From NCBI GenBank assembly GCA_029968055.1, contig JASCNX010000003.1, positions 186,001-250,000 on the forward strand: a stretch of 64,000 nucleotides of DNA. Direction: 5' to 3'. The notes under the pieces were generated by a model. That model worked only from the letters and a program-made list of their open reading frames with translations, was not told the origin of the DNA and made no database searches. The translations under genes were made by a program, and so were the position numbers. Source of the DNA: Xenophilus aerolatus (GTDB lineage: Bacteria; Pseudomonadota; Gammaproteobacteria; Burkholderiales; Burkholderiaceae_C). Of this stretch, positions 1 through 64,000 are shown piece after piece (the stretch's first letter is position 1; every line of letters begins with the position of its first letter).

Positions 1-508
1 CGTGACCAAGGTGCGCGGCTACTCCGACATGCAGGACGCCGTCGCCCTGTCCGCGAAGTACGACCCCGACGTGCTGTGCGAAGAGTTCATCGAGGGCGAT
101 GAAGTCACGTGCGCCGTGCTGGGCAGCGGCCTGGACGCGGTGGCGCTGCCGGTGGTTCGCATCGCCGCCCCCGAGGGCGCCTACGACTACCAGAACAAGT
201 ACTTCACCGACGACGTGAAGTACCACTGCCCGGCCGGCCTGCCCGACGCGCTCGAACAGGAGATCCGCCACCTGGCGCTGGCCGCCTACCGCACGCTCGG
301 CTGTCGCGGCTGGGGGCGGGCCGACCTGATGATCCGCGCCAGCGACCGCAAGCCCTTCCTGCTGGAGATGAACACCTCGCCCGGCATGACCAGCCATTCG
401 CTGGTGCCCATGTCGGCGCGCGCGGCCGGCATCGCCTACGAAGACCTGTGCGTGCGGGTGCTTGCCAGCGCGACCCTCGATTCGGCCCCGCCGGAGCACG
501 CCACCTGA
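1..508 (+). CDS. ddl: D-alanine--D-alanine ligase, C-terminal part
   Basis: The 5' part lies outside the window. Ddl is a cytoplasmic ATP-grasp enzyme that joins two D-alanines for the peptidoglycan stem peptide. The visible 168 residues hold the late ATP-grasp region ([15 protein letters not shown]) and the C-terminal metal and substrate-binding motif [17 protein letters not shown]. The stop codon lies one base before the ftsQ ATG, so the two are translationally close, as expected in a dcw cluster. About half of the usual ~320-residue protein is missing only because of the window edge. Assignment is firm from motif plus context. Confidence 0.95.
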
Positions 509-509
509 C

Positions 510-1301
510 ATGGCCGACTCCATTCCCACCCCCTTCGATGTCAAGCTCATGAACATCCTGGCCACGCTCATGTTCGCGGCCTGCGGTGTGCTGCTGCTGG
601 CCGCGGCGGCCTGGTGGGTGCTGCGCCAGCCCTTCTTTCCCATCGCGGGGCTGAAGGTGGACGGCGACGTGACGCACAACAACGCGATCACCCTGCGTGC
701 CAACGTGGCGCCGCAGCTCGCCGGCAACTTCTTCACCGTCGACCTGGCCAAGGCGCGTGCCGCCTTCGAGTCGGTGCCGTGGGTGCGCAAGGCGGTGGTG
801 CGGCGCGAGTTTCCCAACAAGCTGCGCGCGACGCTGGTGGAGCACCTGCCGGTGGCGCACTGGGGCACCGAGGCCGAGTCGCGCATGGTCAACAGCTACG
901 GCGAGGTCTTCGAGGCCAACACCGCCGAGGCCGACGACGACCTGCCGCGCCTGTCGGGACCGGACGACCAGGCCGGCCACGTGCTGGGCATGTACCGCGA
1001 GCTGGTGCCGGTGTTCAAGGCCAGGGACCTGGAACTCGACGAGCTGGACCTGTCCAGCCGCGGCAGCTGGCAGGCGACGCTGTCCAACGGCGCCGTCATC
1101 GAGCTGGGCCGCGGCAGCAGCGACGAGGTCAAGGCCCGCACCGAACGCTTCCTGCGCAGCGTGCGGCAGGTGGCGGCGCAATACGGCCGCAGCATCGACT
1201 CGGTCGAGAGCGCCGACCTGCGCCATGCCGATGCCTATGCGCTGCGCCTGCGTGGCGTGACGGTGGCCGCCGAGGGCGCTCCCGCGCCCAAGAAGAAATA
1301 G
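510..1301 (+). CDS. ftsQ: Cell division protein FtsQ
   Basis: A 263-residue bitopic inner-membrane divisome protein that links FtsA/FtsZ-stage assembly to FtsL/FtsB and septal synthesis. A short cytoplasmic N-terminus is followed by a hydrophobic segment (about residues 15-40, ATLMFAACGVLLLAAAAWWV). A POTRA-type domain follows (FFPIAGLKVDGDVTHNN), then the FtsQ beta domain. An in-frame start 16 codons upstream exists, but it overlaps ddl and adds an Arg/Pro-rich stretch; the ATG at 510 sits one base after the ddl stop and gives the usual N-terminus MADSIPTPFDVKLMN. The C-terminus is Lys-rich. Order ddl-ftsQ-ftsA-ftsZ is the classic dcw tail. Confidence 0.93.
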   Translation: MADSIPTPFDVKLMNILATLMFAACGVLLLAAAAWWVLRQPFFPIAGLKVDGDVTHNNAITLRANVAPQLAGNFFTVDLAKARAAFESVPWVRKAVVRREFPNKLRATLVEHLPVAHWGTEAESRMVNSYGEVFEANTAEADDDLPRLSGPDDQAGHVLGMYRELVPVFKARDLELDELDLSSRGSWQATLSNGAVIELGRGSSDEVKARTERFLRSVRQVAAQYGRSIDSVESADLRHADAYALRLRGVTVAAEGAPAPKKK

Positions 1302-1326
1302 AGAAGAGTGACCTGAGGACACATCG

Positions 1327-2556
1327 ATGCCCAAAGAATACAAAGACCTGGTTGTCGGACTCGACATCGGCACCGCCAAGGTGATGGCCGTGGTGGCCGA
1401 GGTGCTGCCCAACGGCGAGCTGAAGCTGGCCGGCCTGGGCGTGGCGCCGTCCAACGGCCTCAAGCGCGGCGTGGTGGTCAACATCGACGCCACGGTGCAG
1501 AGCATCCAGCAGGCCCTCAAGGAGGCCGAGTTCATGGCCGACTGCAAGATCGGCCGCGTCTACACCGGCATCACCGGCAGCCACATCCGCGGCATCAACT
1601 CCAGCGGCATGGTGGCGGTGAAGGACAAGGAGGTCACCACCGCCGACGTGGCCCGCGTGGTCGAGACCGCCCGCGCGATCAACATCTCGAGCGACCAGCG
1701 CCTGCTGCTGGTGGAGCCGCAGGAGTTCGTGATCGACGGCCAGGACGTCAAGGAGCCGATCGGCATGAGCGGCATGCGCCTGGAAGCCAAGGTGCACATC
1801 GTGACCGGCGCCCAGAGCGCGGCGGAGAACATCATCAAGTGCGTGCGCCGCTGCGGCCTCGAAGTGGACCAGCTCATGCTGAACCCGCTCGCGTCGAGCC
1901 AGGCGGTGTTGACCGAGGACGAACGCGAACTGGGCGTGGTGCTGGTGGACATCGGCGCCGGCACCACCGACGTGGCCATCTTCACCAACGGCGCGATCCG
2001 CCACACCGCGGTGATCCCGATCGCCGGCGACCTGATCACCAGCGACATCGCCATGGCGCTGCGCACGCCGACCAAGGACGCCGAGGACATCAAGGTCGAG
2101 AACGGCTACGCCAAGCAGCTGCTGGCCGACCCCGAGACGCAGGTCGAGGTGCCCGGCCTGGGCGACCGCGGCCCGCGCATGCTGAGCAAGCAGGCCCTCG
2201 CGGGCGTGATCGAGCCGCGCATCGAGGAGATCTTCTCGCTGGTGCAGCAGGTCGTGCGCGAGTCGGGCTACGAAGAGGTGCTGTCGTCGGGCGTGGTGCT
2301 CACGGGCGGCAGCGCGGTGATGCCGGGCATGGTCGAGCTGGGCGAGGACATCTTCCTCAAGCCGGTGCGCCGCGGCATCCCGAAGTATTCGAGCGCCTTG
2401 TCCGACATGGTGGCCCAGCCCCGTGCGGCGACAGTCATGGGCCTGCTCGAGGAAGCGCGCTTCGCACGCATGCGCGGCTACAAGGTCGCGCAGAAGAACG
2501 GTTCGGTGAAGACGGCCTTCGGCCGCTTCAAGGACTTCATCGTCGGGAACTTCTAG
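1327..2556 (+). CDS. ftsA: Cell division protein FtsA
   Basis: A 409-residue actin-fold ATPase that tethers FtsZ polymers to the inner membrane and recruits late divisome proteins. The phosphate-binding motif VVGLDIGTAKVMAVVAEV is near the N-terminus, and a second actin-family signature VVLVDIGAGTTDVAIF is near residue 205. The C-terminal FGRFKDFIVGNF fits the amphipathic membrane-targeting helix. It lies 25 bases after ftsQ on the same strand. Length and order are those of Burkholderiales dcw clusters. Confidence 0.96.
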   Translation: MPKEYKDLVVGLDIGTAKVMAVVAEVLPNGELKLAGLGVAPSNGLKRGVVVNIDATVQSIQQALKEAEFMADCKIGRVYTGITGSHIRGINSSGMVAVKDKEVTTADVARVVETARAINISSDQRLLLVEPQEFVIDGQDVKEPIGMSGMRLEAKVHIVTGAQSAAENIIKCVRRCGLEVDQLMLNPLASSQAVLTEDERELGVVLVDIGAGTTDVAIFTNGAIRHTAVIPIAGDLITSDIAMALRTPTKDAEDIKVENGYAKQLLADPETQVEVPGLGDRGPRMLSKQALAGVIEPRIEEIFSLVQQVVRESGYEEVLSSGVVLTGGSAVMPGMVELGEDIFLKPVRRGIPKYSSALSDMVAQPRAATVMGLLEEARFARMRGYKVAQKNGSVKTAFGRFKDFIVGNF

Positions 2557-2732
2557 ACATGAAGGTCCATGCCCACCTGCACACCGGCCCGCCTCGACAT
2601 TTCAACGAGCGATGGCGGCGAACCGGTCCACCACGCTGACGCCCGCGGCGTTCACATCCGGTCAGACATCAGCAAAGCAAGAAAACAGTTCTCTCTCAAA
2701 CACGGCAACTGCAAGGATTCAAGGAGTTAAAG
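2557..2732 (+). promoter_or_regulatory. ftsA-ftsZ intergenic leader
   Basis: This 176-base gap holds no gene. It ends in a strong Shine-Dalgarno (AAGGAGTTAAAG) directly before the ftsZ ATG. Such a gap inside a tight cluster suggests a local ftsZ promoter, but I see no convincing -35/-10 pair, so this is inference from spacing only. Confidence 0.4.
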
Positions 2733-3950
2733 ATGGCCATCGAAATGATCGAAGTCGAAGAATTCAACCAGGGCACGCAGATCAAGGTGATCGGTGTCGG
2801 CGGCGGCGGCGGCAATGCCGTCGCGCACATGATGCAGCGCGGCGTGCAGGGCGTGGAGTTCATCTGCGCCAACACCGATGCGCAGGCACTCAACCGCGGC
2901 CACTCGCACAAGACGATCCAGCTGGGCCTCACCGGCCGCGGCGCAGGCAGCAAGCCGCAGATCGGCCGTGAATCGGCCGAGGTGGCGGTGGACGACATCC
3001 GCCAGGCGATCGAAGGCGCGCACATGCTCTTCATCACCGCCGGCATGGGCGGCGGCACCGGCACCGGCGCCGCCCCCGTGATCGCGCGCGTGGCGAAGGA
3101 AATGGGCATCCTGACCGTCGGCGTGGTGACCAAGCCATTCGACTGGGAAGGCGGCAAGCGCATGACCAACGCCGAGCATGGCCTGTCCGAGCTCGAGGCG
3201 AACGTCGATTCGCTGATCGTCATCCTCAACGAGAAGCTGCTCGACGTGCTGGGCGACGACGTGACGCAGGAAGAGGCCTTCGGCCACGCCAACGACGTGC
3301 TCAAGAATGCCGTCGGCGGCATCGCCGAGATCATCAACGAGTACGGCCACGTCAACGTCGACTTCGAAGACGTGCGCACCGTGATGGGCGAGCCGGGCAA
3401 GGCCATGATGGGCACGGCCTCGGCCAGCGGCCCGGACCGCGCGCGCATCGCCTCGGAACAGGCCGTCGCCTGCCCGCTGCTCGAAGGCATCGACCTGTCG
3501 GGCGCCAAGGGCGTGCTGGTGCTGGTCACGGCGTCGAAGGGGTCGCTCAAGCTGTCGGAGTCGAAGCTGGCGATGAACACCATCCGCGCCTACGCCTCGC
3601 CCGACGCGCACGTGATCTACGGCGCCGCCTACGACGAGTCGCTGGGCGACGAGATGCGCGTGACGGTGGTCGCCACCGGCCTGTCGCGTCCCAAGTCCAA
3701 CCTCACGGTCGTGCCGACCTACGAGCCGGCGATGGCCACGGGCACGCACGGCTACGTGCCGAACATCGGCGGCGTGGGCGTGAACATGGTCGACCCGGCG
3801 TCGATCCCGACCTACCAGCGCGTGGGCAAGCCGGACGTGTGGTCCTCGCACCCCAACCGCGTCAACGCATCGGCCAAGGTCAATGCGCTGTCGTCGGGCG
3901 GGATGGACGATTTCGAGATCCCGGCCTTCCTTCGTAGACAGGCGGACTGA
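2733..3950 (+). CDS. ftsZ: Cell division protein FtsZ
   Basis: The tubulin-like GTPase that forms the Z ring, 405 residues. The N-terminal nucleotide-binding loop VIGVGGGGGNAV is at about residues 19-30 and the tubulin signature GGGTGTG at 106-112. A T7-loop region (GHVNVDFEDV) supplies the catalytic acidic residue. The C-terminal conserved peptide DDFEIPAFLRRQAD, which binds FtsA and ZipA, closes the protein after a short variable linker. A strong ribosome binding site precedes the ATG. Confidence 0.97.
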   Translation: MAIEMIEVEEFNQGTQIKVIGVGGGGGNAVAHMMQRGVQGVEFICANTDAQALNRGHSHKTIQLGLTGRGAGSKPQIGRESAEVAVDDIRQAIEGAHMLFITAGMGGGTGTGAAPVIARVAKEMGILTVGVVTKPFDWEGGKRMTNAEHGLSELEANVDSLIVILNEKLLDVLGDDVTQEEAFGHANDVLKNAVGGIAEIINEYGHVNVDFEDVRTVMGEPGKAMMGTASASGPDRARIASEQAVACPLLEGIDLSGAKGVLVLVTASKGSLKLSESKLAMNTIRAYASPDAHVIYGAAYDESLGDEMRVTVVATGLSRPKSNLTVVPTYEPAMATGTHGYVPNIGGVGVNMVDPASIPTYQRVGKPDVWSSHPNRVNASAKVNALSSGGMDDFEIPAFLRRQAD

Positions 3951-3971
3951 AATCGGACAGCCGAACGCAGA

Positions 3972-4047
3972 GGACGCAGAGATGACGCAGAGGCCGCAGA
4001 AGGAATCGTTTCTGCGGCCTCTGCGAATCCTTTGCGCCTCTGCGTCC
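3972..4047. repeat. Nested inverted repeat built from CGCAGAGG units
   Basis: The inner stem is a perfect 16-base inverted repeat (3986-4001 with 4010-4025, 8-base loop). An outer 10-base stem pairs GGACGCAGAG at 3972-3981 with CTCTGCGTCC at 4038-4047. The arms are made of repeated GCAGAGG-like units. It lies between the ftsZ stop and lpxC. There is no T-tract, so it is more like an intergenic palindromic repeat (REP-like) than a standard terminator, although it could slow read-through or stabilise ftsZ mRNA. Confidence 0.7.
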
Positions 4048-4132
4048 GGATGTCCGCAATGAGCTTATGGCAATAGCGGCGATAGGCAGGGCGATGGGGC
4101 GCCGTACGGCGGGCGAACCTAAAATCGCCGGC

Positions 4133-5056
4133 GTGCTGCAACAGAGAACCCTCAAGTCGATCAGCCGCGCCGTGGGCGTGGGGCTGCACAGCGGCCAGCG
4201 GGTGGAACTGACGCTGCGGCCAGCGCCGGCGGACACGGGCATCGTGTTCCGGCGCGTCGACCTGCCCGAGCCGGTCGAGATCGCGATGAACGCCGAGGCG
4301 GTGACGGACACGCGCCTGGCCTCGACGGTCTCCAACGGCGGCGCCAAGGTGCAGACGGTGGAGCACATCATGTCGGCCTGCGCCGGCATCGGCATCGACA
4401 ACCTCTACATCGACATCACGGCCGACGAGGTGCCCATCCTCGACGGCTCGGCCGCGTCCTTCGTCTTCCTCCTGCAGAGCGCGGGCGTCGAACTGCAGAA
4501 GGCGCCTCGCCGCTTCCTGAAGGTGACCAAGCCCGTCGAGGTGCGCGAGGGCGAGGGCGCCAACGAGAAATGGGCGCGGCTCGACCCCTACCACGGCTTC
4601 AAGCTGGGCTTCCAGATCGACTTCGACCACCGGGTCGTCAACTCCACCGGCCAGCGCTTCGAGTTCGACCTCGGCAGCGGCCAGTACAACCGCGACATCG
4701 CGCGGGCGCGCACCTTCGGCTTCACCAAGGAGGTCGAGTACATGCGCAGCAAGGGCCTGGCGCTGGGCGGCGGGCTCGACAACGCGATCGTCATGGACGA
4801 CACCAAGGTGCTCAATGCCGGCGGACTGCGCTACGACGACGAGTTCGTCAAGCACAAGATCCTCGACGCGATGGGCGACCTGTACATCGTCGGCCACCCC
4901 CTGCTGGCCGCCTACAGCGCCTTCCGCTCGGGCCACGCACTGAACAACAGGCTGCTGCGGGCCCTGCTCGCGCAGCCCGACGCCTGCCAGCTCGTCACCT
5001 TCGACAACGAGCGTGCCGCGCCGCAGGGCTTCAACGAGGTGGCGCGCGCCTGGTAG
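4133..5056 (+). CDS. lpxC: UDP-3-O-acyl-N-acetylglucosamine deacetylase LpxC
   Basis: A zinc deacetylase that performs the committed step of lipid A synthesis in the cytoplasm. I choose the GTG at 4133, which gives [21 protein letters not shown], the canonical LpxC N-terminus, and a 307-residue protein; an upstream ATG at 4067 adds 22 unrelated residues. Visible motifs are the zinc-ligand region [15 protein letters not shown] and the C-terminal [14 protein letters not shown] and FRSGHALNN segments that carry the other His and Asp ligands. Position after ftsZ is typical. Confidence 0.95.
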
Positions 5057-5083
5057 GCGAAGCGCGCCGGCCTCTTTCCGCAC

Positions 5084-5260
5084 ATGCTGCTGTTCCGCTG
5101 GGCCATCCTGCTGCTCCTGCTGGTGGCCGGCGTGTGCTTCGCCTTCTATGCCGGCACCGGCCAGGTGAAGTACCGGCGCATCGGCTGGATCGTGCTCAAG
5201 TGGACCTTGCTGGCGGCGCTCGGCTTCTTCGCCGTGCTGATCGCCGAACGGGTGGCCTGA
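5084..5260 (+). CDS. Small predicted two-segment membrane protein
   Basis: A 58-residue ORF starting 27 bases after lpxC on the same strand. Residues about 4-23 (FRWAILLLLLVAGVCFAFYA) and 38-54 (LKWTLLAALGFFAVLIA) are strongly hydrophobic and separated by a basic loop (KYRR), as in a small inner-membrane hairpin. I do not recognise a named family. Hydrophobic patterning, same-strand spacing and good codon use argue that it is real. It may be co-transcribed with lpxC. Confidence 0.65.
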   Translation: MLLFRWAILLLLLVAGVCFAFYAGTGQVKYRRIGWIVLKWTLLAALGFFAVLIAERVA

Positions 5261-5276
5261 GCCCTGAGCCTGAGCC

Positions 5277-6338
5277 TCACGCGCGCGGTGGGCGGCCGTC
5301 GAACGCGTCCTGCAGCAGCTGCCGGAGTGCCTGCGCTTCGAGCGGCCGCGGGTTGGGGTACTGGTTCTCCATTGCCAGCGCGCAGGCCCGGTCCAGGTCC
5401 TGCTCGCGCATCCCGATGTCCTTGAGCGCGACCGGCGCGCCGTGATCGCGTGCCAGGTCGTAGACCGCGCGCGGTCCGTCATCCGCGCCCAGCGCACGCG
5501 CGATACGGCGCATCGCGTCGGGCGCAGCACCGGCGTTGTAGGCCAGGGCATGGGGCAGCACGACGGTGTGGGTCTCGGCATGCGGCAGGTTGAAGCTGCC
5601 GCCCAGCGTATGGCACAGCTTGTGGTGCAGCGCCATGCCAACGCCGCCCAGCACCTGCCCGCACAGCCAGGCGCCGTAAAGTGCGTCGGCACGGGCCCGG
5701 CCGTCGACGGCGTCGGCATGGATCGCCGGCAGCGCCCGGCCCAGCGCCGCAATCCCTTCCTCCGCCAGCAGCTGCATCACCGGGTTGCCGTCGACCGCAT
5801 AGAGGCCCTCGGCCGCATGCGCCAGGGCGTTGATGCCGCTCACGATCGACAGGCCCACGGGCAGCCCGAGCGTCAGGTCCGGGTCGTAGATCACCGTGCG
5901 CGGCATCACGCGCGTGTCCTTGCCGGTGTGCTTGAGGCCGTTGTGGGTCACGCCGTAGATGGGCGTCATCTCCGAGCCCGCGTAGGTGGTGGGCACGGCG
6001 AGGATCGGCAGCCCCGAATCGAGCGCGATGGCCTTGCCCAGGCCGATGGTCGAGCCACCGCCCAGGGCCACCGCGCAATCGGCGTCCAGCCGCAGCGCGA
6101 CGGCGCGCGCCTCGCGCGCGACCTCCATCGGCACGTGCATCACGGCGCCGGCGAAGACGCCCGCGGCCCGCTCACCCAATTGCGCGGCCAGCCGCTCGGC
6201 CTGTTCGCGCTGCGGCGGGGTGCACAGCACCAGCGCCCGGCGCATGCCCAGGGCATCGAGTTCGTCGGCGATGCGGGCCAGGGCGCCGGTGCCAAAGATG
6301 ACGCGCTGGGCGCGGCTCTCGAAGACGAAGGGTGTCAT
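5277..6338 (-). CDS. Maleylacetate reductase (iron-containing alcohol dehydrogenase superfamily)
   Basis: A 353-residue dehydrogenase predicted to reduce maleylacetate to 3-oxoadipate with NAD(P)H, a late step in chloroaromatic, resorcinol or hydroxyquinol degradation. It has the dinucleotide loop ALGGGSTIGLGKAIAL, the family-typical VPTTYAGSEMTPI, and the His-rich segment LHHKLCHTLGGSFNLPHAETH. Its ATG overlaps the stop of the upstream Bug receptor gene by four bases, so the two form an operon. No ring-cleavage dioxygenase or monooxygenase gene is adjacent, so the actual substrate is inferred only from family. Confidence 0.85.
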   Translation of the reverse strand: MTPFVFESRAQRVIFGTGALARIADELDALGMRRALVLCTPPQREQAERLAAQLGERAAGVFAGAVMHVPMEVAREARAVALRLDADCAVALGGGSTIGLGKAIALDSGLPILAVPTTYAGSEMTPIYGVTHNGLKHTGKDTRVMPRTVIYDPDLTLGLPVGLSIVSGINALAHAAEGLYAVDGNPVMQLLAEEGIAALGRALPAIHADAVDGRARADALYGAWLCGQVLGGVGMALHHKLCHTLGGSFNLPHAETHTVVLPHALAYNAGAAPDAMRRIARALGADDGPRAVYDLARDHGAPVALKDIGMREQDLDRACALAMENQYPNPRPLEAQALRQLLQDAFDGRPPRA

Positions 6339-7333
6339 TCGGCGACGATCCCGCGGCTCTTGATGAGGCGGCCCCAGCGCTCGCTCTCGCTTTTGATCAG
6401 GCGGTTCATCGCCTCGCGGTCGCCGGCCACGACCTCGAAGCCGCCATCACTCAGGCGCTTGGCGACTTCGGGCTGGCGCAGCACGGCGCCCATGTCGGCC
6501 GCCAGCCGGTCGAGCGCGGCGGTTGGCACCTTGGCGGGCGCCACCATGCCGACCCAGGAATAGACCTCGAAGCCCTTGTAGCGCTCGGCCACGGCCGGCA
6601 CCTCGGGCAGCGCCGCATTGCGGCCCGGCGAGGTGACGGCCAGCGCACGCAGCTTGCCGCTCTGCACCTGCGGCAGCACCAGTGGCAGGCTGGCGATCAT
6701 CGAATCGACGTGCCCGCCCATCAGGTCGGTGAGCGCCGGGCCGCCGCCCTTGAAGGGCACGTGCACGCCGCTCGTGCCGGCGGTCTCGTGGAAGAGCTCG
6801 GCCGCCAAGTGGTTGGAGCTGCCTGCACCCACTGACGCGTACGACACGGCGCCCTTGCCCTTCGCCGCCGTCACGTAGTCCTGCAGCGTCTTGTACGGCG
6901 AGGCGGCCGGCACCACCAGCACCATCGGCGAGCGGGCCACGTACGACACGCCGGTGAAGTCGCGTGTGGTGACGTAGGGCAGCTTGGGGTAGATGTGCTG
7001 TTCGGTCGCGTACGAATCGAACACCAGCGCCACGGTGTGGCCGTCGGGCGGGCTCTTGGCCACCAGCGCCATGCCGATGGTGCCGCCCGCGCCGCCGCGG
7101 TTGTCGACGATCACCTGCTGGCCCAGCCGGGCGGCGAGCGGCTCCTGGATCTGGCGCGCCACCTTGTCGACGGTGCCTCCGGCCGCGAAGGGCACCACCA
7201 TCGTCACGAGCCGCGAGGGGTAGGTCTGGGCCAGGGCGGGCCCGGTGCCCAGCAGCGCCAGGCCGAATGCCAGCGCGCAGTGGAGGGTGTGCCGGCGGTG
7301 CATCGCGGCCGATGTCGTCTCGTGGTCGAACAT
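6335..7333 (-). CDS. Bug/TctC-family tripartite transporter substrate-binding protein
   Basis: A 332-residue periplasmic receptor with a signal peptide (LHCALAFGLALLGTGPALAQ) followed by the Bug hallmark YPSRLVTMVVPFAAGG. Further family motifs are IVDNRGGAGGTIG and VPFKGGGPALTDLMGGHVD. Such proteins bind small carboxylates for TTT-type uptake or act as orphan receptors; no tctAB-like membrane genes are adjacent. The ATG at 7333 has an AGGA ribosome site; an internal ATG at 7303 is possible. It is coupled to maleylacetate reductase, suggesting an aromatic or dicarboxylate ligand. Confidence 0.88.
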   Translation of the reverse strand: MFDHETTSAAMHRRHTLHCALAFGLALLGTGPALAQTYPSRLVTMVVPFAAGGTVDKVARQIQEPLAARLGQQVIVDNRGGAGGTIGMALVAKSPPDGHTVALVFDSYATEQHIYPKLPYVTTRDFTGVSYVARSPMVLVVPAASPYKTLQDYVTAAKGKGAVSYASVGAGSSNHLAAELFHETAGTSGVHVPFKGGGPALTDLMGGHVDSMIASLPLVLPQVQSGKLRALAVTSPGRNAALPEVPAVAERYKGFEVYSWVGMVAPAKVPTAALDRLAADMGAVLRQPEVAKRLSDGGFEVVAGDREAMNRLIKSESERWGRLIKSRGIVAE

Positions 7334-7369
7334 GAAGAATCCTGGTGTCTCTGTGTGGGCCGGATGCTA

Positions 7370-7392
7370 TTCTTTGCGGCGGACGAAAAGAA
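7370..7392. promoter_or_regulatory. Candidate LysR operator between divergent genes
   Basis: A dyad TTCTTT ... AAAGAA (arms at 7370-7375 and 7387-7392) lies in the 99-base gap between the Bug receptor and the LysR gene. It fits the T-N11-A-type interrupted dyad that LysR regulators bind. Assignment is by position and symmetry only. Confidence 0.45.
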
Positions 7393-7432
7393 CTCGTCCC
7401 CAGCGCCAAACGCCTTTGCAGAAGCTGCATAA

Positions 7433-8365
7433 ATGGAATCCATCCGCTTTGCCGAATCGCTGGCCGTCTTCGTCGACGTCGCGCAGGCCCGCAGCTTCTC
7501 GGCCGTGGCGCGCCGGCGCGGCATGGTTGCGTCGTCGGTCGCCCGGCAGATCGATGCGCTGGAGCAGGACCTGAAGGTCCCGCTGTTCACGCGCTCCACC
7601 CGCGCGCTGGTGATGACCGATGCCGGCCAACTGCTGCTGGAGCGGGCGCAGAAGATCCTGCGCGACATGACCGATGCGCGCAGCGAGGTGGTCTCGCTCG
7701 ACCAGCGCGTGCAGGGCCTGCTGCGCGTGAGCTGCGTCCCGGCCTTCGGGCGGCGGCACGTGGTGCCGCACCTGGCGTCGCTGCTCGAGAAGCATCCGGC
7801 GCTGAGCGTCGAGTTGGAACTCACCGAGCGCTCGGTCGACCCGGTGCTCGAGCGCTTCGACATCGTGATCCGCATCGGCCCGCAGCCCGACAGCAGCCTC
7901 GTCGGCCAGCGCATCGGCAGCCAGCGCTACATCATGGGGGCCGCGCCCTCGTATCTGGCACGCCACGGGCGGCCGACGCACTTCGAGGACCTGGCCAGAC
8001 ACCACCTCATCGACCGCCAGCACAGCACCAACGCCCGCGGCTGGCGCGAACTGGACGGCTTTGACTGGAGCCAGCCGCCGCATTTCGCGCTGGAGAGCGA
8101 CGACTGCGACTCGCGCCGCATGTGTGCCGCGCAGGGCCTGGGCATCGCGCTGATGCCCAACTGGGCCATCGGCGAGGACCTGGCCGCGGGCCGCATCGTC
8201 GAGCTGTCGCTCGAAGGCGCGCCGAAGCAGCCGGCCACGGGCATCTTCATGCTGCGGGCCGCGCCGCACGCCAGCGTCAAGGTGCGCGCCTTCACCCAGC
8301 ACCTGCTGGACAGCATCGGCCGCTCGGCGAGCTGGGTCAGCGACGCGGCGACGGCCTTGCAGTAG
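7433..8365 (+). CDS. LysR-family transcriptional regulator
   Basis: A 310-residue regulator with the N-terminal winged helix-turn-helix (FVDVAQARSFSAVARRRGMV ... ALEQDLKVPLFTRSTR) and a C-terminal effector-binding domain of periplasmic-binding-protein fold. It is transcribed away from the Bug receptor/maleylacetate reductase operon, the usual arrangement for a LysR activator of that operon. The ligand cannot be read from sequence. Confidence 0.92.
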   Translation: MESIRFAESLAVFVDVAQARSFSAVARRRGMVASSVARQIDALEQDLKVPLFTRSTRALVMTDAGQLLLERAQKILRDMTDARSEVVSLDQRVQGLLRVSCVPAFGRRHVVPHLASLLEKHPALSVELELTERSVDPVLERFDIVIRIGPQPDSSLVGQRIGSQRYIMGAAPSYLARHGRPTHFEDLARHHLIDRQHSTNARGWRELDGFDWSQPPHFALESDDCDSRRMCAAQGLGIALMPNWAIGEDLAAGRIVELSLEGAPKQPATGIFMLRAAPHASVKVRAFTQHLLDSIGRSASWVSDAATALQ

Positions 8366-8381
8366 GGCCGGCGGCGCCCGC

Positions 8382-8930
8382 TCAGCGCATCCGGCCCTGG
8401 CGGTAGGCGCCGGTCGTGCGGCGCTCCAGCGTGGCGGCCTGGCCCAGGCGCGCGAGCGTGCGCCCGACCTGCGCATGCGTGATCGCCAGGCCCAGTGCAT
8501 CGGCCGCGTCGGCGCCGGGGATGCCCGGCAGGTCGAGCAGGCGGCGCACCATTTCCTGCACCTGTGCCTTGGCGGCGCTGCCGTGGCCGGCCACGGCCTG
8601 CTTCATCTGCAGGGCGGTGTATTCCGACACCGCGAGCTGGTTGACCACCAGCGCCGTCAGGCAGGCGCCGCGCGCCTGGCCCAGCAGCAGCGTCGACTGC
8701 GGGTTGACGTTGACGAACACGATCTCCACCGCCGCCGCGTCGGGCTGGTAGCGCTGCGCCAGCTCGCCGATGCCGTCGAACAGCACCTTCAGCCGCAACG
8801 CCAGCTCGCCCTTGGCCATGTGCTTGGTGCTGATGGTGCCGCTGGCCACGTAGCGCAGCGCGTGGCCGTCCACGTCCACCACGCCGAAGCCGGTGGTCTG
8901 CAGGCCGGGGTCGATGCCGAGGATGCGCAT
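8382..8930 (-). CDS. ruvC: Crossover junction endodeoxyribonuclease RuvC
   Basis: Holliday-junction resolvase, 182 residues. The N-terminal [16 protein letters not shown] carries the first catalytic Asp (residue 7). The second acidic residue is in [10 protein letters not shown] (about 69), and the C-terminal pair is in [15 protein letters not shown]. It acts with RuvAB in recombination repair. It is separated from ruvB (52.3 kb) in this genome and no ruvA is seen in the window. Confidence 0.96.
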
Positions 8931-8951
8931 GCTAAGACGAAGGCGAAGCCT

Positions 8952-10019
8952 TCATGCGTCGAAGTACCAGCGCACGGAATGGAAGAAGATCGGCGCCGCG
9001 AAGCACAGGGCGTCCACGCGGTCGAGCAGGCCGTTGGCGCCGGTCACGCCCACGCCCTTGCGGCCCCAGTTGGGAATGCCGCGGTCGCGCTTGAGCGCCT
9101 TCATCACCAGGTGCCCCATCGAGCCTGCGACGCAGGCCACCAGCGCCGCGGTGAAGGCCTGCCAGAACCGGAAGGGCGTGATGAAGGACAGCAGCGCGCC
9201 GACGAAGCTCGCCACCACCATCCCCACCCCCCAGCTGGCCCAGTTGAAGCTGCGGCTGATGTGCGGTGCGATCGGCGCACGGGGGCGCAGCACCTGCCGC
9301 AGCAGGCCGCCCTTCGCCGGTGGCGCCTGCGGGCCGGCATCGGCCGGCGGCGCGGTGGCCGACAGGCGGCGGTTGATCAGGTGCTGCACCAGCATGCAGG
9401 TCTGCACCGTGGCGACCAGGAAGAACACGAGGAACGCGTTCTTGCCCTCGTAGCCCGGGAAGGACAGCAGCAGCAGCGCCGGCACGTGCGACAGCCCGTA
9501 GACGCAGACCATGATGCCCCACTGCAGCTTGGCATTGCGCTCGAGGAACTGGCTCGGGTCATCGGCCAGCGCGCTGGCGACCGGGATGGCGAAGAACACG
9601 TACACCGGGATGAACACGGTGAAGAAATTGAAGCGCGCGGTCGCCACCAGCATGAACTGGATCGGCAGCACGGCGAAGAAGGCCAGCAGCAGGCTGCGGT
9701 GGTCGCCGCGCCGTGTGGGCGAGAGCGTGATGAACTCGCGCAGCGCCAGGAAGGCGATGAGCGCGAAGAGCACCGTGGCCACGGTGTCGCCCAGGGCCCA
9801 GCCGATCCAGAAGATCGCCACCATGAACCAGGTGGTGCGCAGCAGGCCGCGGAAGTGGCGCAGCTCCTCCTGCCAGAGCTCGCCGTGCACGGGCTGGCGC
9901 CGCTCGCGCAGCGTGAGCAGGAAGGCTGCCGTGCTCACGATCGCCAGCAGGCCGAAGACGACGACGAACAGCGCCGCGACCTGCTGGGTCGCGCTCAGGT
10001 TGCGCAGGAAGTTTTCCAT
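8952..10019 (-). CDS. Phosphatidate cytidylyltransferase-like membrane protein with altered signature
   Basis: A 355-residue polytopic protein of the CdsA family, paralogous to the gene at 46.0 kb. The start at 10019 (MENFLRNLSATQQ) is preferred because upstream residues are Arg-rich and out of character. Shared segments include FIPVYVFFAIPV, LQWGIMVCVYGLSHVPALLLL and the terminal FAAPIFFH. The CdsA signature is eroded: KR is followed by GIPNWG where the paralog has GVKDWG, and VTGANGLLDRVD replaces EGHGGMLDRLD. So activity as a CDP-diacylglycerol synthase is doubtful. A loop rich in Pro/Ala near residues 225-255 is an insertion relative to the paralog. It lies 14 bases after a PlsC-like gene. 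Confidence 0.8.
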   Translation of the reverse strand: MENFLRNLSATQQVAALFVVVFGLLAIVSTAAFLLTLRERRQPVHGELWQEELRHFRGLLRTTWFMVAIFWIGWALGDTVATVLFALIAFLALREFITLSPTRRGDHRSLLLAFFAVLPIQFMLVATARFNFFTVFIPVYVFFAIPVASALADDPSQFLERNAKLQWGIMVCVYGLSHVPALLLLSFPGYEGKNAFLVFFLVATVQTCMLVQHLINRRLSATAPPADAGPQAPPAKGGLLRQVLRPRAPIAPHISRSFNWASWGVGMVVASFVGALLSFITPFRFWQAFTAALVACVAGSMGHLVMKALKRDRGIPNWGRKGVGVTGANGLLDRVDALCFAAPIFFHSVRWYFDA

Positions 10020-10033
10020 GTGGTGTCGCGGCC

Positions 10034-10996
10034 CTACACGTCGCGCAGCGCGATGACCGCCTCGCGGGCGCGGTCGAGGAAGGCGCGGCGCTCCTCGCCT
10101 GCGCCGAGCCTGACCGGCGCGCCGAAGGTGACCGAGCACAGGATGGGCACGGGCACGACCTCGCCCTTGGGCATCACGCGCTGCACGTTGTCGATCCACG
10201 CCGGCACCAGCACCACGTCCGGGAACAGCCGGGCCAGCGTGTACAGGCCCGACTTGAACTTCTGCGGCGTGCCGGTGTGGCCGCGGGTGCCCTCGGGAAA
10301 GATGATGATCGAGTCGCCGCTGCGCAGCGCCTCCACCAGCGGCAGCAGCGGGTCGTCCGGACGAAGCGCGGGCTCGGGCGCCAGGCCTGCCGGGGCATCG
10401 GCCACGGCTGCCGGCCCAACCATCGGCGAGGCGAGGGGCGCCGGGGGCAGGGGCGTGGGCAGGTCGAGTTCGCCCTGGGCTTCAGCGGGCGAGGCCGGCG
10501 TCCACGTCGATGGCGGCAGCTCGGCCACGGCGGCTGTCTCCACCACGGCCGGGGACGGGGGCGGTGTCGGCGCTTCGGCGCCGGCCGCGTCGGGCAGCGT
10601 GGCCGGTGGGGTGGCTGCGGCGCCGGCCAGGTCGAAGGTGGGCTCGATGCGCTCGCTGGCGGCCGGCGGTGCAGCCACGGGCGACATGGGCATCGCAGTG
10701 CTTGCCGGCGCCGGACCGCCGGCGCGTTCCACGTACACGGCGTTGAATACCTCGGTCGTGATCCAGCGCTTGAGCGGCGTGTTGGCCCAGTAGTCGCGTG
10801 CGGCGATGGGCCGCGTGATGCTGCGCAGCTCTTCCGGCAGCGCGGCCCAGATCATGACCAGGTCGACGTGGCTCTGGTGGTTGGCGAAGTAAATGCGCTG
10901 CTCGGCCTTGGGCGGGCAGCCGAACCAGCGCGCCTGTGCGCCGGTGAGCAGCCGCACCAGCCCGAGCAGCATCCATCCGGTCAGCTTGGCAAGCAT
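10034..10996 (-). CDS. 1-acyl-glycerol-3-phosphate acyltransferase-like protein with Pro/Ala insertion
   Basis: A 320-residue PlsC-family protein. The catalytic HX4D box is in FANHQSHVDLVMIW (about residues 38-50) and the acyl-acceptor motif IIIFPEGTRGHTG lies much later. Between them, residues ~95-215 form a low-complexity Pro/Ala-rich stretch that is absent from the 253-residue paralog at 47.0 kb; the flanking parts align well with it (RPIAARDYW versus RPVAGQDYW; FKSGLYTLARLFP versus LKSGLFHIARYLQ). Predicted role: acylation of a lysophospholipid at the inner membrane. The start at 10996 is only 18 bases from the divergent gene. Confidence 0.82.
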   Translation of the reverse strand: MLAKLTGWMLLGLVRLLTGAQARWFGCPPKAEQRIYFANHQSHVDLVMIWAALPEELRSITRPIAARDYWANTPLKRWITTEVFNAVYVERAGGPAPASTAMPMSPVAAPPAASERIEPTFDLAGAAATPPATLPDAAGAEAPTPPPSPAVVETAAVAELPPSTWTPASPAEAQGELDLPTPLPPAPLASPMVGPAAVADAPAGLAPEPALRPDDPLLPLVEALRSGDSIIIFPEGTRGHTGTPQKFKSGLYTLARLFPDVVLVPAWIDNVQRVMPKGEVVPVPILCSVTFGAPVRLGAGEERRAFLDRAREAVIALRDV

Positions 10997-11014
10997 GCGG
11001 CGATGATACGGGCC

Positions 11015-11425
11015 ATGTCTGCTGCCGATTCCTTCCCTGCCCGCCGGCGCTTCGACGCCGGCGCGGCCGCGTGGGCGCTGGGCCTGTTCGTGGTGCTGGT
11101 GCTGCTCGCCACGGTCGGTGCGCGCTGGGGCGTGGTGCGCAGCTTCGGCGGAGACGTTCTCGCGGTGGCCTGTGTCTACTGCCTGCTCAAGACGGTGTGG
11201 CGCGCGCCCGTCGTCGTGCTGGCCCTCACCGCCTTCGGCGTGGGTGTCGCGGTGGAGGCGTGCCAATGGATGGCGGCCGCCCAGCACTGGCACATCCAGA
11301 ACCGCGCGCTGCGCATCGTGCTGGGCAGCACCGCCGATGTGTGGGACGTGGTGGCCTACGCGCTCGGTGCGCTGCTGGCCGTCGGCGCGCAAGGGCTCGC
11401 GCGCACGCGCGCCGGCCGGCGCTGA
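11015..11425 (+). CDS. DUF2809-like small membrane protein
   Basis: A 136-residue protein with about four hydrophobic segments (AAWALGLFVVLVLLATVGARW; VLAVACVYCLLKTVW; VVVLALTAFGVGVAVEACQW; VWDVVAYALGALLAVGAQ). The pattern VEACQW ... GSTADVWDVVAYALG resembles DUF2809 and more distantly VanZ-type proteins. Function is unknown. An in-frame ATG at 11003 is an alternative start. It diverges from the PlsC-like gene with almost no intergenic space. Confidence 0.7.
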   Translation: MSAADSFPARRRFDAGAAAWALGLFVVLVLLATVGARWGVVRSFGGDVLAVACVYCLLKTVWRAPVVVLALTAFGVGVAVEACQWMAAAQHWHIQNRALRIVLGSTADVWDVVAYALGALLAVGAQGLARTRAGRR

Positions 11426-11455
11426 CGCACGGCCCGGCGCCACCAGGACGCCGAG

Positions 11456-13558
11456 TCAGGCCAGCACCAGCACGCCGTCGGCCGCTTGCACCCCTTGGCC
11501 CTCGGGCAGCACGAAGAGCGGATTGATCTCCGCCTCGATCAGGCGATCGCCCAGCCTGGCCGCCATGGCGGAAAACGCCACGATCGCATCGACCAGCGCA
11601 CCGACATCCGCCTTGGGTCGGCCACGAAAGCCGTCCAGCAGCGGCCAGGTCTTGAGTTCCTGCGCCATCGACAGGGCCTCCGCCCGGCCGAGCGCGCCCA
11701 GCGTGTCGCCGTCGCGCGGCAGCAGGCGCAGCGTGGTGTCCTGGAACAGCTCGGCCGCCACGCCGCCCATGCCCAGCAGCACCGCGGTGCCGAGCGCGTC
11801 GCGGTGCAGGCCGAGGATCAACTCGGTGCCGCCGCCCACCATCTGCTGGACCAGGAAGCGCGTGGGCTGCACGCCGGTGTGCGCCTCGACCTCGCCGGCC
11901 ATCTGCAGCAGCCGTGCGCCGATGGTCTCCTTCGTCTGGCCCACGGCCACGCCACCGACGTCGCTCTTGTGCGTGATCTGCGCCGAAAGAATCTTCAGCA
12001 CCACGCGCCCGCCTAGCGCCGTCGCGGCGGCCTCGGCTTCGGCCGGTGTCGCGACCACCTGTTCCGCGGCGCAGGCCACGCCGAAGCGGGCAAAGCACTG
12101 CTTGGCCTGCGCCTCGTCGAGCGATCCGCCGGGCAGGTCATCGATCGATGCCGTCGTCGGGCTGGCCACGGCGTCGCTGTCGGGCGCGATGAAACGCTGG
12201 ACGTGCCGCAGGCCCGCAAGCGCCGCGCTGCAGCTCTCGGCCGCCGCGAAGGCGGGAACGCCGCGCCGCGTCAGCAGCGCGCCGATCGCGGGCGCATGCG
12301 GGCTGACGTAGGCCAGGACCGGCTTGTCGGACCCCGGCAGGCAGTCCTGGATGGCGTTGACCATCAGTTCGGGCATGGCCAGGCCGGAGGAGCCGACGAT
12401 GACCACCAGCGCGTCGTAGCTCGGGCTCGCCAGCAGGGTCGTGATGGCTCCGCGCAGCAGGTCGGGGCGCAGGCCTGCGAGCGTGACGTCGATGGGGTTG
12501 CGGTCGAGCACGGCCTCGCTGCCGGTCTGTAGGGCGCGCAGCGCCTCGGCCGTGGCGGCATCCGGCGGCGGGGTCTCGAAACCGGCCACGCCCAGTTCGT
12601 CCGACACCAGCGTGCCAGCGCCGCCGGTGGAGGTGAGGACGGCCACGCGCGGCCCGCGCAGCGTGCGTCCGCTGGCCAGGGCGGCCGGCACGTCGAGCAG
12701 GTCGGAGAAACTCTGCGCGCGGATGACGCCGACCTGCCTGAACAGCGCGTCGTACATGCGGTCGGCACCGGCCAGCGCGCCGGTGTGCGACACGGCGGCC
12801 TGGGCGCCCGCTTCGGAGCGGCCGATCTTGAACGCGACGACCGGCTTGCCCGCGCGCGCGGCCTTGAGGCACGCGGCGCGAAAGCGCGCCGGGTTGCGCA
12901 CCGTTTCGACGTACAGCGCGATCACCTGCGTGGCCGGGTCGTCGGCCAGGTGGTCGATGAAGTCGGCCAGTTCCAGGTCGACCTCGTTGCTGGTGGCGAT
13001 CAGCTTGGACAGGCCGATGCCGCGCGCCGCGGCCCGCGACAGCAGCGAGCCCAGGATGCCGCCGCTTTGCGACACCACGCCGATGTGGCCGGCCGGGAAT
13101 TCGTCCATCTCCAGCGCGCCGGAGGGCGAGAGCACGATGCCGTCGGTGAGGTTCACCAGCCCGATGGTGTTGGGCCCCAGCAGGCGCATCGGGCCGGCGG
13201 CCTCGATCAGCTGGCGCTGGCGGCGCGCGCCTTCCTCGCCCGTCTCGGTGTAGCCGCTGGCCAGCACGATCGCCGCCGGGCAGCCGCGGGCCGCCAGGTC
13301 CTTCACCGCCAGGTGGGCACGCTCGGCGCCGAGCAGCACCACGGCGACATCGGGCACCTCGGGCAGCGAGGCCACGTCCGCGTAGCAGGGCAGGTCGCCG
13401 ATGCGGTCCACCTTGGGATTGACCGGCATGATGCGGCCGGAAAAGCCGTGCTTGTGCAGGTAGGCGACCGGGCGGCCGGCGGTCTTCTTCGGGTCGGCGG
13501 AGGCGCCGATCACGGCGACGCTGCGCGGCGACAGCATGCGGGCGATGGCGGTGCGCAT
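11456..13558 (-). CDS. Acyl-CoA synthetase (ADP-forming), CoA-binding plus ATP-grasp
   Basis: A 700-residue NDP-forming acyl-CoA ligase. It starts with a CoA-binding Rossmann domain (RSVAVIGASADPKKTAGRPV). Next come succinyl-CoA-ligase-like domains with IGVVSQSGGILGSLLSR and the AVSHTGALAG segment expected to carry the phospho-His. It ends with an ATP-grasp domain (VVLKILSAQITHKSDVGGVAVG). It converts a carboxylic acid and CoA to acyl-CoA using ATP. It follows an enoyl-CoA hydratase gene by four bases, so they probably serve one acid-degradation pathway. Confidence 0.88.
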   Translation of the reverse strand: MRTAIARMLSPRSVAVIGASADPKKTAGRPVAYLHKHGFSGRIMPVNPKVDRIGDLPCYADVASLPEVPDVAVVLLGAERAHLAVKDLAARGCPAAIVLASGYTETGEEGARRQRQLIEAAGPMRLLGPNTIGLVNLTDGIVLSPSGALEMDEFPAGHIGVVSQSGGILGSLLSRAAARGIGLSKLIATSNEVDLELADFIDHLADDPATQVIALYVETVRNPARFRAACLKAARAGKPVVAFKIGRSEAGAQAAVSHTGALAGADRMYDALFRQVGVIRAQSFSDLLDVPAALASGRTLRGPRVAVLTSTGGAGTLVSDELGVAGFETPPPDAATAEALRALQTGSEAVLDRNPIDVTLAGLRPDLLRGAITTLLASPSYDALVVIVGSSGLAMPELMVNAIQDCLPGSDKPVLAYVSPHAPAIGALLTRRGVPAFAAAESCSAALAGLRHVQRFIAPDSDAVASPTTASIDDLPGGSLDEAQAKQCFARFGVACAAEQVVATPAEAEAAATALGGRVVLKILSAQITHKSDVGGVAVGQTKETIGARLLQMAGEVEAHTGVQPTRFLVQQMVGGGTELILGLHRDALGTAVLLGMGGVAAELFQDTTLRLLPRDGDTLGALGRAEALSMAQELKTWPLLDGFRGRPKADVGALVDAIVAFSAMAARLGDRLIEAEINPLFVLPEGQGVQAADGVLVLA

Positions 13559-13562
13559 CGCA

Positions 13563-14354
13563 TCAGTCCTTGCCGGCGCTCTTGGCCAGGAAGGCCTCGA
13601 CCGAGGCGCGGTGCTCGGCGCTCGTGTAGCAGATGCCCTGCGCCTGGCTGCCCTGTGCGAACACGTCGTGCGAGGACAGCTCGAAGCTCTGGTTCAGGAT
13701 GGTCTTGGTCAGCGCGAGCGCCGTCGACGAGGCCGCCGACAGCTCACGGGCCCACTGCCGCGCGTCGGCGACGAGCGTATCGCCGCCGGTCTGCCGGTCG
13801 ACGATGCCCAGCTTCAGCGCCTCGTCCACCTTGACCTGGCGGCCGGTGAAGATCAGCTCCTTGGCCTTGGCCAGGCCGACGCGGCGCGGCAGGAAGTACA
13901 TGCCGCCGCCATCGGGAATGATGCCGCGGTGGATGTACGACCAGGTGAAGCTCGCCCATTCGCTGGCGATGATGAAGTCGCAGGCCAGCGCGGTGTCGGC
14001 GCCGAGGCCGGACGCGGCACCGTTCACGGCGGCGATCACCGGCTTGGGCATGGTGTGCAGCAGCGCCTGCGTGTGGTGCACCCGCTGCTGGCGGTGCCAG
14101 CCGTTGAAGCCGACCTCGCCGACCGGGGCGTTCATGCGCTTCTGCATGCCGCTGATGTCGCCGCCGGCGCAGAAGCCCTTCCCCGCGCCGGTCAGCACCA
14201 GGGCACGGATGGACTTGTCGGCCGCCACGTGCTCCAGCGCGTGGATGAACTCGGTGCGCATGTCGTCGCTCATCGCGTTGCGCTTGTCGGGGCGGTTCAG
14301 CGTCAGGGTCGCGATGGCGTCCTGCACGTCCAGTTGGATCAGGGTGTAGCTCAT
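13563..14354 (-). CDS. Enoyl-CoA hydratase/isomerase family protein
   Basis: A 263-residue crotonase-fold protein. Oxyanion-hole motifs are GAGKGFCAGGDISGMQ and ITAVNGAASGLGADTALACDF-like AVNGAASGLGADTA; the segment LPRRVGLAKAKELIFTGRQV is typical. The ATG at 14354 has a GGAG ribosome site; a longer form from 14396 overlaps the receptor gene region and looks less likely. The exact reaction (hydration, isomerisation or C-C cleavage) cannot be decided. Same operon as the Bug receptor upstream and the acyl-CoA ligase downstream. Confidence 0.88.
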   Translation of the reverse strand: MSYTLIQLDVQDAIATLTLNRPDKRNAMSDDMRTEFIHALEHVAADKSIRALVLTGAGKGFCAGGDISGMQKRMNAPVGEVGFNGWHRQQRVHHTQALLHTMPKPVIAAVNGAASGLGADTALACDFIIASEWASFTWSYIHRGIIPDGGGMYFLPRRVGLAKAKELIFTGRQVKVDEALKLGIVDRQTGGDTLVADARQWARELSAASSTALALTKTILNQSFELSSHDVFAQGSQAQGICYTSAEHRASVEAFLAKSAGKD

Positions 14355-14397
14355 GGGAATCTCCGGTGCGGGCGATGGGGCCGCGGTTTCAGACAAC

Positions 14398-15372
14398 TCA
14401 CTCCGGCTTGATGCCGTTTTCCTTGACGATGGGGGCCCAGCGCGCTTCCTCGGCCTGGACGTAGGTGCCCAGTTCGGCCGGCGGGCCGCCGCTGACCGTG
14501 AGGCCTTCGTGCTCGATCTTGCGCACGAACTCGGGCGCGCGAAGCGCCTTGCGGCCGGCGGCGTTGAGCCGGTCGACGACCGGCTGGGGCGTGCCTGCCG
14601 GCACGTACAGCCCGTACCAGCTCTCGACCTGGTAGCCGGGCACCGTGGACGCGATGGTGGGCACGCCCTTGAAGGCGGCCGACGGTGCCTGCGAGGTCAC
14701 GCCCAGCGCCCGCAGCTTGCCGGTGTCGACGAAGTTGGACACCGCCGACGCGGTCGCGAACATCATGTCGACCTGGCCGCCCAGGAGATCGGTCAGGGCC
14801 GGGCCGGCGCCCTTGTAAGGGATGTGGACCAGGCGGACCTTGGCCAGGTTGGCAAACATCTCGCCTGCCAGGTGTGCGGAGGTGCCCGTGCCCTGCGAGG
14901 CATAGGTCAGCGTGTCCGGCTTTGCCTTGGCGGCAGCGATGACGTCGGCGACGGACTTGTACGGGCTGTCCGCGCGAACCACCAGCACGTTGGGGCCGCG
15001 GCCGATCAGCAGCACCGGCGCGAAGGCGGCGTTGCTGCCGTAGGGCAGCCTGGGCTGCAGGGAAGGGTTGACGGCATGGGCGAAGGACGCCACGACGACC
15101 GAGTAGCCATCGGGGGCGCTCTTGGCCACGGCGTCGGTGCCGATCATGGTGCCGGCGCCCGGCCGGTTGTCCACGATGACCGGCTGGCCGAGGTCCCTGG
15201 ACATCTCCAGGCCCAGCGTGCGGGCGATGAGGTCGGTGCCGCCGCCGGGGGCGAAGGGCACGACGAGGCGGATGGGCTTGTCGGGGTAGGCCAGGGCCGT
15301 GCCCGCCATGCACAGGCCCGCCCAGGCCACGAGGAGAAGGGCGCGCAGCGCGCGCCGGGGGCTGTCGATCAT
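14398..15372 (-). CDS. Bug/TctC-family tripartite transporter substrate-binding protein
   Basis: A 324-residue secreted receptor. It has a signal peptide (LRALLLVAWAGLCMAGTALA), then YPDKPIRLVVPFAPGGGTDLIA, VIVDNRPGAGTMIGTDAV and HIPYKGAGPALTDLLGGQVD, all Bug-family hallmarks. The ATG at 15372 follows a GGAG site; longer readings lack a signal peptide. First gene of the receptor/hydratase/CoA-ligase operon, so it probably delivers the acid that the ligase activates. Confidence 0.88.
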   Translation of the reverse strand: MIDSPRRALRALLLVAWAGLCMAGTALAYPDKPIRLVVPFAPGGGTDLIARTLGLEMSRDLGQPVIVDNRPGAGTMIGTDAVAKSAPDGYSVVVASFAHAVNPSLQPRLPYGSNAAFAPVLLIGRGPNVLVVRADSPYKSVADVIAAAKAKPDTLTYASQGTGTSAHLAGEMFANLAKVRLVHIPYKGAGPALTDLLGGQVDMMFATASAVSNFVDTGKLRALGVTSQAPSAAFKGVPTIASTVPGYQVESWYGLYVPAGTPQPVVDRLNAAGRKALRAPEFVRKIEHEGLTVSGGPPAELGTYVQAEEARWAPIVKENGIKPE

Positions 15373-15526
15373 GGGTCTTTGTCTCCGGTGTTCAGCGAGA
15401 AGGGCAAGACCGCCGCGCGTCCTGGCCGCTGGAACAGACTCTAGGCAAAGCAGCAGCGAAGAGGCAGCAGCCTGTTCCAATCAGTGGAATTGCACCTGCC
15501 TGCCCGTTTCCACCTGGAGCGCCCCC

Positions 15527-16330
15527 ATGACCGCAAAAGCCATTGCCGCACTGACGCAGAAGCCGGGGCAATCTCCTGCCAATCGCTCGCTGGAGCGTGG
15601 CATCGAGATCCTGCGCGCCTTCCGCCCGGGCTCGGAGTTGCTGGGCAACGGTGAACTGGCCGAGCGAACGGGCCTGCCCAAGGCCACCGTCAGCCGGCTC
15701 GTGCAGACCCTGGTCGGCAGCGGACTGCTCCAGCTGGACGTCGCCACGCGCACCTATCGCCTGGCCCCTGCGGTCCTGAGCCTGGCGCACGCCATGCGCT
15801 CGGGCTCGCGCGTGCTCGCGGTCGCCGCGCCGCACATGCGCGCGCTCGCCGAAAGGCTGCGCATCAACGTCGGCCTGGCCGCGCCCGACCGCGACGAGAT
15901 GGTCTACCTCGAATCGATCCGCTACGCCCGGCGGGTGGCGCTTCGGCATGTCGTCTCGGGGCAGCGCGTGCCCGTCGAGCTGACCTCCCTCGGGCGGGCG
16001 TACCTGGCGGTGGCGCCGGCCGGGCAACGGCAGGCGCTGATGGCGATCCTGGCCCGGCGGCGCGGCCGTCAATGGCCGGCGTTGAAGAAGGAGATCGACG
16101 CGGCCTGCGCCGATGTGCGTGCCCGAGGCCATTGCGCGGCGTCCTGGCAGCCGGAGGTGGTGGCCATCGCGGCGCCGCTGGTGACCGACGACGCCATCTA
16201 TGTCTTCAACCTGAGCCTGTCGACGGTCGAGCCGCCGGCGGCGATCGCGCGGGAGCTGGGACCTTCGCTCCTCGCGCTGCTCGAACAGGTGCGGCAGGAG
16301 CTCGGCCGGCGCGATCCGCGGGGGCTGTAG
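15527..16330 (+). CDS. IclR-family transcriptional regulator
   Basis: A 267-residue regulator. The N-terminal winged helix (SLERGIEILRAFRPG ... LAERTGLPKATVSRLVQTLV) is followed by the IclR effector domain (RINVGLAAPDRDEMVYLESI ... VELTSLGRAYLAV). It is divergent from the Bug/hydratase/CoA-ligase operon across 154 bases, so local control of that operon is the simplest reading. The effector is likely the transported acid or its CoA ester (inference). Confidence 0.9.
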   Translation: MTAKAIAALTQKPGQSPANRSLERGIEILRAFRPGSELLGNGELAERTGLPKATVSRLVQTLVGSGLLQLDVATRTYRLAPAVLSLAHAMRSGSRVLAVAAPHMRALAERLRINVGLAAPDRDEMVYLESIRYARRVALRHVVSGQRVPVELTSLGRAYLAVAPAGQRQALMAILARRRGRQWPALKKEIDAACADVRARGHCAASWQPEVVAIAAPLVTDDAIYVFNLSLSTVEPPAAIARELGPSLLALLEQVRQELGRRDPRGL

Positions 16331-16354
16331 CGCCTGCTCGCGGGCTGCGGATGG

Positions 16355-17107
16355 CTAGGGCAGTTCGACCGCGCCCATGCGCGCCACGATGGTCGCGGTG
16401 CGTCCGTTGAGGTAGGCCGAGTTGGGGCGCATCTCGTAGAACTGCGGGCTGGGCAGCATCACGGCCAGGCGCGCGGCCTCGGCGGGCGACAGGCGCGCCG
16501 CACTCTTGCCGAAGTAGCGCTGCGCCGCGGCCTCGGCGCCGAACACGCCGTTGCCCCACTCGACGCTGTTGAGGTAGATCTCCAGGATGCGCTGCTTGCT
16601 CAGGAAGAGTTCCAGCGCCATCGTCAGCACCAGCTCCTGGCCCTTGCGCGGCAGCGTGCGCTCGCCCGACAGCAGCAGGTTCTTCGCCAGCTGCTGCGTG
16701 ACGGTGGAGCCGCCGCGCAGCCGTGCCTGCACCGGTGCGGGCGCGGGCTTGCCGCGGGCGGCCGCACGGGCGGCGCGTCGGGCCGCGAGTTCCTCGGCAC
16801 GGGCATTGCGCTGGCGGGCGCGCTCGACCGCTTCCCACTCCACGCCGTCGTGGTTCACGAAGTCGGCGTCCTCGCTGGCGATCACCGCGCGCTTGAGGTT
16901 GTCGTGGATCTGCGCATAGGGCACCCACTGCTGGCGCCACTGCGCCCGGGCGCCGTCGCGCAGGGCGATCTGCCACATCTCCGAGCGCTGGAAGGCGGTG
17001 GACTGCGGGTCGATCGCCGCCATCGTGGCGATGCGCAGCACGAAGAAGGCTTCGAGGGCCAGCCCGGCCAGCAGCAGGCAGCCGATCCAGCGGACGAGGG
17101 CACGCAT
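16355..17107 (-). CDS. mtgA: Monofunctional biosynthetic peptidoglycan transglycosylase
   Basis: A 250-residue inner-membrane glycosyltransferase of family GT51 that polymerises lipid II. One N-terminal hydrophobic segment (WIGCLLLAGLALEAFFVL) precedes the GT51 motifs AVIASEDADFVNHDGVEW (catalytic Glu), RLRGGSTVTQQLAKNLLL and RILEIYLNSVEWGNGVFG. An Arg/Ala-rich insertion (about residues 90-118) splits the first and second motifs and is longer than usual. It lies eight bases after aroE and probably shares its operon. Confidence 0.93.
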   Translation of the reverse strand: MRALVRWIGCLLLAGLALEAFFVLRIATMAAIDPQSTAFQRSEMWQIALRDGARAQWRQQWVPYAQIHDNLKRAVIASEDADFVNHDGVEWEAVERARQRNARAEELAARRAARAAARGKPAPAPVQARLRGGSTVTQQLAKNLLLSGERTLPRKGQELVLTMALELFLSKQRILEIYLNSVEWGNGVFGAEAAAQRYFGKSAARLSPAEAARLAVMLPSPQFYEMRPNSAYLNGRTATIVARMGAVELP

Positions 17108-17115
17108 CCGGGTGC

Positions 17116-17970
17116 TCAGGCCGCGTCGACGACGGCGCGCAGCTCGGCCAGCACCTCGGCCGAGGGCGGGCGCACACCGCGCCACAGCGCGAAGGCCTCG
17201 GCCGCCTGCTCGACCAGCATGCCGAGCCCGTCGCGCGGCACGGCGCCGTGCGCGTGCGCCCAGTCCATGAAGCCGGCCGCGGCACGGCCGTACATCATGT
17301 CGACTGCGAGCGCGCCGGGGCGCAGCACGCTGGCGGCCACCGGCACGGCATCGCCGGCCAGGCTGGACGCGGTGGCATTGACCACCACGTCGAAGCGGCC
17401 GGGCACGGCGTCGAGGGCCCAGGCTTCGAGCTCCGCCGAATGGCCCAGTGCCTGCGCCGAATGCCGCCGCACGAGGGCGACGGCCTTGTCCACCGTGCGG
17501 TTGGCCACCACGAGGCGGCGCAGCCCGGTATCGAGCAGCGGGCCGAGCACGCCGGCCGCCGCGCCACCCGCGCCGATGAGCAGCAGGTCGCGGCCCGCGA
17601 GTGGCATGCCGGCGTTGCGCTCGATGTCGTTGACCAGGCCGACGCCGTCGGTGTTGTCGCCGTGGATACGGCCATCGGGCTCGAAGCGCAGCGTGTTCAC
17701 GGCCTGCGCCAGGCGCGCGCGTTCGCTCAGCGACTGGGCCAGCGCCGCGGCCTCGAACTTGAAGGGCACCGTCACGTTGCAGCCGCCCGCACGGTCGCCC
17801 GAGGCGGCGGCCTCGGTGCGGAAGGCGTCGACCGTGGCGGCGAAACCGTCGATGGGGGCCGCACGCCGGCCATAGTCCAGCGCCTGGCCGGTGAGCGCGG
17901 CGAAGCGCGCGTGGATCCACGGCGAGCGGCTGTGCTCGACCGGGTTGCCGATCACGCAGTAGCGGTCCAT
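17116..17970 (-). CDS. aroE: Shikimate dehydrogenase (NADP+)
   Basis: A 284-residue enzyme that reduces 3-dehydroshikimate in the aromatic pathway. The substrate motif GNPVEHSRSPWIH is at the N-terminus, NVTVPFKFEA and DNTDGVGLV follow, then the NADP Rossmann loop IGAGGAAAGV with NRT, and DMMYG. The start at 17970 gives the standard MDRYCVIGNP. It lies 11 bases after the tonB-like gene; with mtgA it forms the 3' end of a minus-strand run. Confidence 0.95.
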   Translation of the reverse strand: MDRYCVIGNPVEHSRSPWIHARFAALTGQALDYGRRAAPIDGFAATVDAFRTEAAASGDRAGGCNVTVPFKFEAAALAQSLSERARLAQAVNTLRFEPDGRIHGDNTDGVGLVNDIERNAGMPLAGRDLLLIGAGGAAAGVLGPLLDTGLRRLVVANRTVDKAVALVRRHSAQALGHSAELEAWALDAVPGRFDVVVNATASSLAGDAVPVAASVLRPGALAVDMMYGRAAAGFMDWAHAHGAVPRDGLGMLVEQAAEAFALWRGVRPPSAEVLAELRAVVDAA

Positions 17971-17981
17971 GTCGGTCGGGG

Positions 17982-18848
17982 TCAGTTGATGGGCTGGGTG
18001 GAGACCTGCGTCTCCAGCGTCTCGTCGCGCGTGAACTTGAAGCGCGAGGGCATGAGCAACTGGTCGGTCTGGCGGCGCATGGCGTCGGTGAAGCGGCCGA
18101 AGTTGCCGATGCTCGCGACGATGGCCTGCGCGCGCCGGTCCAGTTCCCGGTTGCCGGAGCTCTGGACGATCTCGGTGCCCAGCAGCGCGCCGTCGAAATT
18201 GACGCTGACGATCATCGTGAGCTCGCCGTAGAGCTTCTTGCCGCCGGCCTGCGGGAAGCGCTCGGTGCCGCGTGCCTCGATCTTGCGGCGCAGTGCGTCG
18301 ACGTACACGGCGTAGGTCGCCTCCTTGGTGGCCGGGCTCACGAAGCGGCGCTTGGGGCGCGCGTTTTCCTCGTTCACCCGGCGCTCGATCTCGGCCAGCA
18401 GTTCCAGCAGTTGGCGGCGCTTGTCCTCCTGCGCCGTGTTGTCGTTGGGCTGGCCCGATTGCCGCGGGTCGGGCAGGGGCATGGAGGCCAGCTGCGCGCG
18501 CACCTGCGACAGCAGCATCATCTGCTGCGCCTGCATGGCGTCGATCTGCTTCTGCGCCTCTTCGGCGGAGTCGCCGACGGCGGTGAAGGCGGAGGGCGGC
18601 AGCGGGCTGGTGGCGCGGCCCTTGTCGAGGTCGCCGCCACCGGCCAGCGAGGCCTGGGCCAGCGCCTGCGCCTTGTCGGGTGCTTCGCCCCGGGCCTTGG
18701 CGTTGACCAGGATGATCTCCAGCGGCGTTTCCTGGAAGACGCGGTTGAAGGCTTCGGGGTCGGCGAAGCGGACTGCCAGCAGCGCAGCGTGGGCCAGGAC
18801 CGACAGGCCCAGGGCGATCTGCAGCGTGCTGAAGTCCTTGAGGTTCAT
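17982..18848 (-). CDS. TonB-type energy transducer
   Basis: A 288-residue protein with one N-terminal membrane anchor (LQIALGLSVLAHAALLAVRF), a long periplasmic spacer with a coiled, Gln/Arg-rich part (QEDKRRQLLELLAEIERRVN), and a C-terminal TonB domain (YAVYVDALRRKIEARGTERFP ... LTMIVSVNFDGALLG). It should energise outer-membrane receptors through ExbBD, which are not in the window. Its ATG overlaps the exoribonuclease stop by four bases. Confidence 0.85.
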   Translation of the reverse strand: MNLKDFSTLQIALGLSVLAHAALLAVRFADPEAFNRVFQETPLEIILVNAKARGEAPDKAQALAQASLAGGGDLDKGRATSPLPPSAFTAVGDSAEEAQKQIDAMQAQQMMLLSQVRAQLASMPLPDPRQSGQPNDNTAQEDKRRQLLELLAEIERRVNEENARPKRRFVSPATKEATYAVYVDALRRKIEARGTERFPQAGGKKLYGELTMIVSVNFDGALLGTEIVQSSGNRELDRRAQAIVASIGNFGRFTDAMRRQTDQLLMPSRFKFTRDETLETQVSTQPIN

Positions 18849-20920
18849 GCCGCGCTGGGTTCGGCAGCGGGTGCGTCGGCTCCGTCGCCGTCGGCCAGGT
18901 CGACGGCGATGGACAGCGGGCCGGCCGCCGGCTCGTCGTCGTCGCCCTCGTCGGTGGCTTCCGGGGTGGCCGCGGCGCCCAGGCGCTCGATGACGGTGCC
19001 GTTGACGGCCAGCGCGATCTCGTCGATGTCGCCCAGGCGCACCCGCACACGGCTGCCGCGCGGCAGGCCCTGCGCGCCGAGCACCGGCAGCACCAGCGGC
19101 AGCGTGTCGGCACGCACCAGCGTCTCGCCGCCGCCGCCGTCCTTGATGAGCGTGGCGTCCAGCTCCTGGATGTCCTGCTGCTGCAGGTACTTGAGCGTCC
19201 AGAAACGCTCCATGCCGGCTTGGTAGGCGTTGTAGGTGCCGTAGGCGGCATCGAAGCCCGAGAGGATGGAGAACAGGCTCGCGTCCTTGGGCTTGAACGG
19301 CGCCGCCAGGGCCGCGGTCTTGCCGTGGCGTGCCGCGGCGATGATCTGCCACTGGTTCACCAGGTCGGTGTAGCGGCGCAGGGGCGAGGTGCTCCAGGCG
19401 TAGCTCTTCACGCCCAGGCCCGCATGCGGCAGCGGCTTGGTGCCCATGCGCACCTTGATGCCAGGCGCCAGGCTGGCCTGGCTGCGGTAGAGCGCCGGCA
19501 CGCCGAGGTCGCCGAGCCAGCCGCCCCAGCTGCTGTTGGCCAGGATCATGGCCTCGGAGACGATCAGGTCCAGCGGCGCGCCGCGGCGGCGGGTGCCGAT
19601 CTGCACCTGCTCGCTGCCGGTGGGCTCGGCGCCCTCGTTGCCAAGCAACCTGAAGTTGTAGTCGGGCCGGTTGAAGGTCTCGGGCTTGCCGCGCACGGCT
19701 TCGCGCCCGAGCTTCAGGTGACGCGCCAGGCGGTACAGGAACGACAGCGGCTCGCGCAGGCGCCATGCGGCCTCCGGACCTTGCTGCGCGGGGGCGGCCG
19801 CACTGTCGAGCCAGGTCTCGTCGATCACGCCGTCGAGCTGGTCGTGGCGCAGGTTGGCCACGATCGGCACACGCTCGAGCTTCGTTTCGGTGCCCAGCAG
19901 GTCCAGCGTGGCCTCGTTGAAGCGCGCGTAGAGCGAGACGGCGGGCCGGTCGCCGCCCTCGAGCAGCGTGTAGGTCTGCACGATGTCGTCGGGCAGCATC
20001 GTGATCTTGTGGCCCGGCATGTAGACCGTCGACATGCGGTTGCGGGCCACCTGGTCGAGCGGGCTGTCGGGCGCAATGGCCAGGCCCGGCGCGGCGATGT
20101 GCACGCCCACGGTGACGGTGCCGGAACCCAGGCCCTGCACCGACAGCGCATCGTCGATCTCGGTGGTCTGCGAGTCGTCGATCGAGAAGGCCTGCACCCC
20201 TTCGGCCCGCGGCAGTTCGTCGGCGACGGCCGGTGCTGCGAGCGCCGGAAAGCCGGTGCCCTTGGGGAAGTTCTCGAACAGGAAGCGCTTCCAGTGGAAC
20301 TGGTAGGGCGAGTCGATGGCGCCCGAGGCCTCGAGCAGGTCGAGCGGCGCACGCTGGCTGGCGCGCGCGGCCTCGACCACGGCCTTGTACTCGGGCGCGT
20401 TCTTGTCGGGCTTGAACAGGATCTTGTAGAGCTGCTCGCGGATCGGCGCCGGGCAGCGGCCCGCGGCCAATTCGGCCGACCATTCGGCGATCTGCGCCTG
20501 GATGGCCTTCTTCTTCTCGATGGCGGCGAGCGCCTGCTGCACGATCTCGGCCGGCGCCTTGCGGAAACGTCCCTTGCCGGCGCGGCGGAAGTAGTGCGGC
20601 GCCTCGAACAGCGCGAACAGCGCCGCGGCCTGCTGCACCAGCGAGGGCTTGGCGGTGAAATAGTCGGCGGCCAGGTCGGCGAAGCCGAACTCGTCGGCCG
20701 GCGCGAATTCCCAGGCCAGATCGAGGTCGACCGTCGCGGCCAGCGTGCGCGCCTCGGCGATCAGCTCCGCCGGGGCGGGCTTGTCGAAACGCAGCACGAT
20801 GTTCGCGCCCTTGACCTTGACGCGCTTGCCGGTCTCCAGTTCCACCTGGGCGGAGGATTCGGCCTCGGACAGCACGCGGCCGCCGAGGTACTTGCCGGCT
20901 TCTTCGAACAACACAAACAT
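18845..20920 (-). CDS. RNB-domain exoribonuclease (RNase II/R family)
   Basis: A 691-residue 3'-5' exoribonuclease. The RNB catalytic Asp cluster is in QTTEIDDALSVQGLGSG; further RNB motifs are RMSTVYMPGHKITMLPDDI and the late YAWSTSPLRRYTDLVNQWQ. The N-terminal ~190 residues are not a standard cold-shock domain, and the acidic C-terminal tail (DEGDDDEPAAGP) is unusual. It is distinct from canonical RNase R in length. First gene of the run with tonB-like, aroE and mtgA. Confidence 0.88.
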   Translation of the reverse strand: MFVLFEEAGKYLGGRVLSEAESSAQVELETGKRVKVKGANIVLRFDKPAPAELIAEARTLAATVDLDLAWEFAPADEFGFADLAADYFTAKPSLVQQAAALFALFEAPHYFRRAGKGRFRKAPAEIVQQALAAIEKKKAIQAQIAEWSAELAAGRCPAPIREQLYKILFKPDKNAPEYKAVVEAARASQRAPLDLLEASGAIDSPYQFHWKRFLFENFPKGTGFPALAAPAVADELPRAEGVQAFSIDDSQTTEIDDALSVQGLGSGTVTVGVHIAAPGLAIAPDSPLDQVARNRMSTVYMPGHKITMLPDDIVQTYTLLEGGDRPAVSLYARFNEATLDLLGTETKLERVPIVANLRHDQLDGVIDETWLDSAAAPAQQGPEAAWRLREPLSFLYRLARHLKLGREAVRGKPETFNRPDYNFRLLGNEGAEPTGSEQVQIGTRRRGAPLDLIVSEAMILANSSWGGWLGDLGVPALYRSQASLAPGIKVRMGTKPLPHAGLGVKSYAWSTSPLRRYTDLVNQWQIIAAARHGKTAALAAPFKPKDASLFSILSGFDAAYGTYNAYQAGMERFWTLKYLQQQDIQELDATLIKDGGGGETLVRADTLPLVLPVLGAQGLPRGSRVRVRLGDIDEIALAVNGTVIERLGAAATPEATDEGDDDEPAAGPLSIAVDLADGDGADAPAAEPSAA

Positions 20921-20964
20921 CGGGCGATTTTCACACGCAGGCCGCTGCCGCCCGCCGGGCGTCG

Positions 20965-21561
20965 TCAGACGGGCGAGAGAAAGGCCGCGACATCGGCCAG
21001 GTGGGCACGTGGGAAGTCCGACAGTGCGTGGTCGCCGCCCTCGATCAGGCGGATGCGGCTGCCGGTGTATCGGGCCGACATCTCGCGCCAGTCCAGCACC
21101 TCGTCGCCCTTGGCGATCACGGCGAACACGCGCTCCGGGTGGTCCAGCGGGCCCACCTCGAGCGCCGCCAGTTCGCCGATGAACTCGGGCCGGAAGAAGA
21201 AGCGCTCCTGCGGGCTATGCCAGGCCCGTTGTTCGCCGATGTATTTGGCCAGGTCGCGCGCCGGATCGACCGCCGGGTTCAGCAGCACGGCACGCGCGCC
21301 GGTCATCGCGGCGACGTAGGTGGCGTAGAAGCCGCCCAGCGAGGACCCGATGACGCCCAGGCTCTGGCGCGGCCAGTCGGCGATGCCGGCCAGCACGAGG
21401 TCCATCGCTTCGCGCGGCGAAGGGGGCAGCTGCGGGCACCACCATTCCACGTCGGGGTGGCGCACGGCCATGTAGGCGGCCGTGGCCTGGGCCTTGGCGG
21501 AGCGCGGCGAGGAGCGGAAACCGTGCAGGTAGAGCAGGTGGGTGACGGGAGGCAGGGGCAT
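20965..21561 (-). CDS. YqiA/YcfP-family alpha/beta hydrolase
   Basis: A 198-residue small esterase-like protein. It opens with THLLYLHGFRSSPRSAKAQ, has the nucleophile elbow GVIGSSLGGFYATYVA (Ser in GSSLGG), the NPAVDPARDL segment, and the late Asp/His in KGDEVLDW and GGDHALSDF. This pattern matches the YqiA family, described as esterases of unclear physiological role. It is upstream of and on the same strand as the RNB gene but separated by 44 bases. Confidence 0.85.
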   Translation of the reverse strand: MPLPPVTHLLYLHGFRSSPRSAKAQATAAYMAVRHPDVEWWCPQLPPSPREAMDLVLAGIADWPRQSLGVIGSSLGGFYATYVAAMTGARAVLLNPAVDPARDLAKYIGEQRAWHSPQERFFFRPEFIGELAALEVGPLDHPERVFAVIAKGDEVLDWREMSARYTGSRIRLIEGGDHALSDFPRAHLADVAAFLSPV

Positions 21562-21666
21562 GGCAGGACCGGACGGCAGACAGCGCGGCGCGCCGGGCCA
21601 TTGTCCCGCGCCGAACCCGGCCGGGCCAGCGGCGCGTGTGCGGGGCGCGGATAATCCCGACCCATC

Positions 21667-22821
21667 ATGTCAGCGGTCTTCCAGCAGCCCTCGCTCGCGC
21701 GGCGCATCCTGCCCGTCTTCCAGGGCTTCGACGGCTTCCTGGCCTTCGCCGTGTTCCTGCTGTGCTGCGCCGGGCTGGTGACGATGTACTCGTCGGGCTA
21801 CGACCACGGCACGCGCTTCTTCGATCACGGCCGCAACATGCTGCTGGCCGGTTTCATCATGTTCGTGGTGGCGCAGATCCCGCCGCAGCGGCTCATGAGC
21901 CTGGCGGTGCCGCTGTACCTGTTCGGGGTCGGGCTGCTGATCGCCGTGCTGCTCTTCGGGATCACCAAGAAGGGCGCCAAGCGCTGGATCAACGTCGGCA
22001 TGGTGATCCAGCCCAGCGAGATCCTGAAGATCGCCATGCCGCTGATGCTGGCCTGGTGGTTCCAGCGGCGCGAGGGCCAGTTGCGCCCGCTGGATTTCGT
22101 GGTCTCCTTCATCCTGCTGGCGGTGCCGGTGGGGCTGATCATGAAGCAGCCCGACCTGGGGACCTCGCTGCTGGTGCTGGCCGCGGGGCTGGCGGTGATC
22201 TTCTTCGCCGGGCTGCCCTGGAAGCTGATCGTGCCGCCGGTGATCCTGGGCGTGGTCGCCGTGTCGCTGATCGTGGGCTTCGAGTCGCGGCTGTGCGCCG
22301 ACGGCGTCGACTGGAAGGTGCTGCACGACTACCAGAAGCAGCGCGTGTGCACGCTGCTCGACCCGACGAAGGACCCGCTGGGCAAGGGCTTCCACATCAT
22401 CCAGGGCATGATCGCGATCGGCTCCGGCGGCGTCGGGGGCAAGGGCTTCATGCAGGGCACGCAGACGCACCTGGAGTTCATTCCCGAGCGCACCACCGAC
22501 TTCATCTTCGCCGCCTATTCCGAGGAATTCGGGCTGGCGGGCAACCTGTTCCTGATCTTCTCCTTCCTGTTCCTGGTGTTCCGCGGGCTGATGATCGCGC
22601 TCGACGCGCCGACGCTGTTCTCGCGCCTGCTGGCCGGCGCGGTGTCGATGATCTTCTTCACCTACGCCTTCGTGAACATGGGCATGGTCAGCGGCATCCT
22701 GCCCGTGGTGGGCGTGCCGCTGCCCTTCGTCAGCTACGGCGGCACGGCCATGGTCACGCTCGGGCTGGGGCTGGGCATCCTGATGTCGATCTCGCGCGCG
22801 CGGCGGCTCGTGCAGACCTGA
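21667..22821 (+). CDS. rodA: Rod shape-determining protein RodA (SEDS peptidoglycan polymerase)
   Basis: A 384-residue SEDS-family membrane glycosyltransferase of the elongasome, with about ten hydrophobic segments. Family motifs are GAKRWINVGMVIQPSEILKI, LIMKQPDLGTSLLVLAAGL and PLPFVSYGGTAMVTLGLGLG. It polymerises lipid II with PBP2 (MrdA), whose gene is not adjacent; mreBCD are also absent from the window. It diverges from the YqiA-like gene. Confidence 0.95.
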   Translation: MSAVFQQPSLARRILPVFQGFDGFLAFAVFLLCCAGLVTMYSSGYDHGTRFFDHGRNMLLAGFIMFVVAQIPPQRLMSLAVPLYLFGVGLLIAVLLFGITKKGAKRWINVGMVIQPSEILKIAMPLMLAWWFQRREGQLRPLDFVVSFILLAVPVGLIMKQPDLGTSLLVLAAGLAVIFFAGLPWKLIVPPVILGVVAVSLIVGFESRLCADGVDWKVLHDYQKQRVCTLLDPTKDPLGKGFHIIQGMIAIGSGGVGGKGFMQGTQTHLEFIPERTTDFIFAAYSEEFGLAGNLFLIFSFLFLVFRGLMIALDAPTLFSRLLAGAVSMIFFTYAFVNMGMVSGILPVVGVPLPFVSYGGTAMVTLGLGLGILMSISRARRLVQT

Positions 22822-22861
22822 GGGCGACTCGCAGCGCTGGCCAGCCACGTGCCGCGGAACC

Positions 22862-22900
22862 GGCTTGGCCCGTCCTGAGCCTGCCGAAGGGCCGGGCCGC
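22862..22900. repeat. Short palindromic intergenic repeat
   Basis: The rodA-tldD gap contains GGCCCGTCCTGAGCCTGCCG followed by AAGGGCCGGGCC. The core CCTGAGCCTGCCGAAGG belongs to a sequence type (CCTTCGxCAGGCTCAGG) that I recall as frequent between genes of betaproteobacteria. The GGCCC/GGGCC ends can fold on each other. No T-tract is seen. Confidence 0.45.
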
Positions 22901-22981
22901 AGGCAGGGTGCCCTCCTCGCAAGGTGGCGAATTACACGCAGCGCGGCGAAGTGACAAGCCGGGAGGCTCATAATCTTTTTC

Positions 22982-24442
<1,461 letters not shown>

Positions 24443-24458
24443 CTCGGTCTGCGTTCGG

Positions 24459-24487
24459 TTTCCGATTCGGGATCCTTGTGCTAGAGT
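24459..24487 (+). promoter_or_regulatory. Candidate promoter of the aroG leader
   Basis: An extended -10 TGCTAGAGT (24479-24487) lies 16 bases after TTCCGA (24460-24465). If correct, transcription would begin within a few bases of the leader-peptide ATG, making it nearly leaderless. Weak -35 match; an upstream promoter is also possible. Confidence 0.35.
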
Positions 24488-24495
24488 CGCTCCCC

Positions 24496-24573
24496 ATGCC
24501 TGCCTCGCGCGCTTCTTTTTACTTTGCCTACTTTTGGTTCCCGGACTCCGGCGGACGAGTGGCCCGCGCTTAA
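24496..24573 (+). CDS. Aromatic-rich leader peptide of aroG (attenuation)
   Basis: A 25-residue ORF whose residues 8-15 read FYFAYFWF: four Phe, two Tyr and one Trp, that is seven aromatic residues in eight. It starts 186 bases before aroG and is followed by a hairpin with a T-tract. This is the layout of ribosome-mediated attenuators such as those of pheA and trpE. The mix of Phe, Tyr and Trp codons matches the end products of the pathway that DAHP synthase opens. The ribosome site is weak (AGAG about nine bases upstream). Peptide expression itself is not shown by sequence. Confidence 0.8.
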   Translation: MPASRASFYFAYFWFPDSGGRVARA

Positions 24574-24607
24574 CAGCAGACAGACCGAACCCCTCGAGAA
24601 CCGCCGG
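24548..24607 (+). promoter_or_regulatory. Antiterminator pairing in the aroG leader
   Basis: CCGGCGG at 24548-24554, inside the end of the leader ORF, is an exact complement of CCGCCGG at 24601-24607, which is the 5' arm of the terminator. The two hairpins are mutually exclusive. A four-base CCGG/CCGG hairpin (24541-24551) could protect the upstream segment when no ribosome stalls. Fits regions 1-4 of a classical attenuator; pairing is inferred by hand. Confidence 0.65.
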
Positions 24608-24630
24608 TGCGAAAGCCCCGGCGGTTTTTT
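24599..24630 (+). terminator. Intrinsic terminator of the aroG attenuator
   Basis: Arms AACCGCCGG (24599-24607) and CCGGCGGTT (24618-24626) form nine pairs. An inner GC-GAAA-GC cap follows after one mismatch, and six T residues run from 24625 to 24630. It lies 52 bases before the aroG ATG, so it would stop transcription before the gene. Confidence 0.8.
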
Positions 24631-24681
24631 CTTGGCCGCCCCGAACTGACCCAGCACAACAACCCCAGAGGAAGAACGAGC

Positions 24682-25806
24682 ATGAGCCCCAAAGCCACCC
24701 CCGGCACCAGCGAGTCCTGGTATGCGCAACCCGTCGAGAAGACCAGCCAGACCGACGACCAGCGCATCAAGGACATCAACGTGCTTCCTCCGCCCGAACA
24801 CCTCATCCGCTTCTTCCCCATCGGCGGCACGCCGGTGGAACGGCTGATCGGCCAGACCCGCCATGCCATCCACAACATCATGGCCGGCAAGGACGACCGG
24901 CTGCTGGTGGTGATGGGACCCTGCTCCATCCACGACCCGGCCGCCGCGCTGGACTATGCGCGGCGCCTGAAGGCCGAGCGCGAGAAGTACGCCGGCACGC
25001 TGGAGATCGTGATGCGCGTGTACTTCGAGAAGCCGCGCACGACGGTCGGCTGGAAGGGCCTGATCAACGACCCGTACCTGGACGAGAGCTACCGCATCGA
25101 CGAGGGCCTGCGCATCGCGCGCCAGTTGCTCATCGACATCAACCGCCTGGGCCTGCCGGCGGGCAGCGAGTTCCTCGACGTCATCTCGCCGCAGTACATC
25201 GGCGACCTGATCGCCTGGGGCGCCATCGGCGCGCGCACCACCGAGAGCCAGGTGCACCGCGAGCTGGCCTCGGGCCTCTCGGCACCCATCGGCTTCAAGA
25301 ACGGCACCGACGGCAACATCCGCATCGCCACCGATGCGATCCAGGCAGCGGCGCGCGGCCACCATTTCCTGTCGGTGCACAAGAACGGCCAGGTTGCCAT
25401 CGTGCAGACCAACGGCAACCGGGACTGCCACGTGATCCTGCGCGGCGGCAAGGCGCCCAACTACGACGCGGCCAGCGTGGCCGCGGCCTGCGCCGACCTG
25501 GAAGCGGCCAAGCTGCCGCCCACGCTGATGGTCGACTGCAGCCACGCCAACAGCAGCAAGCAGCATCAGAAGCAGGTCGACGTCGCCACGGACATCGCCG
25601 GGCAGATCGCCGGTGGCAGCCGGCGCGTGTTCGGCGTGATGGTCGAAAGCCACCTGCAGCCCGGCGCCCAGAAGTTCACGCCCGGCAAGGACCGCATCGA
25701 CGCGCTGGCCTACGGGCAGAGCATCACCGACGCCTGCCTGGGCTGGGACGATTCGGTGGGCGTGCTCGAGACGCTGTCGCAGGCGATCAAGCAGCGCCGC
25801 GGCTGA
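24682..25806 (+). CDS. aroG: 3-deoxy-7-phosphoheptulonate synthase (DAHP synthase, class I)
   Basis: A 374-residue AroG/AroF/AroH-type enzyme that condenses phosphoenolpyruvate and erythrose 4-phosphate, the first step of aromatic amino acid synthesis. Motifs: VVMGPCSIHDPAAALDYA, MRVYFEKPRTTVGWKG, GFKNGTDGNI, DCSHANSSK and the late GVMVESHL. The paralog type (Phe-, Tyr- or Trp-sensitive) cannot be set with certainty from sequence. Expression is probably attenuated by the aromatic leader peptide just upstream. The ATG follows AGAGGAAG. Confidence 0.95.
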   Translation: MSPKATPGTSESWYAQPVEKTSQTDDQRIKDINVLPPPEHLIRFFPIGGTPVERLIGQTRHAIHNIMAGKDDRLLVVMGPCSIHDPAAALDYARRLKAEREKYAGTLEIVMRVYFEKPRTTVGWKGLINDPYLDESYRIDEGLRIARQLLIDINRLGLPAGSEFLDVISPQYIGDLIAWGAIGARTTESQVHRELASGLSAPIGFKNGTDGNIRIATDAIQAAARGHHFLSVHKNGQVAIVQTNGNRDCHVILRGGKAPNYDAASVAAACADLEAAKLPPTLMVDCSHANSSKQHQKQVDVATDIAGQIAGGSRRVFGVMVESHLQPGAQKFTPGKDRIDALAYGQSITDACLGWDDSVGVLETLSQAIKQRRG

Positions 25807-25850
25807 GCCTCGGGCCGCCGCGCAACCGCCAGCGCGCCGGGCCCGCCGGC

Positions 25851-26351
25851 TTAGATGAAGCGGGCCAGTTCGGGCCAGTGATGGCGCACGGCCGCGGCCT
25901 CGTCGCCGTCGGGCGCCATGAGCGTGAAGTCCGCGAAATCGAAGCCCGGCGCCACCGCGCAGGCGACCAAGGTGAAGTCGCCGCCGGCATGGGCCGTGAT
26001 CGGCTGCGCCGCCTGCCACTGGCCGGCCGGGATCACGTGCTGGGGCCGCGTGCCATGGGCGTCGACCGGCCCCAGGCGCACATGGGATGGCGCGGTGCGC
26101 AGGGCGGCATCGCAGGCCCACAGTGCGAGGGGCACCCCTTCGACATGCACCCACAGTTCGTCGGAGCGCACGCGGTGCCAGCGCGAGTGCTGGCCCGCCT
26201 CGAGCAGGAAGTAGATGCTGGTGAGGGCCGCGCGTGGTGGCCGGCCGTCGGTGCAGCCCACCTGCGCGCCGGAGCGGAACATCTCGCGGAACCAGCCGCC
26301 TTCCGGATGCGGCTGCAGTCCGAGCGTGTCGATGAGCTGGCGGGCGCGCAC
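25851..26351 (-). CDS. Cupin-fold DUF985 family protein
   Basis: A 166-residue protein with the DUF985 pattern: LGLQPHPEGGWFREMFRS at the N-terminus, TSIYFLLEAGQHSRWHRVRSDELW (metal-ligand-like His residues) and LVACAVAPGFDFADFTL near the end. These cupins are small and uncharacterised; some relatives are sugar-nucleotide epimerase-like. It lies 12 bases after mpl on the same strand and may be co-transcribed. Confidence 0.82.
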   Translation of the reverse strand: MRARQLIDTLGLQPHPEGGWFREMFRSGAQVGCTDGRPPRAALTSIYFLLEAGQHSRWHRVRSDELWVHVEGVPLALWACDAALRTAPSHVRLGPVDAHGTRPQHVIPAGQWQAAQPITAHAGGDFTLVACAVAPGFDFADFTLMAPDGDEAAAVRHHWPELARFI

Positions 26352-26363
26352 CGTGCGGCTCCG

Positions 26364-27773
26364 TCAGCGGCCAGACCGCAGGGCGGCGAGCAGCCTGTCG
26401 TGCACGCCGCCGAAACCGCCGTTGCTCATGCACACGATGTGGTCGCCGGGCTGGGCCGCCGCGATCACCTGCGCCACCAGCGTATCGATGTCGCCCGCAC
26501 TGCGCGCGCGCTGGCCCATCGGTGCCAGCGCGGCGGCGGCGTCCCAGTCCAGCCCGGCCGTGTGGCAGAAGGCCAGTTCGGCGTCGTCGAGGCTGCCCGG
26601 CAACTGGGCCGCCATGGTGCCCAGCTTCATGGTGTTGCTGCGTGGCTCGAACACGGCCAGGATGCGCTCGGCCTGCCGGCCCTGGGCATCCAGGCGGCGG
26701 CGCAGGCCGTCGAGCGTGGTGCGGATGGCGGTCGGGTGGTGAGCGAAGTCGTCGTACACCGTGACGGGCGGGCCGTCCGAGGACACGACCTCGCCTCGTA
26801 CTTCCATGCGCCGGCGCACGTTGCGGAATGTGCTCAGCGCACGCGCGGCGTCGGCGGGGGCGACGCCCACATGCTCGGCGGCCGCGATGGCGGCGAGCGC
26901 ATTGAACTGGTTGTGCTCGCCGGTCAGCGCCCACTCGACACGGCCCAGTACGCGGCCATCGCGCAGCACGTCGAAGGCATGCTGCGCGCCCTCGACCTGC
27001 CATGGCGCATCGCTGCCGGCCGTGCCGAAGCGCGCCACCGGGCTCCAGCAGCCCTTGGCCAGCACGCGCGCGAGGCTGTCTTCGGCCGCGTTGACGACCA
27101 GCCGGCCGCTCGCGGGCACGGTGCGCACGAGGTGGTGGAACTGCCGCTCGATGGCGGCCAGATCGTCGAAGATGTCCGCGTGGTCGAACTCCAGGTTGTT
27201 CAGGATCGCGGTGCGCGGGCGGTAGTGGACGAACTTGCTGCGCTTGTCGAAGAAGGCGGTGTCGTATTCGTCCGCTTCGATCACGAAGCAATGGCCCGTA
27301 CCGAGGCGGGCCGAAACGCCGAAGTCCAGCGGCACGCCCCCGACGAGGAAGCCCGGTTGCAGTCCGGCCCGCTCCAGCACCCACGCCAGCATCGAGGTCG
27401 TCGTGGTCTTGCCGTGCGTGCCGGCCACCGCCAGCACGTGGCGCCCCTGCAGCACATGCTCGGCCAGCCACTGCGGGCCGCTGGTGTAGGGCGCGCCGGC
27501 GTCGAGGATCGCCTCCATCAGCGGGTATTTCGGCGAGCCGTCCGCCAGCCGCGCACGGGACACGACGTTGCCGATCACGTACATGTCGGGCTCGAGCGCG
27601 ATCTGGTCCGCGCCGTAGCCTTCGAGCAGCTCGATGCCGAGCGCGCGCAACTGGTCGCTCATCGGCGGGTAGACGCCGGCGTCGCAGCCGGTCACGCGGT
27701 GCCCGGCCTCGCGCGCCAGGGCGGCCAGCCCGCCCATGAAGGTGCCGCAGATGCCGAGGATGTGGATGTGCAT
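26364..27773 (-). CDS. mpl: UDP-N-acetylmuramate:L-Ala-gamma-D-Glu-meso-DAP ligase
   Basis: A 469-residue Mur-ligase family enzyme that reattaches recycled murein tripeptide to UDP-MurNAc. It opens with MHIHILGICGTFMGGLAALA, has the ATP loop AVAGTHGKTTTTSMLAW, the ILNNLEFDHADIF segment, and VYDDFAHHPTAIRTTL. The context of ampD (39.7 kb) in the same window fits peptidoglycan recycling. Confidence 0.94.
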   Translation of the reverse strand: MHIHILGICGTFMGGLAALAREAGHRVTGCDAGVYPPMSDQLRALGIELLEGYGADQIALEPDMYVIGNVVSRARLADGSPKYPLMEAILDAGAPYTSGPQWLAEHVLQGRHVLAVAGTHGKTTTTSMLAWVLERAGLQPGFLVGGVPLDFGVSARLGTGHCFVIEADEYDTAFFDKRSKFVHYRPRTAILNNLEFDHADIFDDLAAIERQFHHLVRTVPASGRLVVNAAEDSLARVLAKGCWSPVARFGTAGSDAPWQVEGAQHAFDVLRDGRVLGRVEWALTGEHNQFNALAAIAAAEHVGVAPADAARALSTFRNVRRRMEVRGEVVSSDGPPVTVYDDFAHHPTAIRTTLDGLRRRLDAQGRQAERILAVFEPRSNTMKLGTMAAQLPGSLDDAELAFCHTAGLDWDAAAALAPMGQRARSAGDIDTLVAQVIAAAQPGDHIVCMSNGGFGGVHDRLLAALRSGR

Positions 27774-27841
27774 CGACCGATTCTAGGGACGCGCCGCGGG
27801 GCCATCGGCGCGGAAAACTGCACAGCGGGCACAATGGCCCG

Positions 27842-28426
27842 ATGGACACCGGCAAGCGCGAAATCGCCGCAGCGGCCGCCCGCCTCATCGTCGAGGAAGG
27901 GCTGGAGTACGGCGCCGCCAAGCGGCGCGCGGTGCGCGACCTCGGACTGCCCGCGCGCTCGGCGCTGCCCAACAACGACGAGATCGAGGCCGAGGTCCGC
28001 GACTACATCCAGCTGTTCTGCGCCGACACCCAGCCGGCCGAACTGCAGGCGCTGCGGGCGCTGGCGCTCGAATGGATGGAGCACATGGCCGCCTTCCGTC
28101 CGTACCTGGCTGGCGCGGTGTGGCACGGCACTGCGACGCGGCTGTCCGATATCTACATCCAGCTCTTCTGCGACGACTCGAAATCCGCCGAGATCGCCCT
28201 GATCGACCACCACGTGGACTACGAGCCGCGGATGGTCACGGGCTTCCATGGCGAGCAGGTCGAGGCATTGAGCGTGCATGCGCGCAGCCGGCCGCTCGGT
28301 ACCGAGGTGGGCGTGCACCTGCTGATCTACGACCTGGACGACCTGCGCGGCGCGCTGCGTCCGGACACGCAGGGCCGGGTGCCGCGAGGCGACCTGGCGG
28401 CGGTCCGCCGTCTGCTGGCACTTTGA
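27842..28426 (+). CDS. Conserved protein of unknown function, 194 residues
   Basis: I do not recognise a named family. The N-terminal 60 residues (REIAAAAARLIVEEGLEYGAA ... LPNNDEIEAEV) look helical, resembling a small DNA- or nucleotide-handling domain. The rest contains WHGTATRLSDIYIQLFCDD, reminiscent of nucleotidyltransferase-like proteins but without a clear GSxxR...D motif. It diverges from mpl over 68 bases, and its stop is one base before the TlpA-like ATG, so it probably shares that transcript. Confidence 0.75.
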   Translation: MDTGKREIAAAAARLIVEEGLEYGAAKRRAVRDLGLPARSALPNNDEIEAEVRDYIQLFCADTQPAELQALRALALEWMEHMAAFRPYLAGAVWHGTATRLSDIYIQLFCDDSKSAEIALIDHHVDYEPRMVTGFHGEQVEALSVHARSRPLGTEVGVHLLIYDLDDLRGALRPDTQGRVPRGDLAAVRRLLAL

Positions 28427-28427
28427 G

Positions 28428-28976
28428 ATGACCATGAATTCTTCGCGACGAAACTGGCTGTTCGGCGGTGTGGCCGTTGCGGCGGCGGCAGCCGGCGCGG
28501 CTGGCGCCTGGTGGCGCCACGGCATCGGAAGCCAGCCAGGCGGCGAGACGCTGGACGCCGCTTTCTGGAGCCAGACCTTCGATCGCCCGGAGGGCGGGCA
28601 GTTGGCCTTGGCAAGCCTCAAGGGCAAGCCGCTGCTGCTCAACTTCTGGGCCACATGGTGCCCGCCCTGTGTCGAAGAGTTGCCGATGCTCGACCGCTTT
28701 TTCCGCGATCAGGCATCCAACGGCTGGCAAGTGGCGGGATTGGCCATCGATCAACCCAGCGCCGTGCGCAAGTTCCTGGAGCGGACGCCGGTCGGCTTTC
28801 CCAATGGCATGGCAGGGCTGCAGGGCACAGATCTGGTCAAGCGGCTGGGCAACACAGGCGGCGGGCTTCCATTCACTCTCGTGTTGGATCGGGAAGGGGC
28901 GGTCCTGGCACGTAAAATGGGCAAGCTCGAGCCCGCCGACCTCGACGCTTGGCGGCGTGGACAAGTTCACGGATAG
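28428..28976 (+). CDS. TlpA-family thiol-disulfide oxidoreductase
   Basis: A 182-residue periplasmic or membrane-anchored thioredoxin-fold protein. An N-terminal hydrophobic stretch ([20 protein letters not shown]) after SRRN is a signal or anchor. The active site NFWATWCPPCVEELP contains CPPC, and the cis-Pro region is GGLPFTLVLDREG. It likely reduces disulfides in the periplasm, for example in cytochrome c maturation. Overlapping context: one base after the previous gene, 102 bases before accB. Confidence 0.9.
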   Translation: MTMNSSRRNWLFGGVAVAAAAAGAAGAWWRHGIGSQPGGETLDAAFWSQTFDRPEGGQLALASLKGKPLLLNFWATWCPPCVEELPMLDRFFRDQASNGWQVAGLAIDQPSAVRKFLERTPVGFPNGMAGLQGTDLVKRLGNTGGGLPFTLVLDREGAVLARKMGKLEPADLDAWRRGQVHG

Positions 28977-29078
28977 AATCCGGCGCTCTTATCGGCGATG
29001 GCGTCAGAACGACGCAATAGCCCGATCTTCAGGTGAGTTGAACCCGATTGACCGGCAAAGCCGGCGCGCTGGAGGACC

Positions 29079-29534
29079 ATGGATCTGCGCAAACTCAAGA
29101 CACTGATCGACCTGGTGTCTGAATCCAATATTTCCGAACTCGAGATCACCGAAGCCGAAGGCAAGGTCCGCATCGTCAAGGGCGGCGAGGCAGCGCCCGT
29201 GCAGTACGTGCAGGCGCTGGCGGCCGCGCCCGCCGGGGCTGCACCTGCGTCCGCGCCGGCCGCGGCGCCTGCCGCTGCCGCTGCCCCGGCCGAGCCGACA
29301 GGCCACGTCGTCAAGTCGCCGATGGTGGGCACTTTCTATCGCTCGGCCAGCCCGGGCGCTCCGGCCTTCGTCGAGGTCGGTGCCCAGGTGAAGGAAGGCG
29401 ACACGCTTTGCATCATCGAGGCCATGAAGATCCTCAATGAAATCGAGGCCGACAAGTCCGGCACCGTGACCAAGATCCTCGGCGAGAACGGCCAGGCCGT
29501 CGAATACGGCCAGCCGCTGTTCATCATCGAGTGA
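29079..29534 (+). CDS. accB: Biotin carboxyl carrier protein of acetyl-CoA carboxylase
   Basis: A 151-residue carrier subunit of acetyl-CoA carboxylase. The N-terminal helical part [16 protein letters not shown] is followed by an Ala/Pro linker (about residues 47-72) and the biotinyl domain with [18 protein letters not shown], where Lys117 is the biotinylation site. GGAGG precedes the ATG. Followed directly by accC, the usual order. In many betaproteobacteria aroQ sits just before accB; it is absent here. Confidence 0.96.
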
Positions 29535-29541
29535 GCGATTG

Positions 29542-30891
29542 ATGTTCAAGAAGATTCTGGTCGCCAACCGCGGCGAGATCGCCTTGCGAATTCAGCGGGC
29601 GTGCGCGGAAATGGGCGTCAAGGCGGTGATGGTCTATTCGGAGGCCGACCGCGAAGCCAAATACGTGAAGCTGGCCGACGAGGCCGTCTGCATCGGGCCC
29701 GCGCCCTCGGGGCAGAGCTACCTCAACATGCCGGCCATCATCTCGGCCGCCGAAGTGACCGATGCCGAGGCCATCCACCCCGGCTACGGTTTCCTGAGCG
29801 AAAACGCCAACTTCGCCGAGCGCGTGGAGCAAAGCGGCTTCCAGTTCATCGGCCCCACGCCCGAGTCGATCCGCATCATGGGCGACAAGGTGTCGGCCAA
29901 GCAGACCATGCTCAAGGCCGGCGTGCCCTGCGTGCCGGGCTCCGATGGCGAACTGTCGGACGACCCCGCTGCCAACAAGCGCATCGCGAAGGCGATCGGC
30001 TACCCGGTCATCATCAAGGCGGCGGGCGGCGGCGGCGGGCGCGGCATGCGCGTGGTGCACACCGAGGCGGCGCTGGTCAATGCGATCCAGATGACCAAGG
30101 CCGAGGCGGCCGCGGCGTTCAGCAATCCGGCCGTGTACATGGAGAAGTTCCTCCAGAACCCGCGCCACATCGAGATCCAGGTTCTCGCCGACAAGCACAA
30201 GAATGCGGTCTACCTGGGCGAGCGCGACTGCTCCATGCAGCGCCGCCACCAGAAGGTGATCGAGGAGTCGCCGGCGCCCGGCATTCCGCGCAAGCTGATC
30301 GAAAAGATCGGCGAGCGTTGTGCAGCGGCCTGCAAGAAGATCGGTTACCGCGGTGCAGGCACCTTCGAGTTCCTGTACGAGAACGGCGAGTTCTACTTCA
30401 TCGAGATGAACACGCGGGTGCAGGTGGAGCACCCGGTGACCGAGTTCACCACCGGCATCGACATCGTGAAGACGCAGATCATGGTGGCCGCCGGCGAACG
30501 CCTGCCCTTCACCCAGCGCCAGATCGAGATGCGCGGCCATGCGATCGAGTGCCGCATCAACGCGGAAGACCCGTACAAGTTCACGCCTTCGCCGGGCCGC
30601 ATCACGATGTGGCATTCGCCCGGCGGTCCCGGCGTGCGCGTGGATTCGCATGCGTACACCAACTACTTCGTGCCGCCGAACTACGACTCGATGATCGGCA
30701 AGATCATCGTCTACGGCGACACGCGCGAGCAGGCCATGGCGCGCATGCGCACCGCGCTCAACGAGACGGTGGTCGAGGGCATCCTGACCAACATCCCGCT
30801 GCACCGCGAATTGATGGTCGATTCGAAGTTCATGGCGGGCGGCACTAACATCCACTACCTGGAAGAGTGGATGGCGGCGCACAAGCGTTGA
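29542..30891 (+). CDS. accC: Acetyl-CoA carboxylase biotin carboxylase subunit
   Basis: A 449-residue ATP-grasp enzyme that carboxylates the biotin on AccB. It starts [20 protein letters not shown] and carries the Gly-rich lid [14 protein letters not shown], the [19 protein letters not shown] and [16 protein letters not shown] catalytic segments. The ATG at 29542 is preferred to a TTG one codon upstream. It lies seven bases after accB. Confidence 0.97.
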
Positions 30892-30897
30892 CCGGCC

Positions 30898-31785
30898 ATG
30901 TTTGAACTGCGTCTGCTGGCCCCCGAGGAGCGCGTCGAGGTGCTGGGCGAGGCGCTCGAGGCGCTCGACGCCCTGAGCGTCTCGGTCGAGGATGCCGACG
31001 CGCAGACCGAGGCCGAGCAGGCCCTGTTCGGCGAACCTGGCATGCCGCCGCCGCGCGAGGGGTGGCAACGCTCGCGCGTGGTCGCGCTGTTCGCCGAAGA
31101 GGGCGCGGCACGCCATGCGGCCGAGGTCCTCGTGGCCCAGGACTTCTTCGAGTCCTGCGAAATCGTCGGTACCGCCGAGGTCGCCGAGCAGGACTGGGTG
31201 CGGCTGACCCAATCCCAGTTCGCGCCGGTGGAGATCACGCCCAGCTTCTGGATCGTGCCGACCTGGCACGAGCCGCCGGACGCGGCGCACGAGGTCATCC
31301 GCCTCGACCCCGGCCTCGCCTTCGGCACCGGGACGCACCCGACCACCCGCATGTGCCTGCGCTGGATCGCCGCGCGCGGGCGGGGCGGTGCGGGATCGCG
31401 CGTGCTCGACTACGGCTGCGGCTCCGGCATCCTGGCGATCGGCGCGGCCAAGTTCGGGGCGGGGGAGATCGACGCGGTCGACATCGACCCGGCGGCGGTG
31501 CAGTCGACCGCGCTGAATGCCGAGGCCAATGGCGTGCGGCTCAACGCAGGGCTGCCCGAGGCAGCCCGTGGAGAGTACGACACGGTGCTCGCCAACATCC
31601 TCGCCACGCCGCTCAAGGTGCTCGCGCCGCTGCTGTGCGCGCATGTGCGCCCCGGCGGTGCCCTGGTGCTGGCGGGCATCCTGGAGCGGCAGGCCGACGA
31701 ATTGAAAGCGGCCTATGCGCCCTATCTTTCGCTCGAAGTGAGCGACACCGAGGACGGCTGGATCCTCATGACCGCGCGGCGCTGA
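30898..31785 (+). CDS. prmA: Ribosomal protein L11 methyltransferase
   Basis: A 295-residue SAM-dependent enzyme that trimethylates L11. The N-terminal substrate domain starts MFELRLLAPEERVEVLGEAL. The SAM-binding motif RVLDYGCGSGILAIGAAKFG and the following VDIDPAAVQST and LANILATPLKVLAPLL are class I features; FGTGTHPTTRMCLRW is diagnostic. Follows accC by six bases in a conserved accB-accC-prmA order. Confidence 0.95.
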   Translation: MFELRLLAPEERVEVLGEALEALDALSVSVEDADAQTEAEQALFGEPGMPPPREGWQRSRVVALFAEEGAARHAAEVLVAQDFFESCEIVGTAEVAEQDWVRLTQSQFAPVEITPSFWIVPTWHEPPDAAHEVIRLDPGLAFGTGTHPTTRMCLRWIAARGRGGAGSRVLDYGCGSGILAIGAAKFGAGEIDAVDIDPAAVQSTALNAEANGVRLNAGLPEAARGEYDTVLANILATPLKVLAPLLCAHVRPGGALVLAGILERQADELKAAYAPYLSLEVSDTEDGWILMTARR

Positions 31786-31838
31786 CGCCCCGGCGCGCGG
31801 CCGTGGCGCAGGCAGGGGCGCCCTACAATCCCCCACCC

Positions 31839-33239
31839 ATGAGCCTTGTCACCCGCTGCCCTGCATGCTCGACTGCATTCAAGGTGGTGCGTGACCAGCT
31901 GCGCATCTCCGAAGGCTGGGTGCGCTGCGGCCGCTGCAGCCAGGTCTTCGATGCCACGCTCGACCTGCACGACTCGCAAGAGGGCGAACCGAACGCGCCC
32001 GCAGCCCCGGCACCTGACCCTGCGGCTGGGGCTTTTCCCGCCGCATCCGAACTCTCCTCGCCTGCGTCGCCCAAATTCGCTTCGCCTGCGCCGCCCGAAC
32101 ATGTCGGCACGGCGCCTTCACTCGACGAAGATGATTTCGTCGAGCCCGACGACCTGCCCCCGCCCGCGACACCGGAACCGGCCTGGCCTGCGCCGGACCT
32201 GCTCGATCTCGGACCCGTGGAATCACGCGCCTTTCCATCGGGCGGTTTGCAGGACGGGGAGCTCGCCGGTTCGCCGCCGAGCAATTCGCCCGCGGCGTCG
32301 ATCGTGCCGGCGCCTGCCCGGGCTTGGTCGCCTCTTCCGACCGGCCTGCCTGCCATCGTGGCCGACGAGCCCTGGCCCTCGGGCGCCGCGAGCCGGCCGT
32401 TGCAGGACGACGCGTCTTCAGCCGAAGGCACGTCGCCGTCGCCCGTGGACCAGGCGGTCGACGCGCAGTTGCAGAAGGCGCTGCGGCGGTCGCGCATCCA
32501 GGCGCTGCGCGAGTCGCGCGCGCGTGCACGCGCCGCAGGGGCTGCCGACACACAGGTGCTTCCTGCCGCCTCGGCTGCAGTCGAGGCCGATGGGGTGGAG
32601 GTCGCAGCCGGGTCGGTTGCCGACACACTCGCGTCCGTCCACGAAGCCGCTGCCCTGCGTCAGGCCTCCGAGGAGCCGCCAGCGCCCGAAGCCATGGCGC
32701 CAGCGCCGGCACTGCCGAGCTTTCTCGATGCCGGGCCGCCCGCCCAGCCACCGACGAAGTCGCCCCGACGTGCGGCGCTGCTCACACTCGCCGTGCTCGC
32801 CGGCTTGCTGCTGATGCTCCAGGTGCTGCGGCACGAGCGCGATGTGCTCGCCGCCACGCACCCGGGCATGCGGCCGGTGCTCGCGGCGCTGTGCCAGCTG
32901 AGCGCTTGCGAACTCTCGCCGATGCGCCGGCTCGATGCGATCCGCATCGATGGCTCGTCCTTCACGCCCGAGCGCGAAGGCGGCGGCTACCGGCTGCTCT
33001 TCAGCCTGCGCAACGCATCGCCCACGGCGCTGGCGATGCCGGCCATCGAACTGTCGCTGCTCGACGGCAACGAGCGCCCCGTCATCCGGCGCGTGTTCCA
33101 ACCCGCCGAATTCGGCGCGCCTGCCGTGCTCGGTCCGCGGGCCGAACAGTCGGCCGCGCTGGCGCTCGCGCTGAAGCCGGTCGAGGGCGGCGGTGTGGCG
33201 CCGGTGGTGGGCTACAGCCTGCTGGCCTTCTATCCCTGA
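31839..33239 (+). CDS. Zinc-ribbon and DUF3426 domain protein
   Basis: A 466-residue protein. The N-terminal MJ0042-type zinc ribbon has CPACSTAFKV ... CGRCSQVFDA (two CxxC pairs). A long disordered Pro/Ala/Ser spacer spans residues ~45-300. One membrane segment (AALLTLAVLAGLLLMLQVL) is followed by a DUF3426 domain (LRNASPTALAMPAIELSLLDGNERPVIRRVF). These proteins are common beside prmA in betaproteobacteria, function unknown. The ATG at 31839 gives the standard MSLVTRCPAC start. Confidence 0.85.
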   Translation: MSLVTRCPACSTAFKVVRDQLRISEGWVRCGRCSQVFDATLDLHDSQEGEPNAPAAPAPDPAAGAFPAASELSSPASPKFASPAPPEHVGTAPSLDEDDFVEPDDLPPPATPEPAWPAPDLLDLGPVESRAFPSGGLQDGELAGSPPSNSPAASIVPAPARAWSPLPTGLPAIVADEPWPSGAASRPLQDDASSAEGTSPSPVDQAVDAQLQKALRRSRIQALRESRARARAAGAADTQVLPAASAAVEADGVEVAAGSVADTLASVHEAAALRQASEEPPAPEAMAPAPALPSFLDAGPPAQPPTKSPRRAALLTLAVLAGLLLMLQVLRHERDVLAATHPGMRPVLAALCQLSACELSPMRRLDAIRIDGSSFTPEREGGGYRLLFSLRNASPTALAMPAIELSLLDGNERPVIRRVFQPAEFGAPAVLGPRAEQSAALALALKPVEGGGVAPVVGYSLLAFYP

Positions 33240-33284
33240 GCGCGACTCTTCTTCCTTTTTCTTTCCACCTTTGCAGGACCTTCC

Positions 33285-34187
33285 ATGGCAGCAGTGATTT
33301 GCGGTTCCCTCGCCTTCGACACGATCATGAATTTCGAGGGCCGCTTTGCCGACCAGATCCTGCCGGACCAGCTGCACATCCTGAACGTGTCCTTCCTCGT
33401 GCCCGGCCTGCGGCGCGACTTCGGCGGCTGTGCCGGCAATATCGCCTACAGCCTGAACGCGCTCGGCGGCCGGGCGCTGCCCATGGCGACCGTCGGCAGC
33501 GACGGTGCCGACTACGTCGAGCGCCTGCGCACGCTGGGCATCGGCACGGAATTCATCCGTGAAGTGGCGGACAGCTACACGGCGCAGGCCATGATCATGA
33601 CCGACCGCGACAACAACCAGATCACCGCCTTCCACCCCGGCGCGATGCAGCAGGCGCACATCTCCCGCATCGAGGCCCGCAGCGACATCCGCCTGGGCAT
33701 CGTCGCGCCCGATGGCCGCGAGGCGATGGTGCAGCATGCGGCGCAGTTCAAGGCGGCCGGCATTCCCTTCGTCTTCGATCCGGGCCAGGGCCTGCCGATG
33801 TTCGACGGCAAGGAACTTGCCCAATTCGTCGACCAGGCCGACTGGGTGGTGGTGAACGACTACGAAGGCAAGATGCTGTCGGACCGCACGGGCTGGGACA
33901 GCGCCGCCATCTCCCGGCGCGTGAAGGGCCTGGTCGTGACGCTCGGAGCGGACGGCTGCGAGGTCTGGACCGGGGGTGCGTCGGTGCATGTGCCCGCGGT
34001 CACGCCGACGGCCATCGTCGACCCCACCGGCTGCGGCGACGCCTGGCGTGGCGGCCTGCTGTACGGGCTCGAGCAGGGCTGGGACCTGCGCCGCTGCGCC
34101 GAACTGGGCAACCGCGTCGGTGCGCTGAAGATCGCCTGCCGCGGCCCGCAGAACTACAGCATCGACCGAAGCCAGATCGGGCTGTAG
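33285..34187 (+). CDS. PfkB-family carbohydrate/nucleoside kinase (adenosine kinase-like)
   Basis: A 300-residue ribokinase-fold kinase. The Gly-rich substrate region DFGGCAGNIAYSLNALGG is near residue 46, and the ATP/anion-hole motif DPTGCGDAWRGGLLYGLE is near residue 245 with the catalytic Asp. The DxTGxGD motif has Cys in place of the usual Ala. Substrate cannot be fixed; related genes in Burkholderiales are annotated as adenosine kinase or sugar kinase. It follows the DUF3426 gene by 45 bases. Confidence 0.86.
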   Translation: MAAVICGSLAFDTIMNFEGRFADQILPDQLHILNVSFLVPGLRRDFGGCAGNIAYSLNALGGRALPMATVGSDGADYVERLRTLGIGTEFIREVADSYTAQAMIMTDRDNNQITAFHPGAMQQAHISRIEARSDIRLGIVAPDGREAMVQHAAQFKAAGIPFVFDPGQGLPMFDGKELAQFVDQADWVVVNDYEGKMLSDRTGWDSAAISRRVKGLVVTLGADGCEVWTGGASVHVPAVTPTAIVDPTGCGDAWRGGLLYGLEQGWDLRRCAELGNRVGALKIACRGPQNYSIDRSQIGL

Positions 34188-34262
34188 GGCCCGCTGGGCA
34201 GACGCGTACGCCTGCTCCACGGGCACGGCGCACCTTCGCGGCGAACCAGCGGCGATGGCATG

Positions 34263-34293
34263 AAAAAAGCCCGGCACCTTGCGGTGCCGGGCT
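34263..34293 (-). terminator. Intrinsic terminator of the histone-like gene
   Basis: Eleven-base stem AGCCCGGCACC (34268-34278) with GGTGCCGGGCT (34283-34293) and loop TTGC; read on the minus strand it is followed by six T residues (complement of 34263-34268). It lies 28 bases beyond the stop of the histone-like gene. Confidence 0.85.
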
Positions 34294-34320
34294 TGGCCTG
34301 ACAGGCGATGCTGAAGCGAC

Positions 34321-34824
34321 TCAGGGCTTGCTGGCCGTCGGGAACGGCCAGGCAGCCTGCGGGTTCAGCGTGGTCTGTGCAGCAGGCGCGGGAGCAGCGG
34401 CTGCCTTTGCAGCAGGCGCAGGCTTCGCGGCCTTCTTCGCAGCAGGCTTCTTGGCGGCCTTCTTGGCAGCAGCCTTTTTGGCAGGCGCCTTCTTCGCAGC
34501 GGCCTTCTTGGCAGGCGCCTTCTTGGCAGCGGCCTTCTTCGCCGGCGCCTTCTTGGCAGCAGCCTTCTTCGCCGGTGCCTTCTTGGCGACGACCTTCTTG
34601 GCCGCAACCTTCTTGGCAGGCGCCTTCTTCGCTGCGACCTTCTTGGCCGCAACCTTCTTCGCCGGCGCCTTCTTGGCGGCGACCTTCTTGGCCGCAACCT
34701 TCTTCGCCGGTGCCTTCTTGGCGACGACCTTCTTGGCCGGTGCCTTCTTCGCTGCTGCGACCTTCTTGGCCGGAGCCTTCTTTGCGGCCGCTTTCTTCGC
34801 CGGCGCTTTCTTTGCAGTTGCCAT
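34321..34824 (-). CDS. Histone H1-like Lys/Ala/Pro-rich DNA-binding protein
   Basis: A 167-residue highly basic protein made largely of repeated KKAPAKKV/A-type units (about residues 5-140), ending in a short Ala/Pro tail with [14 protein letters not shown]. Such H1/HC1-like proteins bind DNA or polyphosphate and compact nucleoids; the family is variable in length between strains. The ATG at 34824 has a strong AAGGAGAAAGAA site. The internal repeats make copy number prone to change. Confidence 0.9.
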
Positions 34825-35012
34825 TTCTTTCTCCTTGATCAAGTTGAAAACATCAACCTTTGGAAGCACTCCTCACATCGTCTGCGAGCGAGAAGCGATT
34901 CATGGCGTTGGAGCAGACTCCAGCGCCATGAACACGGGAACCCCGGCCGCTGCACTCTGTGGTGCATGAAGCGATCGGGGTGATTCTTGAATCCATTCGT
35001 TTAATTGGAAAC

Positions 35013-36239
35013 TCAATCCCAGGAGAGCGCACCGCCCGACTGATACTCGATCACGCGGGTCTCGAAGAAGTTGCGCTCTTTCTTCAGGTCGATCATTTCG
35101 CTCATCCAGGGGAACGGGTTTTCCTCGTTCGGGAAGAGCGCTTCGAGGCCGATCTGCGTCGCGCGCCGGTTGGCGATGTAGCGCAGGTAGCCCTTGAACA
35201 TGGAGGCGTTCATGCCGAGCACGCCACGCGGCATGGTGTCTTCGGCGTAGCGGTATTCGAGCTCGACCGCCTTCTGGAACAGGCCCTTGATCTCGGCCTT
35301 GAACTCGGGCGTCCACAGGTGCGGGTTCTCGAGCTTGAGCTGGTTGATCAGGTCGATGCCGAAATTGCAGTGCATCGACTCGTCGCGCAGGATGTACTGG
35401 TACTGCTCGGCGGCACCGGTCATCTTGTTCTGGCGGCCCAGCGCCAGGATCTGCGTGAAGCCGACGTAGAAGAACAGCCCCTCCATCAGGCAGGCGAAGA
35501 CGATCAGGCTCTTGAGCAGCGTCTGGTCGTTCTCGGGCGTGCCGGTGTGGAAGTTCGGGTCCATGATCGCCTCGATGAACGGGATCAGGAACTCGTCCTT
35601 GTCGCGGATGGACTGGACTTCGTTGTAGGCGTTGAATATCTCCGCCTCGTCCAGGCCGAGCGACTCGACGATGTACTGGTAGGCGTGGGTGTGGATCGCT
35701 TCTTCGAAGGCCTGGCGCAGCAGGAACTGCCGGCATTCGGGCGCCGTGATGTGGCGGTAGGTGCCCAGCACGATGTTGTTGGCCGCCAGCGAATCGGCGG
35801 TCACGAAGAAGCCGAGGTTGCGCTTGACGATGCGCCGCTCGTCCTCGGTCAGACCGTTCGGGTCCTTCCAGAGGGCGATATCGCGGTTCATGTTCACTTC
35901 CTGCGGCATCCAGTGGTTGGCGCAGGTGGCGAGGTACTTCTCCCACGCCCACTTGTACTTGAACGGCACCAACTGGTTGACGTCGGTCTGCGCGTTGATG
36001 ATGCGCTTGTCGGCCGCGTTCACGCGGCGCGTGCTCGCCGGTGCGGCGCGCGATGCGGTGGACGAGGGGGAGGCGGGCGTGGCGGCTGCGGTCGACGCGA
36101 AGCTGTGCGTGGCGAGCGAAGCGGCAGGAAGGGAAGTCGCTGCCGCCATCGAGGCTCCCGCTGCAGCGGCGTTGCTCGATGAAGTTTGCGGCTGGCTCCT
36201 CGGTGCGGAGGGCTTGACTTCTTCGTCCCAGGTCAACAT
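35013..36239 (-). CDS. nrdB: Class Ia ribonucleotide reductase, beta subunit
   Basis: A 408-residue di-iron R2 protein. It has the ferritin-like helices with [42 protein letters not shown] (iron ligands and a Tyr in TYRHI that is a candidate radical site), and [18 protein letters not shown]. The N-terminal MLTWDEE is the family start, so I use ATG 36239 rather than a TTG four codons upstream. Residues ~10-70 are an Ala/Ser linker that is longer than in most R2 proteins. Downstream of nrdA. Confidence 0.95.
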
Positions 36240-36362
36240 AGAAAAATCCAATGCTCAATTATCAGAGCAACGATGCGTGTTGAGAAGTTATCCGCCACGC
36301 TCGTGCCCGAATTATGTTGTGCGCAGGCGTCGTGCATGTCGTCCGAAGCCGCGCGAGAAGAC

Positions 36363-36388
36363 AAGAGCGGTCTGTCGCGACCGCTCTT
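36363..36388 (-). terminator. Intercistronic hairpin between nrdA and nrdB
   Basis: A perfect ten-base stem (AAGAGCGGTC/GACCGCTCTT, six-base loop) begins seven bases after the nrdA stop. A T-tract is poor, so it may only reduce read-through or protect nrdA mRNA and set the ratio of the two subunits. Confidence 0.55.
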
Positions 36389-36395
36389 CATCGCA

Positions 36396-39332
36396 TCACT
36401 GGCAGGCTTCGCAGCCCGGGTCGTCGATCGCGCAGAACTTGATGTCGGTCGCAGGCACTGCAGCCATCTGCGCCTGCGCGGCAGCGGCCGCGAGTTCGAG
36501 TGCGCTCGGTGCCGCGGGCTTCGCGGCAGCGGCCGACATGTCGTGGCTGCCGCCGGAAGACACGGCGTTGAGCCGGCCCGACTGCACCGTCGACTTCTCG
36601 GCGTGCGTGGCGCTGATGGTGCGCAGGTAGTAGGTGGTCTTCAAGCCACGCAGCCAAGCCAGCTTGTAGGTGTCGTCGAGCTTCTTGCCCGAGGCGCCGG
36701 CCATGTAGATGTTCAGGCTCTGCGCCTGGTCGATCCACTTCTGGCGGCGTGCAGCGGCCTCGACCAGCCATTGCGGCTCGACTTCGAAAGCGGTGGCGTA
36801 CAGCGCCTTGACGTCCTGCGGCACGCGGTCGATGGGACGCAGCGAGCCGTCGAAGTGCTTGAGGTCCATGACCATCACGTCGTCCCACAGGCCCAGGCGC
36901 TTGAGGTCGCGCACCAGGTAGTGGTTGATGACCGTGAACTCGCCCGACAGGTTCGACTTGACCGACAGGTTGCCGAAGCAGGGTTCGATCGAGGCGTCGA
37001 CGCCGATGATGTTGGAGATCGTCGCCGTCGGCGCGATCGCCACGCAGTTGGAGTTGCGCATGCCGTCCTTCTGGATCTTGGCGCGCAGGCTGTCCCAGTC
37101 CAGAGACGCCGAGCGGTCGACTTCCACGTAGCCGCCGCGGGCCTTCTCGAGCAGGTCCAGCGAATCGATCGGCAGGATGCCCTTGTCCCACAGCGAGCCG
37201 CGGAAGCTGGAGTACTTGCCGCGCTCGCGGGCCAGTTCGGTCGAGGCCCAGTAGGCGTGGTAGCAGATCGCTTCCATCGAGCGGTCGGCGAATTCCACGG
37301 CCTGTTCGCTGCCGTAGGGAATGCGCAGCTCGTACAGCGCGTCCTGGAAGCCCATCAGGCCCAGGCCCACGGGGCGGTGGCGCAGGTTGGAGTCGCGCGC
37401 CTTCTTCACCGCGTAGTAGTTGATGTCGATCACGTTGTCGAGCATCCGCATGGCGGTGGAAATCGTCTTCTTGAGCTTCTCCTGGTCGACGGCGCCGTCC
37501 TTCAGGTGCTGCAGCAGGTTCACCGAGCCCAGGTTGCAGACCGCGGTTTCGGTGTCGCTGGTGTTCAGCGTGATCTCGGTGCAGAGGTTGGACGAGTGCA
37601 CCACGCCGGCGTGCTGCTGCGGCGAACGCACGTTGCAGGCGTCCTTGAAAGTGATCCAGGGGTGGCCGGTCTCGAACAGCATCGAGAGCATCTTGCGCCA
37701 CAGGTCGGTGGCGGGCACCGTCTTGGCCGGCTTGATCTCGCCGCGGGCGGCCTTCTCTTCGTAGGCGACGTAGGCCTTCTCGAAGTCGGCGCCGAACAGG
37801 TCGTGCAGGTCGGGCACGGAGGAGGGCGAGAACAGGGTCCAGCTGCCCTTTTCCATCACGCGGCGCATGAACAGGTCGGGGATCCAGTTGGCCGTGTTCA
37901 TGTCGTGGGTGCGGCGGCGGTCGTCACCCGTGTTCTTGCGCAGTTCCAGGAATTCCTCGATGTCGAGGTGCCAGGTCTCCAGGTAGGTGCAGACGGCGCC
38001 CTTGCGCTTGCCGCCCTGGTTGACGGCCACGGCCGTGTCGTTGACCACCTTGAGGAAGGGCACGACGCCCTGCGATTCGCCGTTGGTGCCCTTGATGTGC
38101 GAGCCCAGGGCACGCACGCGGGTCCAGTCGTTGCCCAGGCCGCCAGCGAACTTCGACAGCAGCGCGTTCTCCTTGATCGACTCGTAGATGCCGTCCAGGT
38201 CGTCGGGCACCGTGGTCAGGTAGCAGGAGGACAGCTGCGAGCGCAGCGTGCCGCTGTTGAACAGCGTCGGGGTGGACGACATGAAGTCGAAAGACGACAG
38301 CACCTCGTAGAACTCGATGGCGCGCGCTTCGCGATCGATCTCGTTCAGCGCCAGGCCCATGGCCACGCGCATGAAGAAGGCCTGCGGCAGCTCGATGCGC
38401 TGCTTGCGCACGTGCAGGAAGTAGCGGTCGTACAGCGTCTGCAGGCCGAGATAGTCGAACTTCAGGTCGCGGTCGGCCTTCAGGGCCGCGCCGAGGCGGG
38501 CCAGGTCGTACTGCAGGAGCTTTTCGTCCAGCAGTTCGTTGTCCACGCCCTTCTTGATGAAATGCGGGAAGTAGTCGGCATAGCCCTGCGCCATCTCGGC
38601 GTGGGTCACTTCGCGGCCGAGCACCTCCTTGAAGATCGTGTGCAGCAGCAGGCGCGCCGTGGCGAAGGTGTAGTCGGGGTCCTTCTCGATCAGCGTGCGG
38701 GCGGCCAGGATCGATGCCTTGTAGACCTCGTCCAGCGGCACGCCGTCGTACAGGTTGCGCATCGTCTCGGCGACGATGGGCTCGGCCTTGACGCCTTCGC
38801 CGAGGTTCGCGCAGGCGGCTTCCAGCAGGCTGTGCAGGGCACCCATGTCCAGCGCGACGCGCTCGCCGCGGTCCAGCACATGCAGCGTGGGCATGGCAGG
38901 CTTGGCGCTCTGTTCGCCCTGCTTCTGGCGCTCCTGGGTGCGGCGCTCGCGGTACAGCACGTAGGCACGCGCCACTTCGTGGTGGCCGCCGCGCATCAGC
39001 CCGAGTTCGACCTGGTCCTGCACATCCTCGATGTGGAAGGTGCCGCCGCCCGGGCGCGAGCGCACCATTGCGCGCACCACCGCCTGCGTCAGGCCGTCGA
39101 CGGTCTCGCGCACGCTGGCCGAGGCCGCGCCCTGGGTGCCGTGCACGGCCAGGAAAGCCTTCATCATCGCCACGGCGATCTTGTTCGGCTCGAAGGGGAC
39201 GACGGCGCCGTTGCGGCGGATGATCTGGTAATGGGCGAGGGCCGGGCCGGCGGCGCTCGCCACGTCACGGCCCTGGGACGTCGCGGCGGGCACGGCGCGA
39301 GGGGTCGAGGGGGAGGTCAGGGCAGCTTGCAT
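36396..39332 (-). CDS. nrdA: Class Ia ribonucleotide reductase, alpha subunit
   Basis: A 978-residue R1 subunit that reduces ribonucleoside diphosphates. It has an N-terminal ATP-cone (IIRRNGAVVPFEPNKIAVAMMKAF), the active-site segment SNLCTEITLNTSDTETAVCNLGSVNL with catalytic Cys residues, and a C-terminal Cys pair (CAIDDPGCEACQ) for thioredoxin or glutaredoxin exchange. The start at 39332 is preferred to a longer in-frame reading because upstream residues are not conserved-like. The region before it carries two NrdR boxes. Confidence 0.96.
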   Translation of the reverse strand: MQAALTSPSTPRAVPAATSQGRDVASAAGPALAHYQIIRRNGAVVPFEPNKIAVAMMKAFLAVHGTQGAASASVRETVDGLTQAVVRAMVRSRPGGGTFHIEDVQDQVELGLMRGGHHEVARAYVLYRERRTQERQKQGEQSAKPAMPTLHVLDRGERVALDMGALHSLLEAACANLGEGVKAEPIVAETMRNLYDGVPLDEVYKASILAARTLIEKDPDYTFATARLLLHTIFKEVLGREVTHAEMAQGYADYFPHFIKKGVDNELLDEKLLQYDLARLGAALKADRDLKFDYLGLQTLYDRYFLHVRKQRIELPQAFFMRVAMGLALNEIDREARAIEFYEVLSSFDFMSSTPTLFNSGTLRSQLSSCYLTTVPDDLDGIYESIKENALLSKFAGGLGNDWTRVRALGSHIKGTNGESQGVVPFLKVVNDTAVAVNQGGKRKGAVCTYLETWHLDIEEFLELRKNTGDDRRRTHDMNTANWIPDLFMRRVMEKGSWTLFSPSSVPDLHDLFGADFEKAYVAYEEKAARGEIKPAKTVPATDLWRKMLSMLFETGHPWITFKDACNVRSPQQHAGVVHSSNLCTEITLNTSDTETAVCNLGSVNLLQHLKDGAVDQEKLKKTISTAMRMLDNVIDINYYAVKKARDSNLRHRPVGLGLMGFQDALYELRIPYGSEQAVEFADRSMEAICYHAYWASTELARERGKYSSFRGSLWDKGILPIDSLDLLEKARGGYVEVDRSASLDWDSLRAKIQKDGMRNSNCVAIAPTATISNIIGVDASIEPCFGNLSVKSNLSGEFTVINHYLVRDLKRLGLWDDVMVMDLKHFDGSLRPIDRVPQDVKALYATAFEVEPQWLVEAAARRQKWIDQAQSLNIYMAGASGKKLDDTYKLAWLRGLKTTYYLRTISATHAEKSTVQSGRLNAVSSGGSHDMSAAAAKPAAPSALELAAAAAQAQMAAVPATDIKFCAIDDPGCEACQ

Positions 39333-39690
39333 TCGGATCCTTCGTTGACGTCTGTGGTTGTTGTGTGCCGGCCGGTCCGGCGAGGTTGCGAGGGTCTCGC
39401 AAAGCCGGATAGTTGGGGGCAGGCGCACACTATATCTAGGGTGCAAGTGGGCTTCAAGCCACTACAGGTAGTGTTTTTTGCGATTGCGCAGCCTGTTGCG
39501 AAAAGCCGTCGCTGCTGCAGTGCCTGCGCAAGGCGCACCAGGGTTGCTCCACCTTATCGCGAGCCGCACGCCATGGGCTTTGCCGGCCTTTTTGGGCTTG
39601 GAGGCCGCATGGTTGCTGCGTCGGTCCGGCGTCAGCGCGGTCCACGACCGTGCCGACCAGGACGCCCGCGCGTCCGCGGATAAAAAAATT
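39333..39690. other. nrdA-ampD intergenic region
   Basis: This 358-base stretch lies upstream of nrdA, which faces away from it, and downstream of the ampD stop. It holds the NrdR boxes at 39427-39474. The remainder (39475-39690) shows no convincing gene on either strand; ORFs there lack typical starts and family features. An A-tract (GGATAAAAAAATTTC) near 39678-39692 could belong to a terminator, but no stem is clear. Confidence 0.6.
39427..39474 (-). promoter_or_regulatory. Two NrdR boxes upstream of nrdA
   Basis: ACACTATATCTAGGGT (39427-39442) and CCACTACAGGTAGTGT (39459-39474) both resemble the NrdR consensus acaCwAtATaTwGtgt; their starts are 32 bases apart, matching the usual three-turn spacing. 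NrdR represses ribonucleotide reductase genes when dATP is high. Distance to the nrdA start is about 95-140 bases. Confidence 0.85.
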
Positions 39691-40294
39691 TCAGGCCGGC
39701 GCTGCAGGCGGCGGAAAAGCCGCATCCGGCCAGCCGAGCGCGCGCTGCAGGCGCGCCCAGTCGAAGCCCGGGCCGGGGTCGAGCTTGCGGCCCGGCGCGA
39801 TGTGCTCATGCCCTGCCACCGCATCGATGGGGTAGTGCCGGGCCAGGTCGGGGCACAGCGTCGCCAGGGCATCGTACTGCGCCGCCTCGAAGCGCTCGCC
39901 CTCCAGGCCCTCGAGCTCGATGCCGATCGAATGGTCGTTGCAATTGGCGCGTCCGCGCCAGCTCGATGCGCCGGCGTGCCAGGCGCGGTCGTCGCAGCTC
40001 ACGAACTGCCACAGCTCGCCGGTGCGGCGCACGTAGAAATGTGCCGAGACCTGCAGGTCACGAATCTGCTCGAAGTAGGGGTGGGTCGCCCCGTCGAGGC
40101 GGTTCGTGAAGAGCGCCTGCACCTCGTCGCCCCCATAGCGGCCGGGGGGAAGGCTGATCGAGTGCAGCACGATGAGGTCGATGCCGGTTCCTGCGGGACG
40201 AGGTCCGAAGTTCGGCGAGTCGAGCCGGTGCGCCGGGCGGTACCAGCCGCCCGTCCACAGCGCCGACGCGCCGTCGGCCGAGCGCGCGGGCGAA

Positions 40295-40302
<8 letters not shown>
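39691..40302 (-). CDS. ampD: 1,6-anhydro-N-acetylmuramyl-L-alanine amidase AmpD
   Basis: A 203-residue zinc amidase (Amidase_2 fold) that cleaves the anhydro-muropeptide during cell-wall recycling. Key parts: WYRPAHRLDSPNFGPRP, IDLIVLHSISLPPGRYGG (zinc His), AWHAGASSWRGRANCNDHSIGIELEG and AGHEHIAPGRKLDPGPGFDW (His/Asp ligands). Its start overlaps the pilR stop by eight bases. Confidence 0.94.
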
Positions 40303-41794
<1,492 letters not shown>

Positions 41795-41800
41795 GGGGCG

Positions 41801-43492
41801 CTATTGTGGCAAAGGCGCCTGTGCGGGCGCGAAGTGCACGAAGAAGCTGTTGCCTTCGCGCCCCTGTGCACCGAGCGTGCGGCGCTCGTAGCCGATCACC
41901 GCGCCATGGCGTTCGCACAGCTCGCGGCAGATGTACAGGCCCAGGCCGCTGGAGCGGCTCTCGGACGAGAAGAAGGGCTCGAACAGGTGCCGCTGCACCG
42001 CCGGGTCCAGCGGAGCACCGTCGCTCCACACCACGAGCTGCGCGCGCTGATTCGTGCCCACCGTGGTGCTGACCTGGATCGCCCCCTCGTCCTCGCTGGC
42101 GTAGCGCGCGGCGTTGTCGAGCAGGTTCACGAGGATGCGGCGCAGGTGCTCCTCCTCGAAGCGCACCTGGATGTCGGAGGCGAGAAGGAGCTGCACGCCC
42201 GGCCGACGGGTCTGCAGCACCCATTCCTCCACCAGGGTGCGCACCGACGCGTCCAGCGGCAGCGTCTCGTCGTCCAGCGGCAGGGTCCGCTGCTGCCGGG
42301 CACGGGACACATCCAGCACGTCGTCGACGATCCGCGCCAGGCGCTGGGCGTTCTGCCGCACCATCTCGTTGAGCTGCCGCTGCCCTTCGTCGGCCAGGTC
42401 CTCGGCCAGCAGCGCGCTGGCCTGCGCGATGGCGGCCAGCGGATTGCGGATCTCGTGCGCCACGGCGGCCGACATGCGGCCCATGGCCGCCAGCTTCTCG
42501 GTCCGGATGCGGGCTTCGAGTTCGCGCAGGTCCTGCAAGAACATCACGCAGAAGCCTTCCGAACGCTGGTCCATCGCGGGCGTCAGCCGTGTGCGCACGC
42601 GCACCTCGCGCGCCGCGCCGCGCGTCTGCGCGATCGGCAGCTCCGCCGACTTGCCGGTGCGCCGCTTGAAGGTTTGCGCCGCCAGCTGCGCCAGTGGGCG
42701 CCAGGCCGGGTAGCTGTCGAGCGCGAAGGGCACCGCCATGGTGGCGAGCCCGTGGCCCAGGATCAGGTCGGCGGCCGGGTTGACGGCATGCACGCGTCCG
42801 TCGACGTCCACCACCAGCACGCCCTCGCCCAGCGTTTCGATCACCAGTTCGTTGACCTGGGCGTGCATCTGCGCCGAGGTTCGGCTGCGCGAGGCCAGCA
42901 CTTCCTCCCGGGCCAAGCGCAATGCCAGCTGGTGCGCGAGCAGCGCCACCACGAACAGGCCGGTGCCCGTGAGCGCGGCCTGCAGGTAGCGGGCCGGTGC
43001 TTCGGCACCGTGGCCCAGCGAGTACTGCAGCGCGTCGCCCAGCAACAGCAGCGTGACCGCGGCCGTGGTGGCCAGGCCGACCGGCAGCGAACCCACCACC
43101 GCGCCCATCAGCACCGGCAGGGCGAACAGCGGCGTAAAGTTGATGCTGCCCGACTGCAGCAGTTGCAGCAACGCGAAGCCCGCGAGGTCGACGCCGATGG
43201 AGCCGATCCACGCCAGGCCCAGGGTGCGGATCGGCGGTTGCGGATGCAGCACGCGCGCGCCCAACAGCGCCAGCGCGAAATAGGTGACCGAGATGGCCAT
43301 CGCCACCGGCTGGAACGGCTGCCCCAGGCCGTAGGTGACTCCCTGCAGCAGCAGCAGCACCACGCCCACGAACACGCGCGCCGTCATGAAGCCGCGCCAC
43401 AGCCGCGACAGGCCGGTGCTGCGCGGCGGCGGCGGGATGTGCAGGCCCGCCCAATCGGTGGCCGGAGCGCCGCGCGACCAGAGCAGCGCCAT
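41801..43492 (-). CDS. pilS: Sensor histidine kinase PilS
   Basis: A 563-residue kinase. An N-terminal membrane domain has about six hydrophobic segments (VFVGVVLLLLQGVTYGLG through GLFVVALLAHQLALRLA). It is followed by a PAS-like region (VIETLGEGVLVVDVDGRV), HisKA with AAVAHEIRNPLAAIAQ, and HATPase motifs LVNLLDNAARY and SSGLGLYICRELCERHGA. The ATG at 43492 starts MALLWSRGAPATDW. Paired with pilR, this controls type IV pilus genes; none of those lie in the window. Confidence 0.92.
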   Translation of the reverse strand: MALLWSRGAPATDWAGLHIPPPPRSTGLSRLWRGFMTARVFVGVVLLLLQGVTYGLGQPFQPVAMAISVTYFALALLGARVLHPQPPIRTLGLAWIGSIGVDLAGFALLQLLQSGSINFTPLFALPVLMGAVVGSLPVGLATTAAVTLLLLGDALQYSLGHGAEAPARYLQAALTGTGLFVVALLAHQLALRLAREEVLASRSRTSAQMHAQVNELVIETLGEGVLVVDVDGRVHAVNPAADLILGHGLATMAVPFALDSYPAWRPLAQLAAQTFKRRTGKSAELPIAQTRGAAREVRVRTRLTPAMDQRSEGFCVMFLQDLRELEARIRTEKLAAMGRMSAAVAHEIRNPLAAIAQASALLAEDLADEGQRQLNEMVRQNAQRLARIVDDVLDVSRARQQRTLPLDDETLPLDASVRTLVEEWVLQTRRPGVQLLLASDIQVRFEEEHLRRILVNLLDNAARYASEDEGAIQVSTTVGTNQRAQLVVWSDGAPLDPAVQRHLFEPFFSSESRSSGLGLYICRELCERHGAVIGYERRTLGAQGREGNSFFVHFAPAQAPLPQ

Positions 43493-43506
43493 GCCGGGTC
43501 CCGGCC

Positions 43507-43746
43507 TCAGCCTTCCGCCGCCTGGCGGTGGGCCGGCGTGCAGTAGTGGCTGCCGCCGCGCCCGGACACCGCGTCTGCCGCAGGCAGATGCAGCCCGCAA
43601 TGCGCGCAGCGCACCATGGCCTCCGGCCCGGCCACCCGCGGCGCGCGTTGCGGCGGCGGCTTGGCGGCACGGATCTCCTCGCGCCGGTTGTTGCGCCAGA
43701 TCCAGATCGCCACCGCGACCACCGCCAGGACGAGGAGGTATTTCAT
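43507..43746 (-). CDS. PP0621-family small zinc-ribbon protein
   Basis: A 79-residue protein: an N-terminal membrane anchor (MKYLLVLAVVAVAIWIWRNN) followed by a cysteine-containing ribbon (CAHCGLHLPAADAV ... HYCTPAHRQ). The pattern matches PP0621-type proteins that occur before pilS in many betaproteobacteria. Function unknown. Its start overlaps the stop of the CcsA-like gene by four bases. Confidence 0.85.
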   Translation of the reverse strand: MKYLLVLAVVAVAIWIWRNNRREEIRAAKPPPQRAPRVAGPEAMVRCAHCGLHLPAADAVSGRGGSHYCTPAHRQAAEG

Positions 43747-44552
43747 GCGCCGCCCCGCCCGAGGATCACCTCGAGCACGAAGCGCGAGCCGACGTAGGCC
43801 AGCAGCAGCAGCGCCGCACCGGCGTACAGCACGCGCTTGGCGGTGCGGCCGCGCCAGCCGAAACGGGCCCGCCCGACCAGCAGCACGGCGAAGCTCAACC
43901 AGGCCAGGATCGAGAACACCGTCTTGTGGTCCCACTTCCAGGCGCGCACGGTGGGGCCGTAGAGCGTTTCACTGAACAGCAGCCCGGCCAGCAGCGTGGC
44001 CGACAGCAGCACGAAGCCAGCGGTGACGAAGCGGAAGGTGAGGCGCTCGAGCGTGAGCAGCGGCACGCCGGCCTGCGCCTCGGTCGCCTGCCGCATCTGC
44101 TTCTCGGCGCGGGTCATGAGCCAGGCGTGCACCACCGCCGCCCCGAAGAGGCCATAGGACGCGATGCCCAGCGCCAGGTGCAGCGGCAGCCAGGGCGATG
44201 CCGACACATGCAGCGGCGTGCCGGGGAAAGCGACCGCCAGAAGCACCGCGAGCGCGCCCAGCACCGCGAGCACGCGCCGTACGGTGAGCTGCGGGAAGAG
44301 CCGGCTTTCCACCGCATATACCGTCAGCACCAGCCAAGCCGTCACGGACAGGGCCGGTGCGAAGCCGAAGCGGGGTTGGCCGCCGCCGAGGCTCCAGGCG
44401 AGGGTGAGGGCGTGCAACAGCCAGGCCAGGCCGAGCAGCGCCTGGGTGGCCGGGCGGCCGAGTCGGGAGGCAGCCGCGGCCGCCAGGCCGTACGCAGCCG
44501 CAGTGGCGATGCCCAGTGCCACGCTGAGCGGGGAGGGGCTCGCTAAAATCAT
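43743..44552 (-). CDS. CcsA/YpjD-like cytochrome c assembly domain membrane protein
   Basis: A 269-residue polytopic protein with about eight hydrophobic segments and the CcsA-type core HLALGIASYGLFGAAVVHAWLM and WKWDHKTVFSILAWLSFAVLL. It resembles the YpjD/HemX-like proteins rather than true CcsA, whose WWD motif is not seen. Role in heme or cytochrome handling is inferred. Starts at 44552, divergent from ffh by 92 bases. Confidence 0.82.
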   Translation of the reverse strand: MILASPSPLSVALGIATAAAYGLAAAAASRLGRPATQALLGLAWLLHALTLAWSLGGGQPRFGFAPALSVTAWLVLTVYAVESRLFPQLTVRRVLAVLGALAVLLAVAFPGTPLHVSASPWLPLHLALGIASYGLFGAAVVHAWLMTRAEKQMRQATEAQAGVPLLTLERLTFRFVTAGFVLLSATLLAGLLFSETLYGPTVRAWKWDHKTVFSILAWLSFAVLLVGRARFGWRGRTAKRVLYAGAALLLLAYVGSRFVLEVILGRGGA

Positions 44553-44644
44553 CGGCACGAGTTTAGCGGCTCGTCCCCTCTTTTCCGGATGGCGCAACGC
44601 CGTCCCGATCCTTCCGCTTTCCCCCTCCCGAGCAGCAATCCCCC

Positions 44645-46027
44645 ATGGCCACCGCCCTCACCGACAAGTTCTCCCGCCTCGTCAAGCAGATGAGCGGCCA
44701 GGCGCGCATCACCGACGCCAACGTGCAGGACATGATGCGCGAGGTGCGAATGGCATTGCTCGAGGCCGACGTGGCGCTGCCCGTGGTGCGCGACTTCGTC
44801 AACCGGGTCAAAGAGAAGGCGATGGGCGAGGAGGTGCTGGGCTCGCTCAAGCCCGGCCAGGCGCTGGTGGGCATCGTCAACCGCGAACTCGCGGCCACGA
44901 TGGGCGAGGGCGTCTCGGACATCAACCTCGCCGCCCAGCCCCCGGCCGTGGTGCTCATGGCCGGCCTGCAGGGCGCGGGCAAGACCACCACCACGGCCAA
45001 GCTGGCCAAGCACCTGATCGAGAAGCGCAAGAAGAAGGTGCTCACCGTCTCGGGCGACGTGTACCGGCCCGCGGCCATCGAGCAGCTCAAGACGGTGACG
45101 AAGCAGGCCGGCGCCGAATGGTTCCCCAGCACGCCCGACCAGAAGCCGCTGGACATCGCGCGCGCCGCGCTCGACCACGCCAAGCGCCACTACTTCGACG
45201 TGCTGCTGGTCGACACGGCCGGCCGCCTGGCCATCGACGAGGTGCTGATGGAGGAGATCAAGACCCTCCATGCCGCACTGAATCCCGTCGAGACGCTGTT
45301 CGTGGTCGATGCCATGCAGGGCCAGGACGCGGTGAACACGGCCAAGGCCTTCAGGGAAGCGCTGCCGCTCACGGGCATCATCCTGACCAAGATGGACGGC
45401 GACTCGCGCGGCGGCGCGGCGCTGTCGGTGCGGCAGATCACCGGCGTGCCCATCAAGTTCGCCGGCACCAGCGAGAAGATCGACGGCCTCGAGGTCTTCG
45501 ATGCCGAGCGCCATGCCGGCCGCATCCTGGGCATGGGCGACATCGTCGCGCTGGTCGAGCAGGTCACGGCTGGCGTCGACGTCGAGGCGGCGAAGAAGCT
45601 CGCCTCCAAGGTCAAGAGCGGGCATTTCGACCTCGACGACTTCCTGGCCCAGTTGCAGCAGATGAAGCAGATGGGCGGCCTCTCCGGCCTCATGGACAAG
45701 CTGCCCGCCCAACTGGCCGCCAAGGCCACCGAGGCCGACATGACGCGTGCCGAACGCGACATCCGCCGCAAGGAAGGGATCATCCACAGCATGACGCCGC
45801 TGGAGCGCCGCAAGCCCGAGCTCATCAAGGCCACGCGCAAGAAGCGCATCGCTGCCGGCGCCGGCGTTCAGGTGCAGGAGGTCAACCGGCTGCTCAACGA
45901 ATTCGAGCAGATGCAGGGCATGATGAAGAAGATGAAGGGCGGCGGCCTCATGAAGATGATGAAGCGCATGGGCGGCATGAAGGGCCTGCCCGGTATGGGC
46001 GGCCCCGGCGGCATGCCGAAGTTCTGA
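44645..46027 (+). CDS. ffh: Signal recognition particle protein Ffh
   Basis: A 460-residue SRP54 GTPase that targets membrane proteins co-translationally. NG domain: GLQGAGKTTTTAKLAKHL (P-loop), VDTAGRLAIDE and ILTKMDGDSRGGAALSV. The Met-rich M domain (QMKQMGGLSGLMDKLP ... MQGMMKKMKGGGLMKMMKRMG) binds 4.5S RNA and signal peptides. The 4.5S RNA gene is not in the window. Confidence 0.97.
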   Translation: MATALTDKFSRLVKQMSGQARITDANVQDMMREVRMALLEADVALPVVRDFVNRVKEKAMGEEVLGSLKPGQALVGIVNRELAATMGEGVSDINLAAQPPAVVLMAGLQGAGKTTTTAKLAKHLIEKRKKKVLTVSGDVYRPAAIEQLKTVTKQAGAEWFPSTPDQKPLDIARAALDHAKRHYFDVLLVDTAGRLAIDEVLMEEIKTLHAALNPVETLFVVDAMQGQDAVNTAKAFREALPLTGIILTKMDGDSRGGAALSVRQITGVPIKFAGTSEKIDGLEVFDAERHAGRILGMGDIVALVEQVTAGVDVEAAKKLASKVKSGHFDLDDFLAQLQQMKQMGGLSGLMDKLPAQLAAKATEADMTRAERDIRRKEGIIHSMTPLERRKPELIKATRKKRIAAGAGVQVQEVNRLLNEFEQMQGMMKKMKGGGLMKMMKRMGGMKGLPGMGGPGGMPKF

Positions 46028-46045
46028 ACAGAAAGGTGGGGTGGC

Positions 46046-46993
46046 CTAAGGCACCCACCAGTTGTGCAGCGCGTGGAAGTACAGCGGCGCCGCGAAGATC
46101 ACCGAATCGAGCCGGTCGAGCATGCCGCCGTGGCCCTCGATCATGCTGCCCCAGTCCTTCACGCCGCGGTCGCGCTTGATGGCCGACATCACCAGCCCGC
46201 CGAAGAAGCCCATCACGCAGATCATGAAAGCCATGAGCGCTGCCTGCCAAGGCGTGAAGGGCGTCGCCCAGTAGAGCGCCGCGCCCAGCGCCGTGGCGCT
46301 GGCCACACCGCCGACGAGCCCTTCCCAGGTCTTGGACGGCGACAGCTCCGGTGCCACCTTGCGCCGGCCGAAGAGCTTGCCCCACACGTACTGCAGCACG
46401 TCGCTGCCCTGCACCACGATCACCAGGAAGGCGATCAGCAGCAGGTTGCGCCCCTCGAAGCCCGGGATCTTCAGCGTGAGCAGCGCCGGCACGTGGCTGA
46501 TGCAGAACACGCACACCATCAACCCCCACTGGACCTTCGCCGTGCGCTCGAGGAAGCGCTTGGTGTCGCCGCCCACGGCCGAAAGGATGGGCAGGATCAG
46601 GAACGCCTCGACCGGGATGAAGATCGCGAACATGCCGTACCACTCGATCCACACCAGGAAGTACTGCACCGGCAGGGCGATGTAGAACGCGGCCGCGATG
46701 GCCAGGTGGTCGCCGCGGCGTGTGTAGCTCAGGCTCATGAACTCGCGCAGCGCATAGAACGAGATCAGGTAGAACAGCACGATCACGCCGCCCTTGCCGA
46801 GCGCGAAGGCAATGCCGATGACCGCCACCATCACCCACCAGGCGTTGACGCGGGCGTTGAGGTTGTCGATGACGGAATGCGGCGCCCCGTGCGCCACGCG
46901 CCACTTGAGCAGCGCGCCGATGGCCGAGGCGAGGATCAGCACGCCGGCCACGCCGGCGAAGAGCTGCAGCGTGGTCTGGGTCGAGGCGTTCAT
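46046..46993 (-). CDS. ynbB: YnbB-like phosphatidate cytidylyltransferase
   Basis: A 315-residue CdsA-family membrane protein. The complete signature SAIKRDRGVKDWGSMIEGHGGMLDRLD is present in pieces MSAIKRDRGVKDWG and EGHGGMLDRLD, with the terminal FAAPLYFHALHNWW. It should make a CDP-activated lipid from a phosphatidic acid and CTP. Last gene of a six-gene operon that looks like E. coli ynbABCD, so I name it by context; it could also be called a cdsA paralog. Overlaps the acyltransferase stop by four bases. Confidence 0.85.
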   Translation of the reverse strand: MNASTQTTLQLFAGVAGVLILASAIGALLKWRVAHGAPHSVIDNLNARVNAWWVMVAVIGIAFALGKGGVIVLFYLISFYALREFMSLSYTRRGDHLAIAAAFYIALPVQYFLVWIEWYGMFAIFIPVEAFLILPILSAVGGDTKRFLERTAKVQWGLMVCVFCISHVPALLTLKIPGFEGRNLLLIAFLVIVVQGSDVLQYVWGKLFGRRKVAPELSPSKTWEGLVGGVASATALGAALYWATPFTPWQAALMAFMICVMGFFGGLVMSAIKRDRGVKDWGSMIEGHGGMLDRLDSVIFAAPLYFHALHNWWVP

Positions 46994-47751
46994 GGCATGC
47001 CCTCCTTGCCCGCAGCGGGCTGCAAGGCCGCGGCCTGCGCGGGCGCCTCGGTGTCGTTCTCGCGGTCGTACTCGGGCCGCAGGTCCAGCATCGCCTGCCG
47101 CGCACGGGCCAGGAAGGCGGCCTTGTCCTCGCCGTCGCCCAGCGCCAGCGGCGCCCCGAAGCGCACCGAGCAGGCCAGCGGCACCGGCACCAGCTGTCCC
47201 TTGGGCAGCACGCGCTTGAGGTTCTCGATCCAGACCGGCACCAGTCGCACCGCCAGGCCTTCCTGCTGCAGGTAGCGCGCGATGTGGAACAGCCCGCTCT
47301 TGAGCGGCAGCAGGATCTCCTCGCCGGTGTTGCGCGTGCCCTCCGGGAACATGATGAGCGAGTCGCCGGCCTTCAGCGCGTCGGTCATCTGCTGCACCGG
47401 GTTGGGCCCGTCACTGCCGCCATCGCGCCGGATCATGAGCGCGTTGAACACGTCCTCGCCGATGAAGCGGCGCAGCCTGGAGGCCATCCAGTAGTCCTGA
47501 CCGGCGACCGGTCGCGTGATGGCGCGCAGGTCGGGCGGCAGGGTGGCCCACAGCAGCACGAAGTCGCCATGGCTGGTGTGGTTGGCGAAATACAGCGTCT
47601 GCTCGGCGCGCGGCGTGGTGCCCGACCAGATGGCGCGCACACCGGTCAGCAGCGCGGCGATGCCGATGATGAGCCGGCCGGCGACGAAGGCCAGCACGCG
47701 GCGCAGGATCACGCGCGGGGGCGGGGCGTCGGAGTCGAAGGCGTCGGTCAT
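46990..47751 (-). CDS. Lysophospholipid acyltransferase (PlsC family)
   Basis: A 253-residue acyltransferase. HX4D box in YFANHTSHGDFVLLW, and later IMFPEGTRNTGEEILLPLKSG and VWIENLKRVLPKG. A hydrophobic N-terminal segment precedes the box. Predicted to make phosphatidic acid or acylate a related lipid that YnbB then activates. This gene is not in the E. coli ynb operon as I recall it. Paralogous to the longer gene at 10.0 kb. Confidence 0.88.
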   Translation of the reverse strand: MTDAFDSDAPPPRVILRRVLAFVAGRLIIGIAALLTGVRAIWSGTTPRAEQTLYFANHTSHGDFVLLWATLPPDLRAITRPVAGQDYWMASRLRRFIGEDVFNALMIRRDGGSDGPNPVQQMTDALKAGDSLIMFPEGTRNTGEEILLPLKSGLFHIARYLQQEGLAVRLVPVWIENLKRVLPKGQLVPVPLACSVRFGAPLALGDGEDKAAFLARARQAMLDLRPEYDRENDTEAPAQAAALQPAAGKEGMP

Positions 47752-47782
47752 GCGGGGCGTCCGCGGAGGGGGAGGGGCACGG

Positions 47783-48217
47783 TCATCGGAGGTCCTCGGT
47801 CATCACCGCGAGCAGGAACATTGCGCTCTGGCACGCGATCACGATCAGGTGGCGCTGCATGAGCTGGCGCGTGCCGCCGAGCCGGTCGTCGAGGGCGCGT
47901 TCCTCGGCCGGGGCGGCGCGCAGGCCGAGCGCCGCGAGGGCACTGTCGAGCGCGCGCAGCGAGCCCATGGTGCCCGAGGCCAGCGAATCGAACAGGCGCT
48001 CGTCGAAGCGCAGCCGGAAGGCGAAGTAGCGTTCCAGCACGCCCAGCAGCGCGACGGCGCCGAAGCCCATCGTGGCGGTCATCGACAGGGCGCGCACCGT
48101 CAGCGCGAGCACGGCGGCGGCGATCACGCTAAGCGCGAAGCCCCACCATCCCGCCAGGTGTTCGGCGCGCAGCAGCGCGGCCAGGGTCGCGCAGTGCGCG
48201 CGTTCGTTGTCGTTCAT
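47783..48217 (-). CDS. Uncharacterised small membrane protein of the ynb-like operon
   Basis: A 144-residue protein with two or three hydrophobic stretches (WWGFALSVIAAAVLALTVRALS; FGAVALLGVLERYFAF; HLIVIACQSAMFLLAVM) and a charged middle part. No family recognised. Its ATG overlaps the stop of the upstream PAP2 gene by four bases, so it is translationally coupled. It may be an accessory subunit of the lipid pathway. Confidence 0.8.
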   Translation of the reverse strand: MNDNERAHCATLAALLRAEHLAGWWGFALSVIAAAVLALTVRALSMTATMGFGAVALLGVLERYFAFRLRFDERLFDSLASGTMGSLRALDSALAALGLRAAPAEERALDDRLGGTRQLMQRHLIVIACQSAMFLLAVMTEDLR

Positions 48218-49611
48218 GCGGTGCCCCGCTCCTTCTCGTTCCCGGGGGTGGAGCTTAGTGCAGCGGCGGGCGCGGTTGCCGGCGCCCCGAGCAGCGTGCG
48301 CCAGACGGGCTTGAGGACGATCTGCGGGCGCGCCCCGCGCACGAGCGCTTCGGCGGCCGCGGCGTCGGCCGCCCCGCCATGCCGGTGCAGCCAGCCGACC
48401 ACCGCTGCTGCGCTGCGCGAGAAGCCCAGCGCACAGCAGACCCAGACGGCATCGCGCCCGCCGCCCGCCCGTCGCTGTGCTTCGACCAGCAGCACGGCGC
48501 GCTGCAGCTGCGCGGCGGCCGGCACCACCAGATCGAGCAGGGGCAGGCAGCGTGAGCGGCCCGCTGCAGCGGCTTCGGCCGGCAGTTGCAGCTCCGCGCT
48601 CAGGCCCACGAGGCGTGGCCTGCCCGCCGCCTGCCATTCGGCCGCCGTGGGCACGCGGCCCAGGCGCAGTCCGAGCGCCACCTCGGCGCTCGGCGGCAGG
48701 CGACGCGTCCACAGGCGTGCGTTGATCCACGCACCGAGCCGGTAGGGTGCGAGCAGCCAGCGCGCGCTCCAGCGCATGCGTCCGTCACGGCCCATCCCGA
48801 AGCCGCGCGCACCGAGGCCGGCGTAGTTGAGCGCGACGATCGCCAGCGCGGCCGCCGGCCAGGCGAGCCAGAGGGCGGCGCCGTGCAGGCCGATCGCCAG
48901 CGCCAGGCACAGAGCGGCGCCCAAGGCGTAGACGCCGGCGAGCTTCCAGCGCTGTGGATCTCGCGCCAACCGCCACACACGCGGCAGCGCCACCGTGCGC
49001 TCCAGCGGCCAGAGCCACACGCACACGAGGCCCAGCAGGGCGCCGGTCGGGATGTCGATGAAGTGGTGCTGGTAGGTGGTGAGCACCGAGCCGCAGATCG
49101 CGAGCGTCCACAGGTGCAGCACCCATCGGCCCCAGCGCGGCGCGATGAGGCGGCGGTACCAGTCCCACAGGATCACGGCCAGCGCGATGTGCAGCGATGG
49201 CGCCTGGTTGTACGGCTGGTCGAAGCCGCGCAGCGCTGTGAAGAGGAAGGCCGGCGCGCCCTCGGCCGGGGGCTGCCCGAAGCTGAAATGCAGCGGCCAC
49301 AGCACGAAGGAGCTGACGGCGACGAGCTGTGCCGTGAGCAGGCGCGCCGCATGCCGGTCGACCAGGTGCTTCGTGCGGCCGAGGAAGAGCGACAGCGCGT
49401 AGAAGGCATTGATCGACCAGTACGGAAAGATCGTCCACGCCCAGAAGGGCATGCCGCGTTCCCACTCGAAGACCACCGAAGGCACCTGCGCCCGCGTGCC
49501 GGCCCACCAGTTGGCCAGCCCGTAGCTCAGGTAGAAGAGCGGCCCCAGCAACGCGAGCCAGGCGGCAGCGCGCTTCCAGGGCCGGGGCCTTCGCGGGCGC
49601 GCGGTGCTCAT
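48214..49611 (-). CDS. ynbD: PAP2 phosphatase fused to dual-specificity phosphatase (YnbD-like)
   Basis: A 465-residue fusion. The N-terminal membrane half has the PAP2 motifs [15 protein letters not shown] and [15 protein letters not shown] (active His residues) in a multi-span domain. The C-terminal domain ends in a protein-tyrosine/dual-specificity phosphatase loop [17 protein letters not shown], i.e. CX5R with Cys instead of His before the nucleophile. This domain pair is that of E. coli YnbD. Likely dephosphorylates a lipid phosphate (PAP2) and something else. Overlaps the start of the hydrolase/methyltransferase gene's stop by four bases. Confidence 0.88.
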
Positions 49612-51371
49612 CGCTCCACGCGCTGCGCCAGCGAGACCGTGAAGATGCCCCATTCGTCGACGCGCTGGGCGATCTTGCGAAAGCCCGCCTCCTCGACGAG
49701 CTGGTCCATCTCGGCCTGCGTGCGGCGCCGCATGACCCAGGCCTGGCCCTGGCGGTGGCTGGTCAGCGCGCGTGCGATCATCTCGAGCTGCGGGTGCCAG
49801 GGCTGGCCGGTGTAGACCAGGTAGCCGCCATCCTCCACCGCATCGCCCACCCCGGCGAGCGAGCGGCGGACCATGTCGTTCTCGGGAAAGAGCTCGTACA
49901 GGCCCGACACCACGGCCAGCGTGGGCCGCGGCGTCACGGTGGCCAGGCTCAGGCGGTCGAAGGCGTCGGCCTGCACGAATTCGGCGCGGTCCTGCAGCTC
50001 GCGCTGGGCGATGAGGGCGCGGCCATCGCGCACGTTGATGTCGCTGTAGTCCCGCAGCAGGATCGAATGCGCCTTCACCGGGCTGGCGGCCACGGCATCG
50101 AGCACGTAGCGGCCGTGGCCGGCCGCAATGTCCATCACCCGGACCTCGCGGTGCATGTGAGCCAGGCGCTCCATCGCATCGCGAATGAGTTCCTCGACGT
50201 GCAGCTTGCGCTGGCGGATGCCGCGCCAGCCGATGGAGTCGAGGTAGGTGCGGTCGATCGTCCGGCCCACGAGCGGCGCGCCTGCGGCCTCGTTGCGGTA
50301 GACGTAGTCGAGCGTGCTGCCCGAGTCGAAGCCGGTCGCGTGGCCGAGCGCGATGCCGCGCGACAGCCTGCCGCCCAGCTTCAGCCCGGCGCGCGTCATC
50401 GCCCAGTAGGCGCCGCGCGGCGACAGCGGCGAGAGCGGCTCCGCCAGCACGCGCGACTCGTCGGCCGTGGCGCCTGCCTTGTCGGCTTCGCGCAGGTCCA
50501 CGGGCTCGGGCGGCTGGTCGAACAGGCGCAGGATGAAGTCGCGCACCGCCGCAACGGCTGGCGCGCGGTCCTTCTCGCCCAGCGTGTCGTGGAAGAAGCC
50601 CGGCAGTTCGATCTTCTCCTTCACCGCGCTGCCCAGGCGCTCGAAGAATTCGTGCTGCGGCTTGTGGTGCACCACCCAGTCGGCGCCGGAGATGAGCAGC
50701 TGCGTCGGCACGACGATGGCGTTGGCATCCTGCACCACACGCTCGGCCGCGGCGTACAGGTCGAGCAGGATGTTGACGGCGATCGGCCGCGTGATGAGCG
50801 GGTCGGCCTCGAAGCTGGCGATGCGCGCCGCATCGTGCGTGAGGAACTTCGCCTTCACGTAGCTGTTGACGAAGAACAGCCCGCGCAGCTTGTGCATCAG
50901 CGCCAGGCCCGGCCGCGCGAAAGGCACATACAGCTTCACCTTGAAGGCCGGCGACGCGAGCGTGAGGCCGCGCACCTTCGGCGCGTAGTCGTGCGCCCAG
51001 GTCGAGACCAGCACCGCGCCCACGCTCTGCGCGACGACGTGGATGTCGTGTTCGGCAACGCCGTGCCGGGTGCCGATGTGCTCGATGAAGGTCTGCACGT
51101 CGCGCACCGAGTGCGCGAAGCTTGGGCTGTGGCCGCGCTGGCCGGGCGAGCGGCCGTGCCCGCGGGCATCCCAGGCAAAGAAGTCGAAGTCGGGCAGGTC
51201 GAGTTCGTCGACCAGGTGCGCCATGCGCGCGCCGTGCTCGTGGCCGCGGTGGAACAGCACGACGGCGCCGCGGCGTGGGCCGCCGGTGGCGGGCCAGTGC
51301 CGGTAGAACAGCGATTCGCCGTCGTGCGTGTCGAAGTGCAGTTCCTGCGCGGTGCGGGACGAGGGGGTCAT
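49608..51371 (-). CDS. ynbC: Alpha/beta hydrolase-SAM methyltransferase fusion (YnbC-like)
   Basis: A 587-residue two-domain protein. Residues ~1-300 are an alpha/beta hydrolase (monoacylglycerol-lipase-like; [20 protein letters not shown]; nucleophile region [14 protein letters not shown]; late [11 protein letters not shown]). Residues ~310-587 are a class I methyltransferase ([32 protein letters not shown]). This fusion is the E. coli YnbC arrangement. A lipid deacylation or headgroup methylation role is inferred. Ninety-six bases separate it from the CDP-alcohol transferase gene. Confidence 0.88.
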
Positions 51372-51393
51372 AGAGCTCCAGGAGAGGGGGCTT

Positions 51394-51418
51394 ATTTTGC
51401 TATGAAAAAGATAGCTGA
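51394..51418. repeat. Short imperfect palindrome in the ynb-like operon
   Basis: TTTGCTATGAAAAAGATAGC in the 96-base gap has arms GCTAT and ATAGC around an A-rich centre. It matches a dispersed GCTAT-N-ATAGC repeat type that I recall from comamonads. It could affect mRNA stability between the first gene and the rest of the operon. Confidence 0.4.
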
Positions 51419-51467
51419 CGACACCCGAAAAGCGGGCGTTGCGGGCATATTTCGCTCGATCGCCGGA

Positions 51468-52073
51468 TCAGTGCCCCGCTTCGGCCAGTGCGCGGCGGAT
51501 GCGGTTGGCGATGGTCCAGGCGACGAGCGCGGCCAGCAGCGGCATGAGCCACGCCGCCCATCCGGCCAATGGCCAGGCCAGCGCGACATACAAGCCCAAC
51601 GCGCCGAAGACGAAGGCGCGGTCGCTCTTGCCCATCGGCCCGTCGTAGCGGCGCGAGGCGCCGACCGTGGGGCCCAGCGCGCCGGCGAATTCCGACAGGC
51701 CCGCCAGCACGATCACCGCGCCGACCCAGAAGCCGCTGAATGGCGCGACGAGCGCGAAGGGCGCGTACAGCGCCGCGTCGGAGATCACGTCCGTCAGTTC
51801 GTTGAGGAAGGCACCCAGCGCGCTCTTCTGGCCGTGCTCTCGTGCCAGCATGCCGTCGATGGCGTTCAGGGCCATGCGCAGGAACATCCACAGAGGAATC
51901 AGCGCGAAGGCCCAGCGGCCGGGCCGGCCGAAGAAGAGCCAGAGCCCCAGTGCCACCGACACCACGCAGGCCGCCACCGTCACCTGGTTGGCAGTCACGC
52001 CGGCCCGGGCAAGGCGCCCGACCAGCGGTCGCAGCAGGGCCTGAAAACGCGGCTTCAGTTCGTAGATGGACAC
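51468..52073 (-). CDS. ynbA: CDP-alcohol phosphatidyltransferase family protein (YnbA-like)
   Basis: A 201-residue membrane protein. GTG at 52073 follows GAGGAG and gives [17 protein letters not shown], a YnbA-like start. The catalytic motif reads [10 protein letters not shown] then [14 protein letters not shown]. Compared with the usual D-x2-DG-x2-AR-x8-G-x3-D-x3-D, the first and third Asp are Asn. E. coli YnbA, as I remember it, shows the same changes. It should transfer a phosphatidyl-like group from a CDP-lipid to an alcohol acceptor of unknown identity. First gene of the minus-strand six-gene operon. Confidence 0.87.
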
Positions 52074-52274
52074 AGGGGACGGCTCCTCGTTCTTGTCGTT
52101 CTTGGGTGGCGGCGGATTCTGCCAGTGCACCGTGGCGCGTGCGGGGCTCTTGTTTGTACCGGTATCGATCCTGCAGCTTGCGGGTATCGCCAGGCGGCAC
52201 CTCGACGGCATCACTGCAGCCCGCGCGGCGGCGCATCTGCCCTAGACTCTCCCGATCCCGAGCCGCCCTGCCGC

Positions 52275-53339
<1,065 letters not shown>

Positions 53340-53364
53340 GGGCGCTGCGGCCGACAATGGCCGC

Positions 53365-54327
53365 ATGCACACCCACGACCTCAGTCCCTGGCAGCACAGC
53401 CACCAGTTCGACACCGGCAACACCGCCGCGGAGCGCAGCACGCGGCTGGTGATGTGGATCACTGCCGTGGCGATGGTGGTGGAGATCGGCGCCGGCTGGT
53501 GGTTCAACTCGATGGCGCTTTTGGCCGACGGCTGGCACATGAGCTCGCACGCGGTGGCGATCGGCCTGAGCGCCTTCGCGTATGCGGCGGCAAGACGCTA
53601 TGCGAGCGACCCGCGCTTCGCCTTCGGCACCTGGAAGATCGAGGTCCTGGGCGGGTTCGCGAGTGCGCTGTTCCTGCTGGGCGTGGCGTCGCTGATGGTG
53701 TTCGGCTCGCTGGAGCGGCTGTGGTCGCCTTCGCCGATCCACTACCGCGAGGCGGTCGTGATCGCGGTGCTCGGGCTGGTGGTCAACCTGGTCTGCGCAC
53801 GGCTGTTGCATGCAGGTCATAGGCACGAGCACGCGCACGACCACCACCACGGCCACGGCCATTCGCATGGCGATGCGCACGACGACCACCATCACGACCT
53901 CAACCTGCGCTCGGCCTACCTGCACGTGGTGGCCGATGCGGCCACCTCGGTGCTGGCCATCGCCGCGCTACTGGGCGGCTGGTTCTTCGGCTGGGCCTGG
54001 CTCGACCCGGTGATGGGCTTGGTGGGCGCGGTGCTCGTGGCGCTGTGGGCCAAGGGCCTGCTCAAGGAAACCGGCAAGGTGCTGCTCGACCGCGAGATGG
54101 ACCACCCGGTGACGCAAGAGATCCGTGAGGGCATCGAGACCGCGCTGGCCGACTCCGAGACCCGTGTGGCCGACCTGCACGTGTGGCGCGTGGGCCGCGC
54201 GGCCTATGCGTGCGCCGTGACGGTGGTCACGCATTCGCCCACCCTCACGGCCGAACAGGTGCGGGCCACTTTCGCGATGCACGAGGAGATCCGCCACAGC
54301 ACGGTGGAAGTGCAGCGCTGCAATTGA
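53365..54327 (+). CDS. dmeF: CDF-family Co/Ni efflux transporter (DmeF-like)
   Basis: A 320-residue cation diffusion facilitator with six hydrophobic segments. The N-terminal MHTHDLSPWQHSHQF is typical of DmeF. Metal site: NSMALLADGWHMSSHAVAI and later YLHVVADAATSVLAIAAL. A His-rich loop (residues ~152-178: HRHEHAHDHHHGHGHSH) separates the fourth and fifth segments. Probably exports Co2+ or Ni2+; substrate inferred from family. Confidence 0.87.
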   Translation: MHTHDLSPWQHSHQFDTGNTAAERSTRLVMWITAVAMVVEIGAGWWFNSMALLADGWHMSSHAVAIGLSAFAYAAARRYASDPRFAFGTWKIEVLGGFASALFLLGVASLMVFGSLERLWSPSPIHYREAVVIAVLGLVVNLVCARLLHAGHRHEHAHDHHHGHGHSHGDAHDDHHHDLNLRSAYLHVVADAATSVLAIAALLGGWFFGWAWLDPVMGLVGAVLVALWAKGLLKETGKVLLDREMDHPVTQEIREGIETALADSETRVADLHVWRVGRAAYACAVTVVTHSPTLTAEQVRATFAMHEEIRHSTVEVQRCN

Positions 54328-54421
54328 GTCGGGGCGACGTGGCGTTGCGCCTGCGCCGCGTCATCCGCTTGTCATCCCCTGGACACGGACCGGTCACGCG
54401 CCGGGGGGATGCTGCGAGGCC

Positions 54422-55300
54422 ATGCAACGCGACGATGCTTTCCTGCGCGCATGGCGCGACACCGCAGCCCGGGCCCTGGCGCCGGAGGACGACGAGTCCG
54501 GCCGTCCGCCGCAGCGCTACCGCACGCTGTGGATCTCCGACCTGCACCTGGGCACGCCCGGCTGCCAGGCGCGGGCGCTGCTGGACTTCCTCAAGCACAC
54601 CGAGTGCGACACCCTCTTCCTGGTGGGCGACATCATCGACGGCTGGCAGCTCAAGCGGCACTGGTACTGGCCGCAGGCGCACAACGACGTGATCCAGAAG
54701 CTGCTGCGCAAGGCGCGCAAGGGAACGCGGGTGATCTTCATCCCGGGCAACCACGACGAGTTTGCGCGCAAGTACCTGCACCACAACTTCGGCGGCATCG
54801 ACGTGGCCGAGGAGTGGATCCACGAGACGGCCGACGGGCGCAAGCTGTGGGTCATGCATGGCGACCTCTTCGACGGCGTGGTCCAGTGCGCCAAATGGCT
54901 GGCCTACGTGGGCGACTCGCTCTACGAATTCACGCTCAGGCTCAACCGGCACCTGAACAGCCTGCGTGCGCGCATGGGGCTGCCGTACTGGTCGCTGTCC
55001 AAGTACCTCAAAGGCAAAGTGAAACGGGCGGTGAGCTACGTCGGCGACTTCGAGCACGCCGTGGCACGTGAGGCCCACAAGCGTGGCGTGCAGGGCGTGG
55101 TCTGCGGCCACATCCACCATGCGGAGATGCGCGAGATCGACGGCATCCTCTACTGCAACGACGGCGACTGGGTCGAGAGCCTCACAGCGCTGGCCGAGCA
55201 TGCCGACGGCACGCTGGAAATCCTCGACTGGTCGGCACAGATGCGAGCAGCTGCGCAGGGCGGCGTGCCGGCGGCGCCGGTCGTGGCCGCCCCGGCATGA
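54422..55300 (+). CDS. UDP-2,3-diacylglucosamine diphosphatase-like metallophosphoesterase
   Basis: A 292-residue calcineurin-fold phosphoesterase. Metal motifs in order: WISDLHLGTPG, FLVGDIIDGWQ, FIPGNHDEFA, VMHGDLFDG and VCGHIHHAEM. It resembles LpxH-type enzymes but with longer N- and C-terminal parts, so it may act on lipid A precursors or another phospholipid. ATG at 54422. Confidence 0.85.
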   Translation: MQRDDAFLRAWRDTAARALAPEDDESGRPPQRYRTLWISDLHLGTPGCQARALLDFLKHTECDTLFLVGDIIDGWQLKRHWYWPQAHNDVIQKLLRKARKGTRVIFIPGNHDEFARKYLHHNFGGIDVAEEWIHETADGRKLWVMHGDLFDGVVQCAKWLAYVGDSLYEFTLRLNRHLNSLRARMGLPYWSLSKYLKGKVKRAVSYVGDFEHAVAREAHKRGVQGVVCGHIHHAEMREIDGILYCNDGDWVESLTALAEHADGTLEILDWSAQMRAAAQGGVPAAPVVAAPA

Positions 55301-55355
55301 ATGGCCCGCTTCACGACGAAGCCGCCCGCACCGCGGGCGCAAGGCCCGCTGCCGA

Positions 55356-57776
55356 TCAGAACGCGAAGTTGGCCGTCAGGCGGAAGGTGCGCGGTGCACC
55401 GGGCGTGTAGCGGTAGCCGCTCTTGTTGATGGCCGCCACGTAGTCCTTGTCCGCCAGGTTGTAGATGTTGAACTGCAGGTCGACGTTCTTGTTGATGCGG
55501 TAGGCCGCCATGGCGTCGAAGACCCAGTACGAATCCACGTACGCCGGCGTGCCCACCGCGCCGTCGGTGCCGCGGTTGAGCTTGCCGTTGTAGCGGGCAC
55601 CGAAGCCCACGGTCAGCCCGACCGGCAACTGGTAGGTGGTCCAGGCGGTGAAGGCGTTCTTGGGCGTGTAGGCCAGTGCCGAGCTGCCATCGGCCAGCAC
55701 CGAGGGGCCGCTCAGCACCTTGGTGTCCTGGTGCGTGAAGCCGGCGCTCACGCCCCAGCGTTCGGTGATGGCGCCCGCCGCGCCGAGCTCGATGCCCTGC
55801 ACGCGCTTCTTGCCGGTCTGGTAGTAGTTGCCGCTCACGGCGTCCTGCACCACCTCGTTGCTCACGTCGGTGCGGAAGAGGGCGGCCGTCAGTGCCAGCT
55901 TCTTGTTCAGCACGTCCCACTTCGTGCCCAGTTCCCAGGTCTTGGTCTTCTGCGGATTGAAGTCGGTGCGGTTGGCGTTGTTGCCCGAGCCGCCGGCGGC
56001 CAGGGTGAAGTTGCTGCCGCCCGGCGGTTGCGCGGCGGTGCCATAGGCCAGGTACACGCTGCTGTAGTCGGTGGGCTTGTAGACCACGCCGAGCTTGCCG
56101 GTCCACAGGCTGCCCGAAGTGCCATAGCTGCCCGGCACCAGAGTGCCCACCGGCAGGGTCGGGTTGGTGGTGGCGGTCGACAGCGTGGTGGCGTGATAGT
56201 CGGTGTCGTAGTGGTCGTAGCGCAGGCCGCCGGTCAGCGACCATTGTTCGTTGAACTTCAGCGTGTCGAACACATAGGCGCCGACCGTGGTGGTGCGGCC
56301 CTCGCTGTCGGCGCCGCTGCGCACGCGGTTGTATCCGACCACGTAGGGGTTCGGCGCATACAGGTTGGCTGCCGGCCACATGCCGTTGTTGAGCGGGCGG
56401 CCGTTGAACGTCGCGCTCTGGCTGAAGTAGCCGAGGTTGTTCTGCTCCTCCCGCGTCAGTTCCACGCCGGCGTTGAGCGTGTGGCCCACGCTGCCGGTGT
56501 TGAACTTGGCGCTGAGGTTCGTCTGGTTGGTGAGGATCGTGTTGTCCTGCGTCTTGTTGGTCGGCAGGTTGCGGGTGATCGTCCAGGCCAGCGGGTTGGC
56601 CACCGTGGTCGTGCCGGGCACGAAGGTGTTGATGAAGCCCGAGGTGGCGGCCGGCAGTCCGCCGCGGTAGGTGTTGCTGGTGCCCACGCGGGTCGAGCTC
56701 AGGCCCGCGCCCATGAAGGCGGTCAGCATGTAGTCCTGCTCGGTCTTGCCGTAGCGGAAGGTGTTGCGCAAGGTCATGTCGGGCGTGATGTCGTGCTCGA
56801 CCCGCGCCGTGAACATGTTCTGCGTGATGTTCTCGAAGTCCGAGCTCGTGCCGTAGAAGTTGCTCGAGTTCACGCGCGGCGCGAAGTCCAGGTAGCCGCG
56901 GCGCAGGATGCCGGCGTTGATGGTCTTCGGGTCCGGGTTCGAATAGCCCGGCAGCCCGATGGTCGGCACGCCGCCGTCGGGGATGTTGTTCTGCTTGACA
57001 TGGACGAAGTCGAAGAAGAAGCGCGTCGGGCTGTTCAGGCCGAAGGCGAAGGAAGGCGCGATGCCCCAGCGCTTGTTCTTGACCACGTCGCGGCCCGAGA
57101 CGTCGGCGTCTTCGGCCACGGCATTCAGGCGGAAGGCTGCGCCGATGCCGTTGGGCCCGCTCAGCGCCTTGTTCCAGTCGATCGACGCGCGCTTGAAGCT
57201 GTCGCTGCCGGCACCGACCGAGCCGAAGAAGCTGTCCGACAGGCTCGGCTTCTTGGTGATGAGGTTGATGTAGCCCGTGGGCGAGGTGCGGCCGGTGTCG
57301 CTGCCTGCCGGGCCCTTCACCACCTCGACCTGCTCGATGTTGAAGGTGTCGCGGGCGATCGAGCCGGTGTCGCGGATGCCGTCGACGAAGATGCTGCTCG
57401 ACGAGTCGAAGCCGCGCATGTAGACCGCGTCGCCGGTGCTGGTGTTGCCGTTCTCGCCCAGGTAGAAGGCACCGGCGCCGGGCGTGTTGCGCAGTGCCTC
57501 GGTCAGCGTGGTCGCGCCCTGTTCCCGCAGCACCTGTTCACGGATCACCTGCACGGTCTGCGGGGTGTCGACCAGCGGTGCGGTGAACTTCGGGTTGGCC
57601 GAGGTCTCGGCCTTGTAGTCGGCGGCGGGCGCCGAGTCCTGCACCTGCACCGAGGGCAGCGTGCCCGGGGCAGTCTGCGCCAGGGTCGGCAGCGACAGGG
57701 CCATCAGCGTGGCGGCCGCGGTGAGCGGGGGAACGGCGCGCGCGACGGCGTGCTTGCGGGTCTTGATGTAAGCCAT
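55356..57776 (-). CDS. TonB-dependent siderophore receptor
   Basis: An 806-residue outer-membrane receptor. Signal peptide ends near LPTLAQ. Plug domain: VDTPQTVQVIREQVLREQGATTL, GDAVYMRGFDSSSSIFVDGI, EVVKGPAGSDTG. The C-terminal beta barrel ends with FRLTANFAF (terminal Phe). Strong AAGGAGG site eight bases before the ATG. A Fur box lies 144 bases upstream. Likely imports a ferric siderophore (FhuA/catecholate type uncertain). Confidence 0.92.
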   Translation of the reverse strand: MAYIKTRKHAVARAVPPLTAAATLMALSLPTLAQTAPGTLPSVQVQDSAPAADYKAETSANPKFTAPLVDTPQTVQVIREQVLREQGATTLTEALRNTPGAGAFYLGENGNTSTGDAVYMRGFDSSSSIFVDGIRDTGSIARDTFNIEQVEVVKGPAGSDTGRTSPTGYINLITKKPSLSDSFFGSVGAGSDSFKRASIDWNKALSGPNGIGAAFRLNAVAEDADVSGRDVVKNKRWGIAPSFAFGLNSPTRFFFDFVHVKQNNIPDGGVPTIGLPGYSNPDPKTINAGILRRGYLDFAPRVNSSNFYGTSSDFENITQNMFTARVEHDITPDMTLRNTFRYGKTEQDYMLTAFMGAGLSSTRVGTSNTYRGGLPAATSGFINTFVPGTTTVANPLAWTITRNLPTNKTQDNTILTNQTNLSAKFNTGSVGHTLNAGVELTREEQNNLGYFSQSATFNGRPLNNGMWPAANLYAPNPYVVGYNRVRSGADSEGRTTTVGAYVFDTLKFNEQWSLTGGLRYDHYDTDYHATTLSTATTNPTLPVGTLVPGSYGTSGSLWTGKLGVVYKPTDYSSVYLAYGTAAQPPGGSNFTLAAGGSGNNANRTDFNPQKTKTWELGTKWDVLNKKLALTAALFRTDVSNEVVQDAVSGNYYQTGKKRVQGIELGAAGAITERWGVSAGFTHQDTKVLSGPSVLADGSSALAYTPKNAFTAWTTYQLPVGLTVGFGARYNGKLNRGTDGAVGTPAYVDSYWVFDAMAAYRINKNVDLQFNIYNLADKDYVAAINKSGYRYTPGAPRTFRLTANFAF

Positions 57777-57919
57777 GGAAATCCCTCCTCCTTGAGGGCA
57801 TCGGTCGAGGACCTGACATGGCTTGCTCGGGGATCCCCGCGGATCACGTGGCGCGACGGGGGAGGGGGCTGGCTGGTCAGCGGATAGTCGAAATGCAGCG
57901 TCACCGCAAGGTGAACGAG

Positions 57920-57938
57920 ACAAATGATAATCACTCTT
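57920..57938 (-). promoter_or_regulatory. Fur box upstream of the siderophore receptor
   Basis: The 19-mer starting at 57920 matches the Fur consensus in 13 of 19 positions, with eleven in a row (AATGATAATCA at 57923-57933). Position upstream of an iron-uptake receptor supports iron-dependent repression. Confidence 0.75.
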
Positions 57939-58044
57939 ACTAACTTTGTGGGCCCCGTCCTGCATTCGAGGGGCCGGACGTGTCGCACTCCCGCCACGCA
58001 GGGGCGCGACAGCCGGGCGCCTGGCGCCCCACGCCAGCGAGCGT

Positions 58045-58350
58045 TCAGGGGCCTGCCAGACGGCGGCGTTTCTTGATCGTCACCACGACCGGGGCGGCAG
58101 GGGCGGCGGGGGCGGACTGCGGAGCGAGTGCCGTGCCGTGCTGGCTGCGCATCGCGTGGCGCACGCGGCTGGCATTCAGCACCTCGACGACGTCGCCGTT
58201 CACCTGCGCATAGCGGCCATCGGAAAGCAGGGCCAGGGCGCCAATCTGCATGCCGCGTTGCACGGTGCCGAGCATCGTCGCGTCGGGGCGAGCTTGCGCA
58301 AAGGCGGCCCAGCGGGGGCCGATGTGGATTCGAAAGGCAGTGGTGCTCAT
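58045..58350 (-). CDS. Conserved hypothetical protein, 101 residues
   Basis: No family recognised with confidence. The central part (LGTVQRGMQIGALALLSDGRYAQVNGDVVEVLNASRVRHAMR) looks like a small beta domain; the C-terminus is Ala/Pro-rich then basic (VVVTIKKRRRL). It is on the minus strand, next to the receptor but separated by its promoter region. It marks the left flank of the integrated element. Confidence 0.6.
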   Translation of the reverse strand: MSTTAFRIHIGPRWAAFAQARPDATMLGTVQRGMQIGALALLSDGRYAQVNGDVVEVLNASRVRHAMRSQHGTALAPQSAPAAPAAPVVVTIKKRRRLAGP

Positions 58351-58404
58351 GCTCGTTCGGGTGGTTCTCCATGGCTCGTCGTCGAAGGCGGGGCGCCAAA
58401 GAGA

Positions 58405-58435
58405 AAAGCCCGCTACCGATTCGATAGCAGGCTTT
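58405..58435 (-). terminator. Hairpin at the left edge of the integrated element
   Basis: AAAGCCCGCTA (58405-58415) pairs with TAGCAGGCTTT (58425-58435) with a single mismatch. On the minus strand the 3' arm runs into TTTTCTCTTT, like a terminator for a gene that would lie to the right. No such gene is now there, perhaps because the element inserted. Confidence 0.5.
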
Positions 58436-58532
58436 CAAATGACCACGAGGGTCTTGACTGGTGGCGCTTCACGCCCCACAAACATGATGTGGAACCCGCA
58501 TGAATCGGGTATTTTGGGCGCGTGCGCATCGG

Positions 58533-58556
58533 AGTTACTGCTCCAGTTACTGTACC
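58533..58556 (+). repeat. Tandem 12-base repeats before the integrase gene
   Basis: AGTTACTGCTCC and AGTTACTGTACC are adjacent and identical in ten of twelve positions, 13 bases before the integrase ATG. They may be integrase arm-type sites or an operator. Confidence 0.45.
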
Positions 58557-58568
58557 TGAAACGTCGCA

Positions 58569-59849
58569 ATGCCTCGCAACCTCATCACTTCCGACCTCAC
58601 TCTACGTTCCATCAAGCTAGGCGACAGCCGCCGGCGGATCTCCGACGGAGACGGCTTGTACATCCTGCTCTTCGTGAAGGGCGGCGCGCACGGCTGGCGC
58701 TTTGATTACACCTTCGCCGGCCGGCGAAAGACGCTTTCGCTGGGCACATACCCCACGGTTGGCCTCGCCTTGGCCCGCAGCAAGGCCCAGGACGCGCGCA
58801 AGCTGGTGGCTGAGGGGTTCGACCCCAGCGCGCAGCGTAAAGCGCTCCGCGCCAGCCATGAGGCGGCGCGCGAGGCTGATGCACTGCGCGCCGCCGGCCA
58901 GCCGGCTCCGGACACCTTCGAGCATGTCGCCCGGGAGTGGTTCGCGCTGCGCAAAGCCGAATGGGCCGAGACGTACGCATCGAAGGTCATCGCCCGGCTG
59001 GAGGCGAGCGTCTTTCCACACATCGGGGCCCGGCCAGTGGCCGAGGTTGCCGCCCCGGAGCTGGTGGCCATCCTGCGCCGGATCGAGGAGCGCGGCCTTA
59101 TCGAGACGGCGCACCGCGTGCACGTGAGCATCGGCCAGGTGTTCCGCTATGCGATCGCCACCGGCCGGGCGCTGAGCAACCCCGCGCGTGACCTGAAGGA
59201 CGTGCTGAAAAAAGCCGTGGTGAGCCATTTCCCGGCAATCACCGACCCTAAGCGCTTCGGCGAGCTGCTGCGTGCGTCCGATGGCTACCGCGGCACGCCG
59301 GTGGTCCGCACGGCGCTGCGCCTGGCACCGCTGGTGTTCGTGCGGCCTGGTGAGCTGCGCAAGGCGCGTTGGGAGGAGTTCGACCTCGATGCGCGGCTGT
59401 GGACCATTCCGGCGGCGCGCATGAAGCGCAAGCGCGAAGGGAAGCTCAATGGTGAGCCGCACCTAGTGCCGCTGTCCACGCAGGCCGTGGCCGTGCTGCG
59501 CGAACTGCATCCGCTCACGGGCGCCTCGCCCTACGTCTTCCGCGGCGAGCGGCACCACGATCGGCCGATGAGCGATGCAGCGGTGAATGCGGCGCTGCGC
59601 GCGATGGGCTTCGGATCGGATGAGGTCGTCGGCCACGGCTTCCGGGCCTCGGCGCGCACGATCATGGTCGAGCACCTGGACGTCGACGCGGATGTGGTGG
59701 AGGCCCAGCTCGCCCACGCTGTGAAGGACGCGCTTGGGCGAGCCTACAACCGCACAGAGTTTCGCGTGAAACGCGCGCGGATGATGCAGCAGTGGGCGGA
59801 CTATCTCGATGGGCTGAAGAACGAGGGCGCTCGGGTTTCTCCCAACTAA
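58569..59849 (+). CDS. Tyrosine-type site-specific integrase (P4/DUF4102 family)
   Basis: A 426-residue recombinase. The N-terminal arm-binding DUF4102 domain (DGDGLYILLFVKGGAHGWRF ... LSLGTYPTVGLALAR) is followed by a SAM-like domain and the catalytic domain: Arg in FVRPGELRKARWEE, HGFRASARTIMVEH (HxxR) and the Tyr in GRAYNRTEFRVKR. It should integrate and, with an AlpA-like factor, excise the element. Its stop codon lies within a palindrome. Confidence 0.93.
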   Translation: MPRNLITSDLTLRSIKLGDSRRRISDGDGLYILLFVKGGAHGWRFDYTFAGRRKTLSLGTYPTVGLALARSKAQDARKLVAEGFDPSAQRKALRASHEAAREADALRAAGQPAPDTFEHVAREWFALRKAEWAETYASKVIARLEASVFPHIGARPVAEVAAPELVAILRRIEERGLIETAHRVHVSIGQVFRYAIATGRALSNPARDLKDVLKKAVVSHFPAITDPKRFGELLRASDGYRGTPVVRTALRLAPLVFVRPGELRKARWEEFDLDARLWTIPAARMKRKREGKLNGEPHLVPLSTQAVAVLRELHPLTGASPYVFRGERHHDRPMSDAAVNAALRAMGFGSDEVVGHGFRASARTIMVEHLDVDADVVEAQLAHAVKDALGRAYNRTEFRVKRARMMQQWADYLDGLKNEGARVSPN

Positions 59850-59890
59850 TTGGGACACAAAAAGTCATCTCACACCCCAACTTTTTGGGA
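59841..59890 (+). promoter_or_regulatory. Two related palindromes, probable operator pair
   Basis: CCCAACTAATTGGGA (59841-59855) and CCCAACTTTTTGGGA (59876-59890) share CCCAAC-N-TTGGGA and are 35 bases apart. The first covers the integrase stop; the second ends 13 bases before the next ATG. They look like operators for the small regulator encoded just downstream. Confidence 0.65.
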
Positions 59891-59903
59891 TACATTAAAT
59901 CGC

Positions 59904-60086
59904 ATGACGAAGGCTGAAAAAGAGGCTCGGGCACGGATGGGGCGTCCTCCCCTTCCCGAAGATCAGCGGGCGCAGAGCGGCACTATCCGTCTGACGCCCG
60001 CACGGTGGGAAAAGCTGCGCCGGCTTGGATCTGCGTGGCTTGGCCGTGCTATCGATCGAGCAAAGGAGCCTGAGCCTAAGGAATGA
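59904..60086 (+). CDS. Small ribbon-helix-helix-like regulator
   Basis: A 60-residue protein: MGRPPLPEDQRAQSGTIRLTPARWEKLRRLGSAWLGRAIDRAK in pieces GTIRLTPARWEKLRRLG and LGRAIDRAK suggest a beta-strand and two helices, as in CopG/Arc-type repressors. ATG 59904 is preferred to an upstream start. Likely binds the paired palindromes (inference). Confidence 0.65.
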   Translation: MTKAEKEARARMGRPPLPEDQRAQSGTIRLTPARWEKLRRLGSAWLGRAIDRAKEPEPKE

Positions 60087-60092
60087 CCGCGC

Positions 60093-60156
60093 GGCCTGCC
60101 GCGGAAACGCAGGCCAAAAAGCGAACGGCCACGGGAGTGGAGTCCCGCAGCCGTTC
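60093..60156 (+). other. Two consecutive RNA hairpins
   Basis: Stem 1: GGCCTGC (60093-60099) with GCAGGCC (60109-60115), followed by five A. Stem 2: GAACGGC (60123-60129) with GCCGTTC (60150-60156), plus inner CGGGA/TCCCG. They lie between the regulator and the 189-residue gene and may be a terminator or a regulatory RNA. Confidence 0.5.
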
Positions 60157-60194
60157 TAACCACAACGTGCAAACCGTGGAAGGGACCGCACATC

Positions 60195-60764
60195 ATGGCT
60201 ACAGCGACTGTAAAGCAGTCGGGCGCGTCGATGCGCCCACGATCCGCAACTTTTCGGCCTTTCGACTGGAGAAAGTCTCATTTGGTCGATGAGCCAGCCG
60301 GGCCGTACTCCCCCATCCCCGACCTCGACTCGATCCTCTTTTCCGGGAGTTCGCTCGCCCTGGAGAGAAAGCATGCGGTCGACCTGTCCCAGGTCGGCGA
60401 AGCACGCGACTGCGTCTACCAGGCCGCGGACGCGCATGGGCAGACGTGGTATGTGCGGCGCGGCGGCTTCGGCCTGCTGGCGTTCCGCGAGCGCACCGCA
60501 TCTGAGTTGGTCGAACAGCGCGACCTTCAGGCAGAGATGCGGGGCAGCTTCATCCCTCAGTACCGTCTCGGCCTCGCTTGGCTCATCACGATGGAGATAT
60601 CTCGCATGGTCGGGGACCTGAAACCCGAGAGGGTGTGCCCGCGGGCCGACCGGCGCCGGTTCAAGACCCGCGTGCGCGCTCTCCTAATCCTGCAGATGGA
60701 CTTGCTGGAGGGGATGGTGAAGGCGAGCGCTGCGCGAGAGCGGATGCGGGCTCTTGGGCTTTGA
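60195..60764 (+). CDS. Element-borne protein of unknown function, 189 residues
   Basis: No family recognised. The N-terminus is basic and polar (ATFRPFDWRKSHLVDEPAG). The middle (CVYQAADAHGQTWYVRRGGFGLLAFRERTASEL) looks globular. A helical part follows (LVEQRDLQAEMRGSF), and the C-terminal quarter (RRRFKTRVRALLILQMDLLEGMV) is basic and helical. It may be element cargo or a regulator. Confidence 0.65.
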   Translation: MATATVKQSGASMRPRSATFRPFDWRKSHLVDEPAGPYSPIPDLDSILFSGSSLALERKHAVDLSQVGEARDCVYQAADAHGQTWYVRRGGFGLLAFRERTASELVEQRDLQAEMRGSFIPQYRLGLAWLITMEISRMVGDLKPERVCPRADRRRFKTRVRALLILQMDLLEGMVKASAARERMRALGL

Positions 60765-60972
60765 GTGCCCGTGCACGCCGCCGAAGGCAGACGCGCAAAG
60801 GTGATGGCCGACAAGGTGAACGACTCTGCCTTCGCCTTAATGCGCCGCTGCTGAGACGCATCGCCAGCAGCGCGCTCCCATTCGATTGGTGACTTATCCA
60901 CATTGCATTCGCGCACGCGCTAGGAATGTGAATTTCTAGACTTTCTGTCGCGTTGATACATAGGGGTCATAT
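60765..60972 (+). other. Gap with a DnaA box upstream of the element's replication operon
   Basis: No gene. TTATCCACA at 60894-60902 is a perfect DnaA-box nonamer. Downstream, 60905-60970 is relatively A/T-rich with promoter-like segments (TTGATACATAGGGG). It could be the element's origin and/or promoter; no iterons are visible. Confidence 0.5.
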
Positions 60973-61167
60973 ATGGACGTGAAACACGAGTACTCGCCGA
61001 TGATGATTCGGCTGCCGGCTGATCTGAAGGAGTGGCTGCGAGCGCAGGCGCGGGCGAACTATCGAACGATGAACGCAGAGCTGGTGAAGCGGCTCCGCGA
61101 CTCCAGCGCCCGGGGCGGCGAGGTGCCGACGCCACAAGGTGGCAAGCATGACAGCTCCGGCGCCTAA
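60973..61167 (+). CDS. Arc-family DNA-binding protein
   Basis: A 64-residue protein with MMIRLPADLKEWLRAQARAN and YRTMNAELVKRLRDSS, the Arc/MetJ ribbon-helix-helix pattern. Probably an element-encoded repressor. Its stop overlaps the next ORF by 20 bases. Confidence 0.85.
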   Translation: MDVKHEYSPMMIRLPADLKEWLRAQARANYRTMNAELVKRLRDSSARGGEVPTPQGGKHDSSGA

Positions 61168-61381
61168 CGCGCGGCAGTTCCTGCGGCTGGCCGATGTCGA
61201 GCGGCTCACCTCGATGCGCAAGACCAAGATCTACGGCTTGACGGCAGCGGGGAAGTTTCCTGCGTCGATCAAGCTCGGCGCGCGCACGGCGGTATGGCTT
61301 TCTGACGAGGTGGCGGCCTGGATGGAGCAGGTTGTGCAGGCTCAGCGCGAGCCGGCTCGGGGGTGTGCCGATGGCGGGTGA
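61148..61381 (+). CDS. AlpA-family helix-turn-helix regulator/excisionase
   Basis: A 77-residue protein. FLRLADVERLTSMRKTKIYG then KFPASIKLGARTAVWLSDEV is the AlpA (MerR-like HTH) pattern. In P4-like elements AlpA activates the integrase or acts as an excisionase. ATG 61148 is preferred to a GTG upstream. Overlaps both neighbours. Confidence 0.87.
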   Translation: MTAPAPNARQFLRLADVERLTSMRKTKIYGLTAAGKFPASIKLGARTAVWLSDEVAAWMEQVVQAQREPARGCADGG

Positions 61382-61742
61382 GTGGATCAAGACTCCTCCC
61401 GACCTAGCCACCGATCCGGCGGTCCATCACATCGCGGCATCCACTGGAGAGAGTCGCGTTACCACCATGGGTCGGCTTTATGCCGTGTGGTCGTGGGCAG
61501 CCAAACATTCCACAGATGGTCGTGTAGACGGGCCATCGTCTCGGGTTGTAGACGATGTAGCGGGTCTGCCGGGGTTCGCCTATGCAATGTTGGCCGTCGA
61601 TTGGCTACTGTTCGAGTCGAGTGATGAGAGCCCGGGCTGGTCTTCGGTGATGCTGCTGTGGCCGTCACGCAATGTCACGCAGATTCGCGCGGCTTCAGCG
61701 TCGGTCACTTACCCGGCCCATACAGGTGGCGGTCATGGCTGA
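61371..61742 (+). CDS. Phage-type protein, probable replication-associated, 123 residues
   Basis: It starts MAGEWIKTPPDLATDPAVHHIA and contains VDDVAGLPGFAYAMLAVDWL, a form seen at the N-terminus of phage/plasmid replication-accessory proteins. The last ~25 residues look less conserved and could be a truncation. Overlaps its neighbours by several bases on each side. Confidence 0.6.
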   Translation: MAGEWIKTPPDLATDPAVHHIAASTGESRVTTMGRLYAVWSWAAKHSTDGRVDGPSSRVVDDVAGLPGFAYAMLAVDWLLFESSDESPGWSSVMLLWPSRNVTQIRAASASVTYPAHTGGGHG

Positions 61743-62655
61743 AATGCACTGGTTCCGCTGGCATCACGGGACGGTCGACGATCCGAAGATGAGCTTGATT
61801 GCGCAGCGCGCTGGCGCGTCTTTGGCTGAGGTGCTGGCGGTGTGGGCGTGGCTCTTGGAGTCGGCAAGCAGGGCCGAGGATCGTGGGTGTCCAGGTCTGC
61901 CGGACTTTGACGTTTTGGAGCATCGTCTGGGACTGAGCCAGGGCATGGGGAATGCCATCTATTCCCGAATGGTAGAGCGAGGGTTGGTCGCTGCTGAAAC
62001 TGGGCGCTTGGCGGCTTGGTCCAGGCGGCAGCCCAAGCGGGAGGACGATGGCGCCGTAGAGCGAAAACGGCGGCAGCGGGAACGTGAGGGGGCTGCGTCC
62101 AACGCAACCGCCGCAACGCCAAAGCGGACCCGCAATGTTCCTGCTGGTCACGGTGTGTCACGCGAAGTCCCGACAGAGGAGAGGAGAGGAGAAAAGAATA
62201 TCTCTCCCCCAACCCCCTCTTCCGAGGGGGAGAGAGCGACGAATGACGCAATTCATCCGGATGCGGAGAAAGCAGCGAGCGCCATGCGTGCAGCCGGCGC
62301 GGCAGACATTGAGGCGTCACGGCCCGAATTGAGCGCGTGGCTTCACAAGGGCGTGACGGTCGAGCAACTAGCTGACGCAGCGCGGAACGCTGTGGCGCGC
62401 GGGGCCCACAGTCCGGGCGCCTATGCGTTTAAGGTGGTCGCCGATCGCTTGGCGTCGGCTGCCAGCGTGGCGAACGGCGCATCGCTGCCCGCAGTCGCAT
62501 GGGACTCCAGCCGCAGCAGCATCGAGGCCAAAGGTGAGGCGTTGGGCTTAGGGCGGTGGGATCGGGATGCCTTCGATGTCGGTAGCGGTGAGCCATTCGC
62601 GGCTTACCACGCTCGCGTGCGCGCGGCTGTCGATGCATGTGGGGCCGCAGCATGA
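61735..62655 (+). CDS. Replication-organiser-like protein
   Basis: A 306-residue protein. The N-terminal domain (MAEMHWFRWHHGTVDDPKMS ... LAEVLAVWAWLLESASRAED) resembles winged-helix phage replisome organisers. The middle is a basic charged linker (ERKRRQREREG) and the C-terminal part (LSAWLHKGVTVEQLADAARN) is helical. Likely directs element replication. Chosen start ATG 61735. Confidence 0.65.
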   Translation: MAEMHWFRWHHGTVDDPKMSLIAQRAGASLAEVLAVWAWLLESASRAEDRGCPGLPDFDVLEHRLGLSQGMGNAIYSRMVERGLVAAETGRLAAWSRRQPKREDDGAVERKRRQREREGAASNATAATPKRTRNVPAGHGVSREVPTEERRGEKNISPPTPSSEGERATNDAIHPDAEKAASAMRAAGAADIEASRPELSAWLHKGVTVEQLADAARNAVARGAHSPGAYAFKVVADRLASAASVANGASLPAVAWDSSRSSIEAKGEALGLGRWDRDAFDVGSGEPFAAYHARVRAAVDACGAAA

Positions 62656-62930
62656 CGCGCCTCACCAATCGCCTCCGGGTGGCCATCGCCACGGCATGCG
62701 CCGTTCGTGGCGACAGCGATGCCTACATGGCTGAATCGCTGGAGGGCGGCGCCGAGCTGCTCTACTCGCAGCAGGTCGATCTCGCCGAGCACTTCGAACG
62801 CGAGGCGCGGCTGCGGGCGAGCGTCAACCTGGCCGCGACGGCGAGCGGGTCCTTCCGAGCAGGCTCCAGTACGGGTAATTCGCGCCGCACCCTCCGACTG
62901 TTCACCGGACCTCCTAGGGGGGTTAAGTGA
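62652..62930 (+). CDS. Small element-encoded protein, 92 residues
   Basis: ATG overlaps the stop of the previous gene by four bases. It has an acidic helical region (GAELLYSQQVDLAEHFEREARLR) and a basic tail. No family recognised. Confidence 0.55.
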   Translation: MTRLTNRLRVAIATACAVRGDSDAYMAESLEGGAELLYSQQVDLAEHFEREARLRASVNLAATASGSFRAGSSTGNSRRTLRLFTGPPRGVK

Positions 62931-63199
62931 AGATTGTGGGTGTTAGCGGCGCCTCTCTGATGCGCTGCGGCGTTCCGCGCCTTGCTTGCACGCGGGCGTG
63001 CATCGGTTGTCCTCGCGGGCCCCGGTGGGAGCTTTTCAAACCGAGCGAAACAGCTGCAACGCGCGTTGTGGCCACCAACCCGAGACCTTTAGGCAGCTCA
63101 GCAGCATCGAAGCGGGTCCGCTCTCGCCGTGCTAGGACGCGCCTGAGTCGCGCCGCGCGCCTCGCACTTTCTACGAGGCGGTGGAGCCGCCAGCTCTGA
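62927..63199 (+). CDS. Possible small protein at the end of the overlapping chain
   Basis: GTG start overlaps the previous stop (GTGA) after a G-rich ribosome site (AGGGGGGTTAA). The first ~15 residues MKIVGVSGASLMRCG look real; the Arg/Ser-rich remainder does not resemble a normal protein. A frameshifted or decayed gene is possible. Confidence 0.35.
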   Translation: MKIVGVSGASLMRCGVPRLACTRACIGCPRGPRWELFKPSETAATRVVATNPRPLGSSAASKRVRSRRARTRLSRAARLALSTRRWSRQL

Positions 63200-63317
63200 G
63201 TTCGGATTGCTGGTGCGGGCTCTGGTAGATGGGAATGCGTGCCTTGCAGCAGCCTGTCCGGCGGGGCCCCGGGTTTACCCCTGAGCGAAATGGACGTCAG
63301 CGAATTACATTCGACTC
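62931..63317 (+). other. Right flank of the integrated element
   Basis: Apart from the doubtful ORF above, this stretch shows no gene. Two short hairpins, GCACGCGGGCGTGC (near 62990) and GGCGG-TGGAG-CCGCC (near 63178), and the promoter side of the ABC gene lie here. I could not find a direct repeat shared with the left flank. Confidence 0.4.
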
Positions 63318-64000
63318 GTGCGTCACGAAAAAGTACATCATAGTCAAAACGCCGTTCCGAGCCCGGATGCGGAGTTGGTCGTCGCCGGCCTGACGGTGCG
63401 CTTCGGCGGTATCACCGCGCTCGACGACGTGTCATTCAGCGTTCCCCGCGGGGCGATTTGCGGGCTTATCGGCCCCAACGGCGCCGGTAAGACAACCTGC
63501 TTCAACTGCATCAGCGGCGTGTATGCGTCCAGCGCGGGCTCGGTCGATCTTGGCGGCATCCGGCTCACCGGCAAGCCCCGGCATGCCATTGCGCGGGCAG
63601 GGGTCGGGCGAACCTTCCAGAACCTCGCGCTCTTTCCCTCTCTGTCCGTGCGCGACAACGTGCTGGTGGGCGCGCATGGCCTCGGGCGCGGTGGATTTCT
63701 TGCCAGCATGCTGGCGACGCCCGACGTACGCCGCTCGGAGAGCGAGCTGTCCGGCCGGGTCAACGGGTTGCTGAAACGTTACGACCTCGATGGCGTCCAG
63801 CATTCGAAGGTGAACGAGTTGCCCTTTGCAACGCAGAAAAGGGTCGAGCTGGCGCGGGCGCTAGCCGGTGCGCCGAGGCTGCTGATCCTCGATGAACCGG
63901 CGGGGGGGCTGAACCATGAGGAGGTCGATGCGCTGGCAGACCAAATTCGCAGGCTGCGCGACGAGGACGGCATCACGGTGCTGCTGGTGGAGCACCACAT
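63318..64000 (+). CDS. Branched-chain amino acid-type ABC transporter ATPase (LivG-like), partial
   Basis: The gene runs beyond the window; 227 residues are visible from a GTG start at 63318 (no in-frame ATG upstream before a stop). Walker A GPNGAGKTTCFN, Q-loop GRTFQNLALFPSLSV, signature-like LPFATQKRVELARALAG (the LSGGQ variant seen in LivG proteins) and Walker B LLILDEPAGGLN with VLLVEHH. Probably one subunit of an amide/branched-chain amino acid uptake system whose other genes follow. Confidence 0.88.
   Translation, partial: MRHEKVHHSQNAVPSPDAELVVAGLTVRFGGITALDDVSFSVPRGAICGLIGPNGAGKTTCFNCISGVYASSAGSVDLGGIRLTGKPRHAIARAGVGRTFQNLALFPSLSVRDNVLVGAHGLGRGGFLASMLATPDVRRSESELSGRVNGLLKRYDLDGVQHSKVNELPFATQKRVELARALAGAPRLLILDEPAGGLNHEEVDALADQIRRLRDEDGITVLLVEHH

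Follow-up and report, generated by a model that had tools for sequence, protein, structure and literature searches.

Attenuation of transcription through leader peptides is a classic mechanism, and some of its leaders are multivalent, such as those of ilv (Ile, Val and Leu) and thr (Thr and Ile). Accounts of how 3-deoxy-7-phosphoheptulonate (DAHP) synthase is controlled mostly draw on E. coli, in terms of TyrR, TrpR and isozymes. In this report, we describe a leader upstream of the DAHP synthase gene aroG of Xenophilus aerolatus. Like the ilv and thr leaders, it involves several amino acids, but different ones: it has codons for Phe, Tyr and Trp together.

Comparable arrangements have been described in distant organisms, among them C. 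glutamicum, which belongs to another phylum than X. aerolatus. According to the excerpts available from two reports, the C. glutamicum aroR leader precedes aroF and contains Phe-Tyr-Phe, and Phe limitation acts on it, while Tyr supply is without effect (PMC11802643, PMC4046766). Like the X. aerolatus leader, aroR therefore combines an aromatic leader peptide with attenuation before a DAHP synthase gene. It differs in that these excerpts mention no Trp and in its indifference to Tyr, and the likeness is one of resemblance only. The uORFC-13-1 motif, predicted upstream of aroF and reported only from Acholeplasma and environmental sequences, also places a uORF with at least one Phe codon and a terminator before a DAHP synthase gene; unlike the aroG leader, it has a ribosome-binding site, and the part of the source at hand describes no mix of Phe, Tyr and Trp (PMC8632094). 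The leaderless leader ORF and attenuation of Sinorhizobium meliloti trpL resemble those proposed here, but that system is Trp-dependent and its gene is trpE(G), as the accessible portions of the reports state (PMC7298713, PMC10117765). In the sections available of two surveys, Shewanella aroF is listed as "Attenuator sensing tyr-tRNA" (PMC2659441), and attenuators are predicted before tyrA operons, one of them in Bordetella parapertussis (PMC1173090). The available part of a further paper (PMC2965389) mentions neither aroG nor DAHP. A literature search on titles and the beginnings of abstracts brought no report of an aroG leader in Burkholderiales or other Pseudomonadota to our notice.

The Phe_leader family of Rfam (RF01859), found before pheA and pheS, is likewise Phe-rich, ends in a terminator and has the same switch geometry in the folding model described below. 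It differs in the genes that it precedes, and its Rfam model matches none of eight aroG-leader loci. Searching Rfam for a matching leader family had been suggested when the locus was first read, and no family emerged. With Rfam 15, the X. aerolatus leader has no match at the gathering threshold, and at an E-value of 10 it has two weak matches to unrelated families. Membership in an Rfam family was thus ruled out: 0/8 aroG-leader loci were matched, as against 4/4 pheA or pheS loci (RF01859). We regard as new the aroG leader family, its breadth, the retention of a mixed Phe/Tyr/Trp run both in the bacterial family and in another class, and the apparently leaderless start.

The aroG leader of X. 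aerolatus

A sequence-only reading of the window (the whole 64-kb stretch of X. aerolatus DNA that was analysed) had proposed that a ribosome-mediated attenuator controls aroG. This reading is supported by a leader, a terminator and an antiterminator that are conserved across relatives. Judging from the sequences and the folding model, we consider it highly probable that the element controls aroG through ribosome-mediated attenuation of transcription, in the manner of trpL and pheL. Its features are as follows.

22982-24442, + strand: tldD, the upstream neighbour of the aroG leader.
24479-24487, + strand: extended -10 element TGC-TAGAGT (consensus in the family, TGTGCTACATT), separated from the leader ATG by 8 nt; recognised by its pattern and by near-invariant columns.
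24496-24573, + strand: leader ORF MPASRASFYFAYFWFPDSGGRVARA, 25 amino acids, from ATG (24496-24498) to TAA (24571-24573), probably leaderless; seen in the sequence, with counterparts in relatives.
24517-24540, + strand: control codons FYFAYFWF (Phe, Tyr, Trp); seen in the sequence, and antitermination in the stall model extends as far as this run.
24537-24544, + strand: region 1, able to pair with region 2 (protector hairpin); from the minimum-free-energy fold.
24548-24562, + strand: region 2 (CCGGCGG and CGAG), which would form the antiterminator's 5' side; from stall-model pairing with 24593-24607 and pairing across alignment A3.
24593-24607, + strand: region 3 (ACCGCCGG), shared by the antiterminator (as its 3' side) and the terminator (as its 5' arm); from alignment pairing and the stall model.
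24618-24630, + strand: region 4 (CCGGCGGTTTTTT), comprising the intrinsic terminator's 3' arm together with the T run; from the sequence, the fold and a script applied to relatives.
24682-25806, + strand: aroG, type I DAHP synthase, the controlled gene; TIGR00034, 532.6 bits.

The 25-residue ORF with FYFAYFWF ahead of aroG was borne out base for base. This run holds four Phe, two Tyr and one Trp. Of all eight-residue windows without a stop, in any of the six frames of the 64 kb, a single one contains seven aromatic residues, which is the leader's own, and the two windows with six both overlap it. A chance ORF was ruled out by this uniqueness together with conservation in relatives.

Downstream of the ORF, AACCGCCGG (24599-24607) and CCGGCGGTT (24618-24626) form a GC-rich stem of nine pairs, which can be extended to 12 outer pairs plus two inner ones. 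Six T follow at 24625-24630, two of which also belong to the stem. The hairpin and T run, both already recognised in the first reading as lying between leader and aroG, are an intrinsic terminator by form. The same reading had pointed to CCGGCGG at 24548-24554 as an alternative partner of the terminator's 5' arm. This pairing holds, and the putative antiterminator extends beyond the seven bases originally noted: 24548-24554 can pair with 24601-24607, and 24556-24559 with 24593-24596.

The leader lies inside the 239-nt gap between tldD and aroG, both of which are on the + strand. The aroG start codon (ATG at 24682) is preceded by GAGGAAG and is located about 50 nt from the terminator. In a profile search, aroG is the sole aroFGH (TIGR00034) match in the X. 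aerolatus genome, and no match to type II DAHP synthase was found there. A second PF00793 match was rejected as a DAHP synthase, being KdsA beside PyrG. On these sequence grounds, the cell appears to have no DAHP synthase besides AroG. Since no other such gene was found in the genome, a single leader would govern how much enters the shikimate pathway as a whole, in agreement with the original suggestion that it gates entry to this pathway. Elsewhere, three genomes of one genus (G330, G220 and G404; genus code g162) carry a tandem pair of aroFGH genes directly behind the leader.

Conservation within the family

Relatives were collected by the closest AroG proteins. Among the best 80 named loci listed, a leader rich in aromatic codons occupies the same position in 74. 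The other six comprise one locus at a contig end (L050) and five without a leader, namely four from Polynucleobacter (L083, L085, L087 and L088) and one from Cupriavidus (L084); all six were left out. We also dropped L028, in which the script located no terminator, though covariance model R2 (below) finds the element. The resulting near set consists of 73 loci plus the window, or 74 leaders; L060, whose leader is atypical, is counted but was omitted from the stall model. Two further Polynucleobacter loci (L066 and L073) carry the leader, so its absence from the other four suggests loss or a different paralogue. In one of those four (L083), the end of a tldD-like gene, recognised by eye, lies close upstream of aroG.

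R2, the second covariance model, was built from a wider alignment and has matches, counted irrespective of the gene behind each, in 150/150 sampled genomes of the family, representing 115/115 genera. Eight of the 150 genomes have a second match, four of these before leuA and four without a convincing leader. An exact 21-base coding pattern, by comparison, occurs in just 10/200 family genomes, because the codons vary. The sequence-only reading had made its case depend on conservation of the leader and the hairpin in relatives, and both are conserved. The terminator was located by script in 74/75 leaders, including that of the window.

Evidence for the alternative structures was assessed on A3, a model-based alignment of 84 sequences in which the antiterminator is not part of the model's structure. 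The seven core pairs of the antiterminator are formed in 90.4% of cells, compared with at most 54.7% when slid, and both sides of a pair have changed in 30 cells versus 12.2 in shuffles. Counted by pair, such double changes do not exceed those in shuffles (2 pairs versus 1.7). The alignment was fitted to the terminator, in which 96.4% of cells are paired (at most 61.1% when slid) and 45 cells have changed on both sides (16.5 in shuffles); pairs with a double change again do not outnumber those in shuffles (3 versus 2.0). One position of regions 2, 3 and 4 reads C-G-C in 26 of the 84 rows and T-A-T in 20, and its region 2-3 Watson-Crick pairs number 53, versus 28.6 in shuffles. Such a three-way change is expected if region 3 can pair with either partner.

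Kinship inflates these covariation counts. The AroG tree leaves three independent supported pairs, with 2.5 on average in the expected direction, and a sign test on these three is not significant. The antiterminator pairing is itself retained across base changes in the alignment. RNAalifold found almost no covariation in the close set, since the terminator there is nearly invariant. Compared with shuffles, the duplex energy of the antiterminator reaches p ≤ 0.05 in 36/74 and 33/63 leaders, so energy alone does not prove an antiterminator in each leader. A further helix of the antiterminator, between GAG and CTC or variants of them, can be seen in many sequences. The protector hairpin between regions 1 and 2 is weakly supported, with 92.2% of cells paired, hardly better than the 90.5% of the control slid by +2.

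The promoter region is conserved as well. The pattern TGnTAnnnT ends 6-9 nt 5' of the leader ATG in 73/74 near leaders, versus a mean of 0.3 in shuffled controls, whereas an SD-like motif precedes the leader ORF in only 1/74 near and 5/66 wider leaders (the wider set is defined below). Among leaders from outside the family, just 18/57 have the exact pattern (0.3 in shuffles), and the promoter has therefore diverged there. Within the X. aerolatus genome, the exact pattern GTGCTANANT followed by ATG matches this leader only; the reversed control pattern has three matches. With an extended -10 box 6-9 nt from its ATG, the leader ORF looks leaderless, and transcription would start at or next to this ATG. 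That the promoter position makes the leader look leaderless is an addition to the first reading.

The hairpin might instead serve to end transcription coming from tldD, in which case the short ORF would be a by-product of a U-rich promoter-proximal stretch and the aroG promoter would lie downstream. We consider this very improbable. It is true that tldD ends just upstream, at 24442, on the same strand, and that among leaders for which 400 nt or more of upstream sequence is available, tldD is found on the same strand within 1000 nt in 56/73 near and 19/57 wider cases. However, in the rest (17/73 and 38/57), the leader is retained with no nearby tldD and so is not tied to that gene. Also, the extended -10 element lies between tldD and the leader, and region 2 covaries with the terminator arm.

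Another explanation is that the leader controls translation, through access to the aroG start, or acts in trans as a small RNA or peptide in the manner of S. meliloti rnTrpL and peTrpL, either instead of or besides termination. Attenuation would indeed yield a small leaderless mRNA, about 135 nt long, which is the rnTrpL layout as described in the available portions of PMC7298713 and PMC10117765. Against this explanation, which we judge unlikely, five columns of the T run are T in 74/74 leaders, as befits an intrinsic terminator, and the alternative pairing engages the terminator arm, not the aroG start.

The second R2 matches upstream of leuA deserve mention here. In four family genomes (L219, L220, L221 and L225), the same extended -10 element (TGTGCTAYATT) occurs a few bases before an ATG upstream of leuA (2-isopropylmalate synthase by NCBIfam), with Leu-rich leader ORFs and terminator-like hairpins. 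From these sequences, a leaderless attenuator layout may be common to several biosynthetic genes of the lineage.

Distribution in the order, class and phylum

The first covariance model, R1, was applied to 250 genomes of the order. It has matches in 68 of them, all before an AroG homologue (68/68), and by our criterion a leader is present at 66 of the 68. The two exceptions, L157 and L159, have lost most aromatic codons but kept the hairpins, with both terminator and region 2, a possible decay of sensing. These 68 loci form the wider set. The genome of the window is among them (L099), and some of their species may also be represented in the near set. For structural work, L157 and L159 were excluded by the criterion, L121 and L156 because the script found no terminator, and L151 because it found the wrong one, leaving 63. 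The 2.2-kb stretch of L156 contains a second weak R2 match (L156:267-450, minus strand, 22.1 bits).

The other 182 of the 250 order genomes lack an R1 match. Among 20 of these, 15 have an AroG homologue, and none of the 15 has a convincing leader: 14 fall below the leader criterion, and L171 just reaches it with a GTG-start frame that we judged unconvincing. The device is therefore patchy at the level of the order.

At the level of the class, 10/281 genomes were matched. Three are family members already known, and four lie outside the order (L161-L164) and have an AroG homologue preceded by an aromatic leader. For the remaining three, no AroG homologue was found in the fetched stretch. The AroG proteins of L161-L164 are only 59-63% identical to that of the window, unlike that of Solimonas sp. 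SE-A11 (L034), which is 84% identical and has a Comamonadaceae-like leader. The Solimonas locus could represent transfer, or a mislabelled or mixed assembly.

Across the phylum, 35/199 genomes were matched, 15 previously found and 20 representing new loci. Fifteen of these 20 have leaders such as MITVATNYFWYFSYDSSLAAGGSRSI; all 15 contain Phe, Tyr and Trp, and in 15/15 the next ORF is a TIGR00034 DAHP synthase. By kinship, these 15 genomes presumably belong to another class, Alphaproteobacteria. Four of the five remaining loci are leaders of pheA or pheS, which Rfam assigns to Phe_leader. In the fifth, L209, the leader is Trp-rich and is not matched by Rfam. Near one of the other-class aroG loci, there is a cobalamin riboswitch (L204:46-231, minus strand; RF00174, 116 bits).

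Predicted ribosome stalling and the amino acids that may be sensed

In the mechanism that we propose, the RNA would begin at the leader ATG or no more than a few bases from it, and a ribosome would translate the leader with its run of Phe, Tyr and Trp codons. When a needed charged tRNA is short, the ribosome would stall on the run and leave region 2 (24548-24562) free. Folding and conservation suggest that region 2 would then pair with region 3 (24593-24607), so that no terminator forms and aroG is transcribed. When translation is fast, the ribosome would cover region 2, ending at the stop codon just past it. Region 3 would then pair with region 4, and transcription would end before aroG. We infer in this way that termination responds to amino acid supply.

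This scheme was modelled by placing the front edge of the ribosome 12 nt past the first base of the A-site codon and folding the stretch from that edge to the end of the terminator's 5' arm, as a static calculation. For the X. aerolatus leader, the predicted region 2-3 pairing is 0.99-1.0 with A-site codons 2-14, 0.71 at F15 and at most 0.02 from codon 16 onward; past codon 15, pairing of region 3 with other bases still amounts to 0.40-0.62. We modelled 136 leaders, consisting of 73 of the 74 near and 63 of the 66 wider leaders, with the window's own genome in both sets. On average, region 3 is sequestered at 0.80 with the ribosome ahead of the run, at 0.92 with it on aromatic codons, at 0.28 once it is past the run and at 0.18 when it has reached the stop codon. 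Offsets of 10 and 14 nt leave the picture unchanged. In the absence of a ribosome, sequestration of region 3 averages 0.44 and 0.51 and is 0.61 in X. aerolatus, which also speaks for only weak protection by the hairpin between regions 1 and 2.

The switch point lies 0-2 codons past the last aromatic codon in 66/73 near, 51/63 wider and 13/15 other-class leaders, and at +1 or +2 in 4/4 control leaders that Rfam calls Phe_leader. L209, whose leader contains FWWSFWW, gives no boundary. In this static folding model, stalls on aromatic codons are thus predicted to free the antiterminator, and stalls beyond them mostly not. Stalls before the run also antiterminate (mean 0.80), so the model alone does not single out the aromatic codons. 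Also, because any stall up to the run works, it treats the three amino acids alike as to which of them matters.

The first reading had suggested that one leader would sense all three amino acids. In the near set, Phe, Tyr and Trp occur together in 68/74 leaders, Phe and Tyr in five and Phe alone in one. In the wider set (n = 66), all three occur in 30 leaders, Phe and Tyr in 31, Phe alone in four, and Phe and Trp in one. The mixed run is therefore kept among close relatives, but in under half of the wider set. We found no support for a connection between Trp and a single DAHP synthase: among the 66 wider leaders, Trp is present in 13/35 single-copy and 18/31 multi-copy cases (Fisher p 0.14), the opposite direction to that expected.

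One interpretation is that Phe, or Phe and Tyr, is all that matters and that Trp and some Tyr codons are tolerated passengers. Phe is the commonest residue, with means per leader of 4.34 Phe, 1.51 Tyr and 0.96 Trp in the near set and 4.61, 1.88 and 0.58 in the wider set, from which Trp is missing in 35/66 leaders. Also, C. glutamicum aroR responds to limitation for Phe, not Tyr, in the part of the report available (PMC11802643). However, Trp is retained in the 68 near leaders noted above and in 15/15 other-class leaders. Of 121 nonsynonymous changes at aromatic codons between nearest pairs, 46 swap one aromatic residue for another. Moreover, the Trp codon of X. aerolatus is the last at which the predicted region 2-3 pairing is 1.0. 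A leader dominated by Phe is a possibility that we view with some doubt.

The most far-reaching interpretation, to which we give somewhat less than even odds, is that the leaderless peptide constitutes an OR gate for Phe, Tyr and Trp at the entry to the shikimate pathway, such that one gene would do the job that isozymes and TyrR/TrpR do in E. coli. The device would be old in Pseudomonadota (Burkholderiales, a few other lineages of the class, and another class), and its leaderless layout would have been reused before leuA.

The leader could be useful for engineering the production of aromatic compounds and for annotation, as such short ORFs are easily missed. It adds one more lineage of apparently leaderless attenuator ORFs, and its mixed codons pose a direct question: can a ribosome integrate three amino acids at one switch? 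More broadly, the leader points to a regulatory RNA family, unmatched by Rfam, that stands where a central metabolic pathway begins in a large bacterial group. Given that the same device is present in many relatives, a stalled ribosome very probably turns the pathway on when these amino acids are scarce.
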